From positions 496,001 through 560,000 of the forward strand of contig NZ_CP157355.1 of the NCBI RefSeq assembly GCF_040047665.1: a stretch of 64,000 nt of DNA, read 5' to 3'. Both the position numbers and the translations under genes were made by a program. Positions 1-64,000 of this stretch are shown in pieces. The stretch comes from Chitinibacter sp. FCG-7. Lineage in GTDB: Bacteria; Pseudomonadota; Gammaproteobacteria; Burkholderiales; Chitinibacteraceae. The notes under the pieces were generated by a model that worked only from the letters and a program-made list of their open reading frames with translations, made no database searches and had not been told where the DNA came from. How positions within the stretch are numbered: position 1 is the first letter of the stretch; each line of letters opens with the position of its first letter.

Positions 1-163
1 GATTTACTTTAGGCTTGCGCGGGCTATACATCAAATTGCATTTACCAATCAGGGTGATAGCCTAAACTGTGCTAAAACAGCTTGAAAAATAACGCGCTTT
101 GAATCAATTGAAGGATTCCCCGCCACCAGCCAGGCGCAAGGTCTCCGAGCCGGATATATCCCT

Positions 164-2446
164 ATGCAAGTAGCCGCCCCGCCCGACAATGAAACCGAAC
201 GCCTGCACACCCTGCACAATCTGTGCGTTCTGGATACCGAGCCGGAAGAAGAGCTGGATCGGATTACCCGGCTGGCAGCGCGCCACTTTGATGTGCCGAT
301 TTGTTTGATCTCGCTGGTCGATCAGGATCGTCAGTGGTTCAAATCAAACGTGGGCCTCAATAGCACGCAATCTTCACGCAAGGAATCATTTTGCGCCCAT
401 GCAATATTGCATTGGGGGGCATTGATTGTTCCTGATGCGCATGAAGATGAGCGCTTTGCCGATAATCCCGCCGTCACTGGCTATCCCTTTGTGCGCTTTT
501 ACGCGGGCTATCCAATCCGCTCGCGACAAGGCCATGCGCTGGGTACGCTATGCCTGATTGACACCCGGACACGCACTTTTTCTGATGATGAAAAAGCCGA
601 TCTGCACGATTTTGCCGTCATGGTGCAAACCTATTTTCAGACACGGGAAAACGACCAGCACATTAATCAGGTCGAGCGGCACTTGGCCAGTGCGGAAGAA
701 ATTTTTCAAAAAGTGTTTGCTCAGGCCGCAGTCGGCATAGCACTGGTTTCCCCTGAGGGGCAATGGCTTAAAGTCAATCAGAGCCTGTGCAAACTGGTGG
801 GCTATGACCAGCAGGAAATGCAGTCATTAACCTTTCAACAGATCACTTATCCTGACGATCTGCACACCGATTTACAGTACCTCAATCAGCTGGTCAGGGG
901 CGATATTGCGACTTATACGCTGGAAAAACGTTATATCCGCTCTAATGGCCAGATCGTCTGGGTTGAGCTCACCGTGTCACTGATGCGTGATGCGCAAGGC
1001 CAGCCTTTGCACTTTATCTCGGTGCTCTCAGACATTGATGCCCGTAAACAGGCCGAGTTTGCCCTGGCCGATTTGCGCCATAATCTGGAGCAACGTGTCG
1101 AGATACGCACGGCCGAAATGGCGGTGGCGATCAGCCAGCTGAATCATCAGATGGAAAAGCGGATTGAAATCCAGCAAGAGCTGCAGGCGGAAAAAGAAAG
1201 ATTCCAGATTACGCTGGAAAATGCCGTCGATGCCTTTCTTGAAATTGATCAGAATGGCCAGATCATCGCTTGGAACCTTGCTGCCGAGCAGATGTTTGGC
1301 TGGTTACGCAAAGAAGCACTGGGCAGAAAAGCAGGCGACATGATCATCCCCGCCCGGCGACGCCGTCCATACTGGGCAGAGCTCAAGCGCTATCTGAAGC
1401 ACGGACAAAGCGGCACATTGGGTCGGCGGCTGCAAATTGTGGCTTGCCGCAAAGATGGTGAAGAATTCATTGCCGAGCTGACGCTGAGCGAAAACCGGAT
1501 TGGCGAGCAGCGTCTGGTCGATGCATTTGTGCAAGATGTGTCAGTGCGCGAAGCGGCAAAAAAGGAAATTCTGGAACATCGCAGGCTACTCAAAGCAGTG
1601 ACCGACCATTTGCCGGCGCTGATTGCCTATGTCGATACCTCATTGCGTTATCTCTTTATCAATCAGGTGTTTCAGGACTGGTTTGGTATTAGCGCCGAAG
1701 CCTTGCTGGCGATGCGGGTCACCGATCTGCTCGAAGAATCAACCCATCTGCAAATCAGCCCGTATATGGACAGGGTACTGGCCGGAGAGCAGGTGGCTTT
1801 TGATAGCGAATTGAACACCTTGCAAGGCTGCCAGCAAGTTCACGTCGATTTTATTCCCCATATTGATGAGCTTGGCAAAGTCACTGGTTTTTATATTCAG
1901 GTGCAGGACATCACCCAGCGCAAACAGCTGGAAAACCAGCTAGCGTTTGAAGCCTCGCACGATCAGCTCACCGGCCTGCCCAACCGGCGCGCTTTTATGC
2001 TAGCGCTCGATGCCGCGATTGCCCGCGCCAAACGGCATCAACAGCCAATGGCCTTGCTGTTTCTTGACCTAGATGGTTTCAAACAACTGAACGATGCACA
2101 TGGGCACGAGTTTGGCGACAAGGTCTTGCAATATTTTGCCGCAACGATCAGCGCAGCCAGCCGCGAAACCGATACCGTCGCCCGCCTGGCTGGCGATGAA
2201 TTTACAATGATTCTGGAAAACCTAGGAGACAATGACAGTGGTGCAATACAGGTTGCCCAGCGGATTTTGGAGCAACTAGCGGTGCCCTGCCTTATCGATG
2301 GCCACAGCGTGCAACTGAGCAGCAGCATTGGTATTGCGCTGACCCACAGCGGCGATGAACTGGCGTCCGAGTTGTTACTGGCCAAAGCCGATGCCGCCAT
2401 GTATCAGGCCAAAGCCGCAGGCAAAGGCCGCTTTGCACTGAACTGA
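164..2446 (+). CDS. GAF-PAS-PAS-PAS-GGDEF diguanylate cyclase
   Basis: Predicted cytosolic diguanylate cyclase (760 aa) making c-di-GMP from two GTP under control of several sensory domains. Seen: N-terminal GAF domain (about 20-165) that starts in the typical ERLHTLHNLCVLDTEPEEE style, PAS/PAC domain (about 175-300), a coiled-coil linker, two more PAS domains (about 345-465 and 475-595), and a C-terminal GGDEF domain. The active-site signature is AGDEF, a variant found in working cyclases, and an RETD inhibitory I-site lies five residues before it, so product inhibition is likely. There is no EAL domain and no membrane segment. The ATG has no clear Shine-Dalgarno, but it sits where GAF proteins of this class begin. 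The preceding 163 bases hold no recognisable gene. Confidence 0.9.
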   Translation: MQVAAPPDNETERLHTLHNLCVLDTEPEEELDRITRLAARHFDVPICLISLVDQDRQWFKSNVGLNSTQSSRKESFCAHAILHWGALIVPDAHEDERFADNPAVTGYPFVRFYAGYPIRSRQGHALGTLCLIDTRTRTFSDDEKADLHDFAVMVQTYFQTRENDQHINQVERHLASAEEIFQKVFAQAAVGIALVSPEGQWLKVNQSLCKLVGYDQQEMQSLTFQQITYPDDLHTDLQYLNQLVRGDIATYTLEKRYIRSNGQIVWVELTVSLMRDAQGQPLHFISVLSDIDARKQAEFALADLRHNLEQRVEIRTAEMAVAISQLNHQMEKRIEIQQELQAEKERFQITLENAVDAFLEIDQNGQIIAWNLAAEQMFGWLRKEALGRKAGDMIIPARRRRPYWAELKRYLKHGQSGTLGRRLQIVACRKDGEEFIAELTLSENRIGEQRLVDAFVQDVSVREAAKKEILEHRRLLKAVTDHLPALIAYVDTSLRYLFINQVFQDWFGISAEALLAMRVTDLLEESTHLQISPYMDRVLAGEQVAFDSELNTLQGCQQVHVDFIPHIDELGKVTGFYIQVQDITQRKQLENQLAFEASHDQLTGLPNRRAFMLALDAAIARAKRHQQPMALLFLDLDGFKQLNDAHGHEFGDKVLQYFAATISAASRETDTVARLAGDEFTMILENLGDNDSGAIQVAQRILEQLAVPCLIDGHSVQLSSSIGIALTHSGDELASELLLAKADAAMYQAKAAGKGRFALN

Positions 2447-2462
2447 GCGCATGGCTGATGGT

Positions 2463-3356
2463 TTATAGCTGGCGCGGCAATTGCGCCAGCAGATAATCAA
2501 CCAGACTGGTGAGCTTGGGTCTTGGTCTGGTATCGGGCAAATACAATAAATGAACCGGCAAGGCTGGCGGCAAAAAATCGGGCAACAGCGGTATTAATCG
2601 CCCGGCATGAATATCTTCGGCTAGCAACACTTCAGGCTGCAGCACAATCCCCGCTCCGTGCAGCGCAGCTTGCCGCAATGCCTGGCTGTCATTGCAGGCC
2701 AGACGGCTTTTTGTCGGCCAAGCTTGCTGATTAAGCTGCAGCGGCTCAGGCCAGCCCTGCCGATGCCCCCAAACCAGATGAGTCAGGCAATGATGCTGCG
2801 CCAGATCAGCTGGCGACTGCGGCGTGCCGTGCTGTTGCAAATAGGCAGGAGACGCACACAGCAGCATGCGGTAGTCGGGCAAGGCGCGCGCAACCAGATT
2901 GGCATCCCTCAGTGCGCCAGTGCGGATGGCCAGATCAAAACCGTCTTCAATCAGATCAACACGGGCATTGCTCAAGATCAGCTCCAGTTTCACTTGCGGG
3001 TATTGCGCCAGGTAATCAGCCAGCAAAGGTGCGATCAACATCGCGCCTAGATTCACCGGGGCGCTGACCCGCAGCAAACCTTGCGGCGCCACTTGCAGGC
3101 TTTCTATCGAGCTTTCTGCCCAGCGCACCTGCTCCAATATTTTCTTGCAATTATCAAAGTAGTTGATGCCCGCCATCGTCAGGCTTTGCCTGCGCGTGGT
3201 GCGCTCGATCAGTCTGGTTCCCAGCTGGGTTTCCAGTTGCTGAATATATTTACCCACCATCACGGCCGAAATAGCCAGCGCCTGAGCTGCGGCACTAAAC
3301 CCGCCCTGCTCAACCACAGCCACAAACACCGCCATGCAACGCAGTTTATCCATCAT
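2463..3356 (-). CDS. LysR-family transcriptional regulator
   Basis: 297-aa LysR-type regulator: N-terminal winged helix-turn-helix (about 1-60, with GGFSAAAQALAISAVMVGKY in the recognition region) and a C-terminal type-2 periplasmic-binding-like effector domain (about 90-295). It is transcribed divergently from the sugar isomerase and nitroreductase genes, so it probably regulates them and itself, as is usual for this family. A 12-bp palindrome lies between the two starts. Two ATG codons are adjacent at the start; either could be used. The effector is unknown. Confidence 0.88.
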   Translation of the reverse strand: MMDKLRCMAVFVAVVEQGGFSAAAQALAISAVMVGKYIQQLETQLGTRLIERTTRRQSLTMAGINYFDNCKKILEQVRWAESSIESLQVAPQGLLRVSAPVNLGAMLIAPLLADYLAQYPQVKLELILSNARVDLIEDGFDLAIRTGALRDANLVARALPDYRMLLCASPAYLQQHGTPQSPADLAQHHCLTHLVWGHRQGWPEPLQLNQQAWPTKSRLACNDSQALRQAALHGAGIVLQPEVLLAEDIHAGRLIPLLPDFLPPALPVHLLYLPDTRPRPKLTSLVDYLLAQLPRQL

Positions 3357-3401
3357 TACTAACCAAAAATTAACAATTAACTAATTCTAGCCGCATTTAT
3401 C

Positions 3402-3413
3402 AATCAATTGATT
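3402..3413. promoter_or_regulatory. palindromic candidate operator between LysR gene and isomerase
   Basis: AATCAATTGATT is a perfect 12-bp palindrome in the AT-rich 97-bp divergent intergenic region. LysR proteins normally bind dyads in such a position. Assignment to this regulator is inference. Confidence 0.4.
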
Positions 3414-3453
3414 TACATAACAATCCATTTATTCCTTTTAGCAGAAAACCAAC

Positions 3454-4293
3454 ATGCATCTATCCTGCACCAGCCGCCCCTATCAGGCCCTTTCTTTTAC
3501 CCAGGCTTGCGCAATGATTGCTGCGGCAGGATTTGACGATGTGGCCGTGTTTTATAACCAGAGCAATCATGGCCCGGCCATTGCCGTCACTTCGGACAGC
3601 AGCGCAGCCGACATTGCAGCTGCACGTCTGGCTTGCGCCAATGCGGGGCTTAATCCATCGCTGCTGCTGGCAGGCGAATGGCCAGCGAGTCAGGCGCAAA
3701 GCAAAAGCATTGCTCAATACCAGCGCCTGATTGCGAACGCTCACCAACTGGGGGCGAGCGCTTTGCTGGATTTCGGCTGCGAATCACCCGCGTTGCTGCC
3801 CGGCTATCTGGCCCTGATGGAGGCCATTGCGCCGATGGCGCAAGAAGCCGGCATCAGTATCACGATTAAACCCCATGGCGGCATAAGTACACAGCCCAAG
3901 CAGCTACTAGCGTTGAAAGAGATACTCCAGTCTGATGTTTTCATGCTCAGCTTTGACCCCGGCAATCTGCTGTATTACAGCCAGGGGCAGATCAAGCCCG
4001 AAGATTGCCTGGCACTGCTGGCGCCGTTCAGCGGCAATCTGATTATCAAGGATTATCTTGCCGGGCCAGCAGGCCCGACGGTTCAGCTCAATCCGGGTGA
4101 CGGCTGCGTCGATTTTCCGGCCTTGCTGCAAGGTTTTGCCCGTTACCAGTTTAGCGGCCACGTTTATCTGGAATGTGTGGCAGGCGAGCAAATTGATGAA
4201 ATTCACCGCAACGTCCAGCTAAGCCAGCAACGCATCACGCAATGGATCAGTTCGAGCACAGAGCTTGAATCAGCCCACTCAACCCAGCCTTAA
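3454..4293 (+). CDS. Sugar phosphate isomerase/epimerase-like TIM-barrel protein
   Basis: 279-aa protein of the xylose-isomerase-like TIM-barrel (AP endonuclease 2) superfamily. Visible family features include ITIKPHGG, the metal-binding stretch LSFDPGNLLYY, LIIKDYLAGP, and a C-terminal YLECVAG. These positions usually supply the Glu/Asp/His ligands of a divalent metal in sugar epimerases and isomerases. The substrate cannot be read from the sequence. It is followed 10 bases later by a nitroreductase gene whose ribosome-binding site overlaps its stop codon, so the two are likely co-transcribed, with divergent LysR control. Confidence 0.75.
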   Translation: MHLSCTSRPYQALSFTQACAMIAAAGFDDVAVFYNQSNHGPAIAVTSDSSAADIAAARLACANAGLNPSLLLAGEWPASQAQSKSIAQYQRLIANAHQLGASALLDFGCESPALLPGYLALMEAIAPMAQEAGISITIKPHGGISTQPKQLLALKEILQSDVFMLSFDPGNLLYYSQGQIKPEDCLALLAPFSGNLIIKDYLAGPAGPTVQLNPGDGCVDFPALLQGFARYQFSGHVYLECVAGEQIDEIHRNVQLSQQRITQWISSSTELESAHSTQP

Positions 4294-4303
4294 GGAGCTC
4301 ACC

Positions 4304-4915
4304 ATGCCCATCAAAACCCTGCTTGAACAGCGATTTTCCTGCAATTATTTCGATCCTGCCCAGCGCTTGAACGAAGCCGACATTGCCGAGCTGGTCAGGC
4401 TTGCCACACTGGCACCCAGCGCTTACAACGGGCAGAACTGGCAATTTATTGCGGTTCATTCCAGCACTAGCAAACAAAAGTTGCTGCAACACGCTTATGG
4501 CCAGCAAAAAGTAGTCGATGCGGCGGTGACTTTTATTGTCTGCGGGCGGCTGGACTTGCATCAGCAATTGGCCCGCACTCTGGCTCCGAGCGTCAGTGCC
4601 GGAATTTTTACGCAAGACTTGCTCGATACAATGGTGTATTACGCCAGCGAGGGCTATCACAATCAGCCACAGCGACAGCGTGATGAGGCCATCCGCTCGG
4701 CTTCACTGGCGGCGATGACGCTGATGCTGGCGGCTCAGGGCATGGGGCTGGCAAGCTGCCCGATGATCGGCTTTGACGCAGATGCCATCACACAGGAATT
4801 TGGCCTGTCCGAGCATGAAATTCCGGTTATGCTCATCGCAATTGGCCAAGCTGCAGACAATAACTGGCCACAAAAGCCCAGAAAGCCGCTGACCGAAGTA
4901 CTCACGTTTGCCTGA
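4304..4915 (+). CDS. Nitroreductase family FMN oxidoreductase
   Basis: 203-aa nitroreductase-fold protein, expected to be an FMN-dependent NAD(P)H oxidoreductase acting as a dimer. Seen: N-terminal LLEQRFSCNYFDP (R/S-rich FMN phosphate contact), LATLAPSAYNGQNWQF (the classic AP-S-x-N-x-Q-W motif), and a C-terminal GLASCPMIGFD. The start at 4304 is chosen because AAGGAG lies 6 bases upstream; an in-frame TTG at 4265 would add 13 residues overlapping the previous gene and is less likely. The physiological substrate is unknown. Confidence 0.85.
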   Translation: MPIKTLLEQRFSCNYFDPAQRLNEADIAELVRLATLAPSAYNGQNWQFIAVHSSTSKQKLLQHAYGQQKVVDAAVTFIVCGRLDLHQQLARTLAPSVSAGIFTQDLLDTMVYYASEGYHNQPQRQRDEAIRSASLAAMTLMLAAQGMGLASCPMIGFDADAITQEFGLSEHEIPVMLIAIGQAADNNWPQKPRKPLTEVLTFA

Positions 4916-4948
4916 AACAAGCAATCAGCAGAACATTCAGAAAAAGTC

Positions 4949-4998
4949 GGGGTATATTCACCCAAAGCTTATTGCAAAATAGGTCTGGGGATATACCC
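4949..4998. repeat. GGGTAT-bounded inverted repeat, copy 1
   Basis: GGGTATAT at 4950-4957 and ATATACCC at 4991-4998 form an 8-bp inverted repeat in the convergent intergenic region between the nitroreductase gene and the 5070-5564 gene. Similar GGGTAT...ATACCC pairs occur near 13.7, 32.4, 52.1 and 60.7 kb. It may act as a terminator hairpin, but no T-run follows. Confidence 0.6.
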
Positions 4999-5069
4999 AT
5001 GAAATGCAATCAACCCTCAATTGGGGGTTAATTGCGTTAGGGTCAAGCAGGTGAGAGATCTGGTTTAAA

Positions 5070-5564
5070 TTAGACTGGCTCAATAAATTGACTAAAGTGC
5101 GCCGTAAACTTGCCCGATGGCATATAGGCCGCCAACCAGTCGATTTCCTGTTTGACATGCTCCATCAAGACGACCACATGCATGGGGTCGGTGTTATTGG
5201 CAAACCAGAATTCTTTGCGCCAAACCGAATGTGGCAAATCCAGCGGCTCACTCTGCAGATTTAACTCATCAAACAAAGGTGCACGTTGCTGATAATCATT
5301 GAGTGCCAGAATTTCGCTAAACGGGCTAATGACCTGCGTCACCTCGATCACAAATGCACTCATATCAGACGACATTTGCACCAGATTGGCATATGCTTGG
5401 CAATCGAGATCGAGCAGTTGAAATTCGGCACGGCAACAGGCGGGACACATATAGCCGAGCGAGTTGTGCATCAAATCAGCCAGATGCTCCTTTCTATGAT
5501 CGCCGTCCAGCTCCGGATAGGCATGGCTGCATCTGTAAATCATTTGCTTGAGCTCTAATGCCAT
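5070..5564 (-). CDS. Hypothetical protein with CPACC motif
   Basis: About 164 aa, not recognised. A CPACC cluster around residue 40 and a nearby CSHAYPELDGDH suggest possible metal or redox chemistry, but the full ligand set of a known zinc domain is not visible. No signal peptide or membrane helix is apparent, so it is probably cytosolic. In-frame TTG and GTG codons lie just upstream (to 5576); ATG at 5564 is chosen, although no strong Shine-Dalgarno precedes any of them. It diverges from truC (5646), leaving an 81-bp AT-rich intergenic region that should carry both promoters. Confidence 0.6.
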   Translation of the reverse strand: MALELKQMIYRCSHAYPELDGDHRKEHLADLMHNSLGYMCPACCRAEFQLLDLDCQAYANLVQMSSDMSAFVIEVTQVISPFSEILALNDYQQRAPLFDELNLQSEPLDLPHSVWRKEFWFANNTDPMHVVVLMEHVKQEIDWLAAYMPSGKFTAHFSQFIEPV

Positions 5565-5645
5565 TTCCAACACCAAAAACGTAAGAAATAATTAAGAATA
5601 GTACAATAATTTCTGACAAAAAAGTACCTTCGGTCAATTGACAGC

Positions 5646-6434
5646 ATGTTACCCATACTCTACCGCGATGATGAATTAATCGCCATTCACAAACCCAGTC
5701 ATTTGCTGGTCCACAAAACCGATCTTGATTTTTTTGAAACGCAATTTGCCCTGCAACAATTACGCAACCAGATTGACCAGCACGTTTTTCCGATTCACCG
5801 GCTGGACAAGGCCACATCAGGCACTTTGCTGTTTGCCTTGAATCCGGAAATGGCCAAACTGATGGGCGAAGCCTTTGCCAATCGGCGCGTAGATAAACAT
5901 TATCTGGCTTTGGTGCGTGGCTGGCCAAGCAATGACGGCATAATTGATTACCCATTGTCGGTTCAGCAAGATGATATGGACGAGCGTTGCGCGACGGATC
6001 GTAAAACACCGCAGGACGCACAAACGCAGTATCGCTCGCTGGCCCAGTTCACGCTGGATTGGAGAATTGATAAATACCCCACCAGCCGCTACGCCCTGCT
6101 GGCGCTCAATCCGGTCACGGGTCGCCGCCATCAGCTCCGGCGACACTTGAAACATTTGAGCCATCCGATTGTAGGCGACAGCACTTATGGCAAAGGCCGC
6201 CACAATCGGGCATTTGCCGAAGCGTTTGAAGTAGATCGGTTGCTGCTGGCCTGCACCTCCCTCGGCTTCACGCATCCACGTACTGGTACGACACTCACCA
6301 TCCAGTGCCCAGTGGCCGGAGACTTTGCCCAAATCCTCAAGGGGCTGGATGCCTTAAATACCCTGCAGCAAAACGCGCTGGCTTGGGATACACCTTGTAT
6401 CACCAGCCCGCGCAATCGGAGTATCTGGGTTTGA
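5646..6434 (+). CDS. truC: tRNA pseudouridine(65) synthase TruC
   Basis: 262-aa RluA-family pseudouridine synthase, matching the length of E. coli TruC (about 260 aa), which isomerises U65 in the T-stem of tRNA-Ile and tRNA-Asp. Seen: RDDELIAIHKPSHLLVHKT near the N-terminus and the catalytic HRLDKATSGTLLFA with the essential Asp, then a conserved TGRRHQLRRHLKHL stretch. There is no N-terminal S4 domain, which favours TruC over RluC/RluD. The rRNA-modifying paralogue RluA is the main alternative. Confidence 0.85.
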   Translation: MLPILYRDDELIAIHKPSHLLVHKTDLDFFETQFALQQLRNQIDQHVFPIHRLDKATSGTLLFALNPEMAKLMGEAFANRRVDKHYLALVRGWPSNDGIIDYPLSVQQDDMDERCATDRKTPQDAQTQYRSLAQFTLDWRIDKYPTSRYALLALNPVTGRRHQLRRHLKHLSHPIVGDSTYGKGRHNRAFAEAFEVDRLLLACTSLGFTHPRTGTTLTIQCPVAGDFAQILKGLDALNTLQQNALAWDTPCITSPRNRSIWV

Positions 6435-6607
6435 CGAACATCCAGAATTAAAGGCTATATCCGAGCGTTACTTTTGTAATAACGATCGGCGAAAGGTGAG
6501 TTTTGTTCAAACCCGCAATCAATACGCTAAATACCCAGCTTTCATTTCTGTAATGGCAGTCATTTTTTACGCTATGCTGTCAGCAAATCCACCACGCCTC
6601 TACTTCC

Positions 6608-7720
6608 ATGAAGATCAAAACTGCCGAACTGATTGAGCCCCTTGTTGCCTTGGGCGCTTTGGTATTACTTTGTTTTACCGTGTTTGCAATCATGAAACCT
6701 TTTCTGGCTGCAAGCTTATGGGCTGCAATTCTGGTACTTTCGACCTGGCGCCCTTATCTGTTTTTTGTCAAAAAGCTGCATGGCCGACGCGCGCTGGCTG
6801 CGGTGTTGTTGCTCAGCCTGATGTGTATTTTTTTGATGCTTCCGATCATTTATGCCGCCAGTGATTTTGCAGATGTTGGCGTGAACTTTATTGCCAATGT
6901 GCGCAACAGCTTTGAATCAGGCTGGCCTGCCTTACCCGAATGGCTAGTCACCTTGCCGCTGGCGGGCGAAGCGATCAATGAATTCTGGCTAGGGCTAGGC
7001 GCTCATGATGCCAAAACCATGTCGATGATACGCAGCATGATTGCCCCTGTAACCCAATGGCTGATTGTCATTGCCAGTGAAGTGGGTGGCGGGCTGATCA
7101 TGATGCTGATGAGCCTATTTATTGCTTTTTTCATCTATCAGGATGGCGAGCATATTCGCGATTGGGTACGCGGCCTGATGGAACGGGTGGCTGGTGAGCG
7201 CAGTGCGGAATTGCTCACCGTGTCTGTGGGGTCGACCAAGGGGGTGGTGTACGGTTTTCTGGGTACTGCGGTGGCCCAGGCCGTGCTGGCTTGGTTTGCC
7301 TATTTGCTGGCAGGTGTACCCAATGCCATGTCATTAGGTTTTGCGAGCTTCATTCTAGCCTTATTGCCGGGCGGTCCGGTTTTACTGGGTTTACCAGCAG
7401 CGGCCTGGTTGTATCATCAAGGCGACATTGCTTGGGCCATTTTTCTGGCGGCATGGATGCTGCTGGTGGTGAGCTCAGCTGATAACGTGATTAAGCCACT
7501 CTTGATCGGCAAGGGTAGCAAACTCCCCTTTATCCTTATACTGTTTGGCGTTCTAGGTGGTGCGATGGCTTTTGGTATGCTTGGAGTTTTTATTGGCCCC
7601 GTACTACTCACAGTCTTTTATGAAATTGCACGCAGCTGGATCTTGCACGCTCAGCAACTACCACCCGATGCCGTCATTGGCACTGCGGATGAAGTAACAA
7701 AAGAACAAGTCGCTAAGTAA
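6608..7720 (+). CDS. AI-2E family (PerM/YdiK-like) membrane transporter
   Basis: 370-aa polytopic inner-membrane protein of the AI-2 exporter-like family. Seen: hydrophobic helices near the N-terminus, a hydrophilic segment with VAGERSAELLTVSVGSTKGV, and C-terminal helices containing LALLPGGPVLLGLPAA and the typical SADNVIKPLLIGKGSKLP. Family members have been linked to autoinducer-2 or to sodium/proton exchange, so the substrate is uncertain. It appears to be a single-gene unit ending at a bidirectional terminator. Confidence 0.85.
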   Translation: MKIKTAELIEPLVALGALVLLCFTVFAIMKPFLAASLWAAILVLSTWRPYLFFVKKLHGRRALAAVLLLSLMCIFLMLPIIYAASDFADVGVNFIANVRNSFESGWPALPEWLVTLPLAGEAINEFWLGLGAHDAKTMSMIRSMIAPVTQWLIVIASEVGGGLIMMLMSLFIAFFIYQDGEHIRDWVRGLMERVAGERSAELLTVSVGSTKGVVYGFLGTAVAQAVLAWFAYLLAGVPNAMSLGFASFILALLPGGPVLLGLPAAAWLYHQGDIAWAIFLAAWMLLVVSSADNVIKPLLIGKGSKLPFILILFGVLGGAMAFGMLGVFIGPVLLTVFYEIARSWILHAQQLPPDAVIGTADEVTKEQVAK

Positions 7721-7729
7721 TCAGAACAT

Positions 7730-7760
7730 AAAAAAGCCCGCAAGATCTGCGGGCTTTTTT
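7730..7760. terminator. bidirectional rho-independent terminator
   Basis: A 13-bp stem (AAAAAAGCCCGCA at 7730-7742 with TGCGGGCTTTTTT at 7748-7760) with a 5-nt loop. It sits between convergent genes and has T-runs in both directions, so it can end both the permease and the chemoreceptor transcripts. Confidence 0.92.
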
Positions 7761-7778
7761 GTTTGGCAAACTGCTTGT

Positions 7779-9401
7779 TTAGAGCTTGAATTTCTGAACC
7801 AGACCAGCCAGTTGGGTAGAGACAGATTTGATTGAATGAGCTGCGCCCACTGTGCCTTGCGCGGCTGACATTGTGCCACTGGAAGACTGCGCCACTTCAT
7901 CCACATCATTTCGAATCTGCATACTGGCCCCTACTTGCTCGGACAAGGCATGGCCAATCGCACCAACAACAACCGAGGTGGCCTCTGTCTCCTGGCGAAT
8001 GGCTTTCACTGCTTCACCACCTTCTTTGGCCTGGCGAATACCTTCTTTCAACTGAATGAACATATCGTCCATACGGCTCTTGGCATTCTGCCCACTTCCC
8101 TGAACGGCAGTAATTGTTTGGCCGATTTCCTGTGTCGCAGCACTGGTTCGCTCAGCCAGTTTTCGGACTTCATCGGCGACCACCGCAAAACCGCGACCCA
8201 TATCACCTGCACGGGCAGCTTCAATTGCAGCGTTCAGTGCCAAGAGATTAGTTTGATCTGCTACATCACGAATTACGGCAATGACCGCCGAGATACTGGA
8301 AACGCGCTGAGCCAAATCATCAATGCTGCTTTGGGTATCACCTACTGCTTGCTCGATATCGGCAAAGCGATTAACCGCAGAAGAAATCACCGTTAAACCT
8401 TTGGCAGAAATTTGCGTTGCAGATTCGCTTTGCTGGCGAGCAGTCGAGGCCTGTTCGGCTGCTGAGCGGGTTTGCTCGGCAAAATGTTCGGCGGTTTGTG
8501 CGATACGAGTGGCTGCGCTGCCTTGCGCTTCAATCAGGCGATTGCTGTCTTGGGCTCGCGACACAATATCATCACTGGTATGGTGCAGCGTACTCACGGC
8601 CTGAGACAATTGGGTCAACACGCCACGCAAAGAAGAGCGCATCCGCAGTACCGACCCATAAATACTATGCTCGGAAGCACCTTGCACTTCACGCGTTTCT
8701 TGCAAGTTGCCATCAGCAACCGATTGAACCAGTTTCAATACTTCAGCCGGCTCACCACCCAGATCATTCAGAATGCGGCGAACTGCCGTCAGCATGAAAA
8801 ATGCGACAATAGCGGCAACAACCAGACAGATAATGACTTGCCAGCGAGCCTCACTCCAGAACCGAGCATCGGCTTCGGCAAAACTAACTCCGTTACCAAC
8901 AATCCAGCCCCAACGTGGCGTTTTTTGTGCCACAGACAACAGCTGGACGACTTTGCCATCACGGATTGAAGTCCAAGGATATTCGGTCAGTGCACCACCC
9001 GATTTTTGAATCGCAGCAGCCACAATGTCTCCAATGCCATTGCCTTTTTCATCTTGCAGTACTTCATTGAATGCTTTGCCGTGAATTTGCGGGTCTAGCG
9101 GAGCGGCGATGAATTTCAGATTTTCATCGGTCACATAAACATATTCTGATTTATGGTATTTGTTTTCACGCAGAATTTGGGTGGCAATGGCCTTGGCTTG
9201 CTCTTCCGAAAGTTTGCCGCTTGCAGCCAGATTCTCCAGCTGAACAATCGTCAGATAAGAACTGGTCATCAACTGCTCGATACGCGCGCGGTTGTCCTTA
9301 TTGCTCATATCACGCATCGTGCTCAAGCCCACCACCATAACGGCGATCAGGGCGATGAGCACGCCTACCGACAAAGCCCACGCTTTCAATTTAAGTGACA
9401 T
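7779..9401 (-). CDS. Methyl-accepting chemotaxis protein with single Cache domain
   Basis: 540-aa chemoreceptor. Membrane helix at about 8-28, periplasmic single-Cache (sCache_2-like) sensor at about 35-185 (with [18 protein letters not shown] and a repeated [10 protein letters not shown] strand), second helix at about 190-212, HAMP-like segment, then a long cytoplasmic coiled-coil signalling domain. Its hairpin tip reads [18 protein letters not shown] followed by [16 protein letters not shown], the universal contact region for CheA and CheW/CheV. Such Cache domains often sense small carboxylates, but the ligand is not evident. It presumably feeds the CheA encoded at 25.0-26.9 kb. No C-terminal CheR-tethering pentapeptide is visible. 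Confidence 0.92.
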
Positions 9402-9469
9402 AGTCTGCTCCCAACGCTGTAGTCAAACATAATAATTTTGCAACAATACAACCAAACATTAGGATTGTC

Positions 9470-10306
9470 TTATGCTTTTAGTTCACCAGATCCCAAAAGC
9501 AGCACTTTCCCCCGCATATGTAAATCAAGCTTAGTATCAATTTGTAAAAAAATAAGGGACAAGCGACTAATTAATTTTTCAATTGTATGACCTTGCTCGA
9601 TCTTGACGTTAAATGGCAAACGACCACCATTCGCGAGATAAGCGCTGGCCAGATTGAGTGCTGCACTGCCATCGCCAAAATTTTCATAAATGCTGAAATG
9701 ATCTGCCGTAAAACTTCGCATCAACACAATGTCTCCATCACGGTGCCAAATCACGGCTTGCGCGATTTGTTTTGGGGTATCGGCATATTCAGCCAGTAGT
9801 GCAGAATGCGGGCGGGCTTGAAGTACGGTCTGCCTAGATCGAACCTGAACCATTAATTGCTCTGAACCGGCATCGACAAATTGCACCGGGGCTAGAATCT
9901 CATGGCTTTCAATTCCCAGCGCATAAGCAATCTCAACCTGTCCACGGGAGGCCGGGCGGGTTCTCCCAGCCGTAGACTGCAAAGTGACACCATCGGCATC
10001 GACGAATAAGCTATAGCTGCCTGTTGCGCAGCTAAGTTGGGGCTGATTGCTGTCATCTAGTTCTCTGCAAACCAAGGCTGCTCCCAAGAGACCCTTAGCC
10101 GAAAATGGCAATTGAAACTGCGGATGAAAAAAACGCACCTCACCCGAAGTACGATTCAGAAAGGCCACCTCGCCACACATTTGGTAAGCCATCATTTGCA
10201 GTACCTGCTCATCAGGCCAGGCCACTACATCAAAAACGACCAAAGGGTCACCTGCACTCGCTTTCTCGGCAAAAACACTAGTCAAATAAAATGGATACGC
10301 GGCCAT
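9470..10306 (-). CDS. Divergent PhzF-family (phenazine biosynthesis-like) protein
   Basis: 278-aa protein with the two-lobed layout of PhzF-type isomerases. The N-terminal lobe carries GDPLVVFDVVAWPDEQVLQM and a CGEVAFL stretch in place of the usual catalytic-Glu segment. The C-terminal lobe has YENFGDGSAALNLASAYL, matching the family's ED-x-VTGSA region. Both signature regions are altered, so catalytic activity is uncertain. No phenazine genes are nearby. The upstream chemoreceptor gene is 68 bases away in the same direction, but a link is not implied. Confidence 0.6.
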   Translation of the reverse strand: MAAYPFYLTSVFAEKASAGDPLVVFDVVAWPDEQVLQMMAYQMCGEVAFLNRTSGEVRFFHPQFQLPFSAKGLLGAALVCRELDDSNQPQLSCATGSYSLFVDADGVTLQSTAGRTRPASRGQVEIAYALGIESHEILAPVQFVDAGSEQLMVQVRSRQTVLQARPHSALLAEYADTPKQIAQAVIWHRDGDIVLMRSFTADHFSIYENFGDGSAALNLASAYLANGGRLPFNVKIEQGHTIEKLISRLSLIFLQIDTKLDLHMRGKVLLLGSGELKA

Positions 10307-10360
10307 GAAGATTTCCGTCGAAAGTTTCTGCTTGAATCAGCGGCAGAGATCATGAGTTTT

Positions 10361-10369
10361 TGATAGAAT
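10361..10369 (+). promoter_or_regulatory. candidate extended -10 promoter of ppc
   Basis: TGATAGAAT forms an extended -10 element (TGn plus TAGAAT at 10364-10369) 44 bases before the ppc start. No good -35 is seen, as is usual for extended -10 promoters. Confidence 0.45.
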
Positions 10370-10412
10370 GCTCAAAATTTTTTTGTCTTGAATTTGCCGA
10401 AATTGGATTGCC

Positions 10413-13169
10413 ATGTCTGTGATCGAACCTATTGCTGAAAAGGATCTACCGCTCAAGCGTGATTTGGATCTGCTCGCCGCCTTGTTGTCTGACACTATTC
10501 GCGAACAGGCCGGTTCGGCCACCGCAGAGCAAATCGAATCGATTCGTGAGCTTGCTGTTCGCTACGTTCAGGCACATGACCCTGACGCTGGCAAAGCGCT
10601 AGCGCGTTCATTGTCCACTCTGGACATGCCCACCACGATGGCCTTGGTCAGAGCGTTCAGTTATTTCTCGCACTTGTCCAATATAGCAGAGGATTTGCAC
10701 CATAATCGCCGCCGCCGTGCCCACAAAATTGCGGGTTCAAAAGCGCAGCGTGGCAGCATTTCAGCCGTACTGGAAACATTGACTGATCGTAACGTCAAAC
10801 CATCCGAAATTCTGTCCATGCTGGCCGACACGCTGATTGCGCCGGTTATGACTGCGCACCCGACCGAAGTCAAACGCAAGACTATTCTGGAATGCCACCG
10901 CGCCTTGGCTGACTTGCTCACTCAGCGTGACCGCAGCCAGATGACGCCAGAAGAAATCGCCGCCAACAGGGAAGCGATGGAACGCGTGATGCTGACTTTG
11001 TGGCAAACCCGTGAAGTTCGTACCGTCAAATTGACTGTACAAGACGAAATCGAAAACGGTGCCACCTACTTCCGCAACACCTTCCTGCACGAAATTCCAC
11101 GTCTGTATCAGGATATGGAAGATCGTTTGTCAGAAATGACCGGTGAGCAGGTCAACCTGCCCAACTTCATTCAAGTCGGCAGCTGGATTGGTGGTGATCG
11201 CGACGGTAACCCATTTGTCACCGCTGACGTGATGCGTTATGCCGTATCACGCCAGGCAGGTGTAGCACTTGATTACTACTACCAACAATGTCTGAAGCTC
11301 GAAAGCGAGCTATCGATGTCAACACGGCTGGTGCAGGTTGATCAGGATTTGTCGGCTCTGGCCGCAACAGCAACTGATGACGTGGCACGCAAAACCGAAG
11401 AGCCTTATCGCCTGGCGGTGACCGCGATTGCATCGCGTATCTTTGCTACTGCGATTCAAATCGGCACCTTCCACCATCAGTTGCATGATGTCGCTCACGC
11501 ACAGCCTTACGAAAATGCCGATCAGCTTGGAGCCGATCTGGCCATTATTGCCCGTTCCTTGAAAGCCCATGGCGCAAGCAAACTGGCAGGCGGTCGTCTA
11601 CGTCGCCTGCAACGAGCCGTATCGGTTTTTGGCTTCTTCCTAGCTCCAATCGATATGCGCCAGTTTGCTGGCTTGCATGAAAAGATGATCAGCGAACTCT
11701 TCAACCGCGCAGGTCTGGAAGAGTATATGGCGCTGGATGAAAACAGCCGCCGCGTGGTTTTGCTGCGCGAGTTGGCGAGCCCGCGTCCGCTGATTTGCCC
11801 ACATGACGTTTCATACAGCCCGGATGTACAACAAGAGTTGGATATCCTGAAAGCGGCGGCAGAAATTCAGGCACGTTATGGCGAAGCCGTTTTGCCTAAC
11901 TATATTATTTCCAATTGTGCGTCAGTGTCCGACATGCTGGAAGTTGCCGTCCTACTGAACGACGTTGGTCTGGTTTCGCTGGCCCCCACCGTACGCAGCA
12001 AGGTCAACATCATTCCGCTGTTTGAAACCACGGGTGACTTGCGCGCCAGCGGCGAAATCATGACGGCGCTGTTTGCGATTCCACAATGGCGTCAATTGCT
12101 GTCGTGCCGTGGCGATGTGCAGGAAGTAATGCTCGGCTATTCGGATTCGAATAAAGACGGTGGCTACCTCACTTCCAACTGGGAATTGTATAAAGCCGAA
12201 TTGACGCTGGTTGATGTCTTCAATCAGGCGGGCATCAAACTACGTCTGTTCCACGGCCGTGGCGGCACGGTAGGCCGTGGCGGTGGCCCAGCTTACGATG
12301 CGATTCTGGCGCAACCAATTGGCTCGGTAAATGGCCAGATTCGGATTACCGAACAAGGCGAAGTGATCACAGCCAAGTATGCTGATCGTGAAGTGGGTCG
12401 TCGCAATCTGGAGATTCTGGTCGCTGCCACGCTGGACGCCAGCTTCCCGCTGCCATACGACGTTGACCCGACTGCACGCCGCGCTTTGATGGAGCGTCTA
12501 TCAAACGCCGCCTATCGCTTCTACCGCGATCTGGTTTACGCAACGCCTGATTTCATTACCTACTTCCTTGAAGCCACACCGATTAAGGAAATTCCGAATC
12601 TGAATATCGGCTCGCGTCCGTCTGCACGTAAAAACACCAGCAGTATTTCCGATTTGCGCGCGATTCCTTGGGTCTTCTCATGGTCGCAATGTCGCTTGAT
12701 GCTGCCAGGCTGGTACGGTTTTGGTGCTGCGATCAGCGAATATCTCGCCGAAGCGGGTGATGAAGGCCTGCAAACGCTGAATCATCTGTACAAAACTTGG
12801 CCATTCTTCCAGACTACCATCTCGAATATGGAAATGGTTTTGGCCAAGTCAGATATCGCGATTGCCGCTCGCTACTCGGAACTGGTGCAGGATCAGGACG
12901 TTGCTAAGCGTATCTTTGGTCGCATCAAGGATGAATGGCAGCGCTCGGTCGATGCTGTACTGGCCATTACCGGCCACGAAGAGTTGCTGGGCGATAACCC
13001 GATGCTGGCACGTAGCCTGGACAACCGTCTGCCTTACCTTGACCCGCTCAACCACCTGCAGGTTGAGTTACTCAAGCGCATCCGCGCTGGCGATGATAGT
13101 GAAGAATTGCGCCACGCCGTTCACCTCACCATCAATGGTGTGGCCGCCGGTTTGCGTAACAGCGGCTAA
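10413..13169 (+). CDS. ppc: Phosphoenolpyruvate carboxylase
   Basis: 918-aa PEP carboxylase, which carboxylates PEP with bicarbonate to oxaloacetate to refill the TCA cycle. The catalytic His region MTAHPTEVKRKT is at about residue 148; the glycine-rich FHGRGGTVGRGGG loop and LGYSDSNKDGGYLTSNW are both intact. The protein ends in the conserved INGVAAGLRNSG, with the C-terminal glycine that is part of the allosteric aspartate region in this family. Length and motifs are normal for proteobacteria. Confidence 0.98.
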   Translation: MSVIEPIAEKDLPLKRDLDLLAALLSDTIREQAGSATAEQIESIRELAVRYVQAHDPDAGKALARSLSTLDMPTTMALVRAFSYFSHLSNIAEDLHHNRRRRAHKIAGSKAQRGSISAVLETLTDRNVKPSEILSMLADTLIAPVMTAHPTEVKRKTILECHRALADLLTQRDRSQMTPEEIAANREAMERVMLTLWQTREVRTVKLTVQDEIENGATYFRNTFLHEIPRLYQDMEDRLSEMTGEQVNLPNFIQVGSWIGGDRDGNPFVTADVMRYAVSRQAGVALDYYYQQCLKLESELSMSTRLVQVDQDLSALAATATDDVARKTEEPYRLAVTAIASRIFATAIQIGTFHHQLHDVAHAQPYENADQLGADLAIIARSLKAHGASKLAGGRLRRLQRAVSVFGFFLAPIDMRQFAGLHEKMISELFNRAGLEEYMALDENSRRVVLLRELASPRPLICPHDVSYSPDVQQELDILKAAAEIQARYGEAVLPNYIISNCASVSDMLEVAVLLNDVGLVSLAPTVRSKVNIIPLFETTGDLRASGEIMTALFAIPQWRQLLSCRGDVQEVMLGYSDSNKDGGYLTSNWELYKAELTLVDVFNQAGIKLRLFHGRGGTVGRGGGPAYDAILAQPIGSVNGQIRITEQGEVITAKYADREVGRRNLEILVAATLDASFPLPYDVDPTARRALMERLSNAAYRFYRDLVYATPDFITYFLEATPIKEIPNLNIGSRPSARKNTSSISDLRAIPWVFSWSQCRLMLPGWYGFGAAISEYLAEAGDEGLQTLNHLYKTWPFFQTTISNMEMVLAKSDIAIAARYSELVQDQDVAKRIFGRIKDEWQRSVDAVLAITGHEELLGDNPMLARSLDNRLPYLDPLNHLQVELLKRIRAGDDSEELRHAVHLTINGVAAGLRNSG

Positions 13170-13228
13170 TCGCCCATCATTAGGCCACTATCTATCAACG
13201 CATAGTGCCAGTGAGTAAGGAGCCACCC

Positions 13229-13705
13229 ATGAGTCGATTGAAATCCACGATTTTATTCGGCCTTGCGGTGGCTTTTTTTATACTCAACGCTCACGCAGCC
13301 GTTCCCAGCCACTTTGGCGACAAAGTTGAAAACGCCCTAGCCTGCCGCAGCGAATGGTCGACCGATTATTGGCGCAGCTATTTCCGCCAATATTTGCAGC
13401 AACCCATCCGGACCTGGGGTGAAGCCGAATGGTTCGATGCCCAGAAAGCCGATCTGGCAGGCAATCAAACCGAAGAAGTGTTTGTGAACGTACCCGAGTC
13501 AGGTGCCCTCATGGTCGGCGCGCTGATTAAAAAACCACTGGCAGACGTCAAGAAAAACATTGAATCACGTATGGGGTTTGCCTTTGTGCAATTGGCGGGC
13601 CCCTATCCGCGGTGGCTATCCAAATTTGGCAGCGTCTTGGTCGAAGTGGGGCCACAAGAAACCAAATGGTACTGTGCCCGCTGGCACTTGGGCAATCGCC
13701 CTTAA
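13229..13705 (+). CDS. Hypothetical exported protein
   Basis: 158-aa protein with a clear signal peptide (residues 1-22, cleavage near NAHA-AVP), so probably periplasmic. The mature part has single Cys residues early (ALACRSEW) and late (WYCAR), possibly a disulfide. No family recognised. The start at 13229 is preferred over an upstream GTG because TAAGGAG precedes it at good spacing and the signal peptide starts there. It follows ppc by 59 bases with no obvious terminator and may be read from the ppc promoter. Confidence 0.7.
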   Translation: MSRLKSTILFGLAVAFFILNAHAAVPSHFGDKVENALACRSEWSTDYWRSYFRQYLQQPIRTWGEAEWFDAQKADLAGNQTEEVFVNVPESGALMVGALIKKPLADVKKNIESRMGFAFVQLAGPYPRWLSKFGSVLVEVGPQETKWYCARWHLGNRP

Positions 13706-13713
13706 AAATCAAC

Positions 13714-13766
13714 AGGGGTATGGCCATCAAATTCAATATTAATAAAACCCACAATACAATACCCCT
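13714..13766. repeat. GGGTAT-bounded inverted repeat, copy 2
   Basis: AGGGGTAT at 13714-13721 and ATACCCCT at 13759-13766 form an exact 8-bp inverted repeat starting 9 bases after the stop of the exported-protein gene. The interior is AT-rich. Same boundary motif as the copies at 4.9, 32.4, 52.1 and 60.7 kb. Confidence 0.65.
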
Positions 13767-13810
13767 ATCACGTATTTCCTCTTCAAAGTCGGCACCAGCT
13801 AGAGGATAAT

Positions 13811-13942
13811 ATGCAACTGCCTATCATCATCCACTCACCCGTCGCCAATGCCACAGATCCAGACCCATCACCCGCTCACCCAGCTCAACACCTTTGGTTT
13901 GCAAGCACACGCCGAGCACTTTGTGGCCATTACCACCATTGA
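13811..13942 (+). other. possible leader ORF overlapping the murB start
   Basis: A 43-codon reading frame starts at ATG 13811 directly behind AGAGGATAAT, a good ribosome-binding site, and runs out of frame through the murB start to a TGA at 13940-13942. murB's own ATG at 13848 has no Shine-Dalgarno. The short frame could couple translation into murB, or be chance. Its Pro/His/Ala-rich product resembles no known protein. Confidence 0.25.
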
Positions 13943-14867
13943 CCAGCTGCAGGCTTGCATTGCCGACGCTCAACTGCGAGCCTTGCCGTGGTATATTCTG
14001 GGTGGCGGATCAAATCTGGTCTTGCCTGAGCTGGTTCACGGGCTGGTGTTAAAAATGGATTTGCGCGGCAAAACCCTGCAGGCCGAAGATGATGCCGCTT
14101 GGTACGTTGCCGCGCAAGCGGGTGAAAACTGGCATGAATTTGTCCAGTGGACGCTGGCGCAAGGCTGGGGTGGGTTGGAGAATCTGTCGCTCATCCCCGG
14201 CACGGTGGGCGCATCGCCAGTGCAGAACATTGGCGCTTACGGCGTTGAGATCAAGGATTATTTTCACCAGCTGACCGCGATTCATTTGCACAGTGGCGAA
14301 ATCCGCCAGTTTGACCACGCAGATTGCCACTTTGCGTATCGCGATAGTATCTTCAAGCAGGCTGGCGGCAAGGATTGGTGCATTCTGGAAGTGGCTTTCC
14401 GCCTACCCAAAGCGCATCAAACCAAAACCAGCTATGGCGATATTGAAAACGAGCTAGCCACGCTTGGCCTCGCAGCCACCCTGCAGAATGTCGCGCAGGC
14501 GGTGATCAATGTGCGCCAGCGCAAATTGCCCGACCCAGCCCAAATCGGCAATGCGGGCAGTTACTTCAAAAACCCGATAATTACACTCGAACAAGCACAA
14601 GCACTCAAGGTGCAATATCCAGATCTGGTGATGTATACCATCGACGCCCAGCGCAGCAAGCTTGCGGCCGGCTGGCTGATTGAACAAGCGGGCTGGAAAG
14701 GTCGTCAACTCGGCCCGGTGGGTATGTTTTTCAAGCAGGCGCTGGTGATGGTCAATCATGGCGGAGCCCGCCAGCGTGATGTGAAACTGCTGGAGCAGAA
14801 AGTCCAACAGGCCGTACTCGAACAATTTGGCGTCGCCATTGAATCCGAGCCCATTTACTGGAATTAA
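13848..14867 (+). CDS. murB: UDP-N-acetylenolpyruvoylglucosamine reductase MurB
   Basis: 339-aa type I MurB, a cytosolic FAD enzyme that reduces UDP-GlcNAc-enolpyruvate to UDP-MurNAc in peptidoglycan synthesis. Seen: LNTFGLQAHAEHF, the FAD-binding ILGGGSNLVLPE, GLENLSLIPGTVGASPVQNI, the proton-donor Ser region NAGSYFKNP, and the C-terminal ESEPIYW with the catalytic Glu. There is no in-frame start further upstream, because a TAG lies in this frame at 13800. The N-terminus is complete compared with E. coli MurB. It lacks a visible ribosome-binding site; see the overlapping short frame. Confidence 0.95.
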   Translation: MPQIQTHHPLTQLNTFGLQAHAEHFVAITTIDQLQACIADAQLRALPWYILGGGSNLVLPELVHGLVLKMDLRGKTLQAEDDAAWYVAAQAGENWHEFVQWTLAQGWGGLENLSLIPGTVGASPVQNIGAYGVEIKDYFHQLTAIHLHSGEIRQFDHADCHFAYRDSIFKQAGGKDWCILEVAFRLPKAHQTKTSYGDIENELATLGLAATLQNVAQAVINVRQRKLPDPAQIGNAGSYFKNPIITLEQAQALKVQYPDLVMYTIDAQRSKLAAGWLIEQAGWKGRQLGPVGMFFKQALVMVNHGGARQRDVKLLEQKVQQAVLEQFGVAIESEPIYWN

Positions 14868-14987
14868 GGTCACTGGAACTAAGGCCGACACCGTGCATCA
14901 AACCGTCAGTCACCATGATTCGCTAAACAGCTGAAATCATTGTAATTTGATCACTGAACGCATTGAATATTCCGCCAGCGGAGGTGC

Positions 14988-15800
14988 ATGATGGTCATCA
15001 ATTCAAGCAACAATCTCAACACGCTGTCAGCGCAGCGCAACAACGCGACGCAGACAGCGCAAACCATCACCAGCCTCTCATCTGGCCAGCGCATTAATCG
15101 CGCGGCTGACGATGCGGCGGGCGCGGCGATTATCGAACGCTTTGCCGCACAAATCATCGGCAATAGTCAGGGCATTCGCAATCTGAACGATGCCGTTTCG
15201 CTCGCGCAAACCGCCGAAGGTGCCATTTCGTCAATTTCCGACAATACCCAACGGATTCGCGAACTGGCCGTTGCTGCGGGCAATAGCACCCTGTCAGCCA
15301 GTGACCGGCAAGCACTCCAAGCCGAAGCCGATCAACTCAGTCAGAGCAACACCGACATCGTCCGGAATACCGAATTTAACGGTCAGGCCATTTTGCAAGG
15401 TGGCGGTTTTTCATTTCAGGCCGGCGCTAACAGCAATCAGCAGCTCAACCTGAATACGAGCAATCTGGGCGGCAACAATGGCTTGAGCAGTACAGGACAA
15501 ATCAATCTGTCGAGCACTAGCGCGGCCAATGCCAACCTTGATGCACTTGATCAGGATTTACAGCGTATCAGCGCAGAACGCAGCAATCTGGGTGCTTTTC
15601 AATCCGGGCTGGAGAACAGCATCAGCAATTTGCGCAATACTGTAGAAAACCAGTCTGCATCGCGCAGCCGGATTGCCGACACTGATTTTGCCGCGCAAAG
15701 CGCGCAGCTGGTCCAAAACTCAATCCGTGGCCAAGCCGAGCTGGCCATGCAGGCGCAAGCCAATGCGTCTGGCAAACAGGTCTTGAGCTTGCTGCGATAA
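14988..15800 (+). CDS. Solitary divergent flagellin
   Basis: 270-aa flagellin-family protein. The N-terminal D0/D1 part includes SLSSGQRINRAADDAAGAAI and NTEFNGQAIL. A short variable middle (about 140-200) rich in Asn/Ser/Gly follows. The C-terminal helix has SRIADTDFAAQSAQLVQNSI and ends VLSLLR. It lacks the usual first residues (A-x-x-INTN) and has an unusual opening MMVINSSNNLNTLSAQRNN. GGAGG precedes the ATG. It stands alone between murB and ubiC, with no flagellar genes beside it and no sigma-28 promoter I can see. It could be a minor or alternative filament subunit. Confidence 0.85.
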   Translation: MMVINSSNNLNTLSAQRNNATQTAQTITSLSSGQRINRAADDAAGAAIIERFAAQIIGNSQGIRNLNDAVSLAQTAEGAISSISDNTQRIRELAVAAGNSTLSASDRQALQAEADQLSQSNTDIVRNTEFNGQAILQGGGFSFQAGANSNQQLNLNTSNLGGNNGLSSTGQINLSSTSAANANLDALDQDLQRISAERSNLGAFQSGLENSISNLRNTVENQSASRSRIADTDFAAQSAQLVQNSIRGQAELAMQAQANASGKQVLSLLR

Positions 15801-15803
15801 CCA

Positions 15804-15855
15804 TAGGGTATCTCCGTGTAAGCCTTATTTTATAGTGCTTTGATGGATATACCTA
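15804..15855. repeat. degenerate GGGTAT-type inverted repeat
   Basis: TAGGGTAT at 15804-15811 faces ATACCTA at 15849-15855 (one base missing from a perfect match). It lies just after the flagellin stop and resembles the GGGTAT...ATACCC elements elsewhere. Its presence supports starting ubiC downstream of it. Confidence 0.35.
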
Positions 15856-15962
15856 CCAACACCCTAGATCAGCCCTTTCGGCATTTTATTGCGGTCATTA
15901 CCAAGCAGAAGCGTCCAGCCTCTTGTGGCATAATCAAGCCCTTGCTCACTGATTTGCCTCGT

Positions 15963-16499
15963 ATGCATGACTTTGCATTTTGGCGCAGCACGCTAGCGCG
16001 CGCCCCCCGCCATTTACGCCCCTGGTTGAGCGAACGCGGCTCACTCACACGCCGCCTGATCAGCCACTTTCCGGATTTTTCACTGCGTGTGCTGCGCCAG
16101 GGTTTATATCCGGCGCATCAGGACGAAGGCCGGTTTTTCTCATCACCGGCACAATCGCTCGCCACGCGCGAGGTACTTTTGTGCTCAGCAGATCAGGCGC
16201 TGGTTTTCGCCCATAGCATCACCAGCCCAGACAGCCTGCGCCGCGGCTTTCATTTACTGGGCCGTACGGGCAGCAAGCCGCTGGGTGCACTGCTATTTGC
16301 CGATCCGACCATACGACGCTCGCGCTTGGCTTTTTGCCAAATTGACCGCCGTCATCCGCTATGGCAAAAAGCCGTGGCTGCTGCCGGGCCGCAAGCTGCC
16401 ATACTGTGGGCGCGCCGCTCGTTTTTTTATTCGGGCCAGGATCAGTTGCTGGTCACCGAAGTATTTTTAGCGCCATTCAATCGCAAGCCAACGCCATGA
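15963..16499 (+). CDS. ubiC: Chorismate--pyruvate lyase UbiC
   Basis: 178-aa chorismate lyase converting chorismate to 4-hydroxybenzoate plus pyruvate, the first step of ubiquinone ring synthesis. Seen: [12 protein letters not shown], the REVLLCS strand, FAHSITSP and the [15 protein letters not shown] stretch, all family landmarks. The frame is open from 15840, but starting there would add 41 residues unlike UbiC and overlap a repeat, so ATG 15963 is chosen. Its TGA overlaps the ubiA ATG (ATGA), which shows translational coupling. Confidence 0.88.
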
Positions 16500-17359
16500 C
16501 CTACAAGCAACGACTCTCCGCTTATTACCGCCTGGCTCGGATGGATAAACCCATCGGCACTTTATTACTACTCTGGCCGACGCTGTGGGGATTATGGCTG
16601 GCTGCTCGGGGTGTGCCAGATTGGCAACTGGTCCTGATTTTTTGCCTAGGTACATTTCTGATGCGCTCGGCAGGGTGTGTGATCAACGACTGGGCTGATC
16701 GGAATTTCGATGGCCACGTTGAGCGCACCAAACTGCGCCCGCTGGCCTCTGGTGAGATCAGATCACGCGAAGCACTTTACCTAGCTGCTGCGTTGGCCAT
16801 TACCGCGCTATTGATCGCACTACCACTCAACGCCCTGACGCTGCTACTGACTCTGCCAGCAGCCTTTCTTGCTGCCTCCTACCCCTTCACCAAGCGTTTC
16901 CTGGCCATCCCCCAGGCCTATCTTGGGATTGCCTTTAGTTTTGGTATTCCGATGGCTTTTGCGGCACAAACCGGCACAGTGCCACTGATCGCGTGGGTAC
17001 TTATGCTAGCCAATCTGCTCTGGACCATTGCTTACGATACCGAGTACGCCATTGTTGATAAGCCCGATGATTTGAAAATCGGGATTAAAACATCGGCCAT
17101 TACTTTTGGCAGACACGATGTGCTGGCGGTCATGCTATGCCATACCGGATTTCTGCTATTGATGGGCTGGATCGGGATCGAGTCGGGAATGGGTTATGCT
17201 TACTATCTTGGGCTGGGTGCTTGCGCCCTGCTGGTGACGTCACAATATTCGCAAATTCGTCATCGGGACAGAGCCGCTTGCTTTGCCGCCTTTCTCAGCA
17301 ACAACCGGATCGGTGCACTGCTATTTCTAGCCATTCTGTGCGATTTCTGGCTACGTTAA
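16496..17359 (+). CDS. ubiA: 4-hydroxybenzoate octaprenyltransferase UbiA
   Basis: 287-aa integral membrane prenyltransferase that joins the polyprenyl tail to 4-hydroxybenzoate, the product of UbiC. Both Asp-rich Mg/diphosphate motifs are present: NDWADRNFD (about 65-75) and [13 protein letters not shown] (about 180-192). About eight hydrophobic helices are seen. The ATG overlaps the ubiC stop; reading further upstream would run into ubiC and is rejected. Confidence 0.95.
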
Positions 17360-17360
17360 G

Positions 17361-18203
17361 ATGTGCCCCAAAGCATTCAGCCTTGGCGAACAGAAGCAGA
17401 TTATCCAGCAGATCTCCGATCTGGAGTCCGGCCATGCACGCCAGTGGTATTGGCTGGAAATCGCTCAGGCACTACCAGCAGCCGAAAAAACCCGCCGCAC
17501 AAAAGCTATGGGTATATGTCTGAAGCTCTTTGGCATCAAGCTACTCAGCCCGATACTCCTTAAGCTTGATATCCGTGGCCTCTTGCTTTATCAGGCCAGC
17601 GCCAGATACATCACTGATTTCTTCCGGCAAAAAAGCAACGATGCCCTGCTGTTTACCGGCTGTATGCTGGCTCTTTTGCTTGGATTTCAACGCCTGCCGG
17701 CCAGCTTGCAATTTGCCACTTGGTGCCTGAGCCTAGGCGGCGCAGGCTGGCAAATCATCCGGGTATACCGACAAGCCAAACCCAGATCAGCCGATGAACA
17801 GATCGACCCGTTACCCGGCGCAGAATCAAGCTTGGGACTACCCAGCATTTTGCTGGCAGCCGGTGTAGCCAGCGGCCCAAGCCTTGCTTTGGTAAAAGGG
17901 ATAAAACACGATCCAGAGACATTTATCGGCCCCTTACTGCAAGCCCTGCCCAGTCTGGCGCCCGAGCACGAAGCCAGCCTGCCGCATCAATGCATGCTGG
18001 CCAGCACATCTTGGCTGCTACTGGGAGTGAGCAATAGCTATTTGCTGGGCTTAGGGAATAATTATTGGGGGACCGCTGCGACTTTTCTGTGGCTGGCGCT
18101 GCTGGCAATTGGCTTGCATAGAAAACAACGGGCGGCTTGGATATTGTTGATCACGGCATGGGCAGGCTGCTTCGCTTTGGCCAGCCTGGCGCATTATTTG
18201 TGA
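17361..18203 (+). CDS. Hypothetical membrane protein downstream of ubiA
   Basis: 280 aa, family not recognised. The N-terminal 80 residues are soluble and amphipathic (FSLGEQKQIIQQISDLE). Hydrophobic segments follow at about 93-108 and 112-128, then a hydrophilic loop (about 135-155) and further helices near 157-175, 215-235, 240-255 and 260-278. Only one base separates it from the ubiA stop, so it is in the ubiC-ubiA operon. A link to ubiquinone synthesis is suggested by position only. Confidence 0.65.
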   Translation: MCPKAFSLGEQKQIIQQISDLESGHARQWYWLEIAQALPAAEKTRRTKAMGICLKLFGIKLLSPILLKLDIRGLLLYQASARYITDFFRQKSNDALLFTGCMLALLLGFQRLPASLQFATWCLSLGGAGWQIIRVYRQAKPRSADEQIDPLPGAESSLGLPSILLAAGVASGPSLALVKGIKHDPETFIGPLLQALPSLAPEHEASLPHQCMLASTSWLLLGVSNSYLLGLGNNYWGTAATFLWLALLAIGLHRKQRAAWILLITAWAGCFALASLAHYL

Positions 18204-18259
18204 TGATTTGTGTTTGTGATGATTTGTGCAGAAGCGGCGATCACGCAGCCCAAGCTGCG

Positions 18260-20002
18260 TCAGTGCGTTGCTGGGTTGGCGGCGGGTAAATAATAAACTT
18301 CGACCTCATTACCCAGACCATTAAACTGGACTTTTAGCGACAGCGCACGAACAAGGGAAATACCCCGCCCAAAAGCCGTCGACGGATGCACTGTATGACT
18401 TGCCGAAGTTTGAGAAGCATTCGACCAGTCAAAGCCCTCACCACTGTCTTTGACGCGGATTTTCAAGACCTCAGCGTCTTTGTATTTGAGCCCCATTAGG
18501 TCAATCTCAATTCGGCCTTCCTGCAAATTGGCCAGACGCTCCGCCCGTTGCGCCAGATATTCTTCCATGCCGTCGGGCTGTGTCTTGATGGCGGAGTCAA
18601 GCAGCAACAGGCCGTGATCAAGCGCGTTCACAAACAGCTCGGTCAAAATCAGAAATACATCAGATTGAACATGAGCCAGTGATTTGATTTCTTTCACAAA
18701 AGACATCATGAATGGAATGGTATTCACGTAGCGCAGCTCGTGCGCACTCAGAATCAGGCTATAGCGCCAGCTGCATTCGGCCAACAGATTGAAATCTGCC
18801 GAGATTTCATCGAACCGGGCTTCAACAGCCTGCACTTCAAGTTCGGTTTTGGCTGCCTGCACATCCATGCCAAAGCGCGCAACGACCAAAGAAACATCGT
18901 CGTGATGCTGCTCGCCATCCAGAAACTGCAAAAACTCGGTTTGTGCCCGCGCCAGCATCTGACGATCATCAGATTGTGACAAGGAGCCTAGCAAGGCCGG
19001 CAAACCAAACTCTAGCTTATCTGCATTACGTGCTTCGATCAGTCCATCAGAATAGGCAACAATATAACCGGGTTGCTTGTAATAAATGCGTTCGGGAACC
19101 AGATCCAGAGAATGGGAAGGCACGATTCCAAGTGGCAAATTGCTGGAGCTGCACACACGCACAACTTGGCGCTGCTGATCCAAAATCTGGATTGGCGGCA
19201 TACCTGCATTCCAGATTTCCACTGTACCGCCTACTTCATCAATTGAAATCAGCGATACACAGACAAAACGGCCAATCGGCAGCACCTGCCGGATTTTTGC
19301 ATTCATTTCAAACAGGATATCCGTAATGGAATACCCCTTCTCGGTCATACTGTAAAATGGCTGAGTCAGCGGCAGGACATTCAAGGCCGCTGTCAGACCA
19401 TGACCGATCCCGTCGGCCAGCAGAATATGCAATGCCTGTCCGGGAGTACGGGCTGCAGCAATCAAATCGCCCGACAAACTTTCTGCTGGCGAGAGCCAAT
19501 AGTCAAATTGCGGATCAGCTAGGCGTTCCGAATTGACCATTTGATCCATCAAGTGACGGACAACGCGCTTCTCTTCCTCGGCACGTTCGTAATAATCGGC
19601 AAGGGTTTGTGATTGCTCACGAACTTTACGGTTCAGGTCCAAAGTCCGGCCAAAGGCCTTTAACTTTGCCTCAAGAACGCGGAAATTGACTGGTTTGTTG
19701 ATGTAGTCGTCTGCGCCACGCTCAATGGCATCGGCCAGCGCATTTTCTTCGCCAACGCCCGTGACAAAGACAATCGGCACCCAGGTTGCACCAGCTTCCG
19801 CTTTGATCTGAACGGATGCCTCAGGCCCAGACATGACGGGCATCATGACATCCATAAGGACCAAGTCTGGCTGCTCTTGGCGCCAGACATTGATTGCTTC
19901 CTGACCGTTTCGGGCGATAAGTGCCTGATGACCCAGAGCTTCAACGAATCGCGAAATCAATAACAAGATTGCTTCGGTATCGTCGACCACCAAGATCTTC
20001 AT
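18260..20002 (-). CDS. REC-PP2C-HATPase response regulator (HsbR-like)
   Basis: 580-aa three-domain protein: receiver (about 1-120; LVVDDTEAILLLISRF, phospho-acceptor Asp in LVLMDVMMPVMSG, Lys in YINKPVN), SpoIIE/PP2C serine phosphatase (about 185-385; LLADGIGHGLTAALN and YSDGLIEARN metal-binding Asp motifs) and a C-terminal GHKL anti-sigma-factor kinase-type ATPase (about 440-575; LTELFVNALDHGLL, VKDSGEGFDW, GRGISLVRAL). The architecture and length match Pseudomonas aeruginosa HsbR, which phosphorylates and dephosphorylates the STAS protein HsbA. Here a STAS gene lies 12 bases upstream in the same operon, so the pair probably forms a partner switch next to chemotaxis genes. The HptB phosphotransfer partner of Pseudomonas is not in this window. 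Confidence 0.85.
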   Translation of the reverse strand: MKILVVDDTEAILLLISRFVEALGHQALIARNGQEAINVWRQEQPDLVLMDVMMPVMSGPEASVQIKAEAGATWVPIVFVTGVGEENALADAIERGADDYINKPVNFRVLEAKLKAFGRTLDLNRKVREQSQTLADYYERAEEEKRVVRHLMDQMVNSERLADPQFDYWLSPAESLSGDLIAAARTPGQALHILLADGIGHGLTAALNVLPLTQPFYSMTEKGYSITDILFEMNAKIRQVLPIGRFVCVSLISIDEVGGTVEIWNAGMPPIQILDQQRQVVRVCSSSNLPLGIVPSHSLDLVPERIYYKQPGYIVAYSDGLIEARNADKLEFGLPALLGSLSQSDDRQMLARAQTEFLQFLDGEQHHDDVSLVVARFGMDVQAAKTELEVQAVEARFDEISADFNLLAECSWRYSLILSAHELRYVNTIPFMMSFVKEIKSLAHVQSDVFLILTELFVNALDHGLLLLDSAIKTQPDGMEEYLAQRAERLANLQEGRIEIDLMGLKYKDAEVLKIRVKDSGEGFDWSNASQTSASHTVHPSTAFGRGISLVRALSLKVQFNGLGNEVEVYYLPAANPATH

Positions 20003-20014
20003 AACAGCCCTGTC

Positions 20015-20326
20015 TTAACGAATCGTGAAGATTTTACCAAAGCAAGCAATCTCCAAAACTTGCTTGACGGTATCGCGGCAATTAACCAAAGCCAAGGTCT
20101 TACTGGCTGCCGCAATTTTTTCTTTCAATAAAAGTAGCATGCCCAAAGCGGAGCTATCTAGGTAGTTCACGTTCTGGAAATCAACCAGAACTTCTTTAAT
20201 ATCTGCGTTGGCAATAATGGATTCACATACCTGACGAAACTCACGATGAGCACTGAAATCAAATTGCCCCGACAAGATTACTCGGCCGACACTGCCTTCA
20301 ATTTGTACCGTAGGAGTCATTCTCAC
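20015..20326 (-). CDS. STAS-domain anti-sigma factor antagonist (HsbA-like)
   Basis: 103-aa single STAS domain. The phosphorylatable Ser is in the conserved NVNYLDSSALGMLLLLKEK segment (about 55-75), with the typical GQFDF strand near the N-terminus. It is expected to be phosphorylated by the GHKL domain and dephosphorylated by the PP2C domain of the downstream protein. In Pseudomonas the equivalent HsbA binds FlgM or a diguanylate cyclase, depending on phosphorylation; the partner here is unknown, though flagellar control fits the context. Confidence 0.85.
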   Translation of the reverse strand: MRMTPTVQIEGSVGRVILSGQFDFSAHREFRQVCESIIANADIKEVLVDFQNVNYLDSSALGMLLLLKEKIAAASKTLALVNCRDTVKQVLEIACFGKIFTIR

Positions 20327-20400
20327 ACCAACCTTTTACTGAGCTATATTTAAAATTTGACAGGGGTCAAAAAGCACCACCGAGTCTGGAAAAAACAAAC

Positions 20401-21624
20401 CTAACTTTGTGCTAACACCTTAGTTGTGTCGGCCACCCGAGGCAAGCAAATCTTGAAAACACTACCTAAATTTGGAGTTGATGTAACAGATATTTCACCG
20501 CCATAACTCGAAATCAAATTCCTTACAATAGCCAAGCCCAAGCCAGTCCCACCTTTCCGCGTCGTAAAGAATGGCTCAAACAAGCGACTTAAAACAGCTT
20601 CGGGGATGCCGGTTCCATGATCCTGCACCACGATTTCAACAGCACTATCACTTTGCTCTATAGAGCAGATGACTTCTTGTCCTGACATGGAGGCCTGGCA
20701 CGCATTTTCCAGCAAATTACCAATCGCACCGCTTAGCTCTTTAAAATTAGCCAAGACAAAACACCCCGAGGCCTGATTATTTAGAACAATACTCAAGCCT
20801 GCAGGCTCAAAGACCGATCTCACTTCTGAAATCGCATCCAGAGCGACATCGGAGATATCAACCGCCGTTACTTCATGCGGCTTACCGCGAACAAATAGGA
20901 GCATATTCTGAACCAGAGCTTCCAATCGTTGCAAACGATCAATAGCTTTTGCCGAAAAACGTATTCTATCGCTATCTTGCAATTGTTCACGCTGCAAATG
21001 ACCAACATATAATAATGCCGCAGCCAAGGGCGTACGCAATTGATGTGCCAAACCTGCGGCCATTTCCCCCATAGCGACCAAACGACTATTTCGCTGCAAG
21101 GTTTCACGCATTTCTACGGAAGCGGTCACATCATGCAAGAGCACGACAGAAACCGACTCCTCTTCGATACGCACCTGCTCGATTGAAAAATAAGCTTGGA
21201 CACCTTGGTTTTGAAATCGCCAAATACCAGACTCAGCCACCTCTGAAAAAAACTGCGTAAAGAATGCCATCCAGTTCAAGCCAATGATTGATTGACTGAG
21301 CAAGTCGTGAGCACGCTGATTACAGCGCACAGCAACACCCGACTCCGCTACTTCAACAACCCCCGCAGGCAATCGATCAAGTAACAAAGTGAGCCGTCGA
21401 GACAACACTGCCTTCTCTTCATACTGTTTTTTCAGATTGCCATTTGCTACGGCCAATTGCCCAGTGAGAGTTGCAACGTCCTGCTGCAAATCTGCATAAG
21501 CATTTGATAATTGATGAGAAGCTTCGGTAAAAAGCGTAAATGCCTCTTCCAGCTCTTTGGAGTTGAGTTGAGATTCTTTGATTGACACGAAAAAAGCGTC
21601 CTTGTTGCTTTGCCGTTTTTGCAT
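20401..21624 (-). CDS. PAS sensor histidine kinase (FleS/FlrB-like)
   Basis: 407-aa soluble histidine kinase. N-terminal coiled coil (about 15-75), PAS domain (about 75-175, LLLDRLPAGVVEVAESGVAV), H-box GEMAAGLAHQLRTPLAAAL (His at about 195), then a HATPase_c domain with N-box NLLENACQAS, G1 DHGTGIP, F-box LFEPFFTT and G2 GTGLGLAIV. No membrane helix. It resembles FleS/FlrB, cytosolic kinases that pair with an NtrC-type FleR/FlrC to switch on mid-class flagellar genes. No such regulator lies beside it, so the partner may be the receiver-containing protein downstream or one encoded elsewhere. It is divergent from the chemotaxis operon. Confidence 0.82.
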   Translation of the reverse strand: MQKRQSNKDAFFVSIKESQLNSKELEEAFTLFTEASHQLSNAYADLQQDVATLTGQLAVANGNLKKQYEEKAVLSRRLTLLLDRLPAGVVEVAESGVAVRCNQRAHDLLSQSIIGLNWMAFFTQFFSEVAESGIWRFQNQGVQAYFSIEQVRIEEESVSVVLLHDVTASVEMRETLQRNSRLVAMGEMAAGLAHQLRTPLAAALLYVGHLQREQLQDSDRIRFSAKAIDRLQRLEALVQNMLLFVRGKPHEVTAVDISDVALDAISEVRSVFEPAGLSIVLNNQASGCFVLANFKELSGAIGNLLENACQASMSGQEVICSIEQSDSAVEIVVQDHGTGIPEAVLSRLFEPFFTTRKGGTGLGLAIVRNLISSYGGEISVTSTPNLGSVFKICLPRVADTTKVLAQS

Positions 21625-21722
21625 TATAAATGCCTTAATCGGCGCAGCTGTAATTCATTTCAACGGGCATCATACAGCCCCCAAAAGCGGATCAACCAGT
21701 GTAGCCATCAAGTTGATGATGC

Positions 21723-21749
21723 TAAATAAATATGAAATTTTGTCGATAT
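21723..21749 (+). promoter_or_regulatory. sigma-28 (FliA) promoter of the chemotaxis operon
   Basis: TAAATAAA (21723-21730), an 11-base spacer and GTCGATAT (21742-21749) match the flagellar sigma-28 pattern TAAA-N15-GCCGATAA with one main deviation in each box and correct spacing. It lies 40 bases before the first cheV. This places the five che genes in the late flagellar class. Confidence 0.75.
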
Positions 21750-21789
21750 ATCACAACGTCCCTCAACTGCCGCCAAATGGAGCAACCTC

Positions 21790-22752
21790 GTGTCAGACCT
21801 TCTCAAAAACATTGATGCCCGCACCAAGCTAGCAGGCACAAATAAGCTAGAGATTCTGCTGTTTACATTAGGCTTGGATCAGCGTTCAGGTCGACGTGAA
21901 ACCTTCGGAATCAATGTCTTCAAAGTGCGTGAGGTCATGCGAACACCTGAAATTACACAGGCACCCGATATGCCCTCCTCGGTTGAAGGCATGGTTAGCC
22001 TGCGTGGATCACTGGTTCCAGTAATTGATCTCGCACGCTACGCAGGCATTCAGACAGAAAGCCGTCCAGAAATCATGATCGTTTCAGAGTATAACGGCCA
22101 TACACAAGGATTCCTTGTTGAAGCTGTTGATACCATTTTGCGATTAGACTGGTCAGTGATGCGCGTTCCACCTGACATGTTGACCATGCAGATGGGGGGC
22201 TTGGTCACTGCAGTCACCGAGCTTGACAATGGCAAACTGGTTATGATGTTGGATGTTGAAAAAGTATTGGCAGAAACCACGCAGCACAGTAATCGGGTTG
22301 ATACGTCAACCGTGGTACAAAACCAAAAAGTAGTCAATAAAACTGTTTTCTTCGCAGACGACTCTCTTGTTGCGCGAAGCCAAATCGAGCAAACCTTGGA
22401 CGCAATGAATATTCGCCATTTGCATGCCATCAATGGAAAACGGGCATGGGAAGAACTGCTGCTGATTGCACAGTCAGCAGAAATTCAGGGGCTTATGGTC
22501 AAAGACATGGTTCAACTCGTTTTGACTGACGTAGAAATGCCGGAAATGGATGGCTACATGCTCACAAAACAAATCAAAAGCGACCCGCGTTTTGTTGGCA
22601 TCCCAGTATTGATGCATTCTTCACTCTCTGGTTTGTCTAACCAAAAACTAGGACAGTCTGTTGGTGTTGATGGATATGTAGCGAAATTTGAGCCTCATAA
22701 ACTATCACAAAGTATTGCCAATTTCTTGTTACGCAACGAATCAACAAACTAG
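21790..22752 (+). CDS. cheV: Chemotaxis coupling protein CheV (first copy)
   Basis: 320-aa CheV: an N-terminal CheW-like coupling domain (about 15-165; FGINVFKVREVM and GMVSLRGSLVPVIDL are typical) joined to a C-terminal receiver (about 185-315; FADDSLVARS, LTDVEMPEMDG with the phospho-Asp, Lys in VAKFEP). CheV links receptors to CheA and may act in adaptation as a phosphate-accepting coupler. GTG start behind ATGGAG. It carries a short insertion (LDQRSGRRE) in the first CheW strands that the second copy lacks. First gene of the che operon. Confidence 0.92.
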   Translation: MSDLLKNIDARTKLAGTNKLEILLFTLGLDQRSGRRETFGINVFKVREVMRTPEITQAPDMPSSVEGMVSLRGSLVPVIDLARYAGIQTESRPEIMIVSEYNGHTQGFLVEAVDTILRLDWSVMRVPPDMLTMQMGGLVTAVTELDNGKLVMMLDVEKVLAETTQHSNRVDTSTVVQNQKVVNKTVFFADDSLVARSQIEQTLDAMNIRHLHAINGKRAWEELLLIAQSAEIQGLMVKDMVQLVLTDVEMPEMDGYMLTKQIKSDPRFVGIPVLMHSSLSGLSNQKLGQSVGVDGYVAKFEPHKLSQSIANFLLRNESTN

Positions 22753-22778
22753 TTCTCATCAGATTTGGAGCATTTGCT

Positions 22779-23720
22779 ATGAGCAAGCCAGAACAAACCA
22801 ATTTGCTAGATACTGTTGATGCACGAACCAAGTTGGCAGGCTCCAATAAAATGGAGATATTGTTATTCACACTTGGCACAAGAGAAATATTTGGGATTAA
22901 TGTATTTAAAGTTCGCGAAGTATCTCAAACACCCAAAATAACAAAAACACCAAACATGCCTCATGGCGTAGAGGGTGTTCTTTCATTGCGCGGCAATATT
23001 ATTCCTGTAATCGCGTTATCGCGTTTTGTGTCTACACAAGAAGCACCCAAGGGCGATACGACTGGCACCATGATTGTCACGGAGTTCTCCAAGCATACGC
23101 AAGCGTTCCTTGTGCATGACGTAGACCGAATTATCCGTGTTGACTGGGATAAGGTACGCGCACCAGAAACGATGCTTGCGGGTAATCAAGCCTTGATTAC
23201 AGCAATTACAGAACTGCCTGATGGTAAATTGGTATCAATTCTGGACGTAGAACAGATTCTCTCCACCGTCATTGGCGAGCCAGTGGTACCAGACCTGCCA
23301 AAACCGCATATTAGTTCTGATACATTCATGTTCTTCGTGGATGACTCATTAGTTGCCAGAAAAGAAATTGTCAGTGTTCTGGATAAAATCGGCGTCAAAT
23401 ATCATCAAGCAAATAACGGCAAGGAAGCATGGGACAAGTTACAAAACTTGGCCAATCGTGCGGTACATGACGGCGAATATTTAAAAGACAAACTGAAATT
23501 GATTTTGGTCGATGCAGAGATGCCCGAAATGGATGGGTACGTCCTGACCAAACACATCAAGTCAGACCACCGCTTTCAAGGCATTCCCGTTGTAATGCAC
23601 TCATCACTATCATCTAATGCAAACAGGGCGATGGGTGCCAGTGTCGGTGTAGATGCATACGTGGCAAAATTTGATCCTTTCATCCTAGCAGATACGTTAG
23701 CGCCTTTACTGGCTAGCTAA
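22779..23720 (+). CDS. cheV: Chemotaxis coupling protein CheV (second copy)
   Basis: 313-aa paralogue of the preceding protein with the same layout: CheW-like domain (FGINVFKVREVSQTPKI, GVLSLRGNIIPVIAL) and receiver (FVDDSLVARKE, LVDAEMPEMDG). The two genes are 26 bases apart and probably arose by tandem duplication, but they have diverged strongly in loops and in the linker (about 155-180). No cheW gene is in this operon, so the CheV pair may provide coupling, or CheW may be encoded elsewhere. Confidence 0.92.
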   Translation: MSKPEQTNLLDTVDARTKLAGSNKMEILLFTLGTREIFGINVFKVREVSQTPKITKTPNMPHGVEGVLSLRGNIIPVIALSRFVSTQEAPKGDTTGTMIVTEFSKHTQAFLVHDVDRIIRVDWDKVRAPETMLAGNQALITAITELPDGKLVSILDVEQILSTVIGEPVVPDLPKPHISSDTFMFFVDDSLVARKEIVSVLDKIGVKYHQANNGKEAWDKLQNLANRAVHDGEYLKDKLKLILVDAEMPEMDGYVLTKHIKSDHRFQGIPVVMHSSLSSNANRAMGASVGVDAYVAKFDPFILADTLAPLLAS

Positions 23721-23780
23721 ACTTTGCGATAGATTCACATATTTAATGCGCAGCTATTTTGCGCGCAAATGGAGTAAGTT

Positions 23781-24170
23781 ATGGCAGATCAGAACATGCG
23801 TTTTCTCGTGGTGGATGATTTTTCTACCATGCGTCGCATTGTCCGAAATCTTCTAAAGGAACTCGGATTTACTAATGTTGATGAGGCTGAAGATGGCCAA
23901 GTAGCATTACACAAACTAAAAAATGGCCAGTTTGAATTCGTAGTCACCGACTGGAATATGCCCAATATGACAGGTATTGAGTTACTCAAAGCAATACGTG
24001 CCGATGCACAGCTCAAACACCTTCCAGTATTGATGGTGACTGCTGAAGCGAAAAAGGAAAACATTATTGAAGCCGCCACAGCAGGAGCAAGTGGTTATGT
24101 CGTCAAACCATTCACTGCCGCCACGCTGGATGAAAAACTGAAAAAAATATTCGCTAATATTGGCAAATAA
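23781..24170 (+). CDS. cheY: Chemotaxis response regulator CheY
   Basis: 129-aa single receiver domain. The acidic pair is in [19 protein letters not shown], the phospho-Asp in [10 protein letters not shown] (about residue 59), Thr in [11 protein letters not shown] and Lys in YVVKPFT. It is close to E. coli CheY in length and motifs and should bind FliM when phosphorylated by CheA. It precedes cheZ, its phosphatase. GGAG lies 9 bases before the ATG. Confidence 0.96.
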
Positions 24171-24219
24171 ATTTAATCAAAAAATAAAATTTAGACATAT
24201 TTAATCGCAGGAGAAGACT

Positions 24220-24984
24220 GTGAGTGATCCAGCAATGCAAGGCGGTGATTCCGTAGATCTTGAGGCACTATTTGACAGCATTGTTCAGGCAAATCAAACC
24301 GATAGCACCGATGCTCCTCCTGTGCCCCCTGCACAAACTGTGCAACAAGAGCCACAAACAGCCTCTACCGAAATGGTTGAACCTGCCAAGTCGATGTTCT
24401 CACATATCGGGCATTTAACACGAAAATTGCACGATACCCTGCGCGAACTTGGCTTGGATAAATCACTTGAATCTGCTGCTAGTTCAATTCCAGACGCCAG
24501 GGATCGGCTTTCTTACGTTGCAACAATGACTGAGCAAGCTGCAGAACGCACACTAAATGCACTGGATGTAGCAAAGCCCTTGCAAGACAATATCACAGCC
24601 CAATCACAGCTATTGGCAAAAGAATGGGATCGCTTCTATGCGAAACAATTATCGGTTGACGAATTTAAGCAACTTGTAGAAAAAACGCGTCAACATTTAA
24701 CAGATACGGTTTCCCAATCCGAGCAGGTGAGTAATCAGATGCTTGAGATCATGATGGCTCAGGATTTCCAAGATTTAACCGGCCAAGTGATCAAGAAAGT
24801 GTTGGCAATGGCCAAAGAAATGGAGGCTCATCTGTTGGACTTCTTGCTGATGTTTAGTCCGAATGCAGGAAAGGTGGAAGATACAGGATTGCTCAATGGC
24901 CCAGTAGTAAAAGCCGAAGGGCGCACCGATGTAGTAACCAACCAAGAACAAGTTGATGACTTATTAGAAAGCCTCGGCTTCTAA
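24220..24984 (+). CDS. cheZ: Protein phosphatase CheZ
   Basis: 254-aa CheZ, which removes phosphate from CheY-P. The catalytic helix reads MAQDFQDLTGQVIKKV, with the Asp and Gln equivalent to E. coli D143 and Q147. The C-terminal CheY-binding peptide VDDLLESLGF is intact. The N-terminal 60 residues are Pro/Gln-rich and longer than in E. coli. GTG start behind CAGGAG. Confidence 0.95.
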   Translation: MSDPAMQGGDSVDLEALFDSIVQANQTDSTDAPPVPPAQTVQQEPQTASTEMVEPAKSMFSHIGHLTRKLHDTLRELGLDKSLESAASSIPDARDRLSYVATMTEQAAERTLNALDVAKPLQDNITAQSQLLAKEWDRFYAKQLSVDEFKQLVEKTRQHLTDTVSQSEQVSNQMLEIMMAQDFQDLTGQVIKKVLAMAKEMEAHLLDFLLMFSPNAGKVEDTGLLNGPVVKAEGRTDVVTNQEQVDDLLESLGF

Positions 24985-25005
24985 GCGCTCGGCCAGGAGA
25001 AGATC

Positions 25006-26922
25006 ATGAGTGATTTCGCAGGCATGGAAGATCTGCTGCAAGACTTTTTAACCGAGTCATCTGAGTTACTCTCGGAAGTAGATAACAAGTTGGTCGAACT
25101 GGAAAAACGGCCTGACGACAAAGCACTACTTAATGATATTTTCCGCGGTTTTCACACAATCAAAGGTGGGGCGGGATTTTTAAATGTAGATGCGATGGTC
25201 AGCCTGTGCCATAGAACGGAGAACCTGTTCGATAAACTTCGTAATGGCGAATTAGTGCTTAATCCAGAAATTATGGATGAGATTCTTGCGGCCACTGGGG
25301 TTGTTCGAGAAATGTTTGGCTCGATGGCTCAATCGCGTCTACCCTCGCCAGTTGATCCGGCATTATTAGCGGCCTTGGACGCAGTACTGGAAGGTAGAAC
25401 TGTAGCAAGTGCTGTCACACAACACGAACCGGTCAAACCTGCGATTGAAGCTGTTACAACAGTAGTTCAAACACAAGAAGCATCAGGCCATGACTGGCCA
25501 CTTTTATATAACTCTTTACTTAATGAAGTAAATACAGCAGAAGAGTCGACACCTATTGAAGCAATACCCAACTACATAGAGCCAGTGCAAACTTCCGCCC
25601 AGAATCAATCAATATTAGATCCAATGTTGGCACTCAAACCAGCTGCACCATCTGGTGCAGCATTGCCGCAGAGAGCACAACAAGCCAGCAGTCAACAATT
25701 AGCGACACAAGAAACGACTATTCGTATTGATACGGTCCGGCTTGATCAGGTATTAAATTTGTCGGGAGAGATTGGCTTAACCAAAAATCGCTTGACGACA
25801 TTAAGAACCGACATCATGTCGGGAAAAATGGACAGCGTCACACTGAAAGCACTTGATGAGGCCATTGGCCAACTAGACCTGTTGGTGGGGGACTTGCAAA
25901 ACGCAGTAATGAAAACGCGTATGCAGCCTATCGGCCGCCTGTTTCAAAAGTATCCTCGTCTTGCTCGTGATCTTGCACGACAAATGGGCAAAGATGTTGA
26001 GTTGATCATTTCCGGTGAGGAAACTGAGCTTGACAAAACCATGCTTGAGGACCTGAACGATCCTCTCGTCCACTTGGTTAGAAACGCCGTAGATCACGGA
26101 GTAGAAACAACAGAAGAGCGCATTGCATCTGGAAAGCCCGCTAAAGCAGTTGTAGAACTCAGCGCAACCCAAGTCGGTGATCATATCCGGATTGAAATTA
26201 CAGATGACGGCCGCGGTATGCGCCCTGATGTCATCCGCAGAAAAGCCTTGGAAAAGGGCTTGATTGATATTGAGACGGCAAATAGTCTCGACGACAAGCA
26301 ATCATTGCAGTTAATTTTCTTACCCGGCTTTTCAACCAAGGATCAAATATCAAGCGTTTCCGGACGCGGTGTTGGCATGGATGTGGTAAAGACCAATATC
26401 CAAAAACTGAATGGCCGTGTCGATATTCAGTCGGTTGTGGGTGATGGATCAAGATTCACTATTTCACTTCCGCTAACTCTTGCCATTTTGCCGGTTCTGG
26501 TTGTCAAAGTATGTGATCAACCATTTGCAGTACCTCTGGCGATGGTGCGCGAAATCATTACCATACGCCAAGAGCAAGTACAGGAAGTCTCAGGCCGGGC
26601 AACGATTGTTGTACGCGATGAGATTCTCTCCGTGCGCTCTTTGGCCAATCTGATTGGCTGGCAAGAAGTTCAAGTTCCCCAGTTTGGTGTCTTGATGCAA
26701 TCGGCCGAGCATTCGTTTATTCTGGCTGTTGATAGCTTTATTGGCCGGGATGATGTGGTAATCAAACCACTACAACATATTCGTCCAAAAGGAATTGCTG
26801 GTGCCACTCTGTCAGGTGATGGCTCTATCGTTCTGGTACTGGATATGGAAGATTTGCTGGCATCTGCAAATGCAGATCACTCTGCAATTAAAACTTCAAG
26901 ATTTGCACAAGAACTACTTTGA
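25006..26922 (+). CDS. cheA: Chemotaxis histidine kinase CheA (no evident P2 domain)
   Basis: 638-aa CheA. P1 Hpt domain at about 1-110 with phospho-His in FRGFHTIKGGAGF. Then a long low-complexity linker (about 125-240), P3 dimerisation helices (RLDQVLNLSGEIGLTKNRL), P4 ATPase (about 310-500; HLVRNAVDHGVE, DDGRGM, GRGVGMDVV) and P5 CheW-like domain (about 500-630). I see no folded P2 (CheY/CheB-binding) domain in the linker, unlike E. coli CheA. It should autophosphorylate in receptor arrays and pass phosphate to CheY and the two CheV receivers. Last of the closely spaced che genes. Confidence 0.95.
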   Translation: MSDFAGMEDLLQDFLTESSELLSEVDNKLVELEKRPDDKALLNDIFRGFHTIKGGAGFLNVDAMVSLCHRTENLFDKLRNGELVLNPEIMDEILAATGVVREMFGSMAQSRLPSPVDPALLAALDAVLEGRTVASAVTQHEPVKPAIEAVTTVVQTQEASGHDWPLLYNSLLNEVNTAEESTPIEAIPNYIEPVQTSAQNQSILDPMLALKPAAPSGAALPQRAQQASSQQLATQETTIRIDTVRLDQVLNLSGEIGLTKNRLTTLRTDIMSGKMDSVTLKALDEAIGQLDLLVGDLQNAVMKTRMQPIGRLFQKYPRLARDLARQMGKDVELIISGEETELDKTMLEDLNDPLVHLVRNAVDHGVETTEERIASGKPAKAVVELSATQVGDHIRIEITDDGRGMRPDVIRRKALEKGLIDIETANSLDDKQSLQLIFLPGFSTKDQISSVSGRGVGMDVVKTNIQKLNGRVDIQSVVGDGSRFTISLPLTLAILPVLVVKVCDQPFAVPLAMVREIITIRQEQVQEVSGRATIVVRDEILSVRSLANLIGWQEVQVPQFGVLMQSAEHSFILAVDSFIGRDDVVIKPLQHIRPKGIAGATLSGDGSIVLVLDMEDLLASANADHSAIKTSRFAQELL

Positions 26923-27001
26923 TCAAAGTTATTTAGTCTGAGTTTTAAAGCAAAAGCTACCTGTAAAACCAACAAGGATTACGCCATTAAGGCATCATGA
27001 T

Positions 27002-28222
27002 ATGACGCAAGAACATGCATTTATTGGACGGCAGCCCATTCTTAACCGACAACAGCAAATTATTGGCTATGAATTACTTTTCAGGCTTAATAAAGATGCG
27101 GTGAGCGCCGATTTTTCCAGCGACATGCAAGCAGGCACCAATGTGTTGGTCAATACCATTTCAAATATGGGAACTGACTGGCTTGTAGGGGACAAAATTG
27201 CGTTCATCAACGTAGCCGAATCAATGCTGGAAAGTAATTTCCTCGAGCTGTTGCAGCCACAGCGTGTAGTACTTGAGATTGTTGAGACAACTCAAAGCTC
27301 ACCTGAATTATTAAATCGGCTATCCGATTTGCGATCACAAGGCTTTGGGGTTGCTCTGGATGACTTCATCCTCACGCCTCAGACCGCATCTATGATCGAG
27401 TTTGCTAATTATGTGAAGCTTGATATTCAGCAACTTGGCATGGCGCAAGTCCCTACCATTTCCAAAGAACTGCGCAAGCATCCACTACTGCAGGTGGCAG
27501 AAAAGGTAGAAACCAAGGAAGAATTTAGACAATGCCTAGACATTGGTATGGATTGCTTCCAAGGCTATTATTTCGCCCATCCAGTCACGTTGTCAGCCAA
27601 GGTTATCAATCCTGGGTACGCCAATATCCTTAATTTGCTTAATATGCTGCGCAATAATGCAGAAATTCGCGATATTGAAAATGCACTAAAGCGTGATGTA
27701 GCACTGTCATTCAAATTGCTGCGCTATATCAATTCTGCAGGCTTTGGCCTCTCCTGTGAAATTCAATCATTCCGCCACGCTGTCACCATATTGGGGTACC
27801 AGAAACTGTATCGCTGGTTGACACTACTATTGGTAACCGCAGGTGCTGAAACAGGTTCGCCACCTGCATTATTAAAAACAGCGGTGACCCGAGGCCGATT
27901 GGTTGAATTATTAGGCGCTCATTTATTGGATGGGCAAGACAAAGATAATCTGTTTATCGTTGGGATGTTTTCATTGCTCGACGTTTTGCTTGATATGCAG
28001 ATGGATACCATCCTAGAAACTTTGATCCTGCCGGAAACAGTGAGCGATGCCTTACTCACCAGAACAGGTATTTATGGCCCCTTCCTTGAGCTCGCAGAGG
28101 CTTGTGAAGACGCAGAAATGGCAGAAGTTCCTCGCCTGTGCGAACAACTGCAAATCACACCTGAAATGCTTAATCGCGCTCATGTGCAAGCATTAAACTG
28201 GGTTGAAGAACTGGGCGTATAA
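27002..28222 (+). CDS. EAL-like/HDOD signalling protein (YuxH/CdgJ-like)
   Basis: 406-aa protein with an N-terminal EAL-like domain (about 5-200; FIGRQPILNRQQQIIGYELL, VALDDF, FQGYYFAHP) and a C-terminal HDOD domain (about 200-390; IENALKRDVALSFKLLRYIN). The catalytic E-A-L signature is replaced by E-L-L and several metal ligands seem altered, so c-di-GMP hydrolysis is doubtful. Related YuxH/CdgJ proteins affect motility. It follows cheA by 79 bases and may belong to the same late-flagellar unit, which fits a motility role. Confidence 0.85.
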   Translation: MTQEHAFIGRQPILNRQQQIIGYELLFRLNKDAVSADFSSDMQAGTNVLVNTISNMGTDWLVGDKIAFINVAESMLESNFLELLQPQRVVLEIVETTQSSPELLNRLSDLRSQGFGVALDDFILTPQTASMIEFANYVKLDIQQLGMAQVPTISKELRKHPLLQVAEKVETKEEFRQCLDIGMDCFQGYYFAHPVTLSAKVINPGYANILNLLNMLRNNAEIRDIENALKRDVALSFKLLRYINSAGFGLSCEIQSFRHAVTILGYQKLYRWLTLLLVTAGAETGSPPALLKTAVTRGRLVELLGAHLLDGQDKDNLFIVGMFSLLDVLLDMQMDTILETLILPETVSDALLTRTGIYGPFLELAEACEDAEMAEVPRLCEQLQITPEMLNRAHVQALNWVEELGV

Positions 28223-28237
28223 CACTCACAAACAGGA

Positions 28238-28268
28238 TGGCAGTCTAGTACTGATGTACTGACTGCCA
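28238..28268. other. hairpin between the EAL/HDOD gene and the next small gene
   Basis: TGGCAGTC (28238-28245) pairs with GACTGCCA (28261-28268), and inner AGTAC pairs with GTACT, leaving a 4-base loop and one bulged base. No T-run follows, so it is not a classic terminator. It could be a processing or attenuation site 20 bases before the next start. Confidence 0.55.
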
Positions 28269-28288
28269 AGCTGTTACAAGGAATTAGC

Positions 28289-28612
28289 ATGGTATTCGTC
28301 GAGCGTGATGCAAACGGTGAAATTGTCGCCATCTATCGCTCACCGCAGAATAACGCTCACGAAGAGTTGGCGCTTCATGATCCACAAATAGTTGCATTTC
28401 TGGGAGCGAGCAACAGCGACTTCAATCATTCGGATACGGCATTAATTCGGGTCATCGAAGATATTGTTGACGTCATGATTGAGAAAAACCTTCTTCGCCT
28501 TACCGACCTACCCATTGCCGCGCAGGAAAAGCTGTTATCGCGCAAAACCTTGCGTCAGCGCCTGAGCAACAGCCTTGATTTGCTGGTCGACAGCGATCAA
28601 GGCTTGCTCTGA
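28289..28612 (+). CDS. Small conserved protein downstream of the che block
   Basis: 107 aa, no named domain. It starts FVERDANGEIVAIYRSPQ and has an acidic middle (about 40-65) and a helical C-terminal half (KLLSRKTLRQRLSN). Similar short proteins are often annotated, without experimental basis, as tryptophan-synthase-beta-like. It has none of the PLP-binding features of TrpB, so that name should not be used. AAGGAAT precedes the ATG. Same direction as the che genes; function unknown. Confidence 0.7.
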   Translation: MVFVERDANGEIVAIYRSPQNNAHEELALHDPQIVAFLGASNSDFNHSDTALIRVIEDIVDVMIEKNLLRLTDLPIAAQEKLLSRKTLRQRLSNSLDLLVDSDQGLL

Positions 28613-28640
28613 ATAGGCAGATTAAATAATCTACTATTTC

Positions 28641-28991
28641 TTATTTTGCATCCCGCTGCATAAACTGATAGCGATCTTTCACTAGCTGTTCGGCAATATC
28701 CTGCTCGGAAATCGTTAGTCCAATACTACTAGCGCGGCTAATCATATCTTGCCGACACTTCACTTGAACTTCTTCTGGTGCTTGGTGTTCACCAAACATC
28801 AATTTGCCGCAGTCGGCAAGAATTTGGCTAAATTGCTCGGGATTGGCATTAAGCAGCGCATTCTGATAGCGCGGATCGGACGACTGCGCCTCTACTGCAG
28901 ATGAACCTCCGCCTTGATTTTCTGCCTTATCACCACACGCAGACAAACCCAAAAGCAAACTTGCCACTAACAAACACCGCATCAAGTGCAT
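28641..28991 (-). CDS. Small putative lipoprotein
   Basis: 116 aa. The signal peptide ends in the lipobox LSAC (Cys at about 19), so the mature protein should be lipidated and anchored to a membrane. The Asp/Lys following Cys are not decisive for sorting. Mature Cys pairs (ILADCGKL, VKCRQD) could form a disulfide. Start 28991 is chosen because GGGAGA precedes it; an in-frame upstream ATG at 29012 is less likely. Function unknown. Confidence 0.75.
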   Translation of the reverse strand: MHLMRCLLVASLLLGLSACGDKAENQGGGSSAVEAQSSDPRYQNALLNANPEQFSQILADCGKLMFGEHQAPEEVQVKCRQDMISRASSIGLTISEQDIAEQLVKDRYQFMQRDAK

Positions 28992-29174
28992 GACTTCTCC
29001 CTTTTTTATCATTTGAATTATATAAAAATACTGCAGCAGCTACGCAGAGCAACCCCGAATTAACTGCAACCTGGTTATTTGTCCGATTGTAAATCTGGTA
29101 GCCTCACTCTCGATGAATTGAACCATCTAATCTACCCGGCTGGTATCGGTACAAATCATCTGCTAGCAATAAGC

Positions 29175-31511
29175 ATGTATCTTAGCCAAATTATTCCACG
29201 GTGTATCACTGCACAGACATATTGTCTGCTTCTGACTGCATTTGTGGTCGGCGTGATGCTATGCCAGCTTCAGCACCAGCTTGTTTCATACTGGCCAATT
29301 GTCACAATTGCCTTGTTCGCGCTCCCGCTAGCGCGACTTCGCAATCCATTCATTTCACGCCCAGCACTTGCTCTTCTTGCGGCATGTGTAGGGTTTAGCT
29401 GGGCACAATGGCAAGCCCAACAGGGATTATCACAGCGAGTACCTACGACACTGATCGGGCAAACAGTGCTGCTGCGCGGTGAAATTGCCAGCATTCCTCA
29501 GCGTACTCAGTTTGGTATTCGTTTTCTGCTACATCCCGAAGCTGGAATTGGTGATATGCACTGGCAGCCTCAGTACATACAGGTCAGCGTTTACGGCAAA
29601 GCCCCTATTTTCAAAGCGGGGCAGCGCTGGCAATTTCAGGCTCGCCTCAAACCGGTACGCGGGCAAATCAATCCGGGCAGTTTTGATCTGGAGCGCTGGT
29701 TTCTGCAGCAAAACATTGCAGCGACAGCAACAAGTGCCAAAAATTTCGAAGCGCTGGAGGGTAGCAGCTGGCGTACCGGCATATTGCGACTTCGTAGTAT
29801 TTTGCTCGACAAAATTGATCGTGATCTGGGCGATCACGCCTATATCGGCGTGATCAAAGCCTTGTCGATTGGTGAACAGAGCCAGATCGGCAGCGAGCAA
29901 TGGTGGCGCTTTTCACAAACTGGCGTCGTTCACCTGATCTCGATTTCAGGCTTGCATGTCACCATGCTCGCAGCGCTGGCCGGATTTCTCACCCAACTGA
30001 TCTGGCGGCAAATTCCATTTCTACTCGACTATACCTCGGCTTATCGGGCTGGTATTATTGCAGGGGTATTGCTCGCAACACTATATTTTATAATATCGGG
30101 ATGTAGTATACCCACCCAGCGTACAATCGCCATGCTGGCTATATTTGCCATTGCACTCTGGTATCAGCGACAAATACCAGTGGCCGTCGTCTGGCTCACC
30201 GCGCTCAGTGCCGTGGTTTTACTCGATCCGCTGGCGGTGTTATCGATTGGTTTCTGGTTGTCCTTTTTGACCGTCGGTATACTTTTCTGGGCCTGCGCCA
30301 ACCGGATCTCGCCCAATCCGCGCTGGCAAGACTGGCTACGCAGCCAATGGGCAGCCACACTGGGCTCTCTGCCGCTTTTACTGGTTATTTTTGGCTATTT
30401 TCCGCTGATTTCTCCGCTTGCCAACGCCATTGCCATTCCTCTGGTGAGCTTGCTGATTACCCCACTCACCCTGATCGGCTTGTTTGATCCCAGCGGCTTT
30501 ATTCTGCAATGTGCAGCCCAGTTAATGGCCTACTGTGATCTGGTCTTGCAATATTTACTCACCCTACCCTTGGCCAGCTGGCAACATCCACCGCCGCCCC
30601 TGCTAATGCTGCCGACCGCTCTGGTCGGCATTTTAATCCTGCTACTGCCAGCGGGCTTCCCAACCCGATTAACAGGCTTGGCACTGTTGATACCGCTACT
30701 GACTTATCAGCCAGAGAAACCACGGCACGGGCACTTCCGCGCCGTGGTGCTCGATGTAGGGCAAGGGCTGGCGGTGCTAGTGCAAACACAAAATCATGCG
30801 CTGTTGTTTGACACCGGGTACATCGGCAATGCCGAGCGCGTTCTGCTACCAGCCTTTCGCTCGTTCAATATCATGCAGCTGGATACCTTGCTGCTGTCAC
30901 ACAATGACAATGATCATATTGGTGGAGCCAGCCTGCTCTTGCAGCGCTGGCCTGTCCGGCATCTGCTGCATTCTTTGCCCGACACCCATGATGTATTCAA
31001 AGTCGGGAAAACAACATCCAGCCGACGTTGTCAGGCAGGCCTGCACTGGCAGTGGGATGGGATTCAATTTGACATCCTGTGGCCGGCGCATGGCTACACA
31101 AGCAGAAATGATAATGGCCAAAGCTGCGTCTTGCGGATCAGCAATGCGCACTTTGCCATGCTGATTCCTGCCGATATTGGCAAAACCGAAGAACTTGAGC
31201 TGCTTAGTCATGAATTACTGACCAGCGACATTTTGCTGATGCCTCACCACGGCAGCAAAAGTTCTTCGTCCATTCCTTTTATCCAAGCCAGCCGGGCTAG
31301 CTATGTGGTGGCCTCGGCCGGCTTTATGAACCGCTTCTCTCATCCGCACCCCACCGTGATCAAACGCTACCAAGCCGAAAATGCCACCCTGCTCAATACC
31401 GCAGAGCTGGGTGCTGTGCATTTTGCAGTCACAAACACCATTACAGTGAAGGCAGAACGATCTATCCCCCCACACTATTGGTACACTAGCGCCAGTCAAC
31501 CGGAAAAATAA
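29175..31511 (+). CDS. comEC: ComEC/Rec2 DNA-uptake channel protein
   Basis: About 778 aa. N-terminal membrane helices and a DUF4131-type OB-like periplasmic region, the Competence domain (LISISGLHVTMLAALAGF and further helices), then a C-terminal metallo-beta-lactamase-like domain (about 540-770) with DVGQGLAVLV, LLFDTG, SHNDNDHIGGA and LMPHHGSKSSS. ComEC carries single-stranded DNA across the inner membrane during transformation. The frame is open back to a TTG at 29079; ATG 29175 gives the usual length and is preferred, though its ribosome-binding site is weak. The gene is intact, so natural competence is possible if other com/pil genes exist. Confidence 0.92.
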   Translation: MYLSQIIPRCITAQTYCLLLTAFVVGVMLCQLQHQLVSYWPIVTIALFALPLARLRNPFISRPALALLAACVGFSWAQWQAQQGLSQRVPTTLIGQTVLLRGEIASIPQRTQFGIRFLLHPEAGIGDMHWQPQYIQVSVYGKAPIFKAGQRWQFQARLKPVRGQINPGSFDLERWFLQQNIAATATSAKNFEALEGSSWRTGILRLRSILLDKIDRDLGDHAYIGVIKALSIGEQSQIGSEQWWRFSQTGVVHLISISGLHVTMLAALAGFLTQLIWRQIPFLLDYTSAYRAGIIAGVLLATLYFIISGCSIPTQRTIAMLAIFAIALWYQRQIPVAVVWLTALSAVVLLDPLAVLSIGFWLSFLTVGILFWACANRISPNPRWQDWLRSQWAATLGSLPLLLVIFGYFPLISPLANAIAIPLVSLLITPLTLIGLFDPSGFILQCAAQLMAYCDLVLQYLLTLPLASWQHPPPPLLMLPTALVGILILLLPAGFPTRLTGLALLIPLLTYQPEKPRHGHFRAVVLDVGQGLAVLVQTQNHALLFDTGYIGNAERVLLPAFRSFNIMQLDTLLLSHNDNDHIGGASLLLQRWPVRHLLHSLPDTHDVFKVGKTTSSRRCQAGLHWQWDGIQFDILWPAHGYTSRNDNGQSCVLRISNAHFAMLIPADIGKTEELELLSHELLTSDILLMPHHGSKSSSSIPFIQASRASYVVASAGFMNRFSHPHPTVIKRYQAENATLLNTAELGAVHFAVTNTITVKAERSIPPHYWYTSASQPEK

Positions 31512-31512
31512 T

Positions 31513-32304
31513 ATGCAAATCACACTGTCTGCGCTTTATCGCTACCCGCTCAAATCAGGTCAGGCACAAGTGCTCAGGCACAGCCTGGTGAGCCCGGAAG
31601 GCTTGGCGCTGGATCGGGAATGGATGGTGGCCACACCGGAAGGGCAATACATTACCGCCCGTACCCACCCACAGCTGGTTCTGGTCAAAGCCGAGCCTTG
31701 CGATAGCGGAATTACCTTCAGCGCACCAGGGATGAATGATATTTTCACGCCATTGTCAGCCTTTGCTGCGCAGCAGCAAGCCGATGTCTGGGAAAACACG
31801 TTTTCCGCCCGCAGCGGTGCTCAGGAGCTCAATCACTGGATTTCAGCCTATCTGGAGCAAACAGCAATCATAATGTGGACAGGGCTGGAGCCGCATCGGC
31901 GCGTCAAAAATCACCCCGATGTCCCCATCCGTTTTGTCGATGGCTATCCGCTGCTACTCATCAGCGAAGGCTCTTTGGCAGAACTGACCCGGCAAGCACG
32001 GCAGGATTTTTCCATGCTGCGCTTTCGGCCCAATCTGGTCATCCGTAATGCAGAGGCCTTTGCCGAAGATCAGTGGCGGCGCATCCGGATTGGCGAGGTC
32101 ATTTTCGAGCTGGTCAAACCCTGCGAGCGCTGTGTCCTGACCATCATCGACCCGGACACTGCCGAGAAATCACCGCAGCAGGAACCACTGCGCACACTGG
32201 CCAAATTCAGAAAATTTCCCGCTGGCGTGCTATTTGGACAAAACATGATTGCTCGCAGCACTGGCGAGCTGCGGCTTGGTATGGCGGTTGAGGTACTTGA
32301 TTAA
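31513..32304 (+). CDS. MOSC-domain protein (YcbX/mARC-like)
   Basis: 263-aa protein with an N-terminal MOSC beta-barrel (about 1-115; LYRYPLKSGQAQ, LALDREWMVA) and a C-terminal MOSC domain (about 120-260; the conserved KPCERCVLTIIDP contains the Cys that binds molybdenum cofactor in YcbX/mARC). It lacks the ferredoxin extension of E. coli YcbX. Such enzymes reduce N-hydroxylated compounds such as 6-hydroxylaminopurine. It starts one base after the comEC stop and is thus likely co-transcribed with it. Confidence 0.85.
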   Translation: MQITLSALYRYPLKSGQAQVLRHSLVSPEGLALDREWMVATPEGQYITARTHPQLVLVKAEPCDSGITFSAPGMNDIFTPLSAFAAQQQADVWENTFSARSGAQELNHWISAYLEQTAIIMWTGLEPHRRVKNHPDVPIRFVDGYPLLLISEGSLAELTRQARQDFSMLRFRPNLVIRNAEAFAEDQWRRIRIGEVIFELVKPCERCVLTIIDPDTAEKSPQQEPLRTLAKFRKFPAGVLFGQNMIARSTGELRLGMAVEVLD

Positions 32305-32305
32305 A

Positions 32306-32352
32306 ACTGTCTTTATAGTGGGATGCCTGGAGCAACTCCAGCTGCAGACAGT
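32306..32352. terminator. hairpin after the MOSC gene
   Basis: Inner CTGGAG-caa-CTCCAG (32327-32341) inside an outer pair ACTGTCT (32306-32312)/AGACAGT (32346-32352). No clean T-run follows. Its position right after the stop codon and before convergent genes suggests a termination or RNA-stabilising role. Confidence 0.45.
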
Positions 32353-32359
32353 AAATTAA

Positions 32360-32408
32360 GGGTATACGCTTGTAGGATAAATACCCATTATCCTACAGAC
32401 ATATACCC
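32360..32408. repeat. GGGTAT-bounded inverted repeat, copy 3
   Basis: GGGTATA (32360-32366) and TATACCC (32402-32408) bound a perfect 10-bp inner stem (TGTAGGATAA 32371-32380, TTATCCTACA 32388-32397) with a 7-base loop that itself contains ATACCC. It sits between convergent MOSC and VOC genes, 11 bases before the VOC stop. Confidence 0.75.
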
Positions 32409-32418
32409 CCACTAAAAA

Positions 32419-32817
32419 TCAATCCAGAGGAAACTGCGGATTCCAGGCCACTTCCCATAAATGCCCATCCGGGTCGGCAAAATAGCCCGCATAGCCGCCC
32501 CAATACACAGCTTGCCCCGGCTTGATCAGCTGACCACCACCATGCGCAGCCATCGCGAGCAGTTCATCCACCTCAGCTGGGCTGCGTACATTATGCGCCA
32601 GTGCAATCCCGCGAAAGCCGCTACCCGCCTCTGCCACACCAGCATCAGCGGCCAGCAGCTGGCGAGGAAACAGCGCCAGACGCATCGCGCCAAAATTGAA
32701 AAATACAACTTCATCCAGCACCTGATGCGGCACCAGACCCAGCGTATCGCGGTAAAACGCCAGCGATACCGCCAGATCGGCGACGCCCAGTGTGATAAAG
32801 CTGACGCGCGGCTCCAT
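32419..32817 (-). CDS. VOC (glyoxalase/bleomycin resistance-like) protein
   Basis: 132-aa protein of the vicinal-oxygen-chelate fold with two beta-alpha-beta-beta-beta repeats: FITLGVADLAVSLAFYRDTL at the start and YFADPDGHLWEVAWNP at the end. The latter has the metal-binding His/Glu pattern of the family. The substrate cannot be predicted. Its ATG overlaps the cheR stop by one base (TAATG), so translation is coupled to cheR, which is an odd partner. Confidence 0.82.
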   Translation of the reverse strand: MEPRVSFITLGVADLAVSLAFYRDTLGLVPHQVLDEVVFFNFGAMRLALFPRQLLAADAGVAEAGSGFRGIALAHNVRSPAEVDELLAMAAHGGGQLIKPGQAVYWGGYAGYFADPDGHLWEVAWNPQFPLD

Positions 32818-33632
32818 TAGCGCTTGGCCAGCTCGTAGACCGTTTTACCCTGCAATTTGAAAAACTCGGCTGCATGATAAAGATTTTCCGAATGCCCGAC
32901 GTAGAGTAAGCCCTCAGGCTTCATCAGCGGAGCAAAACGCTGCAAGATCTTGTACTGCGTTTCCTTGTCGAAATAAATCATCACATTGCGACAGAAAATA
33001 GCATCAAACGGCCCACGCACCGACCAGTTGGGCTCAATCAGATTCAGCCGCCGGAAAGTAATCATATCGCGCAGCTCCTGCTTGAGCTGGTAGCGGCCAT
33101 CGGGCTGAACGTTGAAAAAGCGCGAGACGCGCTGTGGCGACATTTTTTTGACTTCTTCGGCCGGATAAATGCCCAGACGACCCTTTTCCAGCACATTGGT
33201 ATCCAGATCCGTGGCGATAATCTTGACGGGTGGACGCAGGGTATCGAAGGCCTCGCAGGCGGTGATGGCGAGCGAATAAGGCTCCTCTCCCGTGCTGGCC
33301 GCCGAACACCAGATACTGAATGTGGCGCAACGCTGCTCCTTAAGATAACGCGCCAGAATGTCGAAATGATGCGCTTCACGGAAAAACGAGGTGAGGTTAG
33401 TCGTCATCGAGTTGGTAAACAACTCGAATTCTTTCGGGTCACCGCGCTCCAGCACATGCAGATATTGCTGAAACGTTTTCAGATTGAGCGCGCGAAGGCG
33501 TTTGGCCAAACGCCCATAGACCATATCGTGCTTGGATTCGGATAAAGCGATGCCCGCGTAGTTGTAAATCATGGTCCGTACTTTTTCAAAGTCGGCATGG
33601 GTAAATTCAAATTCTCGATTCAATGGCAGCAT
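32817..33632 (-). CDS. cheR: Chemoreceptor methyltransferase CheR
   Basis: 271-aa SAM-dependent methyltransferase that methylates glutamates of chemoreceptors for adaptation. N-terminal CheR helical domain (about 5-75; FEFTHADFEKVRTMIYNYAG), then the Rossmann domain with SAASTGEEPYSLAI (SAM-binding), ATDLDTNVL and IFCRNVMIYFD. ATG 33632 is chosen with GGGAAAG upstream; an in-frame TTG at 33644 is less likely. It lies 6 kb from the che operon and no cheB is seen in the window. Confidence 0.92.
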   Translation of the reverse strand: MLPLNREFEFTHADFEKVRTMIYNYAGIALSESKHDMVYGRLAKRLRALNLKTFQQYLHVLERGDPKEFELFTNSMTTNLTSFFREAHHFDILARYLKEQRCATFSIWCSAASTGEEPYSLAITACEAFDTLRPPVKIIATDLDTNVLEKGRLGIYPAEEVKKMSPQRVSRFFNVQPDGRYQLKQELRDMITFRRLNLIEPNWSVRGPFDAIFCRNVMIYFDKETQYKILQRFAPLMKPEGLLYVGHSENLYHAAEFFKLQGKTVYELAKR

Positions 33633-33683
33633 GGACTTTCCCAATTCTTTAAGCGGCAGTAGTTCAGGATAGACTAAAGTCTT

Positions 33684-35207
33684 TTACAAGTTCAATTCCT
33701 GCCAGATTGCGTCAATCCGCGCCACGGCAGCCGGATCACGTGCGATCACCCTGCCCCACTCGCGGCTGGTTTCGCCCGGCATTTTATTGGTCGCATCCAA
33801 GCCCATTTTGCCGCCCAGCCCCGAAATCGGGCTGGCAAAGTCAAGATAATCAATCGGCGTATGCTCGACCAAGGTCGTATCGCGCACCGGGTCCATGCGC
33901 GTGGTAATCGCCCAGATCACTTCTTTCCAATCGCGGCAATCGACGTCGTCATCGACAATCACGATGTACTTGGTGTACATAAACTGGCGCAGGAACGACC
34001 ACACACCAAACATCACGCGCTTGGCATGCCCCGGATATTGTTTTTTGATCGAGACAATCGCCATCCGGTAGCTGCAGCCTTCGGGCGGCAGATAAAAGTC
34101 AACGATTTCCGGAAACTGCTTTTGCAGAATCGGTACAAACACTTCATTGAGCGCAACGCCCAGAATCGCCGGCTCATCGGGCGGTTTGCCAGTGTAGGTG
34201 CTGTGGTAAATCGGATCGGGCCGCGTGGTGATACGTTCCACTTCAAAGACTGGGAACCAGTCTTGCTCGTTGTAATAACCGGTGTGGTCGCCATACGGAC
34301 CTTCCAAAGCATGCAAGAAGCCACCGACCTCTTTCATCGGCACACCGTGCTCGGAAACGCCAACGTAGCCCGTTTCGCACGGTTTCAGTACACCCTCAAG
34401 CACAATTTCAGCCGTGGCCGGCACTTGCAGATCGGAACCGATGCAGCGAACCAATTCGGTTTTGCTACCGCGTAACAGGCCGGCAAACTGATATTCACTC
34501 AAAGTATCGGGCACCGGCGTCACCGCGCCGAGGATTGTGGCCGGATCGCAGCCCAGAACGACAGCGACCGGATAAGGCTGACCCGGATTTTGTTTCGCAT
34601 GCTCACGGAAATCGAGCGCACCGCCACGATGCGCCAGCCAGCGCATAATCACCTGATTTTTGCCAATCACTTGCTGGCGATAAATCCCCAGATTCTGGCG
34701 CTTTTTATTCGGCCCGCGCGTGACCACCAGACCCCAGGTAATCAGTGGCGCAATGTCGCCCGGCCAGCAATGCTGGATTGGAATTACGCCCAGATCGACA
34801 TCCGGGCCTTCAATCACGATGTCCTGACAGATGCCTTTGCGCACTTCCTTGGGTGCCATATTGAGCACCTGTTTCAAGAGCGGCAGCTTTTCCCACGCAT
34901 CGCGAAAACCTTTGGGCGGCTCGGGCTCTTTCAGATACGCCAGCGTCTGACCAATTTCGCGCAGCGCCGAGACATCCTGCGCGCCCATTCCCAGCGCCAC
35001 ACGGCGCGGCGTGCCGAACAGATTGCCCAGCACCGGCATACTGTAGCCGGGTACGTTCTCGAACAGCACAGCAGGCCCTGCATTGCGCAAGATACGGTCA
35101 CATAATTCAGTCATTTCCAGCTTGGCGGACACCGGCGTTTGAATTCGTTTCAGCTCGCCTTGCGCTTCAAGTTGCGACATAAAATCGCGCAAATCACGGT
35201 ATTTCAT
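33684..35207 (-). CDS. ubiD: 3-octaprenyl-4-hydroxybenzoate carboxy-lyase UbiD
   Basis: 507-aa prenylated-FMN-dependent decarboxylase acting after UbiA in ubiquinone synthesis. Seen: [20 protein letters not shown] at the start, [20 protein letters not shown] and the HRGGALDF region that contact prFMN/Mn, and the C-terminal [20 protein letters not shown]. Length is normal (E. coli 497). It should depend on UbiX, which is not in the window. A terminator separates it from the mutarotase gene upstream. Confidence 0.95.
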
Positions 35208-35222
35208 CGTTATGCATCCAAA

Positions 35223-35250
35223 AAAAACGCCCGTTCAGGCGGGCGTTTTT
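35223..35250. terminator. rho-independent terminator between mutarotase gene and ubiD
   Basis: An 11-bp stem AAAAACGCCCG (35223-35233)/CGGGCGTTTTT (35240-35250) with a 6-base loop, T-rich on both strands. It ends the minus-strand mutarotase transcript (stop at 35278) before ubiD begins at 35207. Confidence 0.9.
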
Positions 35251-35277
35251 AACTATCAATGGTCGAAAAAAAGCCGC

Positions 35278-36177
35278 TTAACGCACTTCGGACAGCGTCA
35301 TCACCGCGCTAAAGCGCGAGTGAGGTGCAATCGTGAGCGCATTGTCAAAGACATCTCCGCGCTCAACGCAGACAAATTGCTGACGGTGCTCAAGCACATC
35401 CTGCATTTTGTCGGCATGATCGCCCGGATTCCAAACAATCGCGCTATGCGCTGAGCTACTAATTTTAATCTGGCGCGCGCCATCAATAATGGTTTGCAGC
35501 TCAGGCACATCAAGATACACACGGTCGGTCGCACCTGATAATTGCAGCGTTTCGGCCTGATAACGGCGGGTGATTTCGCCGATGGTATCAACGTAAGTCA
35601 GGTTTTCCAGACCCTGAATCGGGGACAGGGTATAGTCCGCAACCGCAAAGTAGGTATGAAATGCGTAGGTAAACGGGGCGGGGGTATTACTCAGATTGTC
35701 AACATTCAAGGTCAGCTTCAGCTCACGGCCCACTTCAATCTGCAGCTCAAAGCGGAATTCATGAGGCCACATCGCCAGTGTGCCAGCATTGCTGCTGAGG
35801 CTAACGATCAGCAAGGTTGAGCCATCGGCCTGATTGCTCACTTGCTCCAATACCCAGTCGCTAGTGCGCGCAAAACCATGTGACTGCAGGCCATCCGGAT
35901 GACCGCCAAACCACGGTAGACACAGTGGAATACCGCCACGCACCGCCTTGCCCTGCTCAAAATGAGCCAGTGGTGATAACCATAAAATCTCTTCCCCAGC
36001 AGCAGGGACAAATGACAGCAAATGAGCACCCTGCAGCGTAAAAATGGCCGAGCACAGCGCATTCTCAACGACCACCACGGGCAGGCCTTCGCCAGTATGG
36101 GTAAAACAATCAGCCGATGACTTGATACTGACACCTTGTGCGCCAGACAAAATCGCTGAATAGTCGGTATTGCTCAT
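35278..36177 (-). CDS. D-hexose-6-phosphate mutarotase (YeaD-like)
   Basis: 299-aa aldose-1-epimerase-superfamily protein of the YeaD type, which interconverts alpha and beta anomers of hexose 6-phosphates. Seen: GAHLLSFVPAAGEEILWLSP, KAVRGGIPLCLPWFGGHP, SHGFART with the catalytic His, FTYAFHTYFAV and the C-terminal VCVERGDV with the catalytic-Glu region. Cytosolic. A 203-bp upstream region (36178-36380) separates it from the next gene and presumably holds its promoter; I see no gene there. Confidence 0.88.
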   Translation of the reverse strand: MSNTDYSAILSGAQGVSIKSSADCFTHTGEGLPVVVVENALCSAIFTLQGAHLLSFVPAAGEEILWLSPLAHFEQGKAVRGGIPLCLPWFGGHPDGLQSHGFARTSDWVLEQVSNQADGSTLLIVSLSSNAGTLAMWPHEFRFELQIEVGRELKLTLNVDNLSNTPAPFTYAFHTYFAVADYTLSPIQGLENLTYVDTIGEITRRYQAETLQLSGATDRVYLDVPELQTIIDGARQIKISSSAHSAIVWNPGDHADKMQDVLEHRQQFVCVERGDVFDNALTIAPHSRFSAVMTLSEVR

Positions 36178-36380
36178 TGTGTATTCGCTCCTGAATTCAA
36201 GCCGCTATTTTAATGCATTTCTGCCGCTGCACTATTGAATCAGCACAATAAATTGCGCAGCCTTCTGCCACGGTGGGCGGCCAGCGCACAGATGCCCGGA
36301 TTAATCTAAGAGAGATCGCAATACAGGGATTTTGTTGCGCTGGGGAGAGCCTTGAGCCGCCAATAAAGATCTGCGGCTGA

Positions 36381-37220
36381 TTACTGATTGGCTTGAAATG
36401 TTCGCGGTGGCACGCCTTCGATGCTCCGCGCGGGGTCAAACCAGCGTGAGAGCCATTTATAAGTGCGTCGCCACGCATCTTGCGCGGCCTCGGGATCGGC
36501 AATGTCTTCCAGTGCCAGGTGATTGGCAGGCAGATTCAAGGCCTCGTGCTCCAGATTATCGAGCATCAGATCAAAATCATGCCGCGCCTGCGGGTAGCTA
36601 ACCAGATGAAACAGGCTCTGCCCTGACACCATGCTCAGCTCGGTACATTGCTCAATGGGCGTCAAGCCATCCTGCTGTCCGGCCAACAACAAAGTAGGTG
36701 CCGCAACGCGAAAATCAGCGCCCAGCAAAAGTCGGCAATTGGGATAAAACACCGCAGCCGAGCGCAGGCCCGGATTTTTCCGGCCCAGCAGCGCCAGTGC
36801 AGCGCTAGCTCCGCTATCCCAGCCGACCACAGCGATCCGGTTGGGGTCAATTTCGCGCCGCTGCTTCAGCCACTTCACGGCACGTTGCAAATTGTTTGCT
36901 CTGCGCCGCATTTCGGCTTTCTGCTGCTTGATGCTCTGCAGTGCGCATGGCTGCTTACGCCGCCCAGCATCATCGAGCAGTAGCACGCCAAAGTTGAGCT
37001 CCTGCAGCTGGCTACTCATGCGTGCGTAACGAATGGCCAACTGCTGATCACGCGCATACAGACCGCCACAACCATGCATCAGGATAACAGCAGGCGCCTG
37101 CTGGCGATCAGGCGCAAAGTATTGCCCTTTCAGGCCAGACTTACCCAAAGGCGCCGAAGCCGCCAAAGCAAAATGGCTGGTGGCAAAGCAGCAAACCAGC
37201 AGAAAAAGATACTTCATCAA
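36381..37220 (-). CDS. Exported alpha/beta-hydrolase (dienelactone hydrolase-like)
   Basis: 279-aa alpha/beta-hydrolase with an N-terminal signal peptide (about 1-21, ending FALAASA), so probably periplasmic. The oxyanion-type stretch VILMHGCGG is normal. The nucleophile elbow reads VVGWDSGASAAL, so Asp takes the place where Ser or Cys is expected, with Ser one residue later. The likely acid is in LAGQQDGLTP and the catalytic His in QARHDFDL. Substrate unknown. It overlaps the upstream DUF4870 gene by four bases (ATGA). Confidence 0.78.
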   Translation of the reverse strand: MMKYLFLLVCCFATSHFALAASAPLGKSGLKGQYFAPDRQQAPAVILMHGCGGLYARDQQLAIRYARMSSQLQELNFGVLLLDDAGRRKQPCALQSIKQQKAEMRRRANNLQRAVKWLKQRREIDPNRIAVVGWDSGASAALALLGRKNPGLRSAAVFYPNCRLLLGADFRVAAPTLLLAGQQDGLTPIEQCTELSMVSGQSLFHLVSYPQARHDFDLMLDNLEHEALNLPANHLALEDIADPEAAQDAWRRTYKWLSRWFDPARSIEGVPPRTFQANQ

Positions 37221-37555
37221 GCAATCAGACGCAAAGCAAATGGATAACGGTAATATATGCCTTTACTGGCGTTCAGAGCACCCAGCACACTGCAAATGAC
37301 ATTGCAGAACCAGAGCACCAGCACCAACAACCAACCCAGGATAGGTATCCAGCCCAGGACCAAACTCACTAGCATCAGGGTGATCGACCAGTTCAGGGCT
37401 TCCTTGCCTGCATCAAACATAAACTCATCATCTTTTTTCAATACATAGATGACAAGCCCAGGAATAAAGCTGAAGAAAATCGTGAGCAAATAGACCAGCA
37501 CTGCAATATTGCGTGAGTCCTGCGACGGGTGATGAAGGGGTGTGAGATCATGCAT
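37217..37555 (-). CDS. DUF4870 (Tic20-like) membrane protein
   Basis: 112 aa with three hydrophobic helices (about 17-38, 55-72 and 74-95) and the typical DUF4870 pattern: SRNIAVLVYLLTIF, FDAGKEALNWSITLMLV and GKIYRYPFALRLI-like ending. Family function is unknown. It is the first gene of a two-gene unit with the hydrolase. Confidence 0.82.
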   Translation of the reverse strand: MHDLTPLHHPSQDSRNIAVLVYLLTIFFSFIPGLVIYVLKKDDEFMFDAGKEALNWSITLMLVSLVLGWIPILGWLLVLVLWFCNVICSVLGALNASKGIYYRYPFALRLIA

Positions 37556-37759
37556 GCCAGTCTCTCCGAGAGTCTTATTGTTCAGCCAATAAGGCGGTGG
37601 ATTTTACGCCTTATCGCCAGCCAGTTCCAACCTTTCTTGAACTTGGATCAGGCAATCAGTTCAGGAATTCATTTTACGCTGGCTAAGCGTTTGTTTTTGC
37701 ACTAAACCATAGGTGCAGTGCAACAAAAACGCATGAAAACTACGTCAAGGAGCCGGACA

Positions 37760-38551
37760 ATGAGTGATACGATCGACTGTCAAATGAGCAGCACAGGCGT
37801 CGTTACCCTCCGGCTGATTCGCCCCGAAGTATGCAATGCAATCAATGAAATCATGGTGGCCGAGCTGACGGCCACGCTAGCCGCCATCAGCCAGAACCCC
37901 GATGCCCGGGTGCTGGTTTTAACTGGCACCGGCCGTTTTTTCTGCGCCGGCACAGACCATCAGTGGATGCTCAAAGGCAGCCAAGCCGGGCCCGATCATA
38001 ATTTTGAAGATGCACTGCACATTGCCCACCTGCTGCGCACGCTGGATCGCCTGCCAATTCCAACCATCGCCCATATTAACGGGCCAGCCATTGGGATGGG
38101 TATTGGACTGATTTCCTGCTGCGATATGGCCGTCTGCTCACCAGAGAGCTGGTTTTGTATACCCGATACCCGCTTGGGACTGATCCCTGCGGTGTTTGGC
38201 CCGTATGTCATCAATAAAATGGGGAGCAGCGCCGCGCGGCGCTATTTTCTGAGCACGGAGCGTTTTAGCCCCGCAGCCGCACAAGGCCTGGGCCTGATTC
38301 ATGAATGCCCTGCCAGCGATGAGGAAGTAAGCGAACAGGTGGCACAATGGGTTCGTACTATTTTGCACAATAGCCCGCATGCGCTAACCGCAGCCAAACG
38401 CTTTATCACCTCGGTTGAGCACCGCCCAATCGATGACGCCATGCTGTCGGACACCGCGCACCGCATGGCTCACATACGATCACACGAAGAAGCTCAGGCT
38501 GGTCTGGACGCGTATTTAAGGCAGGCCAGCCCGGACTGGGCGCCCAAATAA
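37760..38551 (+). CDS. Enoyl-CoA hydratase/isomerase family protein
   Basis: 263-aa crotonase-fold enzyme. Oxyanion-hole motifs are LTGTGRFFCAGTD and HINGPAIGMGIGLISCCDMA; the usual second catalytic acid position falls in the ESWFCIPDTRLGLIP region. Similar proteins hydrate enoyl-CoAs in fatty-acid or amino-acid breakdown, and the precise substrate is unclear. ATG 37760 with AAGGAG upstream is chosen over an in-frame ATG-like start at 37718. It stands alone and ends at a bidirectional terminator. Confidence 0.85.
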   Translation: MSDTIDCQMSSTGVVTLRLIRPEVCNAINEIMVAELTATLAAISQNPDARVLVLTGTGRFFCAGTDHQWMLKGSQAGPDHNFEDALHIAHLLRTLDRLPIPTIAHINGPAIGMGIGLISCCDMAVCSPESWFCIPDTRLGLIPAVFGPYVINKMGSSAARRYFLSTERFSPAAAQGLGLIHECPASDEEVSEQVAQWVRTILHNSPHALTAAKRFITSVEHRPIDDAMLSDTAHRMAHIRSHEEAQAGLDAYLRQASPDWAPK

Positions 38552-38577
38552 AAAAACCGGCTTTTAGCCGGTTTTTT
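38551..38577. terminator. bidirectional rho-independent terminator
   Basis: AAAAAACCGGCT (38551-38562) and AGCCGGTTTTTT (38566-38577) with a 3-base loop between the convergent hydratase and ppiD genes. The first base overlaps the hydratase stop codon. Confidence 0.92.
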
Positions 38578-38591
38578 TATTTGGCGAGCGA

Positions 38592-40430
38592 TCACTCGGC
38601 CTTTTTGGCCAATTGTTTGCTGTATTGCACCTTGATGTCTTTCTTGATGGCATCCAGATAAGCCGACAATTCAACCTGACCATACATTCTGGACAAATTT
38701 TCATCCATCTTGAATTTATTCTCAGCACTCAACGCAGGCGCCGGGATGGTTTTGCCCACTTTGTAAATCACATAGCCCTTGCCAGCTACATTAGCGCCCA
38801 CATAGGCCTGCTGTTTACTGCTATCAACCTTGAAAATGGCTTTCAAATCACCCTCGGCCACCTCAGGTGCAGCAATACGGCTCAAAGCCTGTGCCTCACC
38901 CCATGCCAGTGCCACTTGAGCCCCCGAATTCAGTGCTTTGAGCTTGGCTTCGCCATCCGTAGCAGCCAGCTTGAGGGCTTTTTCCTGCTTGAGTTTGCTC
39001 ACAATACCGGCAGAGACATCGGCCAATGGCTGAGTCTGAGTAGGCTGGAAGGCCAACACACGTACAGAAACCAGCTGGCCACGGCCCACTTCAATCGCTT
39101 CTGAATTGTGCTTTTTCTTTAGCACATCATCAGTAAATGCAGCTTCAAGCAATTTCGGGTTATTGAGCTGAGGCTCTTGAGCCGCTGTGCGAGTTACCCA
39201 GCCACTTTGTTCGATCTTCAACTTCAGCGCATCAGCCACCGGCTTCAAACTATCTGCCTGCTGATAGACGATTTCGCTGAATTTTTCTGATTGAGACTGG
39301 AATGCAGCCTGGGCTTTTTCCAGTTTCAACTGCTGTTCGATTTGAGGCTTCAGATCGGCAAAATTGGCGCCCTTGATATCATCAAGTTTCAGGATGTGAA
39401 AACCAAAATTGGTTTCAACAATCCCGCTAATCTGACCTTTGCTCATTTTAAAGGCCGCATCTTCAAAAGGCTTAACCATTGCCCCCTTAGCGAAAAAGCC
39501 CAGATCACCGCCATTGGCCGCTGAGCCAGGGTCCTGTGACTTGGCCTTGGCCAGCGTGGCAAATTGCGCCGGATTTTTCTTCACTTCGGCCAGAATCTGT
39601 TCAGCCTGCGCACGCACCTTGGCTTTTTCTTCGGCTTTCATCTCTTTGGCTGCATTGAGCAGGATGTGGCTGACTTTGCGTTCTTCTTTGGCAATATCAG
39701 CTTTATGCTCGTCAAAGTATTTCTGAATTTCGGCATCGCTCACCACTTGCTGCGCAGCCAGATCAGCCTGCGAGAAAGTGACGTATTCAAGCTTAACCCG
39801 GTCAGGCGATTTAAATTGCGCCTGATTCGCATCGTAGTATTGCTTGATTTCAGCGTCACTCACGGTCACTTGGGACAGGTATAGTTCTGGAGACAGAACA
39901 GCAGAAGAGACTTCGCGCTTCTCGCCCATCAGGGTATTAAGACGCTGCATCTGTGAATTTGACACGAAACCGGTCTGCATCACGCCATCCATCAGCTGGC
40001 GCAAAATCAGGTCTTGCTTAACTTTCTCTTCAAACTGGGCAGGAGACATTTGTTGTGAGGCCAGCATTTCCTGATAGCGCTTGGCATCAAACTTGCCATC
40101 GACCTGAAATGCAGGAATGGCCGCAATGGCGTCGCGCAATACAGCATCGGGCACAGCGAGGCGCAGCTCGCGGGCTTTTTCCTGTAGCAACTGCTGACGA
40201 ACCAGTTGTTCGATAACCATCGGCTTCATTTCATCTGGCACAGCCTGATTGCCAATGGCCTGCGCCAGCTCACGCTCAGTGATCCGCGACTTGCCCACTT
40301 TAGCCAGATAGTCGTCGCCCTGCCCCATCGCTTCATAGCCACTAAAGCCAATACCGACAACGAGACCGACAGAAATCAGACCCAGAATTACCTGAACAGC
40401 GGTTTTATTATTGTGTACAAAATCAAACAT
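38592..40430 (-). CDS. ppiD: Periplasmic folding chaperone PpiD (SurA-like peptidyl-prolyl isomerase)
   Basis: 612-aa inner-membrane-anchored chaperone. A single N-terminal helix (about 12-32) is followed by a SurA_N-like region, one parvulin domain (about 255-355; KVSHILLNA, SQDPGSAANGGDLGFFAKG, NFGFHILKL) and a C-terminal domain. PpiD assists outer-membrane and periplasmic proteins as they leave the Sec channel. Placement after hupB is as in E. coli, but here a tRNA-Asp gene lies between the two. Confidence 0.94.
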   Translation of the reverse strand: MFDFVHNNKTAVQVILGLISVGLVVGIGFSGYEAMGQGDDYLAKVGKSRITERELAQAIGNQAVPDEMKPMVIEQLVRQQLLQEKARELRLAVPDAVLRDAIAAIPAFQVDGKFDAKRYQEMLASQQMSPAQFEEKVKQDLILRQLMDGVMQTGFVSNSQMQRLNTLMGEKREVSSAVLSPELYLSQVTVSDAEIKQYYDANQAQFKSPDRVKLEYVTFSQADLAAQQVVSDAEIQKYFDEHKADIAKEERKVSHILLNAAKEMKAEEKAKVRAQAEQILAEVKKNPAQFATLAKAKSQDPGSAANGGDLGFFAKGAMVKPFEDAAFKMSKGQISGIVETNFGFHILKLDDIKGANFADLKPQIEQQLKLEKAQAAFQSQSEKFSEIVYQQADSLKPVADALKLKIEQSGWVTRTAAQEPQLNNPKLLEAAFTDDVLKKKHNSEAIEVGRGQLVSVRVLAFQPTQTQPLADVSAGIVSKLKQEKALKLAATDGEAKLKALNSGAQVALAWGEAQALSRIAAPEVAEGDLKAIFKVDSSKQQAYVGANVAGKGYVIYKVGKTIPAPALSAENKFKMDENLSRMYGQVELSAYLDAIKKDIKVQYSKQLAKKAE

Positions 40431-40521
40431 GAACGACGAACTCCTGCTTTATGTGCGCGTTATCATGCCAGATTGCATGACTTATGTCTGTAAGAGAAGC
40501 AATATTCTGCGCATAAAACAA

Positions 40522-40546
40522 AAGGGCAAACTTGACGTTTGCCCTT
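40522..40546 (-). terminator. terminator of tRNA-Asp
   Basis: AAGGGCAAAC (40522-40531)/GTTTGCCCTT (40537-40546), 10-bp stem with 5-base loop. On the minus strand it is followed by TTTTGTTTTA, just after the tRNA-Asp 3' end. Confidence 0.88.
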
Positions 40547-40553
40547 GAGATTT

Positions 40554-40630
40554 TGGCGGAGTGGACGGGACTCGAACCCGCGACCCCCGGCGTGACAGGC
40601 CGGTATTCTAACCAACTGAACTACCACTCC
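40554..40630 (-). tRNA. tRNA-Asp (GTC)
   Basis: A 77-nt cloverleaf on the minus strand including an encoded CCA. Acceptor GGAGTGG pairs with CCACTCC, D-loop GTTCAGTTGGTTAGAAT, anticodon loop CTGTCAC (anticodon GTC), T-arm GCGGGTTCGAGTCCCGT. The 49-base gap to the hupB stop has no terminator and no clear promoter, so it may be transcribed with hupB. Confidence 0.96.
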
Positions 40631-40679
40631 AATCAGCGGATCAGCAACGATGGTGCGCTGACCCAGCTCGACAATTCAA

Positions 40680-40952
40680 TTATTGAACTGCGTCTTTCAA
40701 CGATTTGCCAGCGCGGAATTTTGGCTGTTTAGCAGCAGCGATCTTGATTGACTCGCCAGTGCGTGGATTACGACCAGTGCGCTCTTCACGTTCTGAAACG
40801 TAGAAAGAACCAAAACCAACCAGCGTCACTTCCTGACCGCTTTTAAGCGCGTTGGAGATCGCTTCTACGGTTGCATCCAGCGCTTTGCCAGCAGCAGCTT
40901 TAGACAGACCTGCTGATTCAGCGATTGCATCGATGAGTTCCGATTTATTCAC
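40680..40952 (-). CDS. hupB: DNA-binding protein HU (HupB)
   Basis: 90-aa histone-like protein: [40 protein letters not shown] and the beta-arm tip [11 protein letters not shown] are all standard. Binds DNA as a dimer and bends it. Position after lon and before ppiD is conserved with E. coli. Its own strong sigma-70 promoter starts directly behind the lon stop codon. Confidence 0.96.
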
Positions 40953-41006
40953 TTACATCCCCTTTCTATTTTGATTAGATGAATCTGGTTGGTGCATTGC
41001 TTGATG

Positions 41007-41036
41007 TTTATATCAAGACCGCAAAATAAGTGTCAA
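41007..41036 (-). promoter_or_regulatory. sigma-70 promoter of hupB
   Basis: On the minus strand TTGACA (41031-41036), an 18-base spacer and TATAAA (41007-41012). The -35 is perfect and abuts the lon stop at 41037. The resulting leader of about 45-50 bases contains AAAGGGGAT before the hupB start. Confidence 0.8.
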
Positions 41037-43451
41037 TTAATGCTTGAGACTGTGTTGGTTTGTATCAACGTTTGTCCCGGCAATGGCTTCATCTGCCGGG
41101 GTGTCGGCAGGTGTTGCAACTGGCATGCGTTCAAGCGCGTAGGCCAACACCTCATCAAACCACTTGACCGGATGAATAGCAAGGCCTCGCTTCACATTTT
41201 CCGGTATTTCGATCAAGTCTTTGACGTTTCCTTCCGGAATCAGTACCTGCTTGATGCCACCACGGTGGGCCGCCAGCAGTTTTTCCTTCAAGCCACCGAT
41301 GGGCAAGACTTCGCCACGCAGCGTAATTTCACCGGTCATCGCCACATCGCAACGGACGGGTATACCCGTCAACACCGATGTCAGCGCCGTCGCTATGCCA
41401 ATACCCGCCGACGGGCCGTCTTTCGGCGTCGCACCTTCAGGCAAGTGGATATGCATATCGTTTTTCTGGTAGAACTCGGGATCAATCCCCAAGCTCACCG
41501 CGCGTGAACGCACCACCGACAGCGCAGCCTGGATCGACTCTTGCATTACGTCGCCGAGCTTACCAGTCTGGATCATTTTGCCTTTACCCGGCAATTTCAC
41601 CGTCTCAATCGTCAGCAATTCACCGCCCACTTCCGTCCACGCCAAACCAGTTACCTGACCGATCTGGTTTTTCTGCTCGGCAACGCCAAAGTCATAACGA
41701 TGAACACCCAGGTATTTATCCAGATTCTTCGCATTAATCACCACTTTCTTATCAGATGGTTTCAGCAGCAGGGCTTTGACCACTTTGCGGCACAGCTTGG
41801 CGATTTCGCGATCAAGGCTACGCACACCGGCTTCGCGGGTGTAGTAGCGGATAATGTCGCGTACTGCGGTATCAGCAATCTGCAATTCTCCCTCAGCCAC
41901 ACCATTGTTCTTCATCTGCTTAGGCACGAGGTATTTCAGCGCGATATTCACTTTTTCGTCCTCGGTGTAACCCGATAGACGAATAATCTCCATCCGATCC
42001 AATAATGGCGCAGGGATATTCAGTGAATTAGCCGTGGCCACAAACATCACGTCCGATAAATCATAATCAACTTCGAGATAGTGATCGCTAAACGAATGGT
42101 TTTGTTCGGGATCGAGCACCTCAAGCAAGGCCGACGATGGATCACCACGGAAGTCGCTACCGAGCTTATCCACTTCATCCAACAAGAACAGCGGGTTTTT
42201 CACGCCGACCTTGGTCATGCTCTGCAAGATTTTGCCTGGCATCGAGCCGATGTAAGTACGGCGATGGCCACGGATTTCAGCCTCATCGCGTACGCCACCC
42301 AAGGCCATGCGCACAAACTTGCGATTAGTAGCGCGGGCAATGCTCTCGCCCAGCGAGGTTTTACCCACCCCTGGCGGGCCTACCAGGCACAAAATCGGGC
42401 CTTTGAGTTTTTCAACACGGGTCTGTACTGCGAGGTACTCAACAATCCGTTCTTTGACCTTTTCCAGACCATAGTGATCGGCATCGAGCACCGTATCAGC
42501 TTCGGCCAAGTCTTTGCTGATCTTGGTTTTTTTCTTCCACGGCAAGGCCAAAATGGTGTCGATATAGTTACGCACCACCGTCGCTTCGGCCGACATCGGA
42601 GACATCATGCGCAGCTTTTTCAGCTCGCCTTCGGTTTTTTCGCGCGCCTCTTTGCTCATACCGGCAGTTTTGATGCGCTTTTCCAGCTCGTCCAGATCGG
42701 CGTTTTCATCGAGTTCGCCCAGCTCTTTCTGGATGGCTTTAACTTGCTCATTCAGATAATACTCGCGCTGACTTTTCTCCATCTGACGTTTCACACGGCC
42801 ACGGATGCGTTTTTCCACTTGCAAGATATCGAGCTCGGATTCGAGCTGTTTGAGCAAATGATCCATCCGCGCAGCAACGTCTTCCATTTCCAGCACGGAT
42901 TGCTTTTGCTCAAGCTTGAGCGGCAAGTGAGCTGCCACAGTATCAGCCAGACGACCAGCAGTTTCAATTCCGGCCAATGAGGACAAGATTTCTGGCGGGA
43001 TTTTTTTATTCAGTTTTACATACTGATCAAACTGTGCCAGCAAAGTACGGCGCATCGCTTCGGTTTCGTTGCTGTCTTCCGGCGCTGGCGCTTGTGGCGT
43101 TGCCGTCACACGATAAAAACCGTCGTCGTCCAGCAACTCTTCGACCACCGCACGTTGCAAGCCTTCAACCAGTACTTTGACGGTGCCATCGGGCAATTTT
43201 AGCAATTGCAATACCGTCGCCACCGTGCCAATCGGGTAAATATCGGCAAAGCTGGGCTCATCCTTGGCCGCATTTTTTTGCGCCACCAGCAAGATGTGCT
43301 TGCCCGACTCCATCGCGGCTTCGAGTGCTTTAATTGATTTGGGGCGTCCCACGAACAATGGAATCACCATATGCGGGAATACAACCACATCGCGCAATGG
43401 CAGGACGGGGAATGAGGTTGATTCTGCGGGTAGTAATGAGTGTTCGGACAT
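41037..43451 (-). CDS. lon: ATP-dependent protease La (Lon)
   Basis: 804-aa LonA. N-terminal substrate domain (about 10-205), coiled coil, AAA+ module with Walker [16 protein letters not shown] and Walker [13 protein letters not shown], and C-terminal Ser/Lys protease domain with catalytic Ser in PKDGPSAGI. Degrades damaged and regulatory proteins. The last 25 residues ([20 protein letters not shown]) are a low-complexity tail. Gene order clpP-clpX-lon-hupB is conserved. Confidence 0.97.
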
Positions 43452-43472
43452 TGTGTTATGACCTGATCGAGG

Positions 43473-43496
43473 ATATAGGAATAATATGCGGTCAAG
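43473..43496 (-). promoter_or_regulatory. candidate heat-shock (sigma-32) promoter of lon
   Basis: On the minus strand CTTGAC (43491-43496), 11 bases, then CCTATAT (43473-43479). This resembles the sigma-32 boxes CTTGAA and CCCATNT with one mismatch in each, about 22 bases before the lon start. lon is heat-shock controlled in related bacteria, so the match is plausible but not conclusive. Confidence 0.4.
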
Positions 43497-43530
43497 CAGC
43501 GATTAATTCAATCGCTGCACAAAAAAACAT

Positions 43531-43569
43531 ACGCCCAGCCATAATCGATCAACGATTATGGCTGGGCGT
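43531..43569 (-). terminator. strong terminator after clpX
   Basis: A perfect 17-bp stem (ACGCCCAGCCATAATCG at 43531-43547, its complement at 43553-43569) with a 5-base loop. On the minus strand it is followed by ATGTTTTTTT. It separates clpX from lon. Confidence 0.93.
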
Positions 43570-43580
43570 GGGGTATAGCC

Positions 43581-44852
<1,272 letters not shown>

Positions 44853-44904
44853 ACACAGCTATTTCCGAATTTCAAAACAAGCAGAAACAATTAGAGAAGA
44901 AAAA

Positions 44905-44925
44905 GCCGCCAGTGATGCTGGCGGC
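44905..44925 (-). terminator. terminator between clpP and clpX
   Basis: GCCGCCAG (44905-44912)/CTGGCGGC (44918-44925) with a 5-base loop; on the minus strand it is followed by TTTTTCTTC. It would reduce read-through from clpP into clpX. Confidence 0.85.
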
Positions 44926-44947
44926 CTCAATATATCTGACTCAGGAA

Positions 44948-45577
44948 TTAACCTGCCAGTGCAGCTCGCGATACCAGTACCTGATCCACGAGGCCGTAAG
45001 CTTGCGCTTCGTCGGCATTCATGAAGTTATCGCGGTCGGTATCACGTTCAATCGTTTCCAGGCTTTGGCCTGTATGGTTGGCCAGCAACTCATTGAGGGT
45101 GCGCTTGGTTTTCAGCAATTCACGCGCATGGATTTCAATGTCCGACGCCTGACCTTGCAGACCGCCAATCAGCGGCTGGTGGATCATGATGCGCGAATTA
45201 GGCAGAGAAAAACGCTTGCCCTTGGTGCCACCCGACAACAGGAAGGCGCCCATCGAAGCAGCCATCCCTACGCACAGCGTTGAGACATCCGGCTTGATGA
45301 ACTTCATCGTGTCATAAATGGCCATACCCGCCGTCACCGAACCACCTGGCGAATTGATATAGAGGGAGATGTCCTTATCCGGGTTTTCTGATTCAAGGAA
45401 CAACAACTGCGCCACGATCAGATTGGCCATCTGGTCATTGACCGGCCCGACCAGAAAAATGACCCGCTCTTTGAGCAAGCGTGAATAAATATCGTATGCA
45501 CGCTCACCACGGCCGCTTTGTTCAACGACCATCGGCACCAAACCAATATTTTGCGGATCAAATTCCATATCAGACAC
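44948..45577 (-). CDS. clpP: ATP-dependent Clp protease proteolytic subunit ClpP
   Basis: 209-aa serine peptidase subunit. Catalytic Ser in [12 protein letters not shown], His in [11 protein letters not shown] and the Asp in the DRDNFM region complete the triad. It forms a double heptamer that works with ClpX. It follows tig by 33 bases and is probably co-transcribed with it. Confidence 0.97.
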
Positions 45578-45610
45578 CCTACCCCTAAATGAATTGCTTA
45601 AAGCTCAAGC

Positions 45611-46912
45611 TTATTGCTGACCCATCAATTCGTCAAAAGCAACGGCTTGTTCTGTTACTTTTGCTTTTGACAGTACGAACTCAACCACATTGTCTTCCAA
45701 AGCCATATTGGTTGGCGCAGCCAGACGCTCTGGGCTAGCGTAGTACCAAGCCACAACTTCAGCCGGATCTTCGTAGTTTTGTGCCAGATCTTCAACGATG
45801 GCTTTCACTTGTTCTGGTGTTGCTTCCAGTTTCTCAGCTTTAACCAGCTCAGACAAAGTCAGGCCAAGGTGAACGCGGCGTTTGGCTTGCGCTTCAAACA
45901 GCGCAGGGTTGAACGGCACGGTCGCTGGATCGATACCGCGGGCTTTCAAGTCGCCTTGCGCGCCTTCAACCAGACGGCCGATTTCCATAGAAACCAGTGA
46001 TTTTGGCAGCTCGATTGGCGTCGCGTCGATCACGGCAGTCAAAGCAGATTCTTTAACGCGTGATTTCAAACGGAAGCGCACTTCACGCTCCAGATTGGCT
46101 TTCACTTCAGCGCGCATTTTGGCTACATCGCCATCGGCAATGCCCAGGCTCTTGGCAAATTCAGCATCGACTTCTGGCAAGATTGCAGCAGCCACGTTTT
46201 TCACAGTGATGGCGAACACGGCAGTTTTGCCTGCAACGTCTTTACCGTGGTATTCAGCAGGGAAATTAACGGTAACGTCTTTCGTTTCACCTTCTTCCAT
46301 GCCAACCACACCCGCCTCGAAGTCTGGCAGCATCTGACCTTTACCGATCAGGAAAGCGTAGTTTTCTGAAGAACCACCAGCGAATACTTCGCCGTCAATC
46401 GAACCTTTGAAATCGATAATCACGCGATCGCCATCAGCCGCGGCACGCTCTACGCGCTCGTAACGGGTACGCTGGCTGCGCAGGATGTTCACGGTTTGAT
46501 CAACTTCAGCGTCGCCCACAGTCAGCGTTGGTTTTTGCAACTCAACACCCGTCAAATCGCCCAGTTGAACTTCTGGATAAACTTCAAACGTTGCCGCAAA
46601 TTCAAAGTCACCGCCTTCGGCAGTTTCTTTTGGCTCGAAACGTGGGTAGCCCGCAACTTGCAGATTTTGCGCGACTACAGCTTCACCGAAGCTGCGCTCT
46701 ACTGTTTCACCCAATACTTCTTCCTGAATGCGGAAACCGTAGGTCTGGAAAACCACTTTCAAAGGCGCTTTACCTGGACGGAAACCGTCGATTTTGGCTG
46801 TTTTAGCTACACGTTTCAGGCGTGCATCAACTTGCTTGCTGATTTCTTCACGTGGAACGGCAATTGACAGGCGACGCTCAAGGGCGCTCAAAGTTTCCAA
46901 TTGTGCTTGCAT
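45611..46912 (-). CDS. tig: Trigger factor
   Basis: 433-aa ribosome-associated chaperone: N-terminal ribosome-binding domain (ALERRLSIAVPREEI, IDGFRPGKAPLK with the FRxGKxP ribosome-docking signature), FKBP-type isomerase domain (about 160-245, VIIDFKGSIDGEVFAGG) and a helical C-terminal substrate cradle. Start 46912 has GAGGAA upstream; the open frame continues to 46999 but those codons do not look like Tig. First gene of tig-clpP. Confidence 0.96.
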   Translation of the reverse strand: MQAQLETLSALERRLSIAVPREEISKQVDARLKRVAKTAKIDGFRPGKAPLKVVFQTYGFRIQEEVLGETVERSFGEAVVAQNLQVAGYPRFEPKETAEGGDFEFAATFEVYPEVQLGDLTGVELQKPTLTVGDAEVDQTVNILRSQRTRYERVERAAADGDRVIIDFKGSIDGEVFAGGSSENYAFLIGKGQMLPDFEAGVVGMEEGETKDVTVNFPAEYHGKDVAGKTAVFAITVKNVAAAILPEVDAEFAKSLGIADGDVAKMRAEVKANLEREVRFRLKSRVKESALTAVIDATPIELPKSLVSMEIGRLVEGAQGDLKARGIDPATVPFNPALFEAQAKRRVHLGLTLSELVKAEKLEATPEQVKAIVEDLAQNYEDPAEVVAWYYASPERLAAPTNMALEDNVVEFVLSKAKVTEQAVAFDELMGQQ

Positions 46913-47390
46913 GACCAGATATTCCTCACAGGTGTTCCGGATGGGATCACCCGGCAATAGACTTGGATATTTCTTATATTTGAAAACGTTCGACAGCAAG
47001 GGCTGTAGATCGGCTGCAAATCAGGCACATTCGGTGCATTCAGCAGCGCTATGCGCAAACGCCAATGGCAGCGCGCATCAATCCAGCCTCAACAGCCATA
47101 CAAACCAAAGATGGCGAATTTAACACAAAAGAATGCCGACACCAAGACCAAACCGGAAGGTTTTTGTTGGCAACAAGTCAGATAATCCGGCGAAAAAAAG
47201 CTCATCTTCAAGCCCAATTCACGCGGCAAAAATCACCTACCAAGCCCATCCATTGAATCGGTTCAGCACCACGGCTTGTCAGGCCGAGCCAGCAGTCGCA
47301 TCCGGCCCACAACCACGCTCAAATCTGCCAAGATAGCTCACAGCGGGTGCTATAGTGGCGCTTTACATCCCAGCCAGGTGGAAATTGCTC
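46913..47390. other. 478-bp intergenic region, tig and PsiF-like gene divergent
   Basis: No convincing gene. Short open frames here lack ribosome-binding sites and show no protein-like composition. It should hold the tig promoter (minus strand, AT-rich near 46965-46985) and the promoter of the secreted-repeat gene (GCTATAGT near 47349 is a possible -10). No tRNA or known small RNA was recognised. Confidence 0.5.
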
Positions 47391-47762
47391 ATGAAAAAAT
47401 CACTCGCACTGCTCGCCTTCACCGTTCTATCGATTGGCAGCGCCCTTGCCGCCCCTTCACCCACCGAAGTATGTGCATCACAAGCGGCTGAGAAAAAACT
47501 CTCTGGCGCGGCCAAGAACAGCTTTTTGACCAAATGTGAAAAAGACATGGCCACCATGCCTAGCCAGTGTGAAGGACAGGCTAAAGAGAAAAAACTCGCA
47601 GGTGCTGCCAAAAACAGCTTTATCAAAAAGTGCGAGAACGACGCCGCAGCCAGCAGCGTGAGCAATCAGTGCGAAGCCAAAGCCAAAGAGAAAAAGCTCG
47701 CAGGCGCGGCCAAAAACAGCTTTGTGAGCAAATGCCAGAAAGACGGCATGGCGACTAAGTAG
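47391..47762 (+). CDS. Secreted protein with three PsiF-like repeats
   Basis: 123-aa exported protein: signal peptide (about 1-20, ending SALA-AP), then three near-identical repeats of about 22 residues, each of the form C-x3-A-x-EKKL-x-GAAKNSF-x2-KC, separated by short Met/Ala/Ser-rich linkers. Each repeat begins and ends with Cys, so three intra-repeat disulfides are likely in the periplasm. The repeat resembles the PsiF repeat of the phosphate-starvation-inducible E. coli PsiF, whose function is unknown. It has three repeats instead of the usual two. Start at 47391 fits the signal peptide. Confidence 0.82.
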   Translation: MKKSLALLAFTVLSIGSALAAPSPTEVCASQAAEKKLSGAAKNSFLTKCEKDMATMPSQCEGQAKEKKLAGAAKNSFIKKCENDAAASSVSNQCEAKAKEKKLAGAAKNSFVSKCQKDGMATK

Positions 47763-47814
47763 GCCGACAGCCACTGCGCACTACGCCCAACATACAAACG
47801 CACGACATACAAAA

Positions 47815-47849
47815 CCCAGTCAGCGTCTAGCGCGACTGGGTTTATTTTT
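47815..47849 (+). terminator. terminator of the PsiF-like gene
   Basis: CCCAGTC (47815-47821)/GACTGGG (47834-47840), followed by TTTATTTTT on the plus strand, 52 bases after the stop. Confidence 0.85.
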
Positions 47850-47889
47850 GAACCCAACGTCCATGGCTACAATTGCATTCAGGCATGAA

Positions 47890-47933
47890 AAAAGCCCCGA
47901 AAATCCAGAATTACCAGGACTTTCGGGGCTTTT
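47890..47933 (-). terminator. terminator of tRNA-Leu
   Basis: AAAAGCCCCGAAA (47890-47902)/TTTCGGGGCTTTT (47921-47933), 13-bp stem with an 18-base loop, running into a T-rich stretch on the minus strand just past the tRNA-Leu 3' end. Confidence 0.88.
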
Positions 47934-47956
47934 CTCTAAGTTCAACTATTGCTAGT

Positions 47957-48041
47957 TGGTGCGAGCGGAGAGACTCGAACTCTCACACCTTACGGCGCTG
48001 GAACCTAAATCCAGTGCGTCTACCAATTCCGCCACGCTCGC
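47957..48041 (-). tRNA. tRNA-Leu (TAG)
   Basis: An 85-nt class II tRNA on the minus strand with encoded CCA. Acceptor GCGAGCG/CGCTCGC, anticodon stem CTGGA/TCCAG around TTTAGGT (anticodon TAG), an extended variable arm and T-arm AGAGTTCGAGTCTCT. It has its own promoter and terminator. Confidence 0.96.
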
Positions 48042-48086
48042 ACTTCAATCATCTCACCGCCGTGTTGCGCCGTGAAAATCTTGTAG

Positions 48087-48599
<513 letters not shown>

Positions 48600-48620
48600 A
48601 TTCACGCCATTCAAGCCAGA

Positions 48621-48650
48621 AAAAACCCCCATGCAAGTATGGGGTTTTTA
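48621..48650 (+). terminator. terminator of glnB
   Basis: CCCCAT (48627-48632)/ATGGGG (48639-48644) flanked by A5 and T5 tracts that extend the stem; TTTTTATTTAT follows on the plus strand. Confidence 0.9.
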
Positions 48651-48692
48651 TTTATCTTCTTGTTCAGCAGCATTGAATCAACTTAATCGCAG

Positions 48693-49715
48693 TCAAAACC
48701 CAGCCAGCACAATCTTGCCTTGCACACGGCCCCTTTCGAGTAGTGCATGGGCACGGCGAAGATTTTCTGCATTGATGAGGCCAAATTGCTCATTCACCGT
48801 GGTGCGCAGCACGCCTTGGTCAATTAAATCGGCCACCGCATTGAGCAAATGATGCTGCTCGATCATATCGGCGGTTTGGTACAGCGAGCGGGTAAACATC
48901 AGTTCCCAGTGAATCGCCACGCTTTTACGTTTGAACGGCATCACATCGAGCACCCGTGGATCGTCGATCAAACCAAAATGGCCCTGCGGTGCGATGCTCT
49001 CCAGAATCTGCGGTAAATGCTGTTCGGTCTGATTCAGGCTAACAATGTGTGTGACCTGCGGGATGCCAATGCGCTGCAGCTCTTCGCTCAGCGGCAGGCG
49101 GTGATCGATCACATGATGCGCGCCCAAATCCCGCACCCATTGCTGGGTTTCGGGCCGTGAAGCGGTGGCAATAATCGTCAGGCCCGTTAATTGGCGCGCC
49201 AATTGAATCATCACCGAGCCTACGCCGCCCGCCGCACCAATAATCAGCAATTGCTGCTCGCTCGGTGTTGAAGAACTTGAAGAATGGGCAATTTGCAGGC
49301 GATCAAACAGCATTTCCCACGCGGTAATCGCGGTTAATGGCAAGGCTGCGGCGGCAGCGAAATCTAGGCTGCTCGGCATACGGCCGACAATCCGCTCATC
49401 CACCGTTTGGTATTGCGCATTACTACCTTGGCGCGAAATATCACCGGCGTACCAGACCCGATCACCGACCTGAAACAAACTCGCCTGCGGCCCGACGGCG
49501 GTCACCACGCCGGTGGCATCCCAACCCAGCACTTTCCATGCGCCGTCTGGCGCGTTCACCCCATTACGAATCTTGGTATCAACCGGGTTGACCGATACGG
49601 CTTGTACTTCGATCAATAGTTCTCGACCTTCTGGGCGCGGTACTGGTAAATCAATATCTTGCAAACCCAGCTCGACAGTCAGCGGGTGAGCAGTTTGGTA
49701 GGCAATGGCTTTCAT
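48693..49715 (-). CDS. Zinc-type alcohol dehydrogenase-like / quinone oxidoreductase
   Basis: 340-aa medium-chain dehydrogenase/reductase. GroES-like N-terminal domain (VSVNPVDTKIRNG, VLGWDATGVVTAVG) and a Rossmann domain with LLIIGAAGGVGSVMIQLARQ binding NADPH. The zinc ligands of true alcohol dehydrogenases are missing, so it is closer to quinone oxidoreductases despite the subfamily's usual name. It follows the ene-reductase gene by 85 bases in the same direction, with a divergent LysR regulator beyond, suggesting a reductive detoxification operon. Confidence 0.85.
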   Translation of the reverse strand: MKAIAYQTAHPLTVELGLQDIDLPVPRPEGRELLIEVQAVSVNPVDTKIRNGVNAPDGAWKVLGWDATGVVTAVGPQASLFQVGDRVWYAGDISRQGSNAQYQTVDERIVGRMPSSLDFAAAAALPLTAITAWEMLFDRLQIAHSSSSSTPSEQQLLIIGAAGGVGSVMIQLARQLTGLTIIATASRPETQQWVRDLGAHHVIDHRLPLSEELQRIGIPQVTHIVSLNQTEQHLPQILESIAPQGHFGLIDDPRVLDVMPFKRKSVAIHWELMFTRSLYQTADMIEQHHLLNAVADLIDQGVLRTTVNEQFGLINAENLRRAHALLERGRVQGKIVLAGF

Positions 49716-49800
49716 GGTGATCTCCTAAAATTTTGGGCAATAGCCCGCCCGCACGGCCATCAAGGCCGTGGGGGAGCTGCAATGGATGGATTAAGTGGAA

Positions 49801-50892
49801 TTAAGTCGCTGCGGGATAGTCGGTGTAGCCCTTAGCATTACCGCCAAATAGCGTTGCGCCATCCAGTTGCGCCAACGACTGTCCAGTGGCAATGCGGCGC
49901 GGAAAATCAGGGTTAGCAATAAAGGGGCGGCCAAAGGCCACCAGATCGGCCAGACTTTGGCTCAAAATCAACTCGGCCTTTTCTGGCGTGTAGCCACCGG
50001 CCACAATCAATGCGCCAGTAAAGGTATTGCGCAATTGCTGGCGAAATGACAGCGGCACCACCGGCGCATCATCCCAATCAGCCTCCGACAAATGCAGATA
50101 AGCAATCCCTAGTCTATTTAGCTGCTCGGCCGCCAGTAAAATGGTCGGAATAATGTCAGGGCAATCCATACCACGGGCAGTGATAAACGGCGCTAGCCGC
50201 ACGCCGACGCGCTCAGCACCAACTTCATCAACCACTGCCGCGGTAATTTCCTGCAGGAAACGCACGCGGTTTTCGCGGCTACCGCCGTATTGATCTTGGC
50301 GCAAATTTGAGGTGGTGCGTAAAAACTGATCAATCAGATACCCATTGGCACCGTGAATCTCCACCCCATCAAAACCGGCGGCCATTGCATTGGCTGCTCC
50401 ACGGCGAAAATCATCGACGATATCGGCAATTTCAGCGGTTTCGAGCGCGCGCGGCAGCGGGCAATCAACCATCGCGCCCTTGCCACTTTCATCGGCTACC
50501 CACACTTGCGCCTGCGGCAAAATGGCCGATGGGGCCACAGGGGCTTCTCCACCATGAAATGACGCATGCGACATCCGGCCCACATGCCACAACTGCAAAA
50601 AGATTTTGCCCCCTGCCGCATGCACCGCATCGGTGACCAAGCGCCATCCATTGATTTGCGCCGTAGTGTAAATACCTGGCGTAAAGCTATAGCCCTGCCC
50701 TTGGCGCGAAATTTGCGTTGCTTCACTAATGATTAGGCCGGCGCTGACGCGCTGTGCGTAATACTCGGCCATCAAGGCGTTGGGAATATCACCCGGCTGG
50801 GTGGTGCGGCAACGTGTCATCGGCGCCATCACGATGCGGTTTTTGAGTGAGTGAGTCGCTAATGAAGCTGCACTAAATAGCTGGGTAAACAT
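49801..50892 (-). CDS. nemA: Alkene reductase of the Old Yellow Enzyme family (NemA-like)
   Basis: 363-aa FMN-dependent ene-reductase. Seen: FSAASLATHSLKNRIVMAPM with the start of the TIM barrel, LQLWHVGRMSH, the substrate-binding HGANGYLIDQFLR (His/Asn pair), DQYGGSRENRVRFL, and GRPFIANPD. It reduces activated alkenes and nitro compounds using NADPH. ATG 50892 has AAGGAG 7 bases upstream; a TTG at 50898 is rejected. Likely regulated by the divergent LysR protein. Confidence 0.92.
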   Translation of the reverse strand: MFTQLFSAASLATHSLKNRIVMAPMTRCRTTQPGDIPNALMAEYYAQRVSAGLIISEATQISRQGQGYSFTPGIYTTAQINGWRLVTDAVHAAGGKIFLQLWHVGRMSHASFHGGEAPVAPSAILPQAQVWVADESGKGAMVDCPLPRALETAEIADIVDDFRRGAANAMAAGFDGVEIHGANGYLIDQFLRTTSNLRQDQYGGSRENRVRFLQEITAAVVDEVGAERVGVRLAPFITARGMDCPDIIPTILLAAEQLNRLGIAYLHLSEADWDDAPVVPLSFRQQLRNTFTGALIVAGGYTPEKAELILSQSLADLVAFGRPFIANPDFPRRIATGQSLAQLDGATLFGGNAKGYTDYPAAT

Positions 50893-50983
50893 AGTCAAAC
50901 TCCTTGGGGACGGATCAAATTTTGCAATGAGGCTATTATTGCAGCCGATGAAAATTTAATAAACTTGCCATTTAGATAAAGAT

Positions 50984-51002
50984 CTTCAACAATTTATTGA
51001 AG
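50984..51002. promoter_or_regulatory. LysR-type operator dyad
   Basis: CTTCAA (50984-50989), 7 bases, TTGAAG (50997-51002): a perfect 6-bp inverted repeat with AT-rich spacer in the divergent region between nemA and the LysR gene, 18 bases before the LysR start. Autoregulation and control of nemA are inferred. Confidence 0.55.
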
Positions 51003-51019
51003 GTAACGAGGGATCTGCG

Positions 51020-51937
51020 GTGAAATTACTGCGCGAATTTGAGATATTTATCCACACCGCCCAAACCGGCAGCCTGTCCGATGCCGCCCGCTTGCTTGAT
51101 TTAAGCCCAGCCGCCACCAGCATTGCCATCAAGCGGCTCGAAGCTCAGCTCAATACCGCACTGTTTATTCGCTCGACGCGTAGCTTGCGGCTCACCCAGG
51201 CTGGTGAGGTATTTTTGCAGCATTGCCTGCCCGCCGTGCAAATGCTGCAAGATGGCTGTCGCGCGGTGCAGGCCGGCGATCAGCTCAGTGGTGTACTACA
51301 AATTTCGCTACCATCCGATCTGGGGCGCAACGTCATCCTGCCGTGGCTCGATGAGTTTCAACACCAATACCAGCAAATCAAATTGCGCGTGGCCATTTCG
51401 GATCGGCTGGTTGATATTTTTCGCGAATCGGTCGATCTGGCTTTGCGCTACGGCAGCCTGCCCGATTCGGCGATGATTGCATTGCCGGTCTGTAGTGAAA
51501 ATCGCCGCGTATTGTGCGCCGCGCCCTCCTACTTGGCGCGGCATGGCACGCCGCAGCAATTCAGTGATCTGGCGCAGCACAATTGCCTGTGCTTTATGCT
51601 GGGCGACTATGTATATGATCGTTGGCGTTTTAGTGCACAGAGGCAGGAAGTATCGGTTCAGGTCAGCGGCGATCGGGTCGCACTCGATGGCGATGCGGTG
51701 CGGCGTTGGGCGGTAGCCGGTTTTGGGATTGCCTACAAATCGCAATTGGATATCGCAGAAGATCTACAGGCCGGTCGCCTGATTCGCCTATGCCCCGACT
51801 TGGAAGGCGAAGCCGCCCCGCTCAACTTGCTATGCGCCGATCGCCGCCAGATCAGCCCGCTGGTGCAAGCGCTGCAAGCTTTTCTTAGCCAGCGCTGCGC
51901 AGCGCTGTTGAGTACACAGGGGAGCAGCAGCGACTGA
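51020..51937 (+). CDS. LysR-family transcriptional regulator of the nemA region
   Basis: 305-aa LysR regulator: helix-turn-helix at about 1-60 (TGSLSDAARLLDLSPAATSI) and effector-binding domain at about 88-290. GTG start 17 bases after an operator-like dyad. Its divergent placement from nemA and the quinone-reductase gene suggests it controls them, perhaps in response to electrophiles or quinones. Confidence 0.87.
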   Translation: MKLLREFEIFIHTAQTGSLSDAARLLDLSPAATSIAIKRLEAQLNTALFIRSTRSLRLTQAGEVFLQHCLPAVQMLQDGCRAVQAGDQLSGVLQISLPSDLGRNVILPWLDEFQHQYQQIKLRVAISDRLVDIFRESVDLALRYGSLPDSAMIALPVCSENRRVLCAAPSYLARHGTPQQFSDLAQHNCLCFMLGDYVYDRWRFSAQRQEVSVQVSGDRVALDGDAVRRWAVAGFGIAYKSQLDIAEDLQAGRLIRLCPDLEGEAAPLNLLCADRRQISPLVQALQAFLSQRCAALLSTQGSSSD

Positions 51938-51988
51938 TACAAGGGAGTAAGGCAACTGTGCTGATCGGCAAATCGATTCAAATGTAGT

Positions 51989-52013
51989 AGTCCCCCTTCA
52001 TCGAAGGGGGACT
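51989..52013. terminator. hairpin after the LysR gene
   Basis: AGTCCCCCTTC (51989-51999)/GAAGGGGGACT (52003-52013) with a 3-base loop. A strong stem, but the T-run is absent, so factor-independent termination is uncertain. Confidence 0.5.
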
Positions 52014-52058
52014 ATGGGAAATTTCAGCAGTATTCTAGCGATTACCGCAGCAAAATAA

Positions 52059-52108
52059 GGGGTATACCTCTGAACATCAATTTCAGATTGATTTTCAGTC
52101 ACATACCC
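52059..52108. repeat. GGGTAT-bounded inverted repeat, copy 4
   Basis: GGGGTATA (52059-52066) faces ATACCC (52103-52108). The interior folds through CTGAA-c-ATCAAT (52070-52081) and ATTGAT-t-TTCAG (52087-52098). It lies between convergent genes and ends 7 bases before the cobQ stop. Confidence 0.65.
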
Positions 52109-52114
52109 ACAGAC

Positions 52115-53584
52115 CTACATCAAGAGCAAGCCCGCCTGTGCTACTTTCTCCCAATCGAGTGCAGCATCCAGCGCGTCGGCCAAGCGGTCAATTTCCTGCT
52201 CCAGCAATATGCTGGCATCAGGCGCAGCCATGACATCACGCTCGCAACCAGCCCAGCTCAGCAGGCTTTGCAGCGCGGATGGCTCATCAAACACGCCATG
52301 CAGATAGGTCGCCAGAATCTGGCCATCGGGCGAAAGCCAGCCCTCCTCGCGACCATCGTCGAGCACGCACAGGCTGTGCCAATCCGCGCCATGCAGCAAC
52401 AGCTGGCTTTGGCCTAGATGAATCTCATAGCCCTTCACTGCCGCGCCATCATGCAGCAAATGCCCTTGCACATTGATCAACTGCTTGTCAGCCCGCAAGA
52501 CCGTCTCAATGGGTATATGCCCCAAACCCATACTGGACTTAGCCTCTGACTCAATACCCATCGGATCAGCAATCGTCTCGCCCAGAATTTGCAAGCCACC
52601 GCACACGCCGATTAATTTGCCACCGTAGCGCAAATGCCGCGCGATTTGCGCATCCCAACCCTGCGCGCGCAGGTGCGCCAGATCGCCTTGCGTGTTTTTA
52701 CTGCCGGGAATAATTAGCAAATCGCACTCGGGCAAAGGCTGATTCGGGTTAGCAAACTCGCAGCGCACATTCGGCAAGCGGCGCAACGGGTCGAAATCGG
52801 TGTGGTTGGAAATATGTGGCAGCGTGGCAATCACAATGCGGAATTCGCCGTCGGCATTCGCCACTGTTCTAGGTAAGGCATCTTCAGCGGCAATATCCAA
52901 ACCATGCAGATACGGCACCACGGCCAGCACCGGCTTGCCGGTTTTGGCCTCCAGCCAATCGCAGCCGGGCTGCAACAAGCTAATATCGCCGCGAAAACGA
53001 TTAATAATAAAGCCCTTAATCCGCGCCTGCTCCGACTCGCTCAAGCAGACCAACGTGCCGACAAAATGCGCAAACACACCACCCCGATCAATATCGGCCA
53101 CCAACCAAACCGGGCAATCGGCCTCTTCGGCAAAGCCCATATTGGCGATGTCGCCCTGGCGCAAATTCACTTCGGCCGGGCTGCCCGCGCCTTCGACAAT
53201 CACCCAATCATATTGACTCGCCAGTCTGCCCCAAGACTCAAACACGGCCTTTTTGGCGGTGGACTTGTACTCGTGATAATCCACCGCATCTAGGTTGCCA
53301 ATCGATTTACCCTGAATAATCACCTGCGCGCGGCAATCGCTCGACGGTTTGAGCAGTACCGGATTCATATCGGTATGCGCAGCCAAGCCACACGCCACCG
53401 CCTGCACCGCCTGCGCACGACCAATCTCGCCACCGTCCTCGGTCACCGCCGAATTGAGCGCCATATTTTGCGGCTTAAATGGCGCCACTTTAATACCGCG
53501 CCGCACCAGCAGGCGGCACAGCGCGGCGGTTAAAGTCGATTTGCCTGCATCTGACGTGCAGCCTTGAATCATTAAGGTAGGCAT
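52115..53584 (-). CDS. cobQ: Cobyric acid synthase CobQ
   Basis: 489-aa glutamine-dependent amidotransferase that amidates four carboxylates of adenosylcobyrinic acid a,c-diamide. N-terminal ATP-binding part with [17 protein letters not shown] and [13 protein letters not shown]-terminal class I glutaminase-like part with the nucleophile in [10 protein letters not shown] and a late AT-Y-LHGVFD His. No other cobalamin gene and no cobalamin riboswitch is visible nearby, so the rest of the pathway or a salvage route must be elsewhere. Confidence 0.95.
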
Positions 53585-53620
53585 TGATACCCTTTAGACA
53601 TGCACCCAAAATGAATGCAT

Positions 53621-54430
53621 TTAATTTTTCAACGGGATATAGATTTTCGTAATGCTATCGGGGTGAGTTGGCCCCAAAAAGCATTCACCATAGTGCTCAA
53701 AATCTATCGCTTCATCGACCTGCATGCCAGCCGCGGGCAACCATTCCTGATAGGCCGCTTGGTAAGTTTCCTGCATCGTACTGACTACACCACGGTGCTC
53801 AACACAGGCATAGGTGCGAGCAGGAATGTCAACCGCGACCATTCCGACTGGAATCGCAGTTTGGCTATCCACCGAAACGCCTGCAATATAACGCCAATTA
53901 CCATTTTCCAATGGCTGACAGACCCCATATGAATCTGGCGATTTGTTTTGGCGAACGATTTCATGCTCACGCATTAGGAAACGTTGCCACATTTCGGGAA
54001 TCGATTCCTCGTCATTGGCTTGCCAGAGCATGCCAATAATTCGTTTTGCTGGATAAGTTACACGCTGAGGGATTTGCATTGCCGCGATACTCCATTCTTG
54101 AGTTAAAAAGTAATTCAGTTGGGTGAGTACCTGCTGCTGCTTTGCAATCTCTGCAGCCATCGTCGTCGCATGATCCTGCAAAAATTCTCGCATGGTTGCC
54201 GCATCATTTAATACGCCCTGCTCAGCCAATTCGCGGATCGTTTCCAGCGCTACGCCAAACTGACGTAACCAGACGATGCGACCCAAAGTCTCGATTTGTT
54301 CCGCACGATAATAGCGATAGTGATTGTCGTTGCCAGTCATCGTTGGGCGAAACAAGCCGATGTTGTCGTAATGCCGCAAGGTTTTGGTCGTTAAACCAAA
54401 ACAGCGCGCCATTTGGCCGATAGTAAGCAT
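53621..54430 (-). CDS. MerR-family regulator with GyrI-like effector domain
   Basis: 269 aa. N-terminal MerR helix-turn-helix (LTIGQMARCFGLTTKTLRHY, about 1-70), coiled-coil dimerisation helix (about 75-120) and a C-terminal GyrI-like/AraC-E-bind domain (about 120-268) of the BmrR/BltR type that binds small hydrophobic ligands in multidrug regulators. No efflux gene is adjacent, so the target is unknown. A MerR-like dyad lies in front of its start. Confidence 0.85.
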   Translation of the reverse strand: MLTIGQMARCFGLTTKTLRHYDNIGLFRPTMTGNDNHYRYYRAEQIETLGRIVWLRQFGVALETIRELAEQGVLNDAATMREFLQDHATTMAAEIAKQQQVLTQLNYFLTQEWSIAAMQIPQRVTYPAKRIIGMLWQANDEESIPEMWQRFLMREHEIVRQNKSPDSYGVCQPLENGNWRYIAGVSVDSQTAIPVGMVAVDIPARTYACVEHRGVVSTMQETYQAAYQEWLPAAGMQVDEAIDFEHYGECFLGPTHPDSITKIYIPLKN

Positions 54431-54450
54431 TTATGATCCTTTCAGGTACT

Positions 54451-54467
54451 CAATACCTACTGTATTG
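54451..54467. promoter_or_regulatory. MerR-type operator dyad
   Basis: CAATAC-ctact-GTATTG, a perfect 6-bp inverted repeat with 5-base spacer, 21 bases upstream of the MerR gene start. MerR proteins bind such dyads in promoters with long spacers. Autoregulation is inferred. Confidence 0.5.
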
Positions 54468-54552
54468 CTTTCCCTAAGGGCAAGCTCAAGCGTTTTTACG
54501 AACATAATTCAAAAATTCACATTGCTGCGTTGAATCAAGGTCAGATTCGGGA

Positions 54553-55329
54553 TCAAATATTGGCCAGAAGAAATTCATGCTGAGTTACGACGAAATCCGC
54601 CAAGTGCGACAAAAACGGCGCGTGCGCTGCTTTGTAATGCAATTTAAATTGCGCCTGTGGCAGCGTTTTGGCCAGCCACATGCCAGCGTCAAGCGGCGTT
54701 AAGGTGTCGCGGTCGCCGTATTGCAGCAGCACCGGGCAATCGATCTTGCCCACTTCGCCACGCAAATCGGTATCGCGTAGAATATTGAGGCCATCGGTCA
54801 GATGCGCGAGTTTAGGCTCGCCATGTTTGAACAAATCAGCGAGCAATTCGCGCGTCACTTCGCGGGCGCTGGCGTCGCCCATCGCTTGCAGGCTGATAAA
54901 GCGTTTCAGCGTGCCTTGCCAGTCGGTTTGCAGCGCAGCGGCAAATTGCTCGAGCACCTTTTGCGCCATTGCCGGTTGCCAGTCGGACCGTTGCATAAAA
55001 CACGGACTGGACGCGACCAGTGTCAGAGAGCGAATTTTATCGCGTTGCTGCAAGGCCCAGTTTGTCGCCACCGCGCCGCCGAGCGACCAGCCGACGACTT
55101 GCACCGGAAAAGGAAAAGCTGCATCGACCGCGTCGACCATCGTTTGCAAAGTCAGCGTTTGATCGTCGGCCAATTTGCTGCCGCCGTGACCGGGCAAATC
55201 CACCACGTGCACGCAGAAATCCTGCTCCAACTCGCGCACCACGGCGTTCCACACCGTGCCATTCATCGCCCAACCGTGCAGCAACACCACATCGGGGCCA
55301 CGCCCGCGCGTTTCAATTAATAATTCCAT
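54553..55329 (-). CDS. bioH: Pimeloyl-[ACP] methyl ester carboxylesterase BioH
   Basis: 258-aa alpha/beta-hydrolase that removes the methyl ester from pimeloyl-ACP in biotin synthesis. Seen: VVLLHGWAMNGTVW, the nucleophile elbow VVGWSLGGAVA (Ser at about 80), acid in LQYGDRDTLTP and His in YKAAHAPFLSH. Length matches E. coli BioH (256). ATG 55329 is chosen; no strong ribosome-binding site is seen. No other bio gene is adjacent. Confidence 0.85.
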   Translation of the reverse strand: MELLIETRGRGPDVVLLHGWAMNGTVWNAVVRELEQDFCVHVVDLPGHGGSKLADDQTLTLQTMVDAVDAAFPFPVQVVGWSLGGAVATNWALQQRDKIRSLTLVASSPCFMQRSDWQPAMAQKVLEQFAAALQTDWQGTLKRFISLQAMGDASAREVTRELLADLFKHGEPKLAHLTDGLNILRDTDLRGEVGKIDCPVLLQYGDRDTLTPLDAGMWLAKTLPQAQFKLHYKAAHAPFLSHLADFVVTQHEFLLANI

Positions 55330-55408
55330 TGGCAATGAATCCAGTTCATCGGGACTGAGAAGCGTTTAATTTTCGGGTTTAGTACTAATGCAACCGGTCG
55401 CATAAAAA

Positions 55409-55434
55409 AGACCAGACTTTAAACGTGCTGGTCT
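55409..55434 (-). terminator. terminator after hslO
   Basis: AGACCAG (55409-55415)/CTGGTCT (55428-55434); on the minus strand it is followed by TTTTTTATG. It ends the hslO transcript before bioH. Confidence 0.82.
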
Positions 55435-55523
55435 GGCCTGATGGAAGATCTGCACAACTGGCGAGAGAAACACGCCAGTGGCGCCGCCAATGCAGCACCA
55501 GCAGATTAAATGCAGATGGGTAA

Positions 55524-56402
55524 TTACTGCAGGGTTTCACTACCAGCGCTATCCGTGCCGCTATACAGCACACCAATATCTACCGGATCAAACGTGTATT
55601 CCTTGCCACAGAAGTCGCACACCACATGCACATGGCCGCGCTCGGCGAGGACTTCATCGACTTCATGGCGCTCCATCAATTTGATCATGCCACCAACGCG
55701 TTCGCGCGAGCAGGTGCAGGCAAAGCGTGGTGTCGCAGGATCGAACACGCGGGCGCTGTCTTCGTGGAACAGGCGGTATAGCGTTTCGCGCGGTTCGAGC
55801 TCGAGCAATTCTTCGTTTTTGACCGTGTCGGCCAGCGTCACCAGATGTTCCCAGGTGTTTTCCAGATCGTCTTGCGCTGGCATTTTTTGCAGCATCATGC
55901 CCGCCGCGATGCCGTTGTCACAGGCCAGCCACAGCCGCGTGTCGAGCTGCTCGGAATGCGTCATATAGTGCTCGATAATCTGCGCGACCGATTGGCCGAC
56001 TTCCATGCCAACCACGCCCTGATATGCCTCGCCCACCGTTGGATCTATCGTGATCATAAAGCGGCCACGGCCGAGCAATTCAGCGACCGAGGTCTGCTCG
56101 TCAAAGCTACCGATTTTGTCGGCGTCCCAGCGGGCGGTGGCGCGCAGCGTGTTCTGGCTGGTGACTTCAACCACCAGCAATTGCAATGCGCCGGTGCCGT
56201 GCATCTGCATCACCAGCGTGCCGTCAAATTTAAGCATGGCCGATAGCAGTGCGCCTGCGGCCATCAGCTCGCCCAGGCGCGATTGCAGCACCAGCGGATA
56301 ATTGTGACGCGCGAGCACTTCTTTATATGTCGCATCCAGTTTGACCAGCTCGCCGCGTACCGGCGCTTTTTCAAACAGAAACCGCTCTAAAACATCTTTC
56401 AT
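55524..56402 (-). CDS. hslO: Redox-regulated chaperone Hsp33 (HslO)
   Basis: 292-aa Hsp33. The C-terminal redox switch zinc centre is intact: FACTCSRERV (C-x-C) and CDFCGKEYTF (C-x2-C). The N-terminal holdase domain includes LSAMLKFDGTLVMQMHGTG. It is activated by oxidation plus unfolding to protect proteins from aggregation. It is immediately downstream of a proteasome-like gene, giving a proteostasis neighbourhood. A TATAAT box at 56440-56445 (minus strand) probably drives it. Confidence 0.95.
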   Translation of the reverse strand: MKDVLERFLFEKAPVRGELVKLDATYKEVLARHNYPLVLQSRLGELMAAGALLSAMLKFDGTLVMQMHGTGALQLLVVEVTSQNTLRATARWDADKIGSFDEQTSVAELLGRGRFMITIDPTVGEAYQGVVGMEVGQSVAQIIEHYMTHSEQLDTRLWLACDNGIAAGMMLQKMPAQDDLENTWEHLVTLADTVKNEELLELEPRETLYRLFHEDSARVFDPATPRFACTCSRERVGGMIKLMERHEVDEVLAERGHVHVVCDFCGKEYTFDPVDIGVLYSGTDSAGSETLQ

Positions 56403-56439
56403 TCAATTTAACCCTTGGAAAACTTCCTAATTGCCGGGA

Positions 56440-56445
56440 ATTATA
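56440..56445 (-). promoter_or_regulatory. -10 element of hslO
   Basis: TATAAT on the minus strand, 38 bases before the hslO start. The -35 region falls inside the GGTGGATTA repeat and is poor (TTTTTT at 16 bases). Confidence 0.5.
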
Positions 56446-56448
56446 CAC

Positions 56449-56488
56449 GGTGGATTACGCCAAAAAACCTGGCTAATCCACCCTACGG
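56449..56488. repeat. GGTGGATTA...TAATCCACC palindromic intergenic repeat
   Basis: GGTGGATTA (56449-56457) and TAATCCACC (56474-56482) with inner GCCA/TGGC pairs, followed by CTACG. This type of palindrome is common between genes in many bacteria. The repeat overlaps the end of the BPH gene and provides its last codons and TAG stop. Confidence 0.7.
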
Positions 56489-57042
56489 GCCAGTTGATAC
56501 GAGGTCATCGGCATGCTGGAGCTGATGTCAAATGCACACCCTGCCTCGATACCGGCCTTGGCCAGACCTGCAGCATCGAGCTGATCGTACAGCGCGTTCA
56601 TGGCGCCAATGGCAAAATCGCGCCCGCTGCCCATCGCCCAGAAGCGCTGAAATTCATACACTTCGCGCAGGCTGTAAACGCCAAAAATACCGTGGGCATT
56701 GGCAATCAGCACCGTCATCTGGCTCGACTCGTAGGGATCGTCCTCTTCCTCGTCGGGCTTGAGGTAGAAATCCTCTTTGAGTTTTACGTGCAATTTGCGG
56801 AAAGACTCAAAGATGGCGGCGCGGCTGGAAAAATCAAGGTTTTTGATTTTTTTGAGTGCCGATTGCAGCACCAGATCGTGCGCCGCGCTGCCGCAAATGG
56901 CGAAATAGCTGCCCTCGTGCTGGAAAATCTTGTTCCAGCGCGCATCATCAATGGCCCCCAGGCGCATATCCCCAAAGGTCGATTGGCTATCGGCCGCAAT
57001 GGCAATCTGGCCGTCTTTTTGCACGACAACAACCGTGGTCAT
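56473..57042 (-). CDS. Betaproteobacterial proteasome homologue (BPH), HslV-like Ntn hydrolase
   Basis: 189-aa proteasome-fold peptidase. It starts M-T-T-VVVVQKDGQIAIAADS, so Met removal would expose the catalytic Thr, as in HslV. The Asp of AADSQSTFGD, a Lys in the NKIF region and the GSGRDFAIGAMNAL glycine-serine segment complete the family pattern. Compared with HslV it has an extra acidic loop (KPDEEEDDPYESSQ), a mark of the BPH group described from Thiobacillus and Cupriavidus. No HslU ATPase lies beside it. GTG 57057 upstream is rejected because it would bury the Thr. Confidence 0.85.
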   Translation of the reverse strand: MTTVVVVQKDGQIAIAADSQSTFGDMRLGAIDDARWNKIFQHEGSYFAICGSAAHDLVLQSALKKIKNLDFSSRAAIFESFRKLHVKLKEDFYLKPDEEEDDPYESSQMTVLIANAHGIFGVYSLREVYEFQRFWAMGSGRDFAIGAMNALYDQLDAAGLAKAGIEAGCAFDISSSMPMTSYQLARRVD

Positions 57043-57137
57043 GGTTTTGTTTTCCACTCATTGAATAAGCAAGCCGGTCAGTCTGCAACCTGGCCTTGCC
57101 AGCGTCAACCCTGACAAAAACGCTGGTCGGCTTTGGC

Positions 57138-57206
57138 TGCAACTTATCCATGCCATTTGCATCTCATCGCATAGAGCACACCGCAGTCATCATGGCCATT
57201 TAAAGT
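57138..57206 (+). promoter_or_regulatory. conserved promoter module, copy 1 (before outer-membrane protein gene)
   Basis: A 34-bp block (57138-57171) matches 58381-58414 at 29 of 34 positions. It contains half-sites TTATCCA and TCATCGCA about 20 bases apart, two helical turns. ATTTAAAGT (57198-57206), a possible -10, follows 26 bases later. No -35 is seen between, as expected if an activator binds the block. The remaining intergenic sequence 57043-57303 holds no gene. Confidence 0.6.
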
Positions 57207-57303
57207 GCCAGCACGGCAGATAGGCCACAGCTGCGCAAACCTTGTTGCAGTGCTTTTGTTGGACGAGCTGCCCGTTTTTTCCACCCCAAACCGGAGTCAT
57301 ACC

Positions 57304-58203
57304 ATGTTCAAATACGGCTTAATCGGCTTGCTGCTGGCGCATAGCGCAGGCAGCGCACTGGCCGGTGATCAACCTGCTGGCCTGGAGTTCAATTACTCGC
57401 TGAGCAGCATTCGCAGCGGCGAGTTTGACCTCGATTCAGGCGGGCAAGCCAAAACCCGCTGGCTGATGGGCAGCGTCGGCATTAAAATGCAGCTGGATCG
57501 CCAGAACAGCATCGGCATTGATTTTTCTGCCGCCCGCCAGCATTGGGATTTTAATAATCCTAAGGTCTGGGGCGGCAAAACGCCGTGGCAAACCATCGAG
57601 CAGGCATCAATTGGCCTGAGTTACACGCATGCCACGCAAGACGGCTGGATTTATTCGTTTGCGCCTAGCGTGGGCCTATCGGGCGAACAAGACGCCCAGC
57701 GTAGCGACAGCTATCACTACGGCACCACCGGCTTTGTCGCCAAATCAATTGCGCCAGACTTGCTGATCGGCCTGGGGCTGGGCGCTTACCGCACATTTGA
57801 CGAAACCAGCGTCTTTCCATTTGTCGTGGTCAATTGGCAAATTACGCCCACGCTACGCCTGAGCAATCCGTTTAGCGCGGGCGCTGTAGGGCCAGCGGGC
57901 GTCGAGCTAAGCTGGTCGGCCACTCCGCAGCTGGAGCTGGGCACCGGCACGACCATCCGCAGCTACAGTAGCCGTCTGGCCAAGAACAACAAGGTCGCAG
58001 CAGGGGGGGTATTGGAGCAGACGTCAATGCCACTCTTTGTTCGGGCCGGATACCGCTTTAGCCCGGCATTACGCCTTGATTCCTATATTGGCAGCGCCAT
58101 CGGCGGCGAAATGCGGATTCGTGACGAACACGGCCATGAAGTGCGCAAGGAAAAACACGACGCCATGCCATTTATAGCCGTTTCGTTCTCGGGCGAATTC
58201 TAA
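57304..58203 (+). CDS. Outer-membrane beta-barrel-like protein
   Basis: 299-aa exported protein with a signal peptide (about 1-18, ending GSALA-GD). The mature part consists of alternating beta-strand-like segments (GLEFNYSLSSI, SVGIKMQLDRQNSIGIDFSA, YSFAPSVGLSG) and ends FIAVSFSGEF with the C-terminal Phe typical of outer-membrane barrels. It resembles DUF6268-type outer-membrane proteins. It is transcribed alone in front of the ABC transporter genes and shares their upstream module, so it may be part of the same envelope system. Confidence 0.75.
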   Translation: MFKYGLIGLLLAHSAGSALAGDQPAGLEFNYSLSSIRSGEFDLDSGGQAKTRWLMGSVGIKMQLDRQNSIGIDFSAARQHWDFNNPKVWGGKTPWQTIEQASIGLSYTHATQDGWIYSFAPSVGLSGEQDAQRSDSYHYGTTGFVAKSIAPDLLIGLGLGAYRTFDETSVFPFVVVNWQITPTLRLSNPFSAGAVGPAGVELSWSATPQLELGTGTTIRSYSSRLAKNNKVAAGGVLEQTSMPLFVRAGYRFSPALRLDSYIGSAIGGEMRIRDEHGHEVRKEKHDAMPFIAVSFSGEF

Positions 58204-58211
58204 AATCCACC

Positions 58212-58242
58212 GGCGTCATGCTGCGCCCACCAGCATGACGCC
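58212..58242. terminator. hairpin after the outer-membrane protein gene
   Basis: GGCGTCATGCTG (58212-58223)/CAGCATGACGCC (58231-58242), a perfect 12-bp stem with 7-base loop, 9 bases after the stop. No T-run follows. Confidence 0.6.
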
Positions 58243-58380
58243 CTTCCCGAAGCCCTCCTTCACAGCTTGTCCTGCGCAGCCCATCCTGATTACCGCTCTG
58301 CCCTGCAACCCCTCCACACTCAATCCGTCTCCGCTCTAACTAATTTCCACAAAATGCCGTCCCCGTTGAATCCTTCTAAT

Positions 58381-58448
58381 TGCAGCTTATCCATGCCAGA
58401 TGCATTTTATCGCAGTGCCCAGCGCTGTTACGGCGAGCGATTTAAAGT
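58381..58448 (+). promoter_or_regulatory. conserved promoter module, copy 2 (before ABC transporter genes)
   Basis: The same block as at 57138-57171, here 58381-58414 with half-sites TTATCCA and TTATCGCA, then ATTTAAAGT at 58440-58448 after 25 bases. The ABC ATPase start is 29 bases further. Spacing is conserved to within one base between the copies while the sequence between them differs, which points to a functional site. The region from 58243 to 58380 shows no gene. Confidence 0.6.
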
Positions 58449-58477
58449 AAGCCTGACCAACAAGGAGGCTAGGCATC

Positions 58478-59212
58478 ATGTCTGCGCTACATATTTCACA
58501 ACTTTATAAGCATTACCAGCTCGATGCGGTGCGCGTACCGGCGCTGATCGACATCAATCTGGACATCCAGCCGCAGCGCTTTACCGTGCTGTCCGGCCCT
58601 TCGGGCAGCGGCAAAACGACGTTACTGAATCTGATCGGCTGCATCGATCAACCCGATTCGGGCGAGATCATCATCGCCGGACAAAACACCAAAACGCTTA
58701 GCGACAACGCGCTAGCTGATTTTCGTTCGCGCCATATCGGCTTTATTTTCCAGAATTTCAATCTGCTGCCGGTGCTCACCGCGTTTGAAAATGTCGAATA
58801 CCCGCTGATTCTGACCAAAATGCCCGCCGCCAAGCGCAAAGCGCGCGTTGCGCAATTGCTTGACGCAGTCGGCCTCAGCGATAAAGCGCGCAATCTACCG
58901 GGGCAGCTTTCTGGTGGACAACGCCAGCGAGTGGCCATTGCCCGCGCACTGGCCACCGAGCCGCAATGGGTGCTGGCCGACGAGCCAACGGCCAATCTCG
59001 ACAGCCAGACAGGCGCGGCGATTATCCAGCTGATGCGCCGGATGCAGCGCGAGCTGAAAGTGTCTTTTGTCTTTTCATCGCACGACCCGCAAGTGCTGGC
59101 CGCCGCCGACGATGCGGTGTTTATCCGCGACGGGCAACTGCAGCCGATGCAGGCCAAATCCGCGCTGAGCAGCGTCGACTCAAACAATAATCAGCAACAG
59201 GTGGCAGCATGA
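58478..59212 (+). CDS. ABC transporter ATPase (MacB/LolD-like)
   Basis: 244-aa ATPase with Walker A GPSGSGKTTLLNLIG, Q-loop FIFQNFNLLPVLTAFENVEY, signature LSGGQRQRVAIARAL, Walker B WVLADEPTANLDS and H-loop SSHDP. It belongs to the LolD/MacB/FtsE class that drives mechanotransmission exporters for lipoproteins, peptides or macrolides. AAGGAGG before the ATG. Its stop overlaps the start of the permease gene (ATGA), so the two form one transporter. Confidence 0.93.
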   Translation: MSALHISQLYKHYQLDAVRVPALIDINLDIQPQRFTVLSGPSGSGKTTLLNLIGCIDQPDSGEIIIAGQNTKTLSDNALADFRSRHIGFIFQNFNLLPVLTAFENVEYPLILTKMPAAKRKARVAQLLDAVGLSDKARNLPGQLSGGQRQRVAIARALATEPQWVLADEPTANLDSQTGAAIIQLMRRMQRELKVSFVFSSHDPQVLAAADDAVFIRDGQLQPMQAKSALSSVDSNNNQQQVAA

Positions 59213-60633
59213 ACACACTCTCTCTGGCCTGGCGCAATCTGCTGCGCAATCGCCGTCGCTCAATGACCACCCTGCTGGCCATGGTGATCGGGGTTGTCGC
59301 CATCCTGCTGTTTGGCGGCTATAGCGGCAATATCAATCTGGGGCTACAAACCGGCTTTGTTCGCGACAGCGGCCATTTGCAGATTCAGCGCCAGGATTAC
59401 TTCCTCTATGGCACCGGCAATCCGGCAGCATATGGCATTCGTGATTACCAGCGCGTGATTGCAGTGATCAAGGACGACCCGGTGCTCGCACCAATGCTCA
59501 CCGTGGTCACACCGACGCTCAGTCTGGGCGGCATCGCTGGGAATTTCTCGGCCGGCGTATCGCGTACCGTGGTGGGCAACGGCATTGTGGTCGACGAACA
59601 AAACCAGCTGCGCTTATGGAATGACTATCAGTTTCCCGATGAGGCGCGCCCTTCGCCGCTGAGCAATACCGCGCAAAACGCAGCCAGCATTGGCGTTGGC
59701 GTGGCTCGCGTCTTGCAGCTGTGCGCAGCCTTGAAAGTCAGCGATTGCCCGCAGGCCAAAGCGCCGCCGAGCACGACTACTGCTGCCGCTGATGCCGCCG
59801 CTGATGCCGCATCTGCGCCGGATGACATCAGCGCCCTGTCCGAGCTGGAAGCTGCGCCCAAATCATCAGGCCCCGCCGAAGCGGGAGCCCGTATCGAATT
59901 GCTCGCCGCCAATACCCACGGCGCGCCCAATGTGGCCGCGCTGCAAGTGGTCAAAGCCGAGCTGCTGGGCGTCAAGGAGCTGGACGATATGTCGATCACG
60001 CTGCACCTGAAGCAAGCGCAGCAGCTGATCTACGGCAATGACGCGCCGCAGGTAACGGCGATCGTGCTGCAGCTCAAACACACCGAGCAGATCGCTGCCG
60101 CGCAGGCACGGCTTAATCAGCTATTGCAGACTGAATTCAAATCGCTCTCGCTTGAAGTACACGACTACGCCACCCTCAACCCGAGCTACGGCCAGATTAC
60201 CGGCATGTTTGCCGCCATTTTCAGCTTTATTACGCTGCTGATCGGCGCAATTGTGCTGTTTACCGTCGGCAATACGATGAGCATGGCGGTGGTCGAGCGC
60301 ACGGTTGAAATCGGCACCCTGCGGGCCATTGGCCTGCGCCGAGGCGGGATTCGCCGACTGTTTGTCTGCGAAGGCGTACTGCTGGGGCTGGTGGGTGCGG
60401 GTCTGGGCGTGCTGATGGCGCTGCTGTTTGCCTACATCATCAATCACAGCGGGCTAAGCTGGATGCCACCGGGCAATACCGATCCGGTTGCACTCACCGT
60501 CCGGGTCTGGGGCGAGCCCAATATGATTCTGGGTACCGCCATCGGCCTGCTCTTGGTGGCCGCAATCTCGGCCTGGTGGCCAGCCCGCCGCGCAGCACAA
60601 CTCAATATCGTCGATGCCTTGCGCCATGTTTAA
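59209..60633 (+). CDS. FtsX/MacB-like ABC transporter permease
   Basis: 474-aa permease with the type VII layout: N-terminal helix (about 18-40; LLRNRRRSMTTLLAMVIG), a large periplasmic domain (about 45-330), and three C-terminal helices (about 335-365, 385-415, 440-460) with VVERTVEIGTLRAIGLRRG. The periplasmic part contains an Ala/Pro/Thr-rich insertion (about 185-225) preceded by two Cys (QLCAALKVSDCPQ). With one permease gene it would act as a homodimer. Substrate unknown; neighbours point to lipoproteins or envelope lipids. Confidence 0.9.
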   Translation: MNTLSLAWRNLLRNRRRSMTTLLAMVIGVVAILLFGGYSGNINLGLQTGFVRDSGHLQIQRQDYFLYGTGNPAAYGIRDYQRVIAVIKDDPVLAPMLTVVTPTLSLGGIAGNFSAGVSRTVVGNGIVVDEQNQLRLWNDYQFPDEARPSPLSNTAQNAASIGVGVARVLQLCAALKVSDCPQAKAPPSTTTAAADAAADAASAPDDISALSELEAAPKSSGPAEAGARIELLAANTHGAPNVAALQVVKAELLGVKELDDMSITLHLKQAQQLIYGNDAPQVTAIVLQLKHTEQIAAAQARLNQLLQTEFKSLSLEVHDYATLNPSYGQITGMFAAIFSFITLLIGAIVLFTVGNTMSMAVVERTVEIGTLRAIGLRRGGIRRLFVCEGVLLGLVGAGLGVLMALLFAYIINHSGLSWMPPGNTDPVALTVRVWGEPNMILGTAIGLLLVAAISAWWPARRAAQLNIVDALRHV

Positions 60634-60646
60634 CGATTAAAGCTAA

Positions 60647-60695
60647 GGGTATTGCCATGAAAGCCAACATAGAAAATAGCTACATGGCAATACCC
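60647..60695. repeat. GGGTAT-bounded inverted repeat, copy 5
   Basis: GGGTATTGCCATG (60647-60659) and CATGGCAATACCC (60683-60695) form a perfect 13-bp inverted repeat with a 23-base AT-rich interior, 13 bases after the permease stop. Longest uninterrupted outer stem of the family in this window. Confidence 0.8.
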
Positions 60696-60737
60696 ATAAC
60701 AATAAGGTTATGTTCTCAATGTGTGCTGATCGTTTTT

Positions 60738-60930
60738 AGCGCCTTCGGCGCGGTGTTTTGCAGTCGCAATCCGCGACGGGGACTCACTTTCTTTGCTTCG
60801 CCAAAGAAAGTAAGCCAAGAAAGGCGACCCCCGCCTGCGGCCCTCCGGGCTACCCTCGGTCGGTCGCGAGCCAAACGGTAAAACTGTTTGTCTCACTCCA
60901 CTCCCTCGGCGAGGGGCGACAGGGGATTTT
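60738..60930. repeat. TTTCTTTG...CAAAGAAA complex intergenic repeat
   Basis: A GC-rich, structured stretch in the 403-bp gap between permease and next gene: GCGCC-ttc-GGCGC (60738-60750), GTCGC/GCGAC, ACTTTCTTTG (60785-60794) with CAAAGAAAGT (60801-60810), then clustered C/G-rich segments. Very similar text is common between genes in many proteobacteria and gives rise to spurious short protein calls. I see no gene in 60634-61036. Confidence 0.6.
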
Positions 60931-61036
60931 AAGCTCCAGATCCACCAGCGAGGTTGGAATCAACTCGTACTGAGAACAGCAGCAATAATTACTTACTGGC
61001 ATTTCATTTCAATAAGCCACTCAAGGAGAATTTATC

Positions 61037-61231
61037 ATGCGTCACTCCATCATCCTCTTGCTGATCGGTGCGGTATTTCTGGGTGTGAATCTGGGCTGGT
61101 GGCCCGGTGTGATGAATCTGCTGGCCACCTGGTGGCCGCTGATTCTGATTGCCGTGGGCATCTCTGGCTTGATCCGCCATAAAGAAAACCGCACCTGCCG
61201 CCATCCTCACCATCAAGGAGAGCAGCAATGA
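61037..61231 (+). CDS. Small membrane protein with LiaI/LiaF-like helices
   Basis: 64 aa with two hydrophobic helices (about 4-18 and 22-45) containing GVNLGWWPGVMNLLATWWPL, typical of the DUF5668/LiaI-LiaF transmembrane region associated with envelope-stress sensing. A His/basic tail follows (HPHHQGEQQ). AAGGAG precedes the ATG and its stop overlaps the next start (ATGA), so it is translationally coupled to the lipoprotein-sorting-like gene. This supports its being a real gene in spite of its size. Confidence 0.75.
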   Translation: MRHSIILLLIGAVFLGVNLGWWPGVMNLLATWWPLILIAVGISGLIRHKENRTCRHPHHQGEQQ

Positions 61232-62031
61232 CCGCCCGCTCGTTCACCATGAAGCGTCAGGCGCTGGCCTTGCTGCTGGCGGCGGTAATGCAAAACAGTC
61301 TGGCTGCGCCCACAACCACCGCGCAAGACTTGCTCGCCGCCAGCGACGCGATCCGCAATCCTGATCGCTCTTTTGGCCTAAACAATACACTGATCGAATA
61401 CCGCGACGGCAAGCAGATCGATAGCTCGACGCTGGCCATCTATGCGCGTGCCGATAGCAAAACCGGGCAGTTTCGCAACCTGATTCGCTTTGTCTCGCCG
61501 CAGCGCGACGCAGGCAAATTGCTGCTGAAAAATGGCAATGATTTGTGGTTTTTTGACCCCAGCAGCAAGGCCAGCGTGCGTATTTCGCCGCAGCAGCGCC
61601 TGCTGGGGCAAGCCGCCAACGGCGACGTAATGACGGTGAATCTGGCGCTGGATTACCACGCCAGCCTGCTGGCCGAAGAAGACGTGCAGGATGGCGAGCG
61701 CCAGAAGCGCGCTAGCTATCTGCTCAATCTGAAGGCCAAACATGGTGAAGTCACTTACGAGCGTATCGAATACTGGATAGACCGCAGCAATAGCCGCCCG
61801 ATCAAGGCCAAATTTTACTCCAGCAGCGATCGCCTGCTGAAAACCGCTTACTATCGGCAATTCAAATCGCAGCTGGGCGTCGAGCGCCCGACCGAAACGG
61901 TGATCATCGACGGGCTGGACCCGAAATGGATTACCGTCATGCGCACCAGCGATCTGGCTTATCGCGATGTGCCCGAGAGCTGGCTGCAGCGCGACTATCT
62001 GCCCCGCTTTAACCCGGAACAGGCCAAATGA
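61228..62031 (+). CDS. LolA-like 'outer membrane lipoprotein-sorting' protein
   Basis: 267-aa periplasmic protein with a signal peptide (cleavage near SLA-APT, about residue 27). The mature domain is the LolA/LolB-like half-barrel of the lipoprotein-sorting family related to Treponema TP0789: LLAASDAIRNPDRSFG, GKLLLKNGNDLWFFDPSSK, YWIDRSNSRPIKAKFYSSSD. Such proteins carry lipids or lipidated cargo and are often encoded with MacB-like or RND-like exporters. AAGGAG is 7 bases before ATG 61228; ATG 61249 is an alternative. Overlaps genes on both sides by four bases. Confidence 0.85.
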   Translation: MTARSFTMKRQALALLLAAVMQNSLAAPTTTAQDLLAASDAIRNPDRSFGLNNTLIEYRDGKQIDSSTLAIYARADSKTGQFRNLIRFVSPQRDAGKLLLKNGNDLWFFDPSSKASVRISPQQRLLGQAANGDVMTVNLALDYHASLLAEEDVQDGERQKRASYLLNLKAKHGEVTYERIEYWIDRSNSRPIKAKFYSSSDRLLKTAYYRQFKSQLGVERPTETVIIDGLDPKWITVMRTSDLAYRDVPESWLQRDYLPRFNPEQAK

Positions 62032-63368
62032 CAGCCGCCGCGCCCCGCTCGCCTAGCGTCACCCAACTGGGAACTCGGCTGGGAACGGGTCTAGCCATGC
62101 TCGCCGCGCTGCTGAGCCCGGCCGCCGCGCAGGCCGACGATCTGGATGCCTTGTCGCTGGCCGACCAGACGCCGCAGACCGAAGTTGAGCAGCAGTCATG
62201 GCAGTTTTTCACCGAGGGTATGCTCGGCTACATCAATCGCAAAGAAGGCCAGAGCGATATACACCCAAGCCGTATCTCGCTTGATCTAAGCGTGGATTAT
62301 CGTTTCAATGCGCAATGGCGCGGCGTGCTGGCCAACCGTCTTGATCTGAACCGGGTTGATCTGAAAGATGGGCAAGGCAGCCAGCACGAGCAGATCAATA
62401 CGCTGAAAGAAGCCTATCTCAGCTGGCAAATCCAGCCCGACTGGCTGCTGGACGCCGGGCGCATCAATCAGCGCAATGGCATGGCTTACGCCTATAACCC
62501 CAGCGATTTTTTCAAAGCGGGCGCGCTGCGCTCGGTGGTGTCGATCGCCCCGGCCAGCTTGCGGGAAAATCGCCTGGGCAGCGCCATGCTGCGTACCCAG
62601 TATTTATGGGAAGGTGGCTCGCTCAGCGCCCTGTACGCGCCGCGTGTTGGCGATGGTATTGGCGATGGCACTAGCAATATTGCCCAAGGCGCAGATAGCG
62701 GCAGCTTTGCTCTTGATTTGGCCTCGAGCAACCCAGCAGACCGCTGGCAACTGGCGTGGAGCCAGCGCTGGTTTGACGGTTTTTCGCCGCAATTGATTCT
62801 GTTTAAAGAAGCGGGCAGCGCGCCCCGACTGGGGCTCAATGCCAGCTGGCTGGCCAGCGATGCGCTGAGCCTGTATGCCGAATACAGTGGCGCACGCAGC
62901 CGCAGCCTCGCACAAAAAGCCCGGCAGATTGGCGGCGACGAGCGCTTTTACTCTCGCCTCTCCAGCGGCGCGACTTACACTTTCCCAGTCAATCTAAGCC
63001 TGACGCTGGAATATCAGTACAATCAAGCCGCGCTGGATAAAACGGGCTGGCAGGCGCTAGGTCAGCAAGGTGCGGCTTACGGGCGCTATCGCTCGCTAGC
63101 GACGCGCGAGCAGGATAATCCCACGCGGCACAATCTGTTTATGCTGGCGAGCTGGAATAATGCGCTGATGCGCAATCTGGATTTAAGCCTGATGCTGCGC
63201 CGGGATCTGGTCGATCACAGCACGCTGCACTGGCTGGAAGCGCGCTACCATTTCAAATGCGCCGATCTGGCGCTGCAATGGCAATCGCAACAGGGCAGCG
63301 CCATCAGCCAGTACGGCGCGGCTGCCGAGCGCAACAGCGTACAGGCGCTGATCAAATACTATTTTTAG
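62028..63368 (+). CDS. Outer-membrane beta-barrel protein of the export cluster
   Basis: 446 aa. Signal peptide about 1-36 (ending AAAQA-DD). The mature part is rich in amphipathic strands (SLDLSVDYRFNAQWRGVLAN, INQRNGMAYAYNPSDFF) and ends LIKYYF with C-terminal Phe, as in outer-membrane barrels. It resembles DUF1302/alginate-export-like porins. Coupled to the LolA-like gene by ATGA. Together with the ABC transporter and LolA-like protein it would complete an inner membrane-periplasm-outer membrane route. Confidence 0.8.
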   Translation: MTAAAPRSPSVTQLGTRLGTGLAMLAALLSPAAAQADDLDALSLADQTPQTEVEQQSWQFFTEGMLGYINRKEGQSDIHPSRISLDLSVDYRFNAQWRGVLANRLDLNRVDLKDGQGSQHEQINTLKEAYLSWQIQPDWLLDAGRINQRNGMAYAYNPSDFFKAGALRSVVSIAPASLRENRLGSAMLRTQYLWEGGSLSALYAPRVGDGIGDGTSNIAQGADSGSFALDLASSNPADRWQLAWSQRWFDGFSPQLILFKEAGSAPRLGLNASWLASDALSLYAEYSGARSRSLAQKARQIGGDERFYSRLSSGATYTFPVNLSLTLEYQYNQAALDKTGWQALGQQGAAYGRYRSLATREQDNPTRHNLFMLASWNNALMRNLDLSLMLRRDLVDHSTLHWLEARYHFKCADLALQWQSQQGSAISQYGAAAERNSVQALIKYYF

Positions 63369-63377
63369 GGCTGCAGC

Positions 63378-64000
63378 ATGGCACTTTTTTTCTCGACCAA
63401 GCAGTTTCCCAATTTCAACTGGCAACGCGAAATCGGCCTCTTGTTACTGGTCAATACGATTATTGCTGTTGCGCTCAGTGTAATTGAAGGCGCAACCAGC
63501 TTTGGCCAGAACCTGCTGATTTCGCACTGCATTGGTTTTAGCATCGGCAGCACCAACTGTCTGCTTCACCTGGGCGTGCCCAGCATAGGCTGGAACTGGC
63601 GCTCGATCATGTCGGTGATTCTGGGCGTGCCGCTTGGCTTTACGGTGGCGCACTGGCTAGGCGCGCCCAATGTTTTTACCATGATGCAGCAAAACCCGGA
63701 TCATCAATGGCGCGGGTTTGCCTTTGCGATGATTGTCTCGTTTGTCGCCTGCGCATTTTTTATCGTTTTTTACCGTGCGCTCACCTACAAGCACGAGCTG
63801 GAAAAAGCCAAGCGCCAGCACGCCGAAGCCAGACAAGCCGAAATCAGCGCACAGCTGGCCATGCTGCAAGCACAGATCGAGCCGCATTTTCTGTTTAATA
63901 CGCTGGCCAATGTGCACAGCCTGATTACGCGCGATGCGCCGCTGGCGCAAACCATGCTCGAACACTTGAACGATTACCTGCGCGCCAGCCTGTCGCGCAC
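63378..64000 (+). CDS. LytS-family sensor histidine kinase (partial, cut by window end)
   Basis: 207 residues visible, open at the right edge. About four N-terminal hydrophobic helices, then a coiled coil (HELEKAKRQHAEARQAEISA) and the His_kinase motif MLQAQIEPHFLFNTLANVHS with the phospho-acceptor His, diagnostic of the LytS/YehU class. It starts 10 bases after the barrel gene in the same operon. Kinases of this class pair with LytTR response regulators encoded next to them, so one is expected just beyond 64000. Confidence 0.88.
   Translation, partial: MALFFSTKQFPNFNWQREIGLLLLVNTIIAVALSVIEGATSFGQNLLISHCIGFSIGSTNCLLHLGVPSIGWNWRSIMSVILGVPLGFTVAHWLGAPNVFTMMQQNPDHQWRGFAFAMIVSFVACAFFIVFYRALTYKHELEKAKRQHAEARQAEISAQLAMLQAQIEPHFLFNTLANVHSLITRDAPLAQTMLEHLNDYLRASLSR

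Follow-up and report, generated by a model that had tools for sequence, protein, structure and literature searches.

The window analyzed in this study is a stretch of 64,000 nucleotides, bases 496001-560000 of the complete 3.58-Mb genome of Chitinibacter sp. FCG-7. Near its 3' end lies a cassette of plus-strand genes. These encode an ABC ATPase of the LolD/MacB class (58478..59212), a Type VII permease with a predicted FtsX/LolCE fold (59209..60633), a 64-aa two-helix LiaF-TM-like membrane protein (61037..61231), a LolA_like periplasmic carrier, probably with a signal peptide (61228..62031), an 18-strand outer-membrane barrel predicted to be OprD/Occ/AlgE-like (62028..63368), and a LytS-type histidine kinase (63378..64000 within the window). 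A gene for a DUF6268 outer-membrane protein precedes the cassette on the same strand (57304..58203). When 20 kb around the window end was fetched, the kinase was completed at window-equivalent position 64496, and a gene for its cognate LytTR response regulator was gained past the window (window-equivalent 64585-65355, L002:9585-10355). By the cassette locus, the nearest named relative is Chitinibacter sp. GC72, whose carrier is 99% identical.

The earlier note on this DNA had described seven consecutive plus-strand genes. All seven ORFs exist, and their guessed families were sharpened to DUF6268 (PF19783, 2.6e-9), ABC ATPase, FtsX permease, LiaF-TM/LiaI-LiaF-like_TM1 (PF22570, PF18917), PF17131 LolA_like (7.7e-37), an unclassified barrel, and His_kinase. 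They do not form one tight run, with 403 bases separating the permease gene from the small gene. The 4-base overlaps of ATPase with permease, small gene with LolA-like gene, and LolA-like gene with barrel are all present; the second of them depends on the choice of start, because another ATG lies 21 bases inside the LolA-like ORF. About 270 bases of the 403-base gap belong to a dispersed repeat (c. 60710..60978), which is no part of the system; 46 matches to it, this copy among them, occur in the genome, many of them partial. In Chitinibacter sp. GC72, the corresponding gap is shorter by about 290 bases. A further copy of the repeat stands directly behind the LytTR gene (genome 561416-561688). 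The DUF6268 gene lies 274 bases upstream of the ATPase gene, beyond a 12-bp inverted repeat (58212..58242). The T-rich tail of this repeat is on the minus strand only and is therefore a weak sign of a terminator for the plus strand. The DUF6268 ORF is open from 57205, and its start is probably the ATG at 57304, ahead of a signal-peptide-like stretch. A sigma-70 promoter scan at the locus gave 4 sites against 3.8 expected.

Relatives were collected as matches to the window carrier, giving 77 betaproteobacterial loci that include contig-end cuts and MAGs, and genes were counted there from plus-strand matches only. The four core genes (ATPase, permease, LolA_like carrier and barrel) occurred together in 60 of the 77 loci. 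In 51 of 62 loci, the ATPase and permease genes shared exactly 4 bases, and carrier and barrel were no more than 100 bases apart in 69 of 73. In the window's family, the carrier was present in 33 of 43 genomes. Among 20 family loci fetched, the ATPase, permease and carrier were each found in 19, the barrel in 17, and the kinase and LytTR regulator, placed behind the barrel, in 16; the family and betaproteobacterial sets are not independent, because L188, L190, L196, L199 and L204 are among the genomes common to both. The phylum-wide sample held the cassette in at least 21 of 398 genomes, a lower bound with at most six candidates scored per genome. Twenty distant regions were drawn from the 22 places in this sample outside the window's own. 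The ATPase, permease and carrier were found in 19 of them, the kinase and regulator also in 10, and a barrel-profile match in 10. In five of 26 plasmid records, those examined, the gene order was always ATPase, permease, carrier and "hypothetical protein"; three of these cassettes were in biosynthetic clusters, one of them in P. ginsengisoli, the same species as betaproteobacterial locus L052, and two were beside a kinase pair. The conservation of the core is far beyond chance. The gene order proposed in the earlier note is conserved among proteobacteria as an ABC-LolA_like-barrel core. Two further members, the DUF6268 protein (2/77 betaproteobacterial and 3/20 family loci) and the 64-aa LiaF-like protein (3/77 and 8/20), were rejected as core parts and are local additions.

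Some loci depart from this arrangement. Seven betaproteobacterial loci (L029, L030, L032, L036, L037, L039 and L067) have a carrier and barrel with no permease match on the locus DNA; in three of them an ATPase gene still adjoins that of the carrier. Such loci may have their engine encoded elsewhere. In L159 and L202, the ATPase gene is divergent, on the strand opposite the carrier, and the region has no permease match.

The ATPase and the FtsX-fold permease with its periplasmic domain together constitute a Type VII ABC (MacB/LolCE/FtsX) transporter. MacAB-TolC uses an engine of the same type, but in MacB the ATPase is fused to the permease, whereas the cassette has two ORFs with a 4-base overlap. 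HlyD/MFP and OEP domains were absent from the eight cassette proteins scanned. Membership in MacAB-TolC was therefore rejected on the unfused genes and the lack of a MacA-type adaptor or TolC-type channel in the cassette; the earlier note had set the two apart by the missing MacA. A separate OEP protein with a Cds6_C domain is encoded further downstream (L002:15682-17514), in a stretch 3' of the cassette (L002:11460-17514) that also encodes a LysM/FecR protein and a 791-aa protein. In the permease, C172 and C180 are invariant and precede a variable, low-confidence insert of about 45-50 residues within its periplasmic domain.

The cassette shares its permease fold, ATPase class and LolA-fold carrier with the Lol pathway. 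The predicted permease fold is closest to LolE/LolC, and over 214 columns its sequence is 28% identical to the LolC/E of this genome. However, both proteins missed the equivalog cut-offs for LolCE and LolD (permease 70.7 bits against 362.45; ATPase 213.9 against 307.75 for TIGR02211). The Lol carrier belongs to PF03548, whereas that family was absent from the matches of the cassette carrier at E <= 1 and PF17131 was matched instead; the nearest solved structure of the carrier is 3buu. Lol has LolB where the cassette has a barrel. A separate Lol set is present in the genome, with LolB, one LolC/E-type gene, and a LolA encoded elsewhere that is the genome's one PF03548 match. Membership in Lol was rejected on the scores, the carrier family and this separate set. 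The earlier note had also set the cassette apart from Lol by its single permease. That part failed, since the Lol set of this genome likewise includes one LolC/E-type gene, and LolDF systems are described in PMC5985334.

An additional Lol-type pathway reserved for a few special lipoproteins would agree with the fold and identity of the permease and with PF17131 being named after lipoprotein sorting. We consider such a dedicated branch improbable, as the genome already has LolA, LolB and LolC/E-type genes, the cassette has an 18-strand barrel and no LolB-like part, its ATPase and permease score well below LolD and LolCE, and PF17131 relatives go together with RND lipid pumps. The carrier as a lipoprotein sorter was rejected as resting on the family name alone.

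PF17131 is common in the class (170/274 genomes). An MMPL-type RND match was found in 19 of 20 PF17131 regions, several with a barrel gene; these regions were chosen among the top-scoring PF17131 matches listed, a choice that favours RND types. Carrier and barrel genes stand side by side in the cassette, as in RND-LolA-barrel exporters, but its engine is ABC and not RND (MMPL/HAE3). The closest systems in build are these RND (HAE3)-LolA-barrel exporters. One of them, AmeABCD of Castellaniella defragrans, combines an RND HAE3 pump, a DUF1329 LolA-superfamily protein and a DUF1302 barrel and gives tolerance to monoterpenes, according to PMC6394551. AmeABCD-type exporters and the cassette both place an inner-membrane engine, a LolA-superfamily periplasmic protein and a barrel in one operon with no TolC, and their hydrophobic cargo is of the kind that we propose for the cassette. 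They differ in engine (RND against an ATPase with a Type VII permease), in carrier (DUF1329 against PF17131) and in barrel, which in the cassette is not DUF1302; the cassette also has no AmeC-like protein and has its own kinase and regulator. The barrel profile gave no meaningful match in the PDB or family databases. The cassette had been called undescribed, and we found no description of it in the open-access literature searched, which leaves that word unproven; its kind is known, as exporters of the same build with an RND (HAE3) engine are published (PMC6394551) and PF17131 proteins are common neighbours of MMPL RND pumps.

House-keeping traffic of phospholipids or hopanoid-like lipids from one membrane to the other, involving no secondary product, could in principle be served by a LolA fold, a Type VII engine and a barrel, and the hopanoid transporter HpnN is one of the HAE3 pumps (PMC6394551). 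The spread of the cassette is patchy, 33 of 43 genomes in the family against at least 21 of 398 sampled across the phylum. It also has its own two-component control and occurs on plasmids. All three features speak against this explanation, which we regard as very unlikely.

The neighbours of relatives' cassettes gave clues to the cargo. Thirteen of the 77 betaproteobacterial loci, every one from Burkholderia or Paraburkholderia, have the cassette surrounded by P450-KR, PKS dehydratase-type, FMO, DUF4345 and lipase-like genes, and 4 of the 13 also gave a phosphopantetheinyl transferase match. An E. coli plasmid carries the cassette within a cluster that also has ACP, FabA-like, ketosynthase, SDR, FeeM (N-acyl amino acid synthase) and crotonase genes. 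The Aliiroseovarius cassette has ketosynthase, acyl-CoA dehydrogenase and AMP-binding genes close by. In L172 and L069, genes for a PKS and a BioF/serine-palmitoyltransferase-type (oxoamine) synthase adjoin the ABC cassette. In L133, a homologous pair overlaps a HAE3 RND gene with a PF17131 carrier and a barrel. The synthases of L133 and L172 are 39% identical over 450 aa, and those of L069 and L172 are 78% identical over 364. L189 holds a second cassette, which is flanked by NRPS-type and oxoamine-synthase genes, and L191 has a synthase match too. Enzymes of these kinds make acyl-chain products. The barrels of the RND-type L133 and the ABC-type L172 are not clearly homologous by sequence (E = 0.016). 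The homologous PKS and oxoamine-synthase genes beside ABC in two loci and beside RND in a third suggest interchangeable engines on one export path.

No ketosynthase-type (KS/PKS) match was found in the 20 loci of the window's family, and the biosynthetic link therefore stops short of the window's own lineage. In the phylum sample, the KS/PKS rate differed little between ABC regions (2/20) and RND regions (1/20). Matches in L028, L058, L069, L074 and L172 arise partly because the query genes came from those loci.

We also examined the kinase and the regulator. A PF06580 kinase with an adjacent LytTR regulator forms a LytS/LytTR two-component system. The sensor had been assigned to the LytS family, which holds for the catalytic part; the full kinase matched only His_kinase and HATPase_c at E <= 0.01, with no 5TM-LYT sensor domain. 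A crude scan showed three hydrophobic segments joined by short loops. Two PF06580 kinases are encoded in the genome. The kinase and regulator of all 12 distant cassettes compared scored higher against the window pair than against the genome's other pair, and those of three further betaproteobacterial cassettes did so as well. The 12 distant kinases aligned over 301-401 residues with the window kinase and over 177-201 with the other kinase. These results indicate that the link of the pair to the cassette is old or that the cassette moved as a unit, and the claim that the cassette has its own sensor, a cognate pair and no chance neighbour, was borne out. A histidine kinase and a LytTR protein are also beside the cassette in Vibrio and Plesiomonas. 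A kinase lies less than 1 kb behind the barrel in just 11 of the 77 betaproteobacterial loci, and many relatives are therefore without one at that place.

In the BceAB-RS and LiaFSR modules of Firmicutes, an FtsX-type transporter has a linked kinase and regulator. The cassette resembles them in these parts and in the LiaF-TM-like small protein, but differs in its PF06580 kinase, its LytTR regulator, and the added periplasmic carrier and outer-membrane barrel. By analogy with BceAB-type modules, the cassette might expel a membrane-active compound from outside, such as an antimicrobial amphiphile, with an intramembrane-type kinase sensing the compound or the transporter activity. Lineages in which the cassette stands alone with a kinase, and the family loci free of KS/PKS matches, agree with such defence, as do the few hydrophobic segments and short loops of a kinase in which no sensor domain was found, and the LiaF-TM-like protein in the operon here. 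However, relatives are embedded in biosynthetic clusters, the LiaF-like protein is lineage-specific, and neither a compound nor a resistance gene nor a phenotype is known for the cassette here. We regard defence efflux as a rather unlikely explanation.

We propose, with about an even chance of being right, that the core is an envelope export pathway for an acyl-chain hydrophobic or amphiphilic molecule, switched on in the window's lineage by the LytS/LytTR pair. This proposal draws on the gene content and order, the old regulator link, the biosynthetic context of relatives and the module common with the RND version; its folds are predicted. The Lol-like engine of ATPase and permease, perhaps a homodimer of the latter, would use ATP to drive an acyl-chain-bearing amphiphile outward. 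The LolA-fold carrier would form the periplasmic part and the channel barrel the outer-membrane part of the path, with the cargo handed over from one to the next. The kinase and regulator of the same cassette would turn the exporter on in response to a signal. Such control in the window's lineage suggests either that the product is made only under certain conditions or that an amphiphile from outside has to be cleared. More tentatively, the LolA-carrier/barrel path for long-chain amphiphiles may come in two versions, powered by RND or by ABC, that can replace each other. Here, the ABC version would be run by an intramembrane-sensing LytS/LytTR pair reading cargo or transport flux, and the same machine would export products in biosynthetic clusters and clear amphiphiles elsewhere.

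The passage of lipids and lipid-like products across the Gram-negative envelope is an open question on which the cassette bears. With a conserved ABC LolA-barrel route that has relatives among polyketide and fatty-acid genes, and an RND twin beside a homologous biosynthetic module, the idea of a modular exporter of carrier plus barrel with any engine becomes directly testable. The cassette also offers a way to find the cargo of a widespread family that owes its name solely to a resemblance to lipoprotein sorting. Another type of two-component system occurs on the Aliiroseovarius plasmid (L178), where genes for a response regulator and a HAMP sensor kinase come after the cassette.
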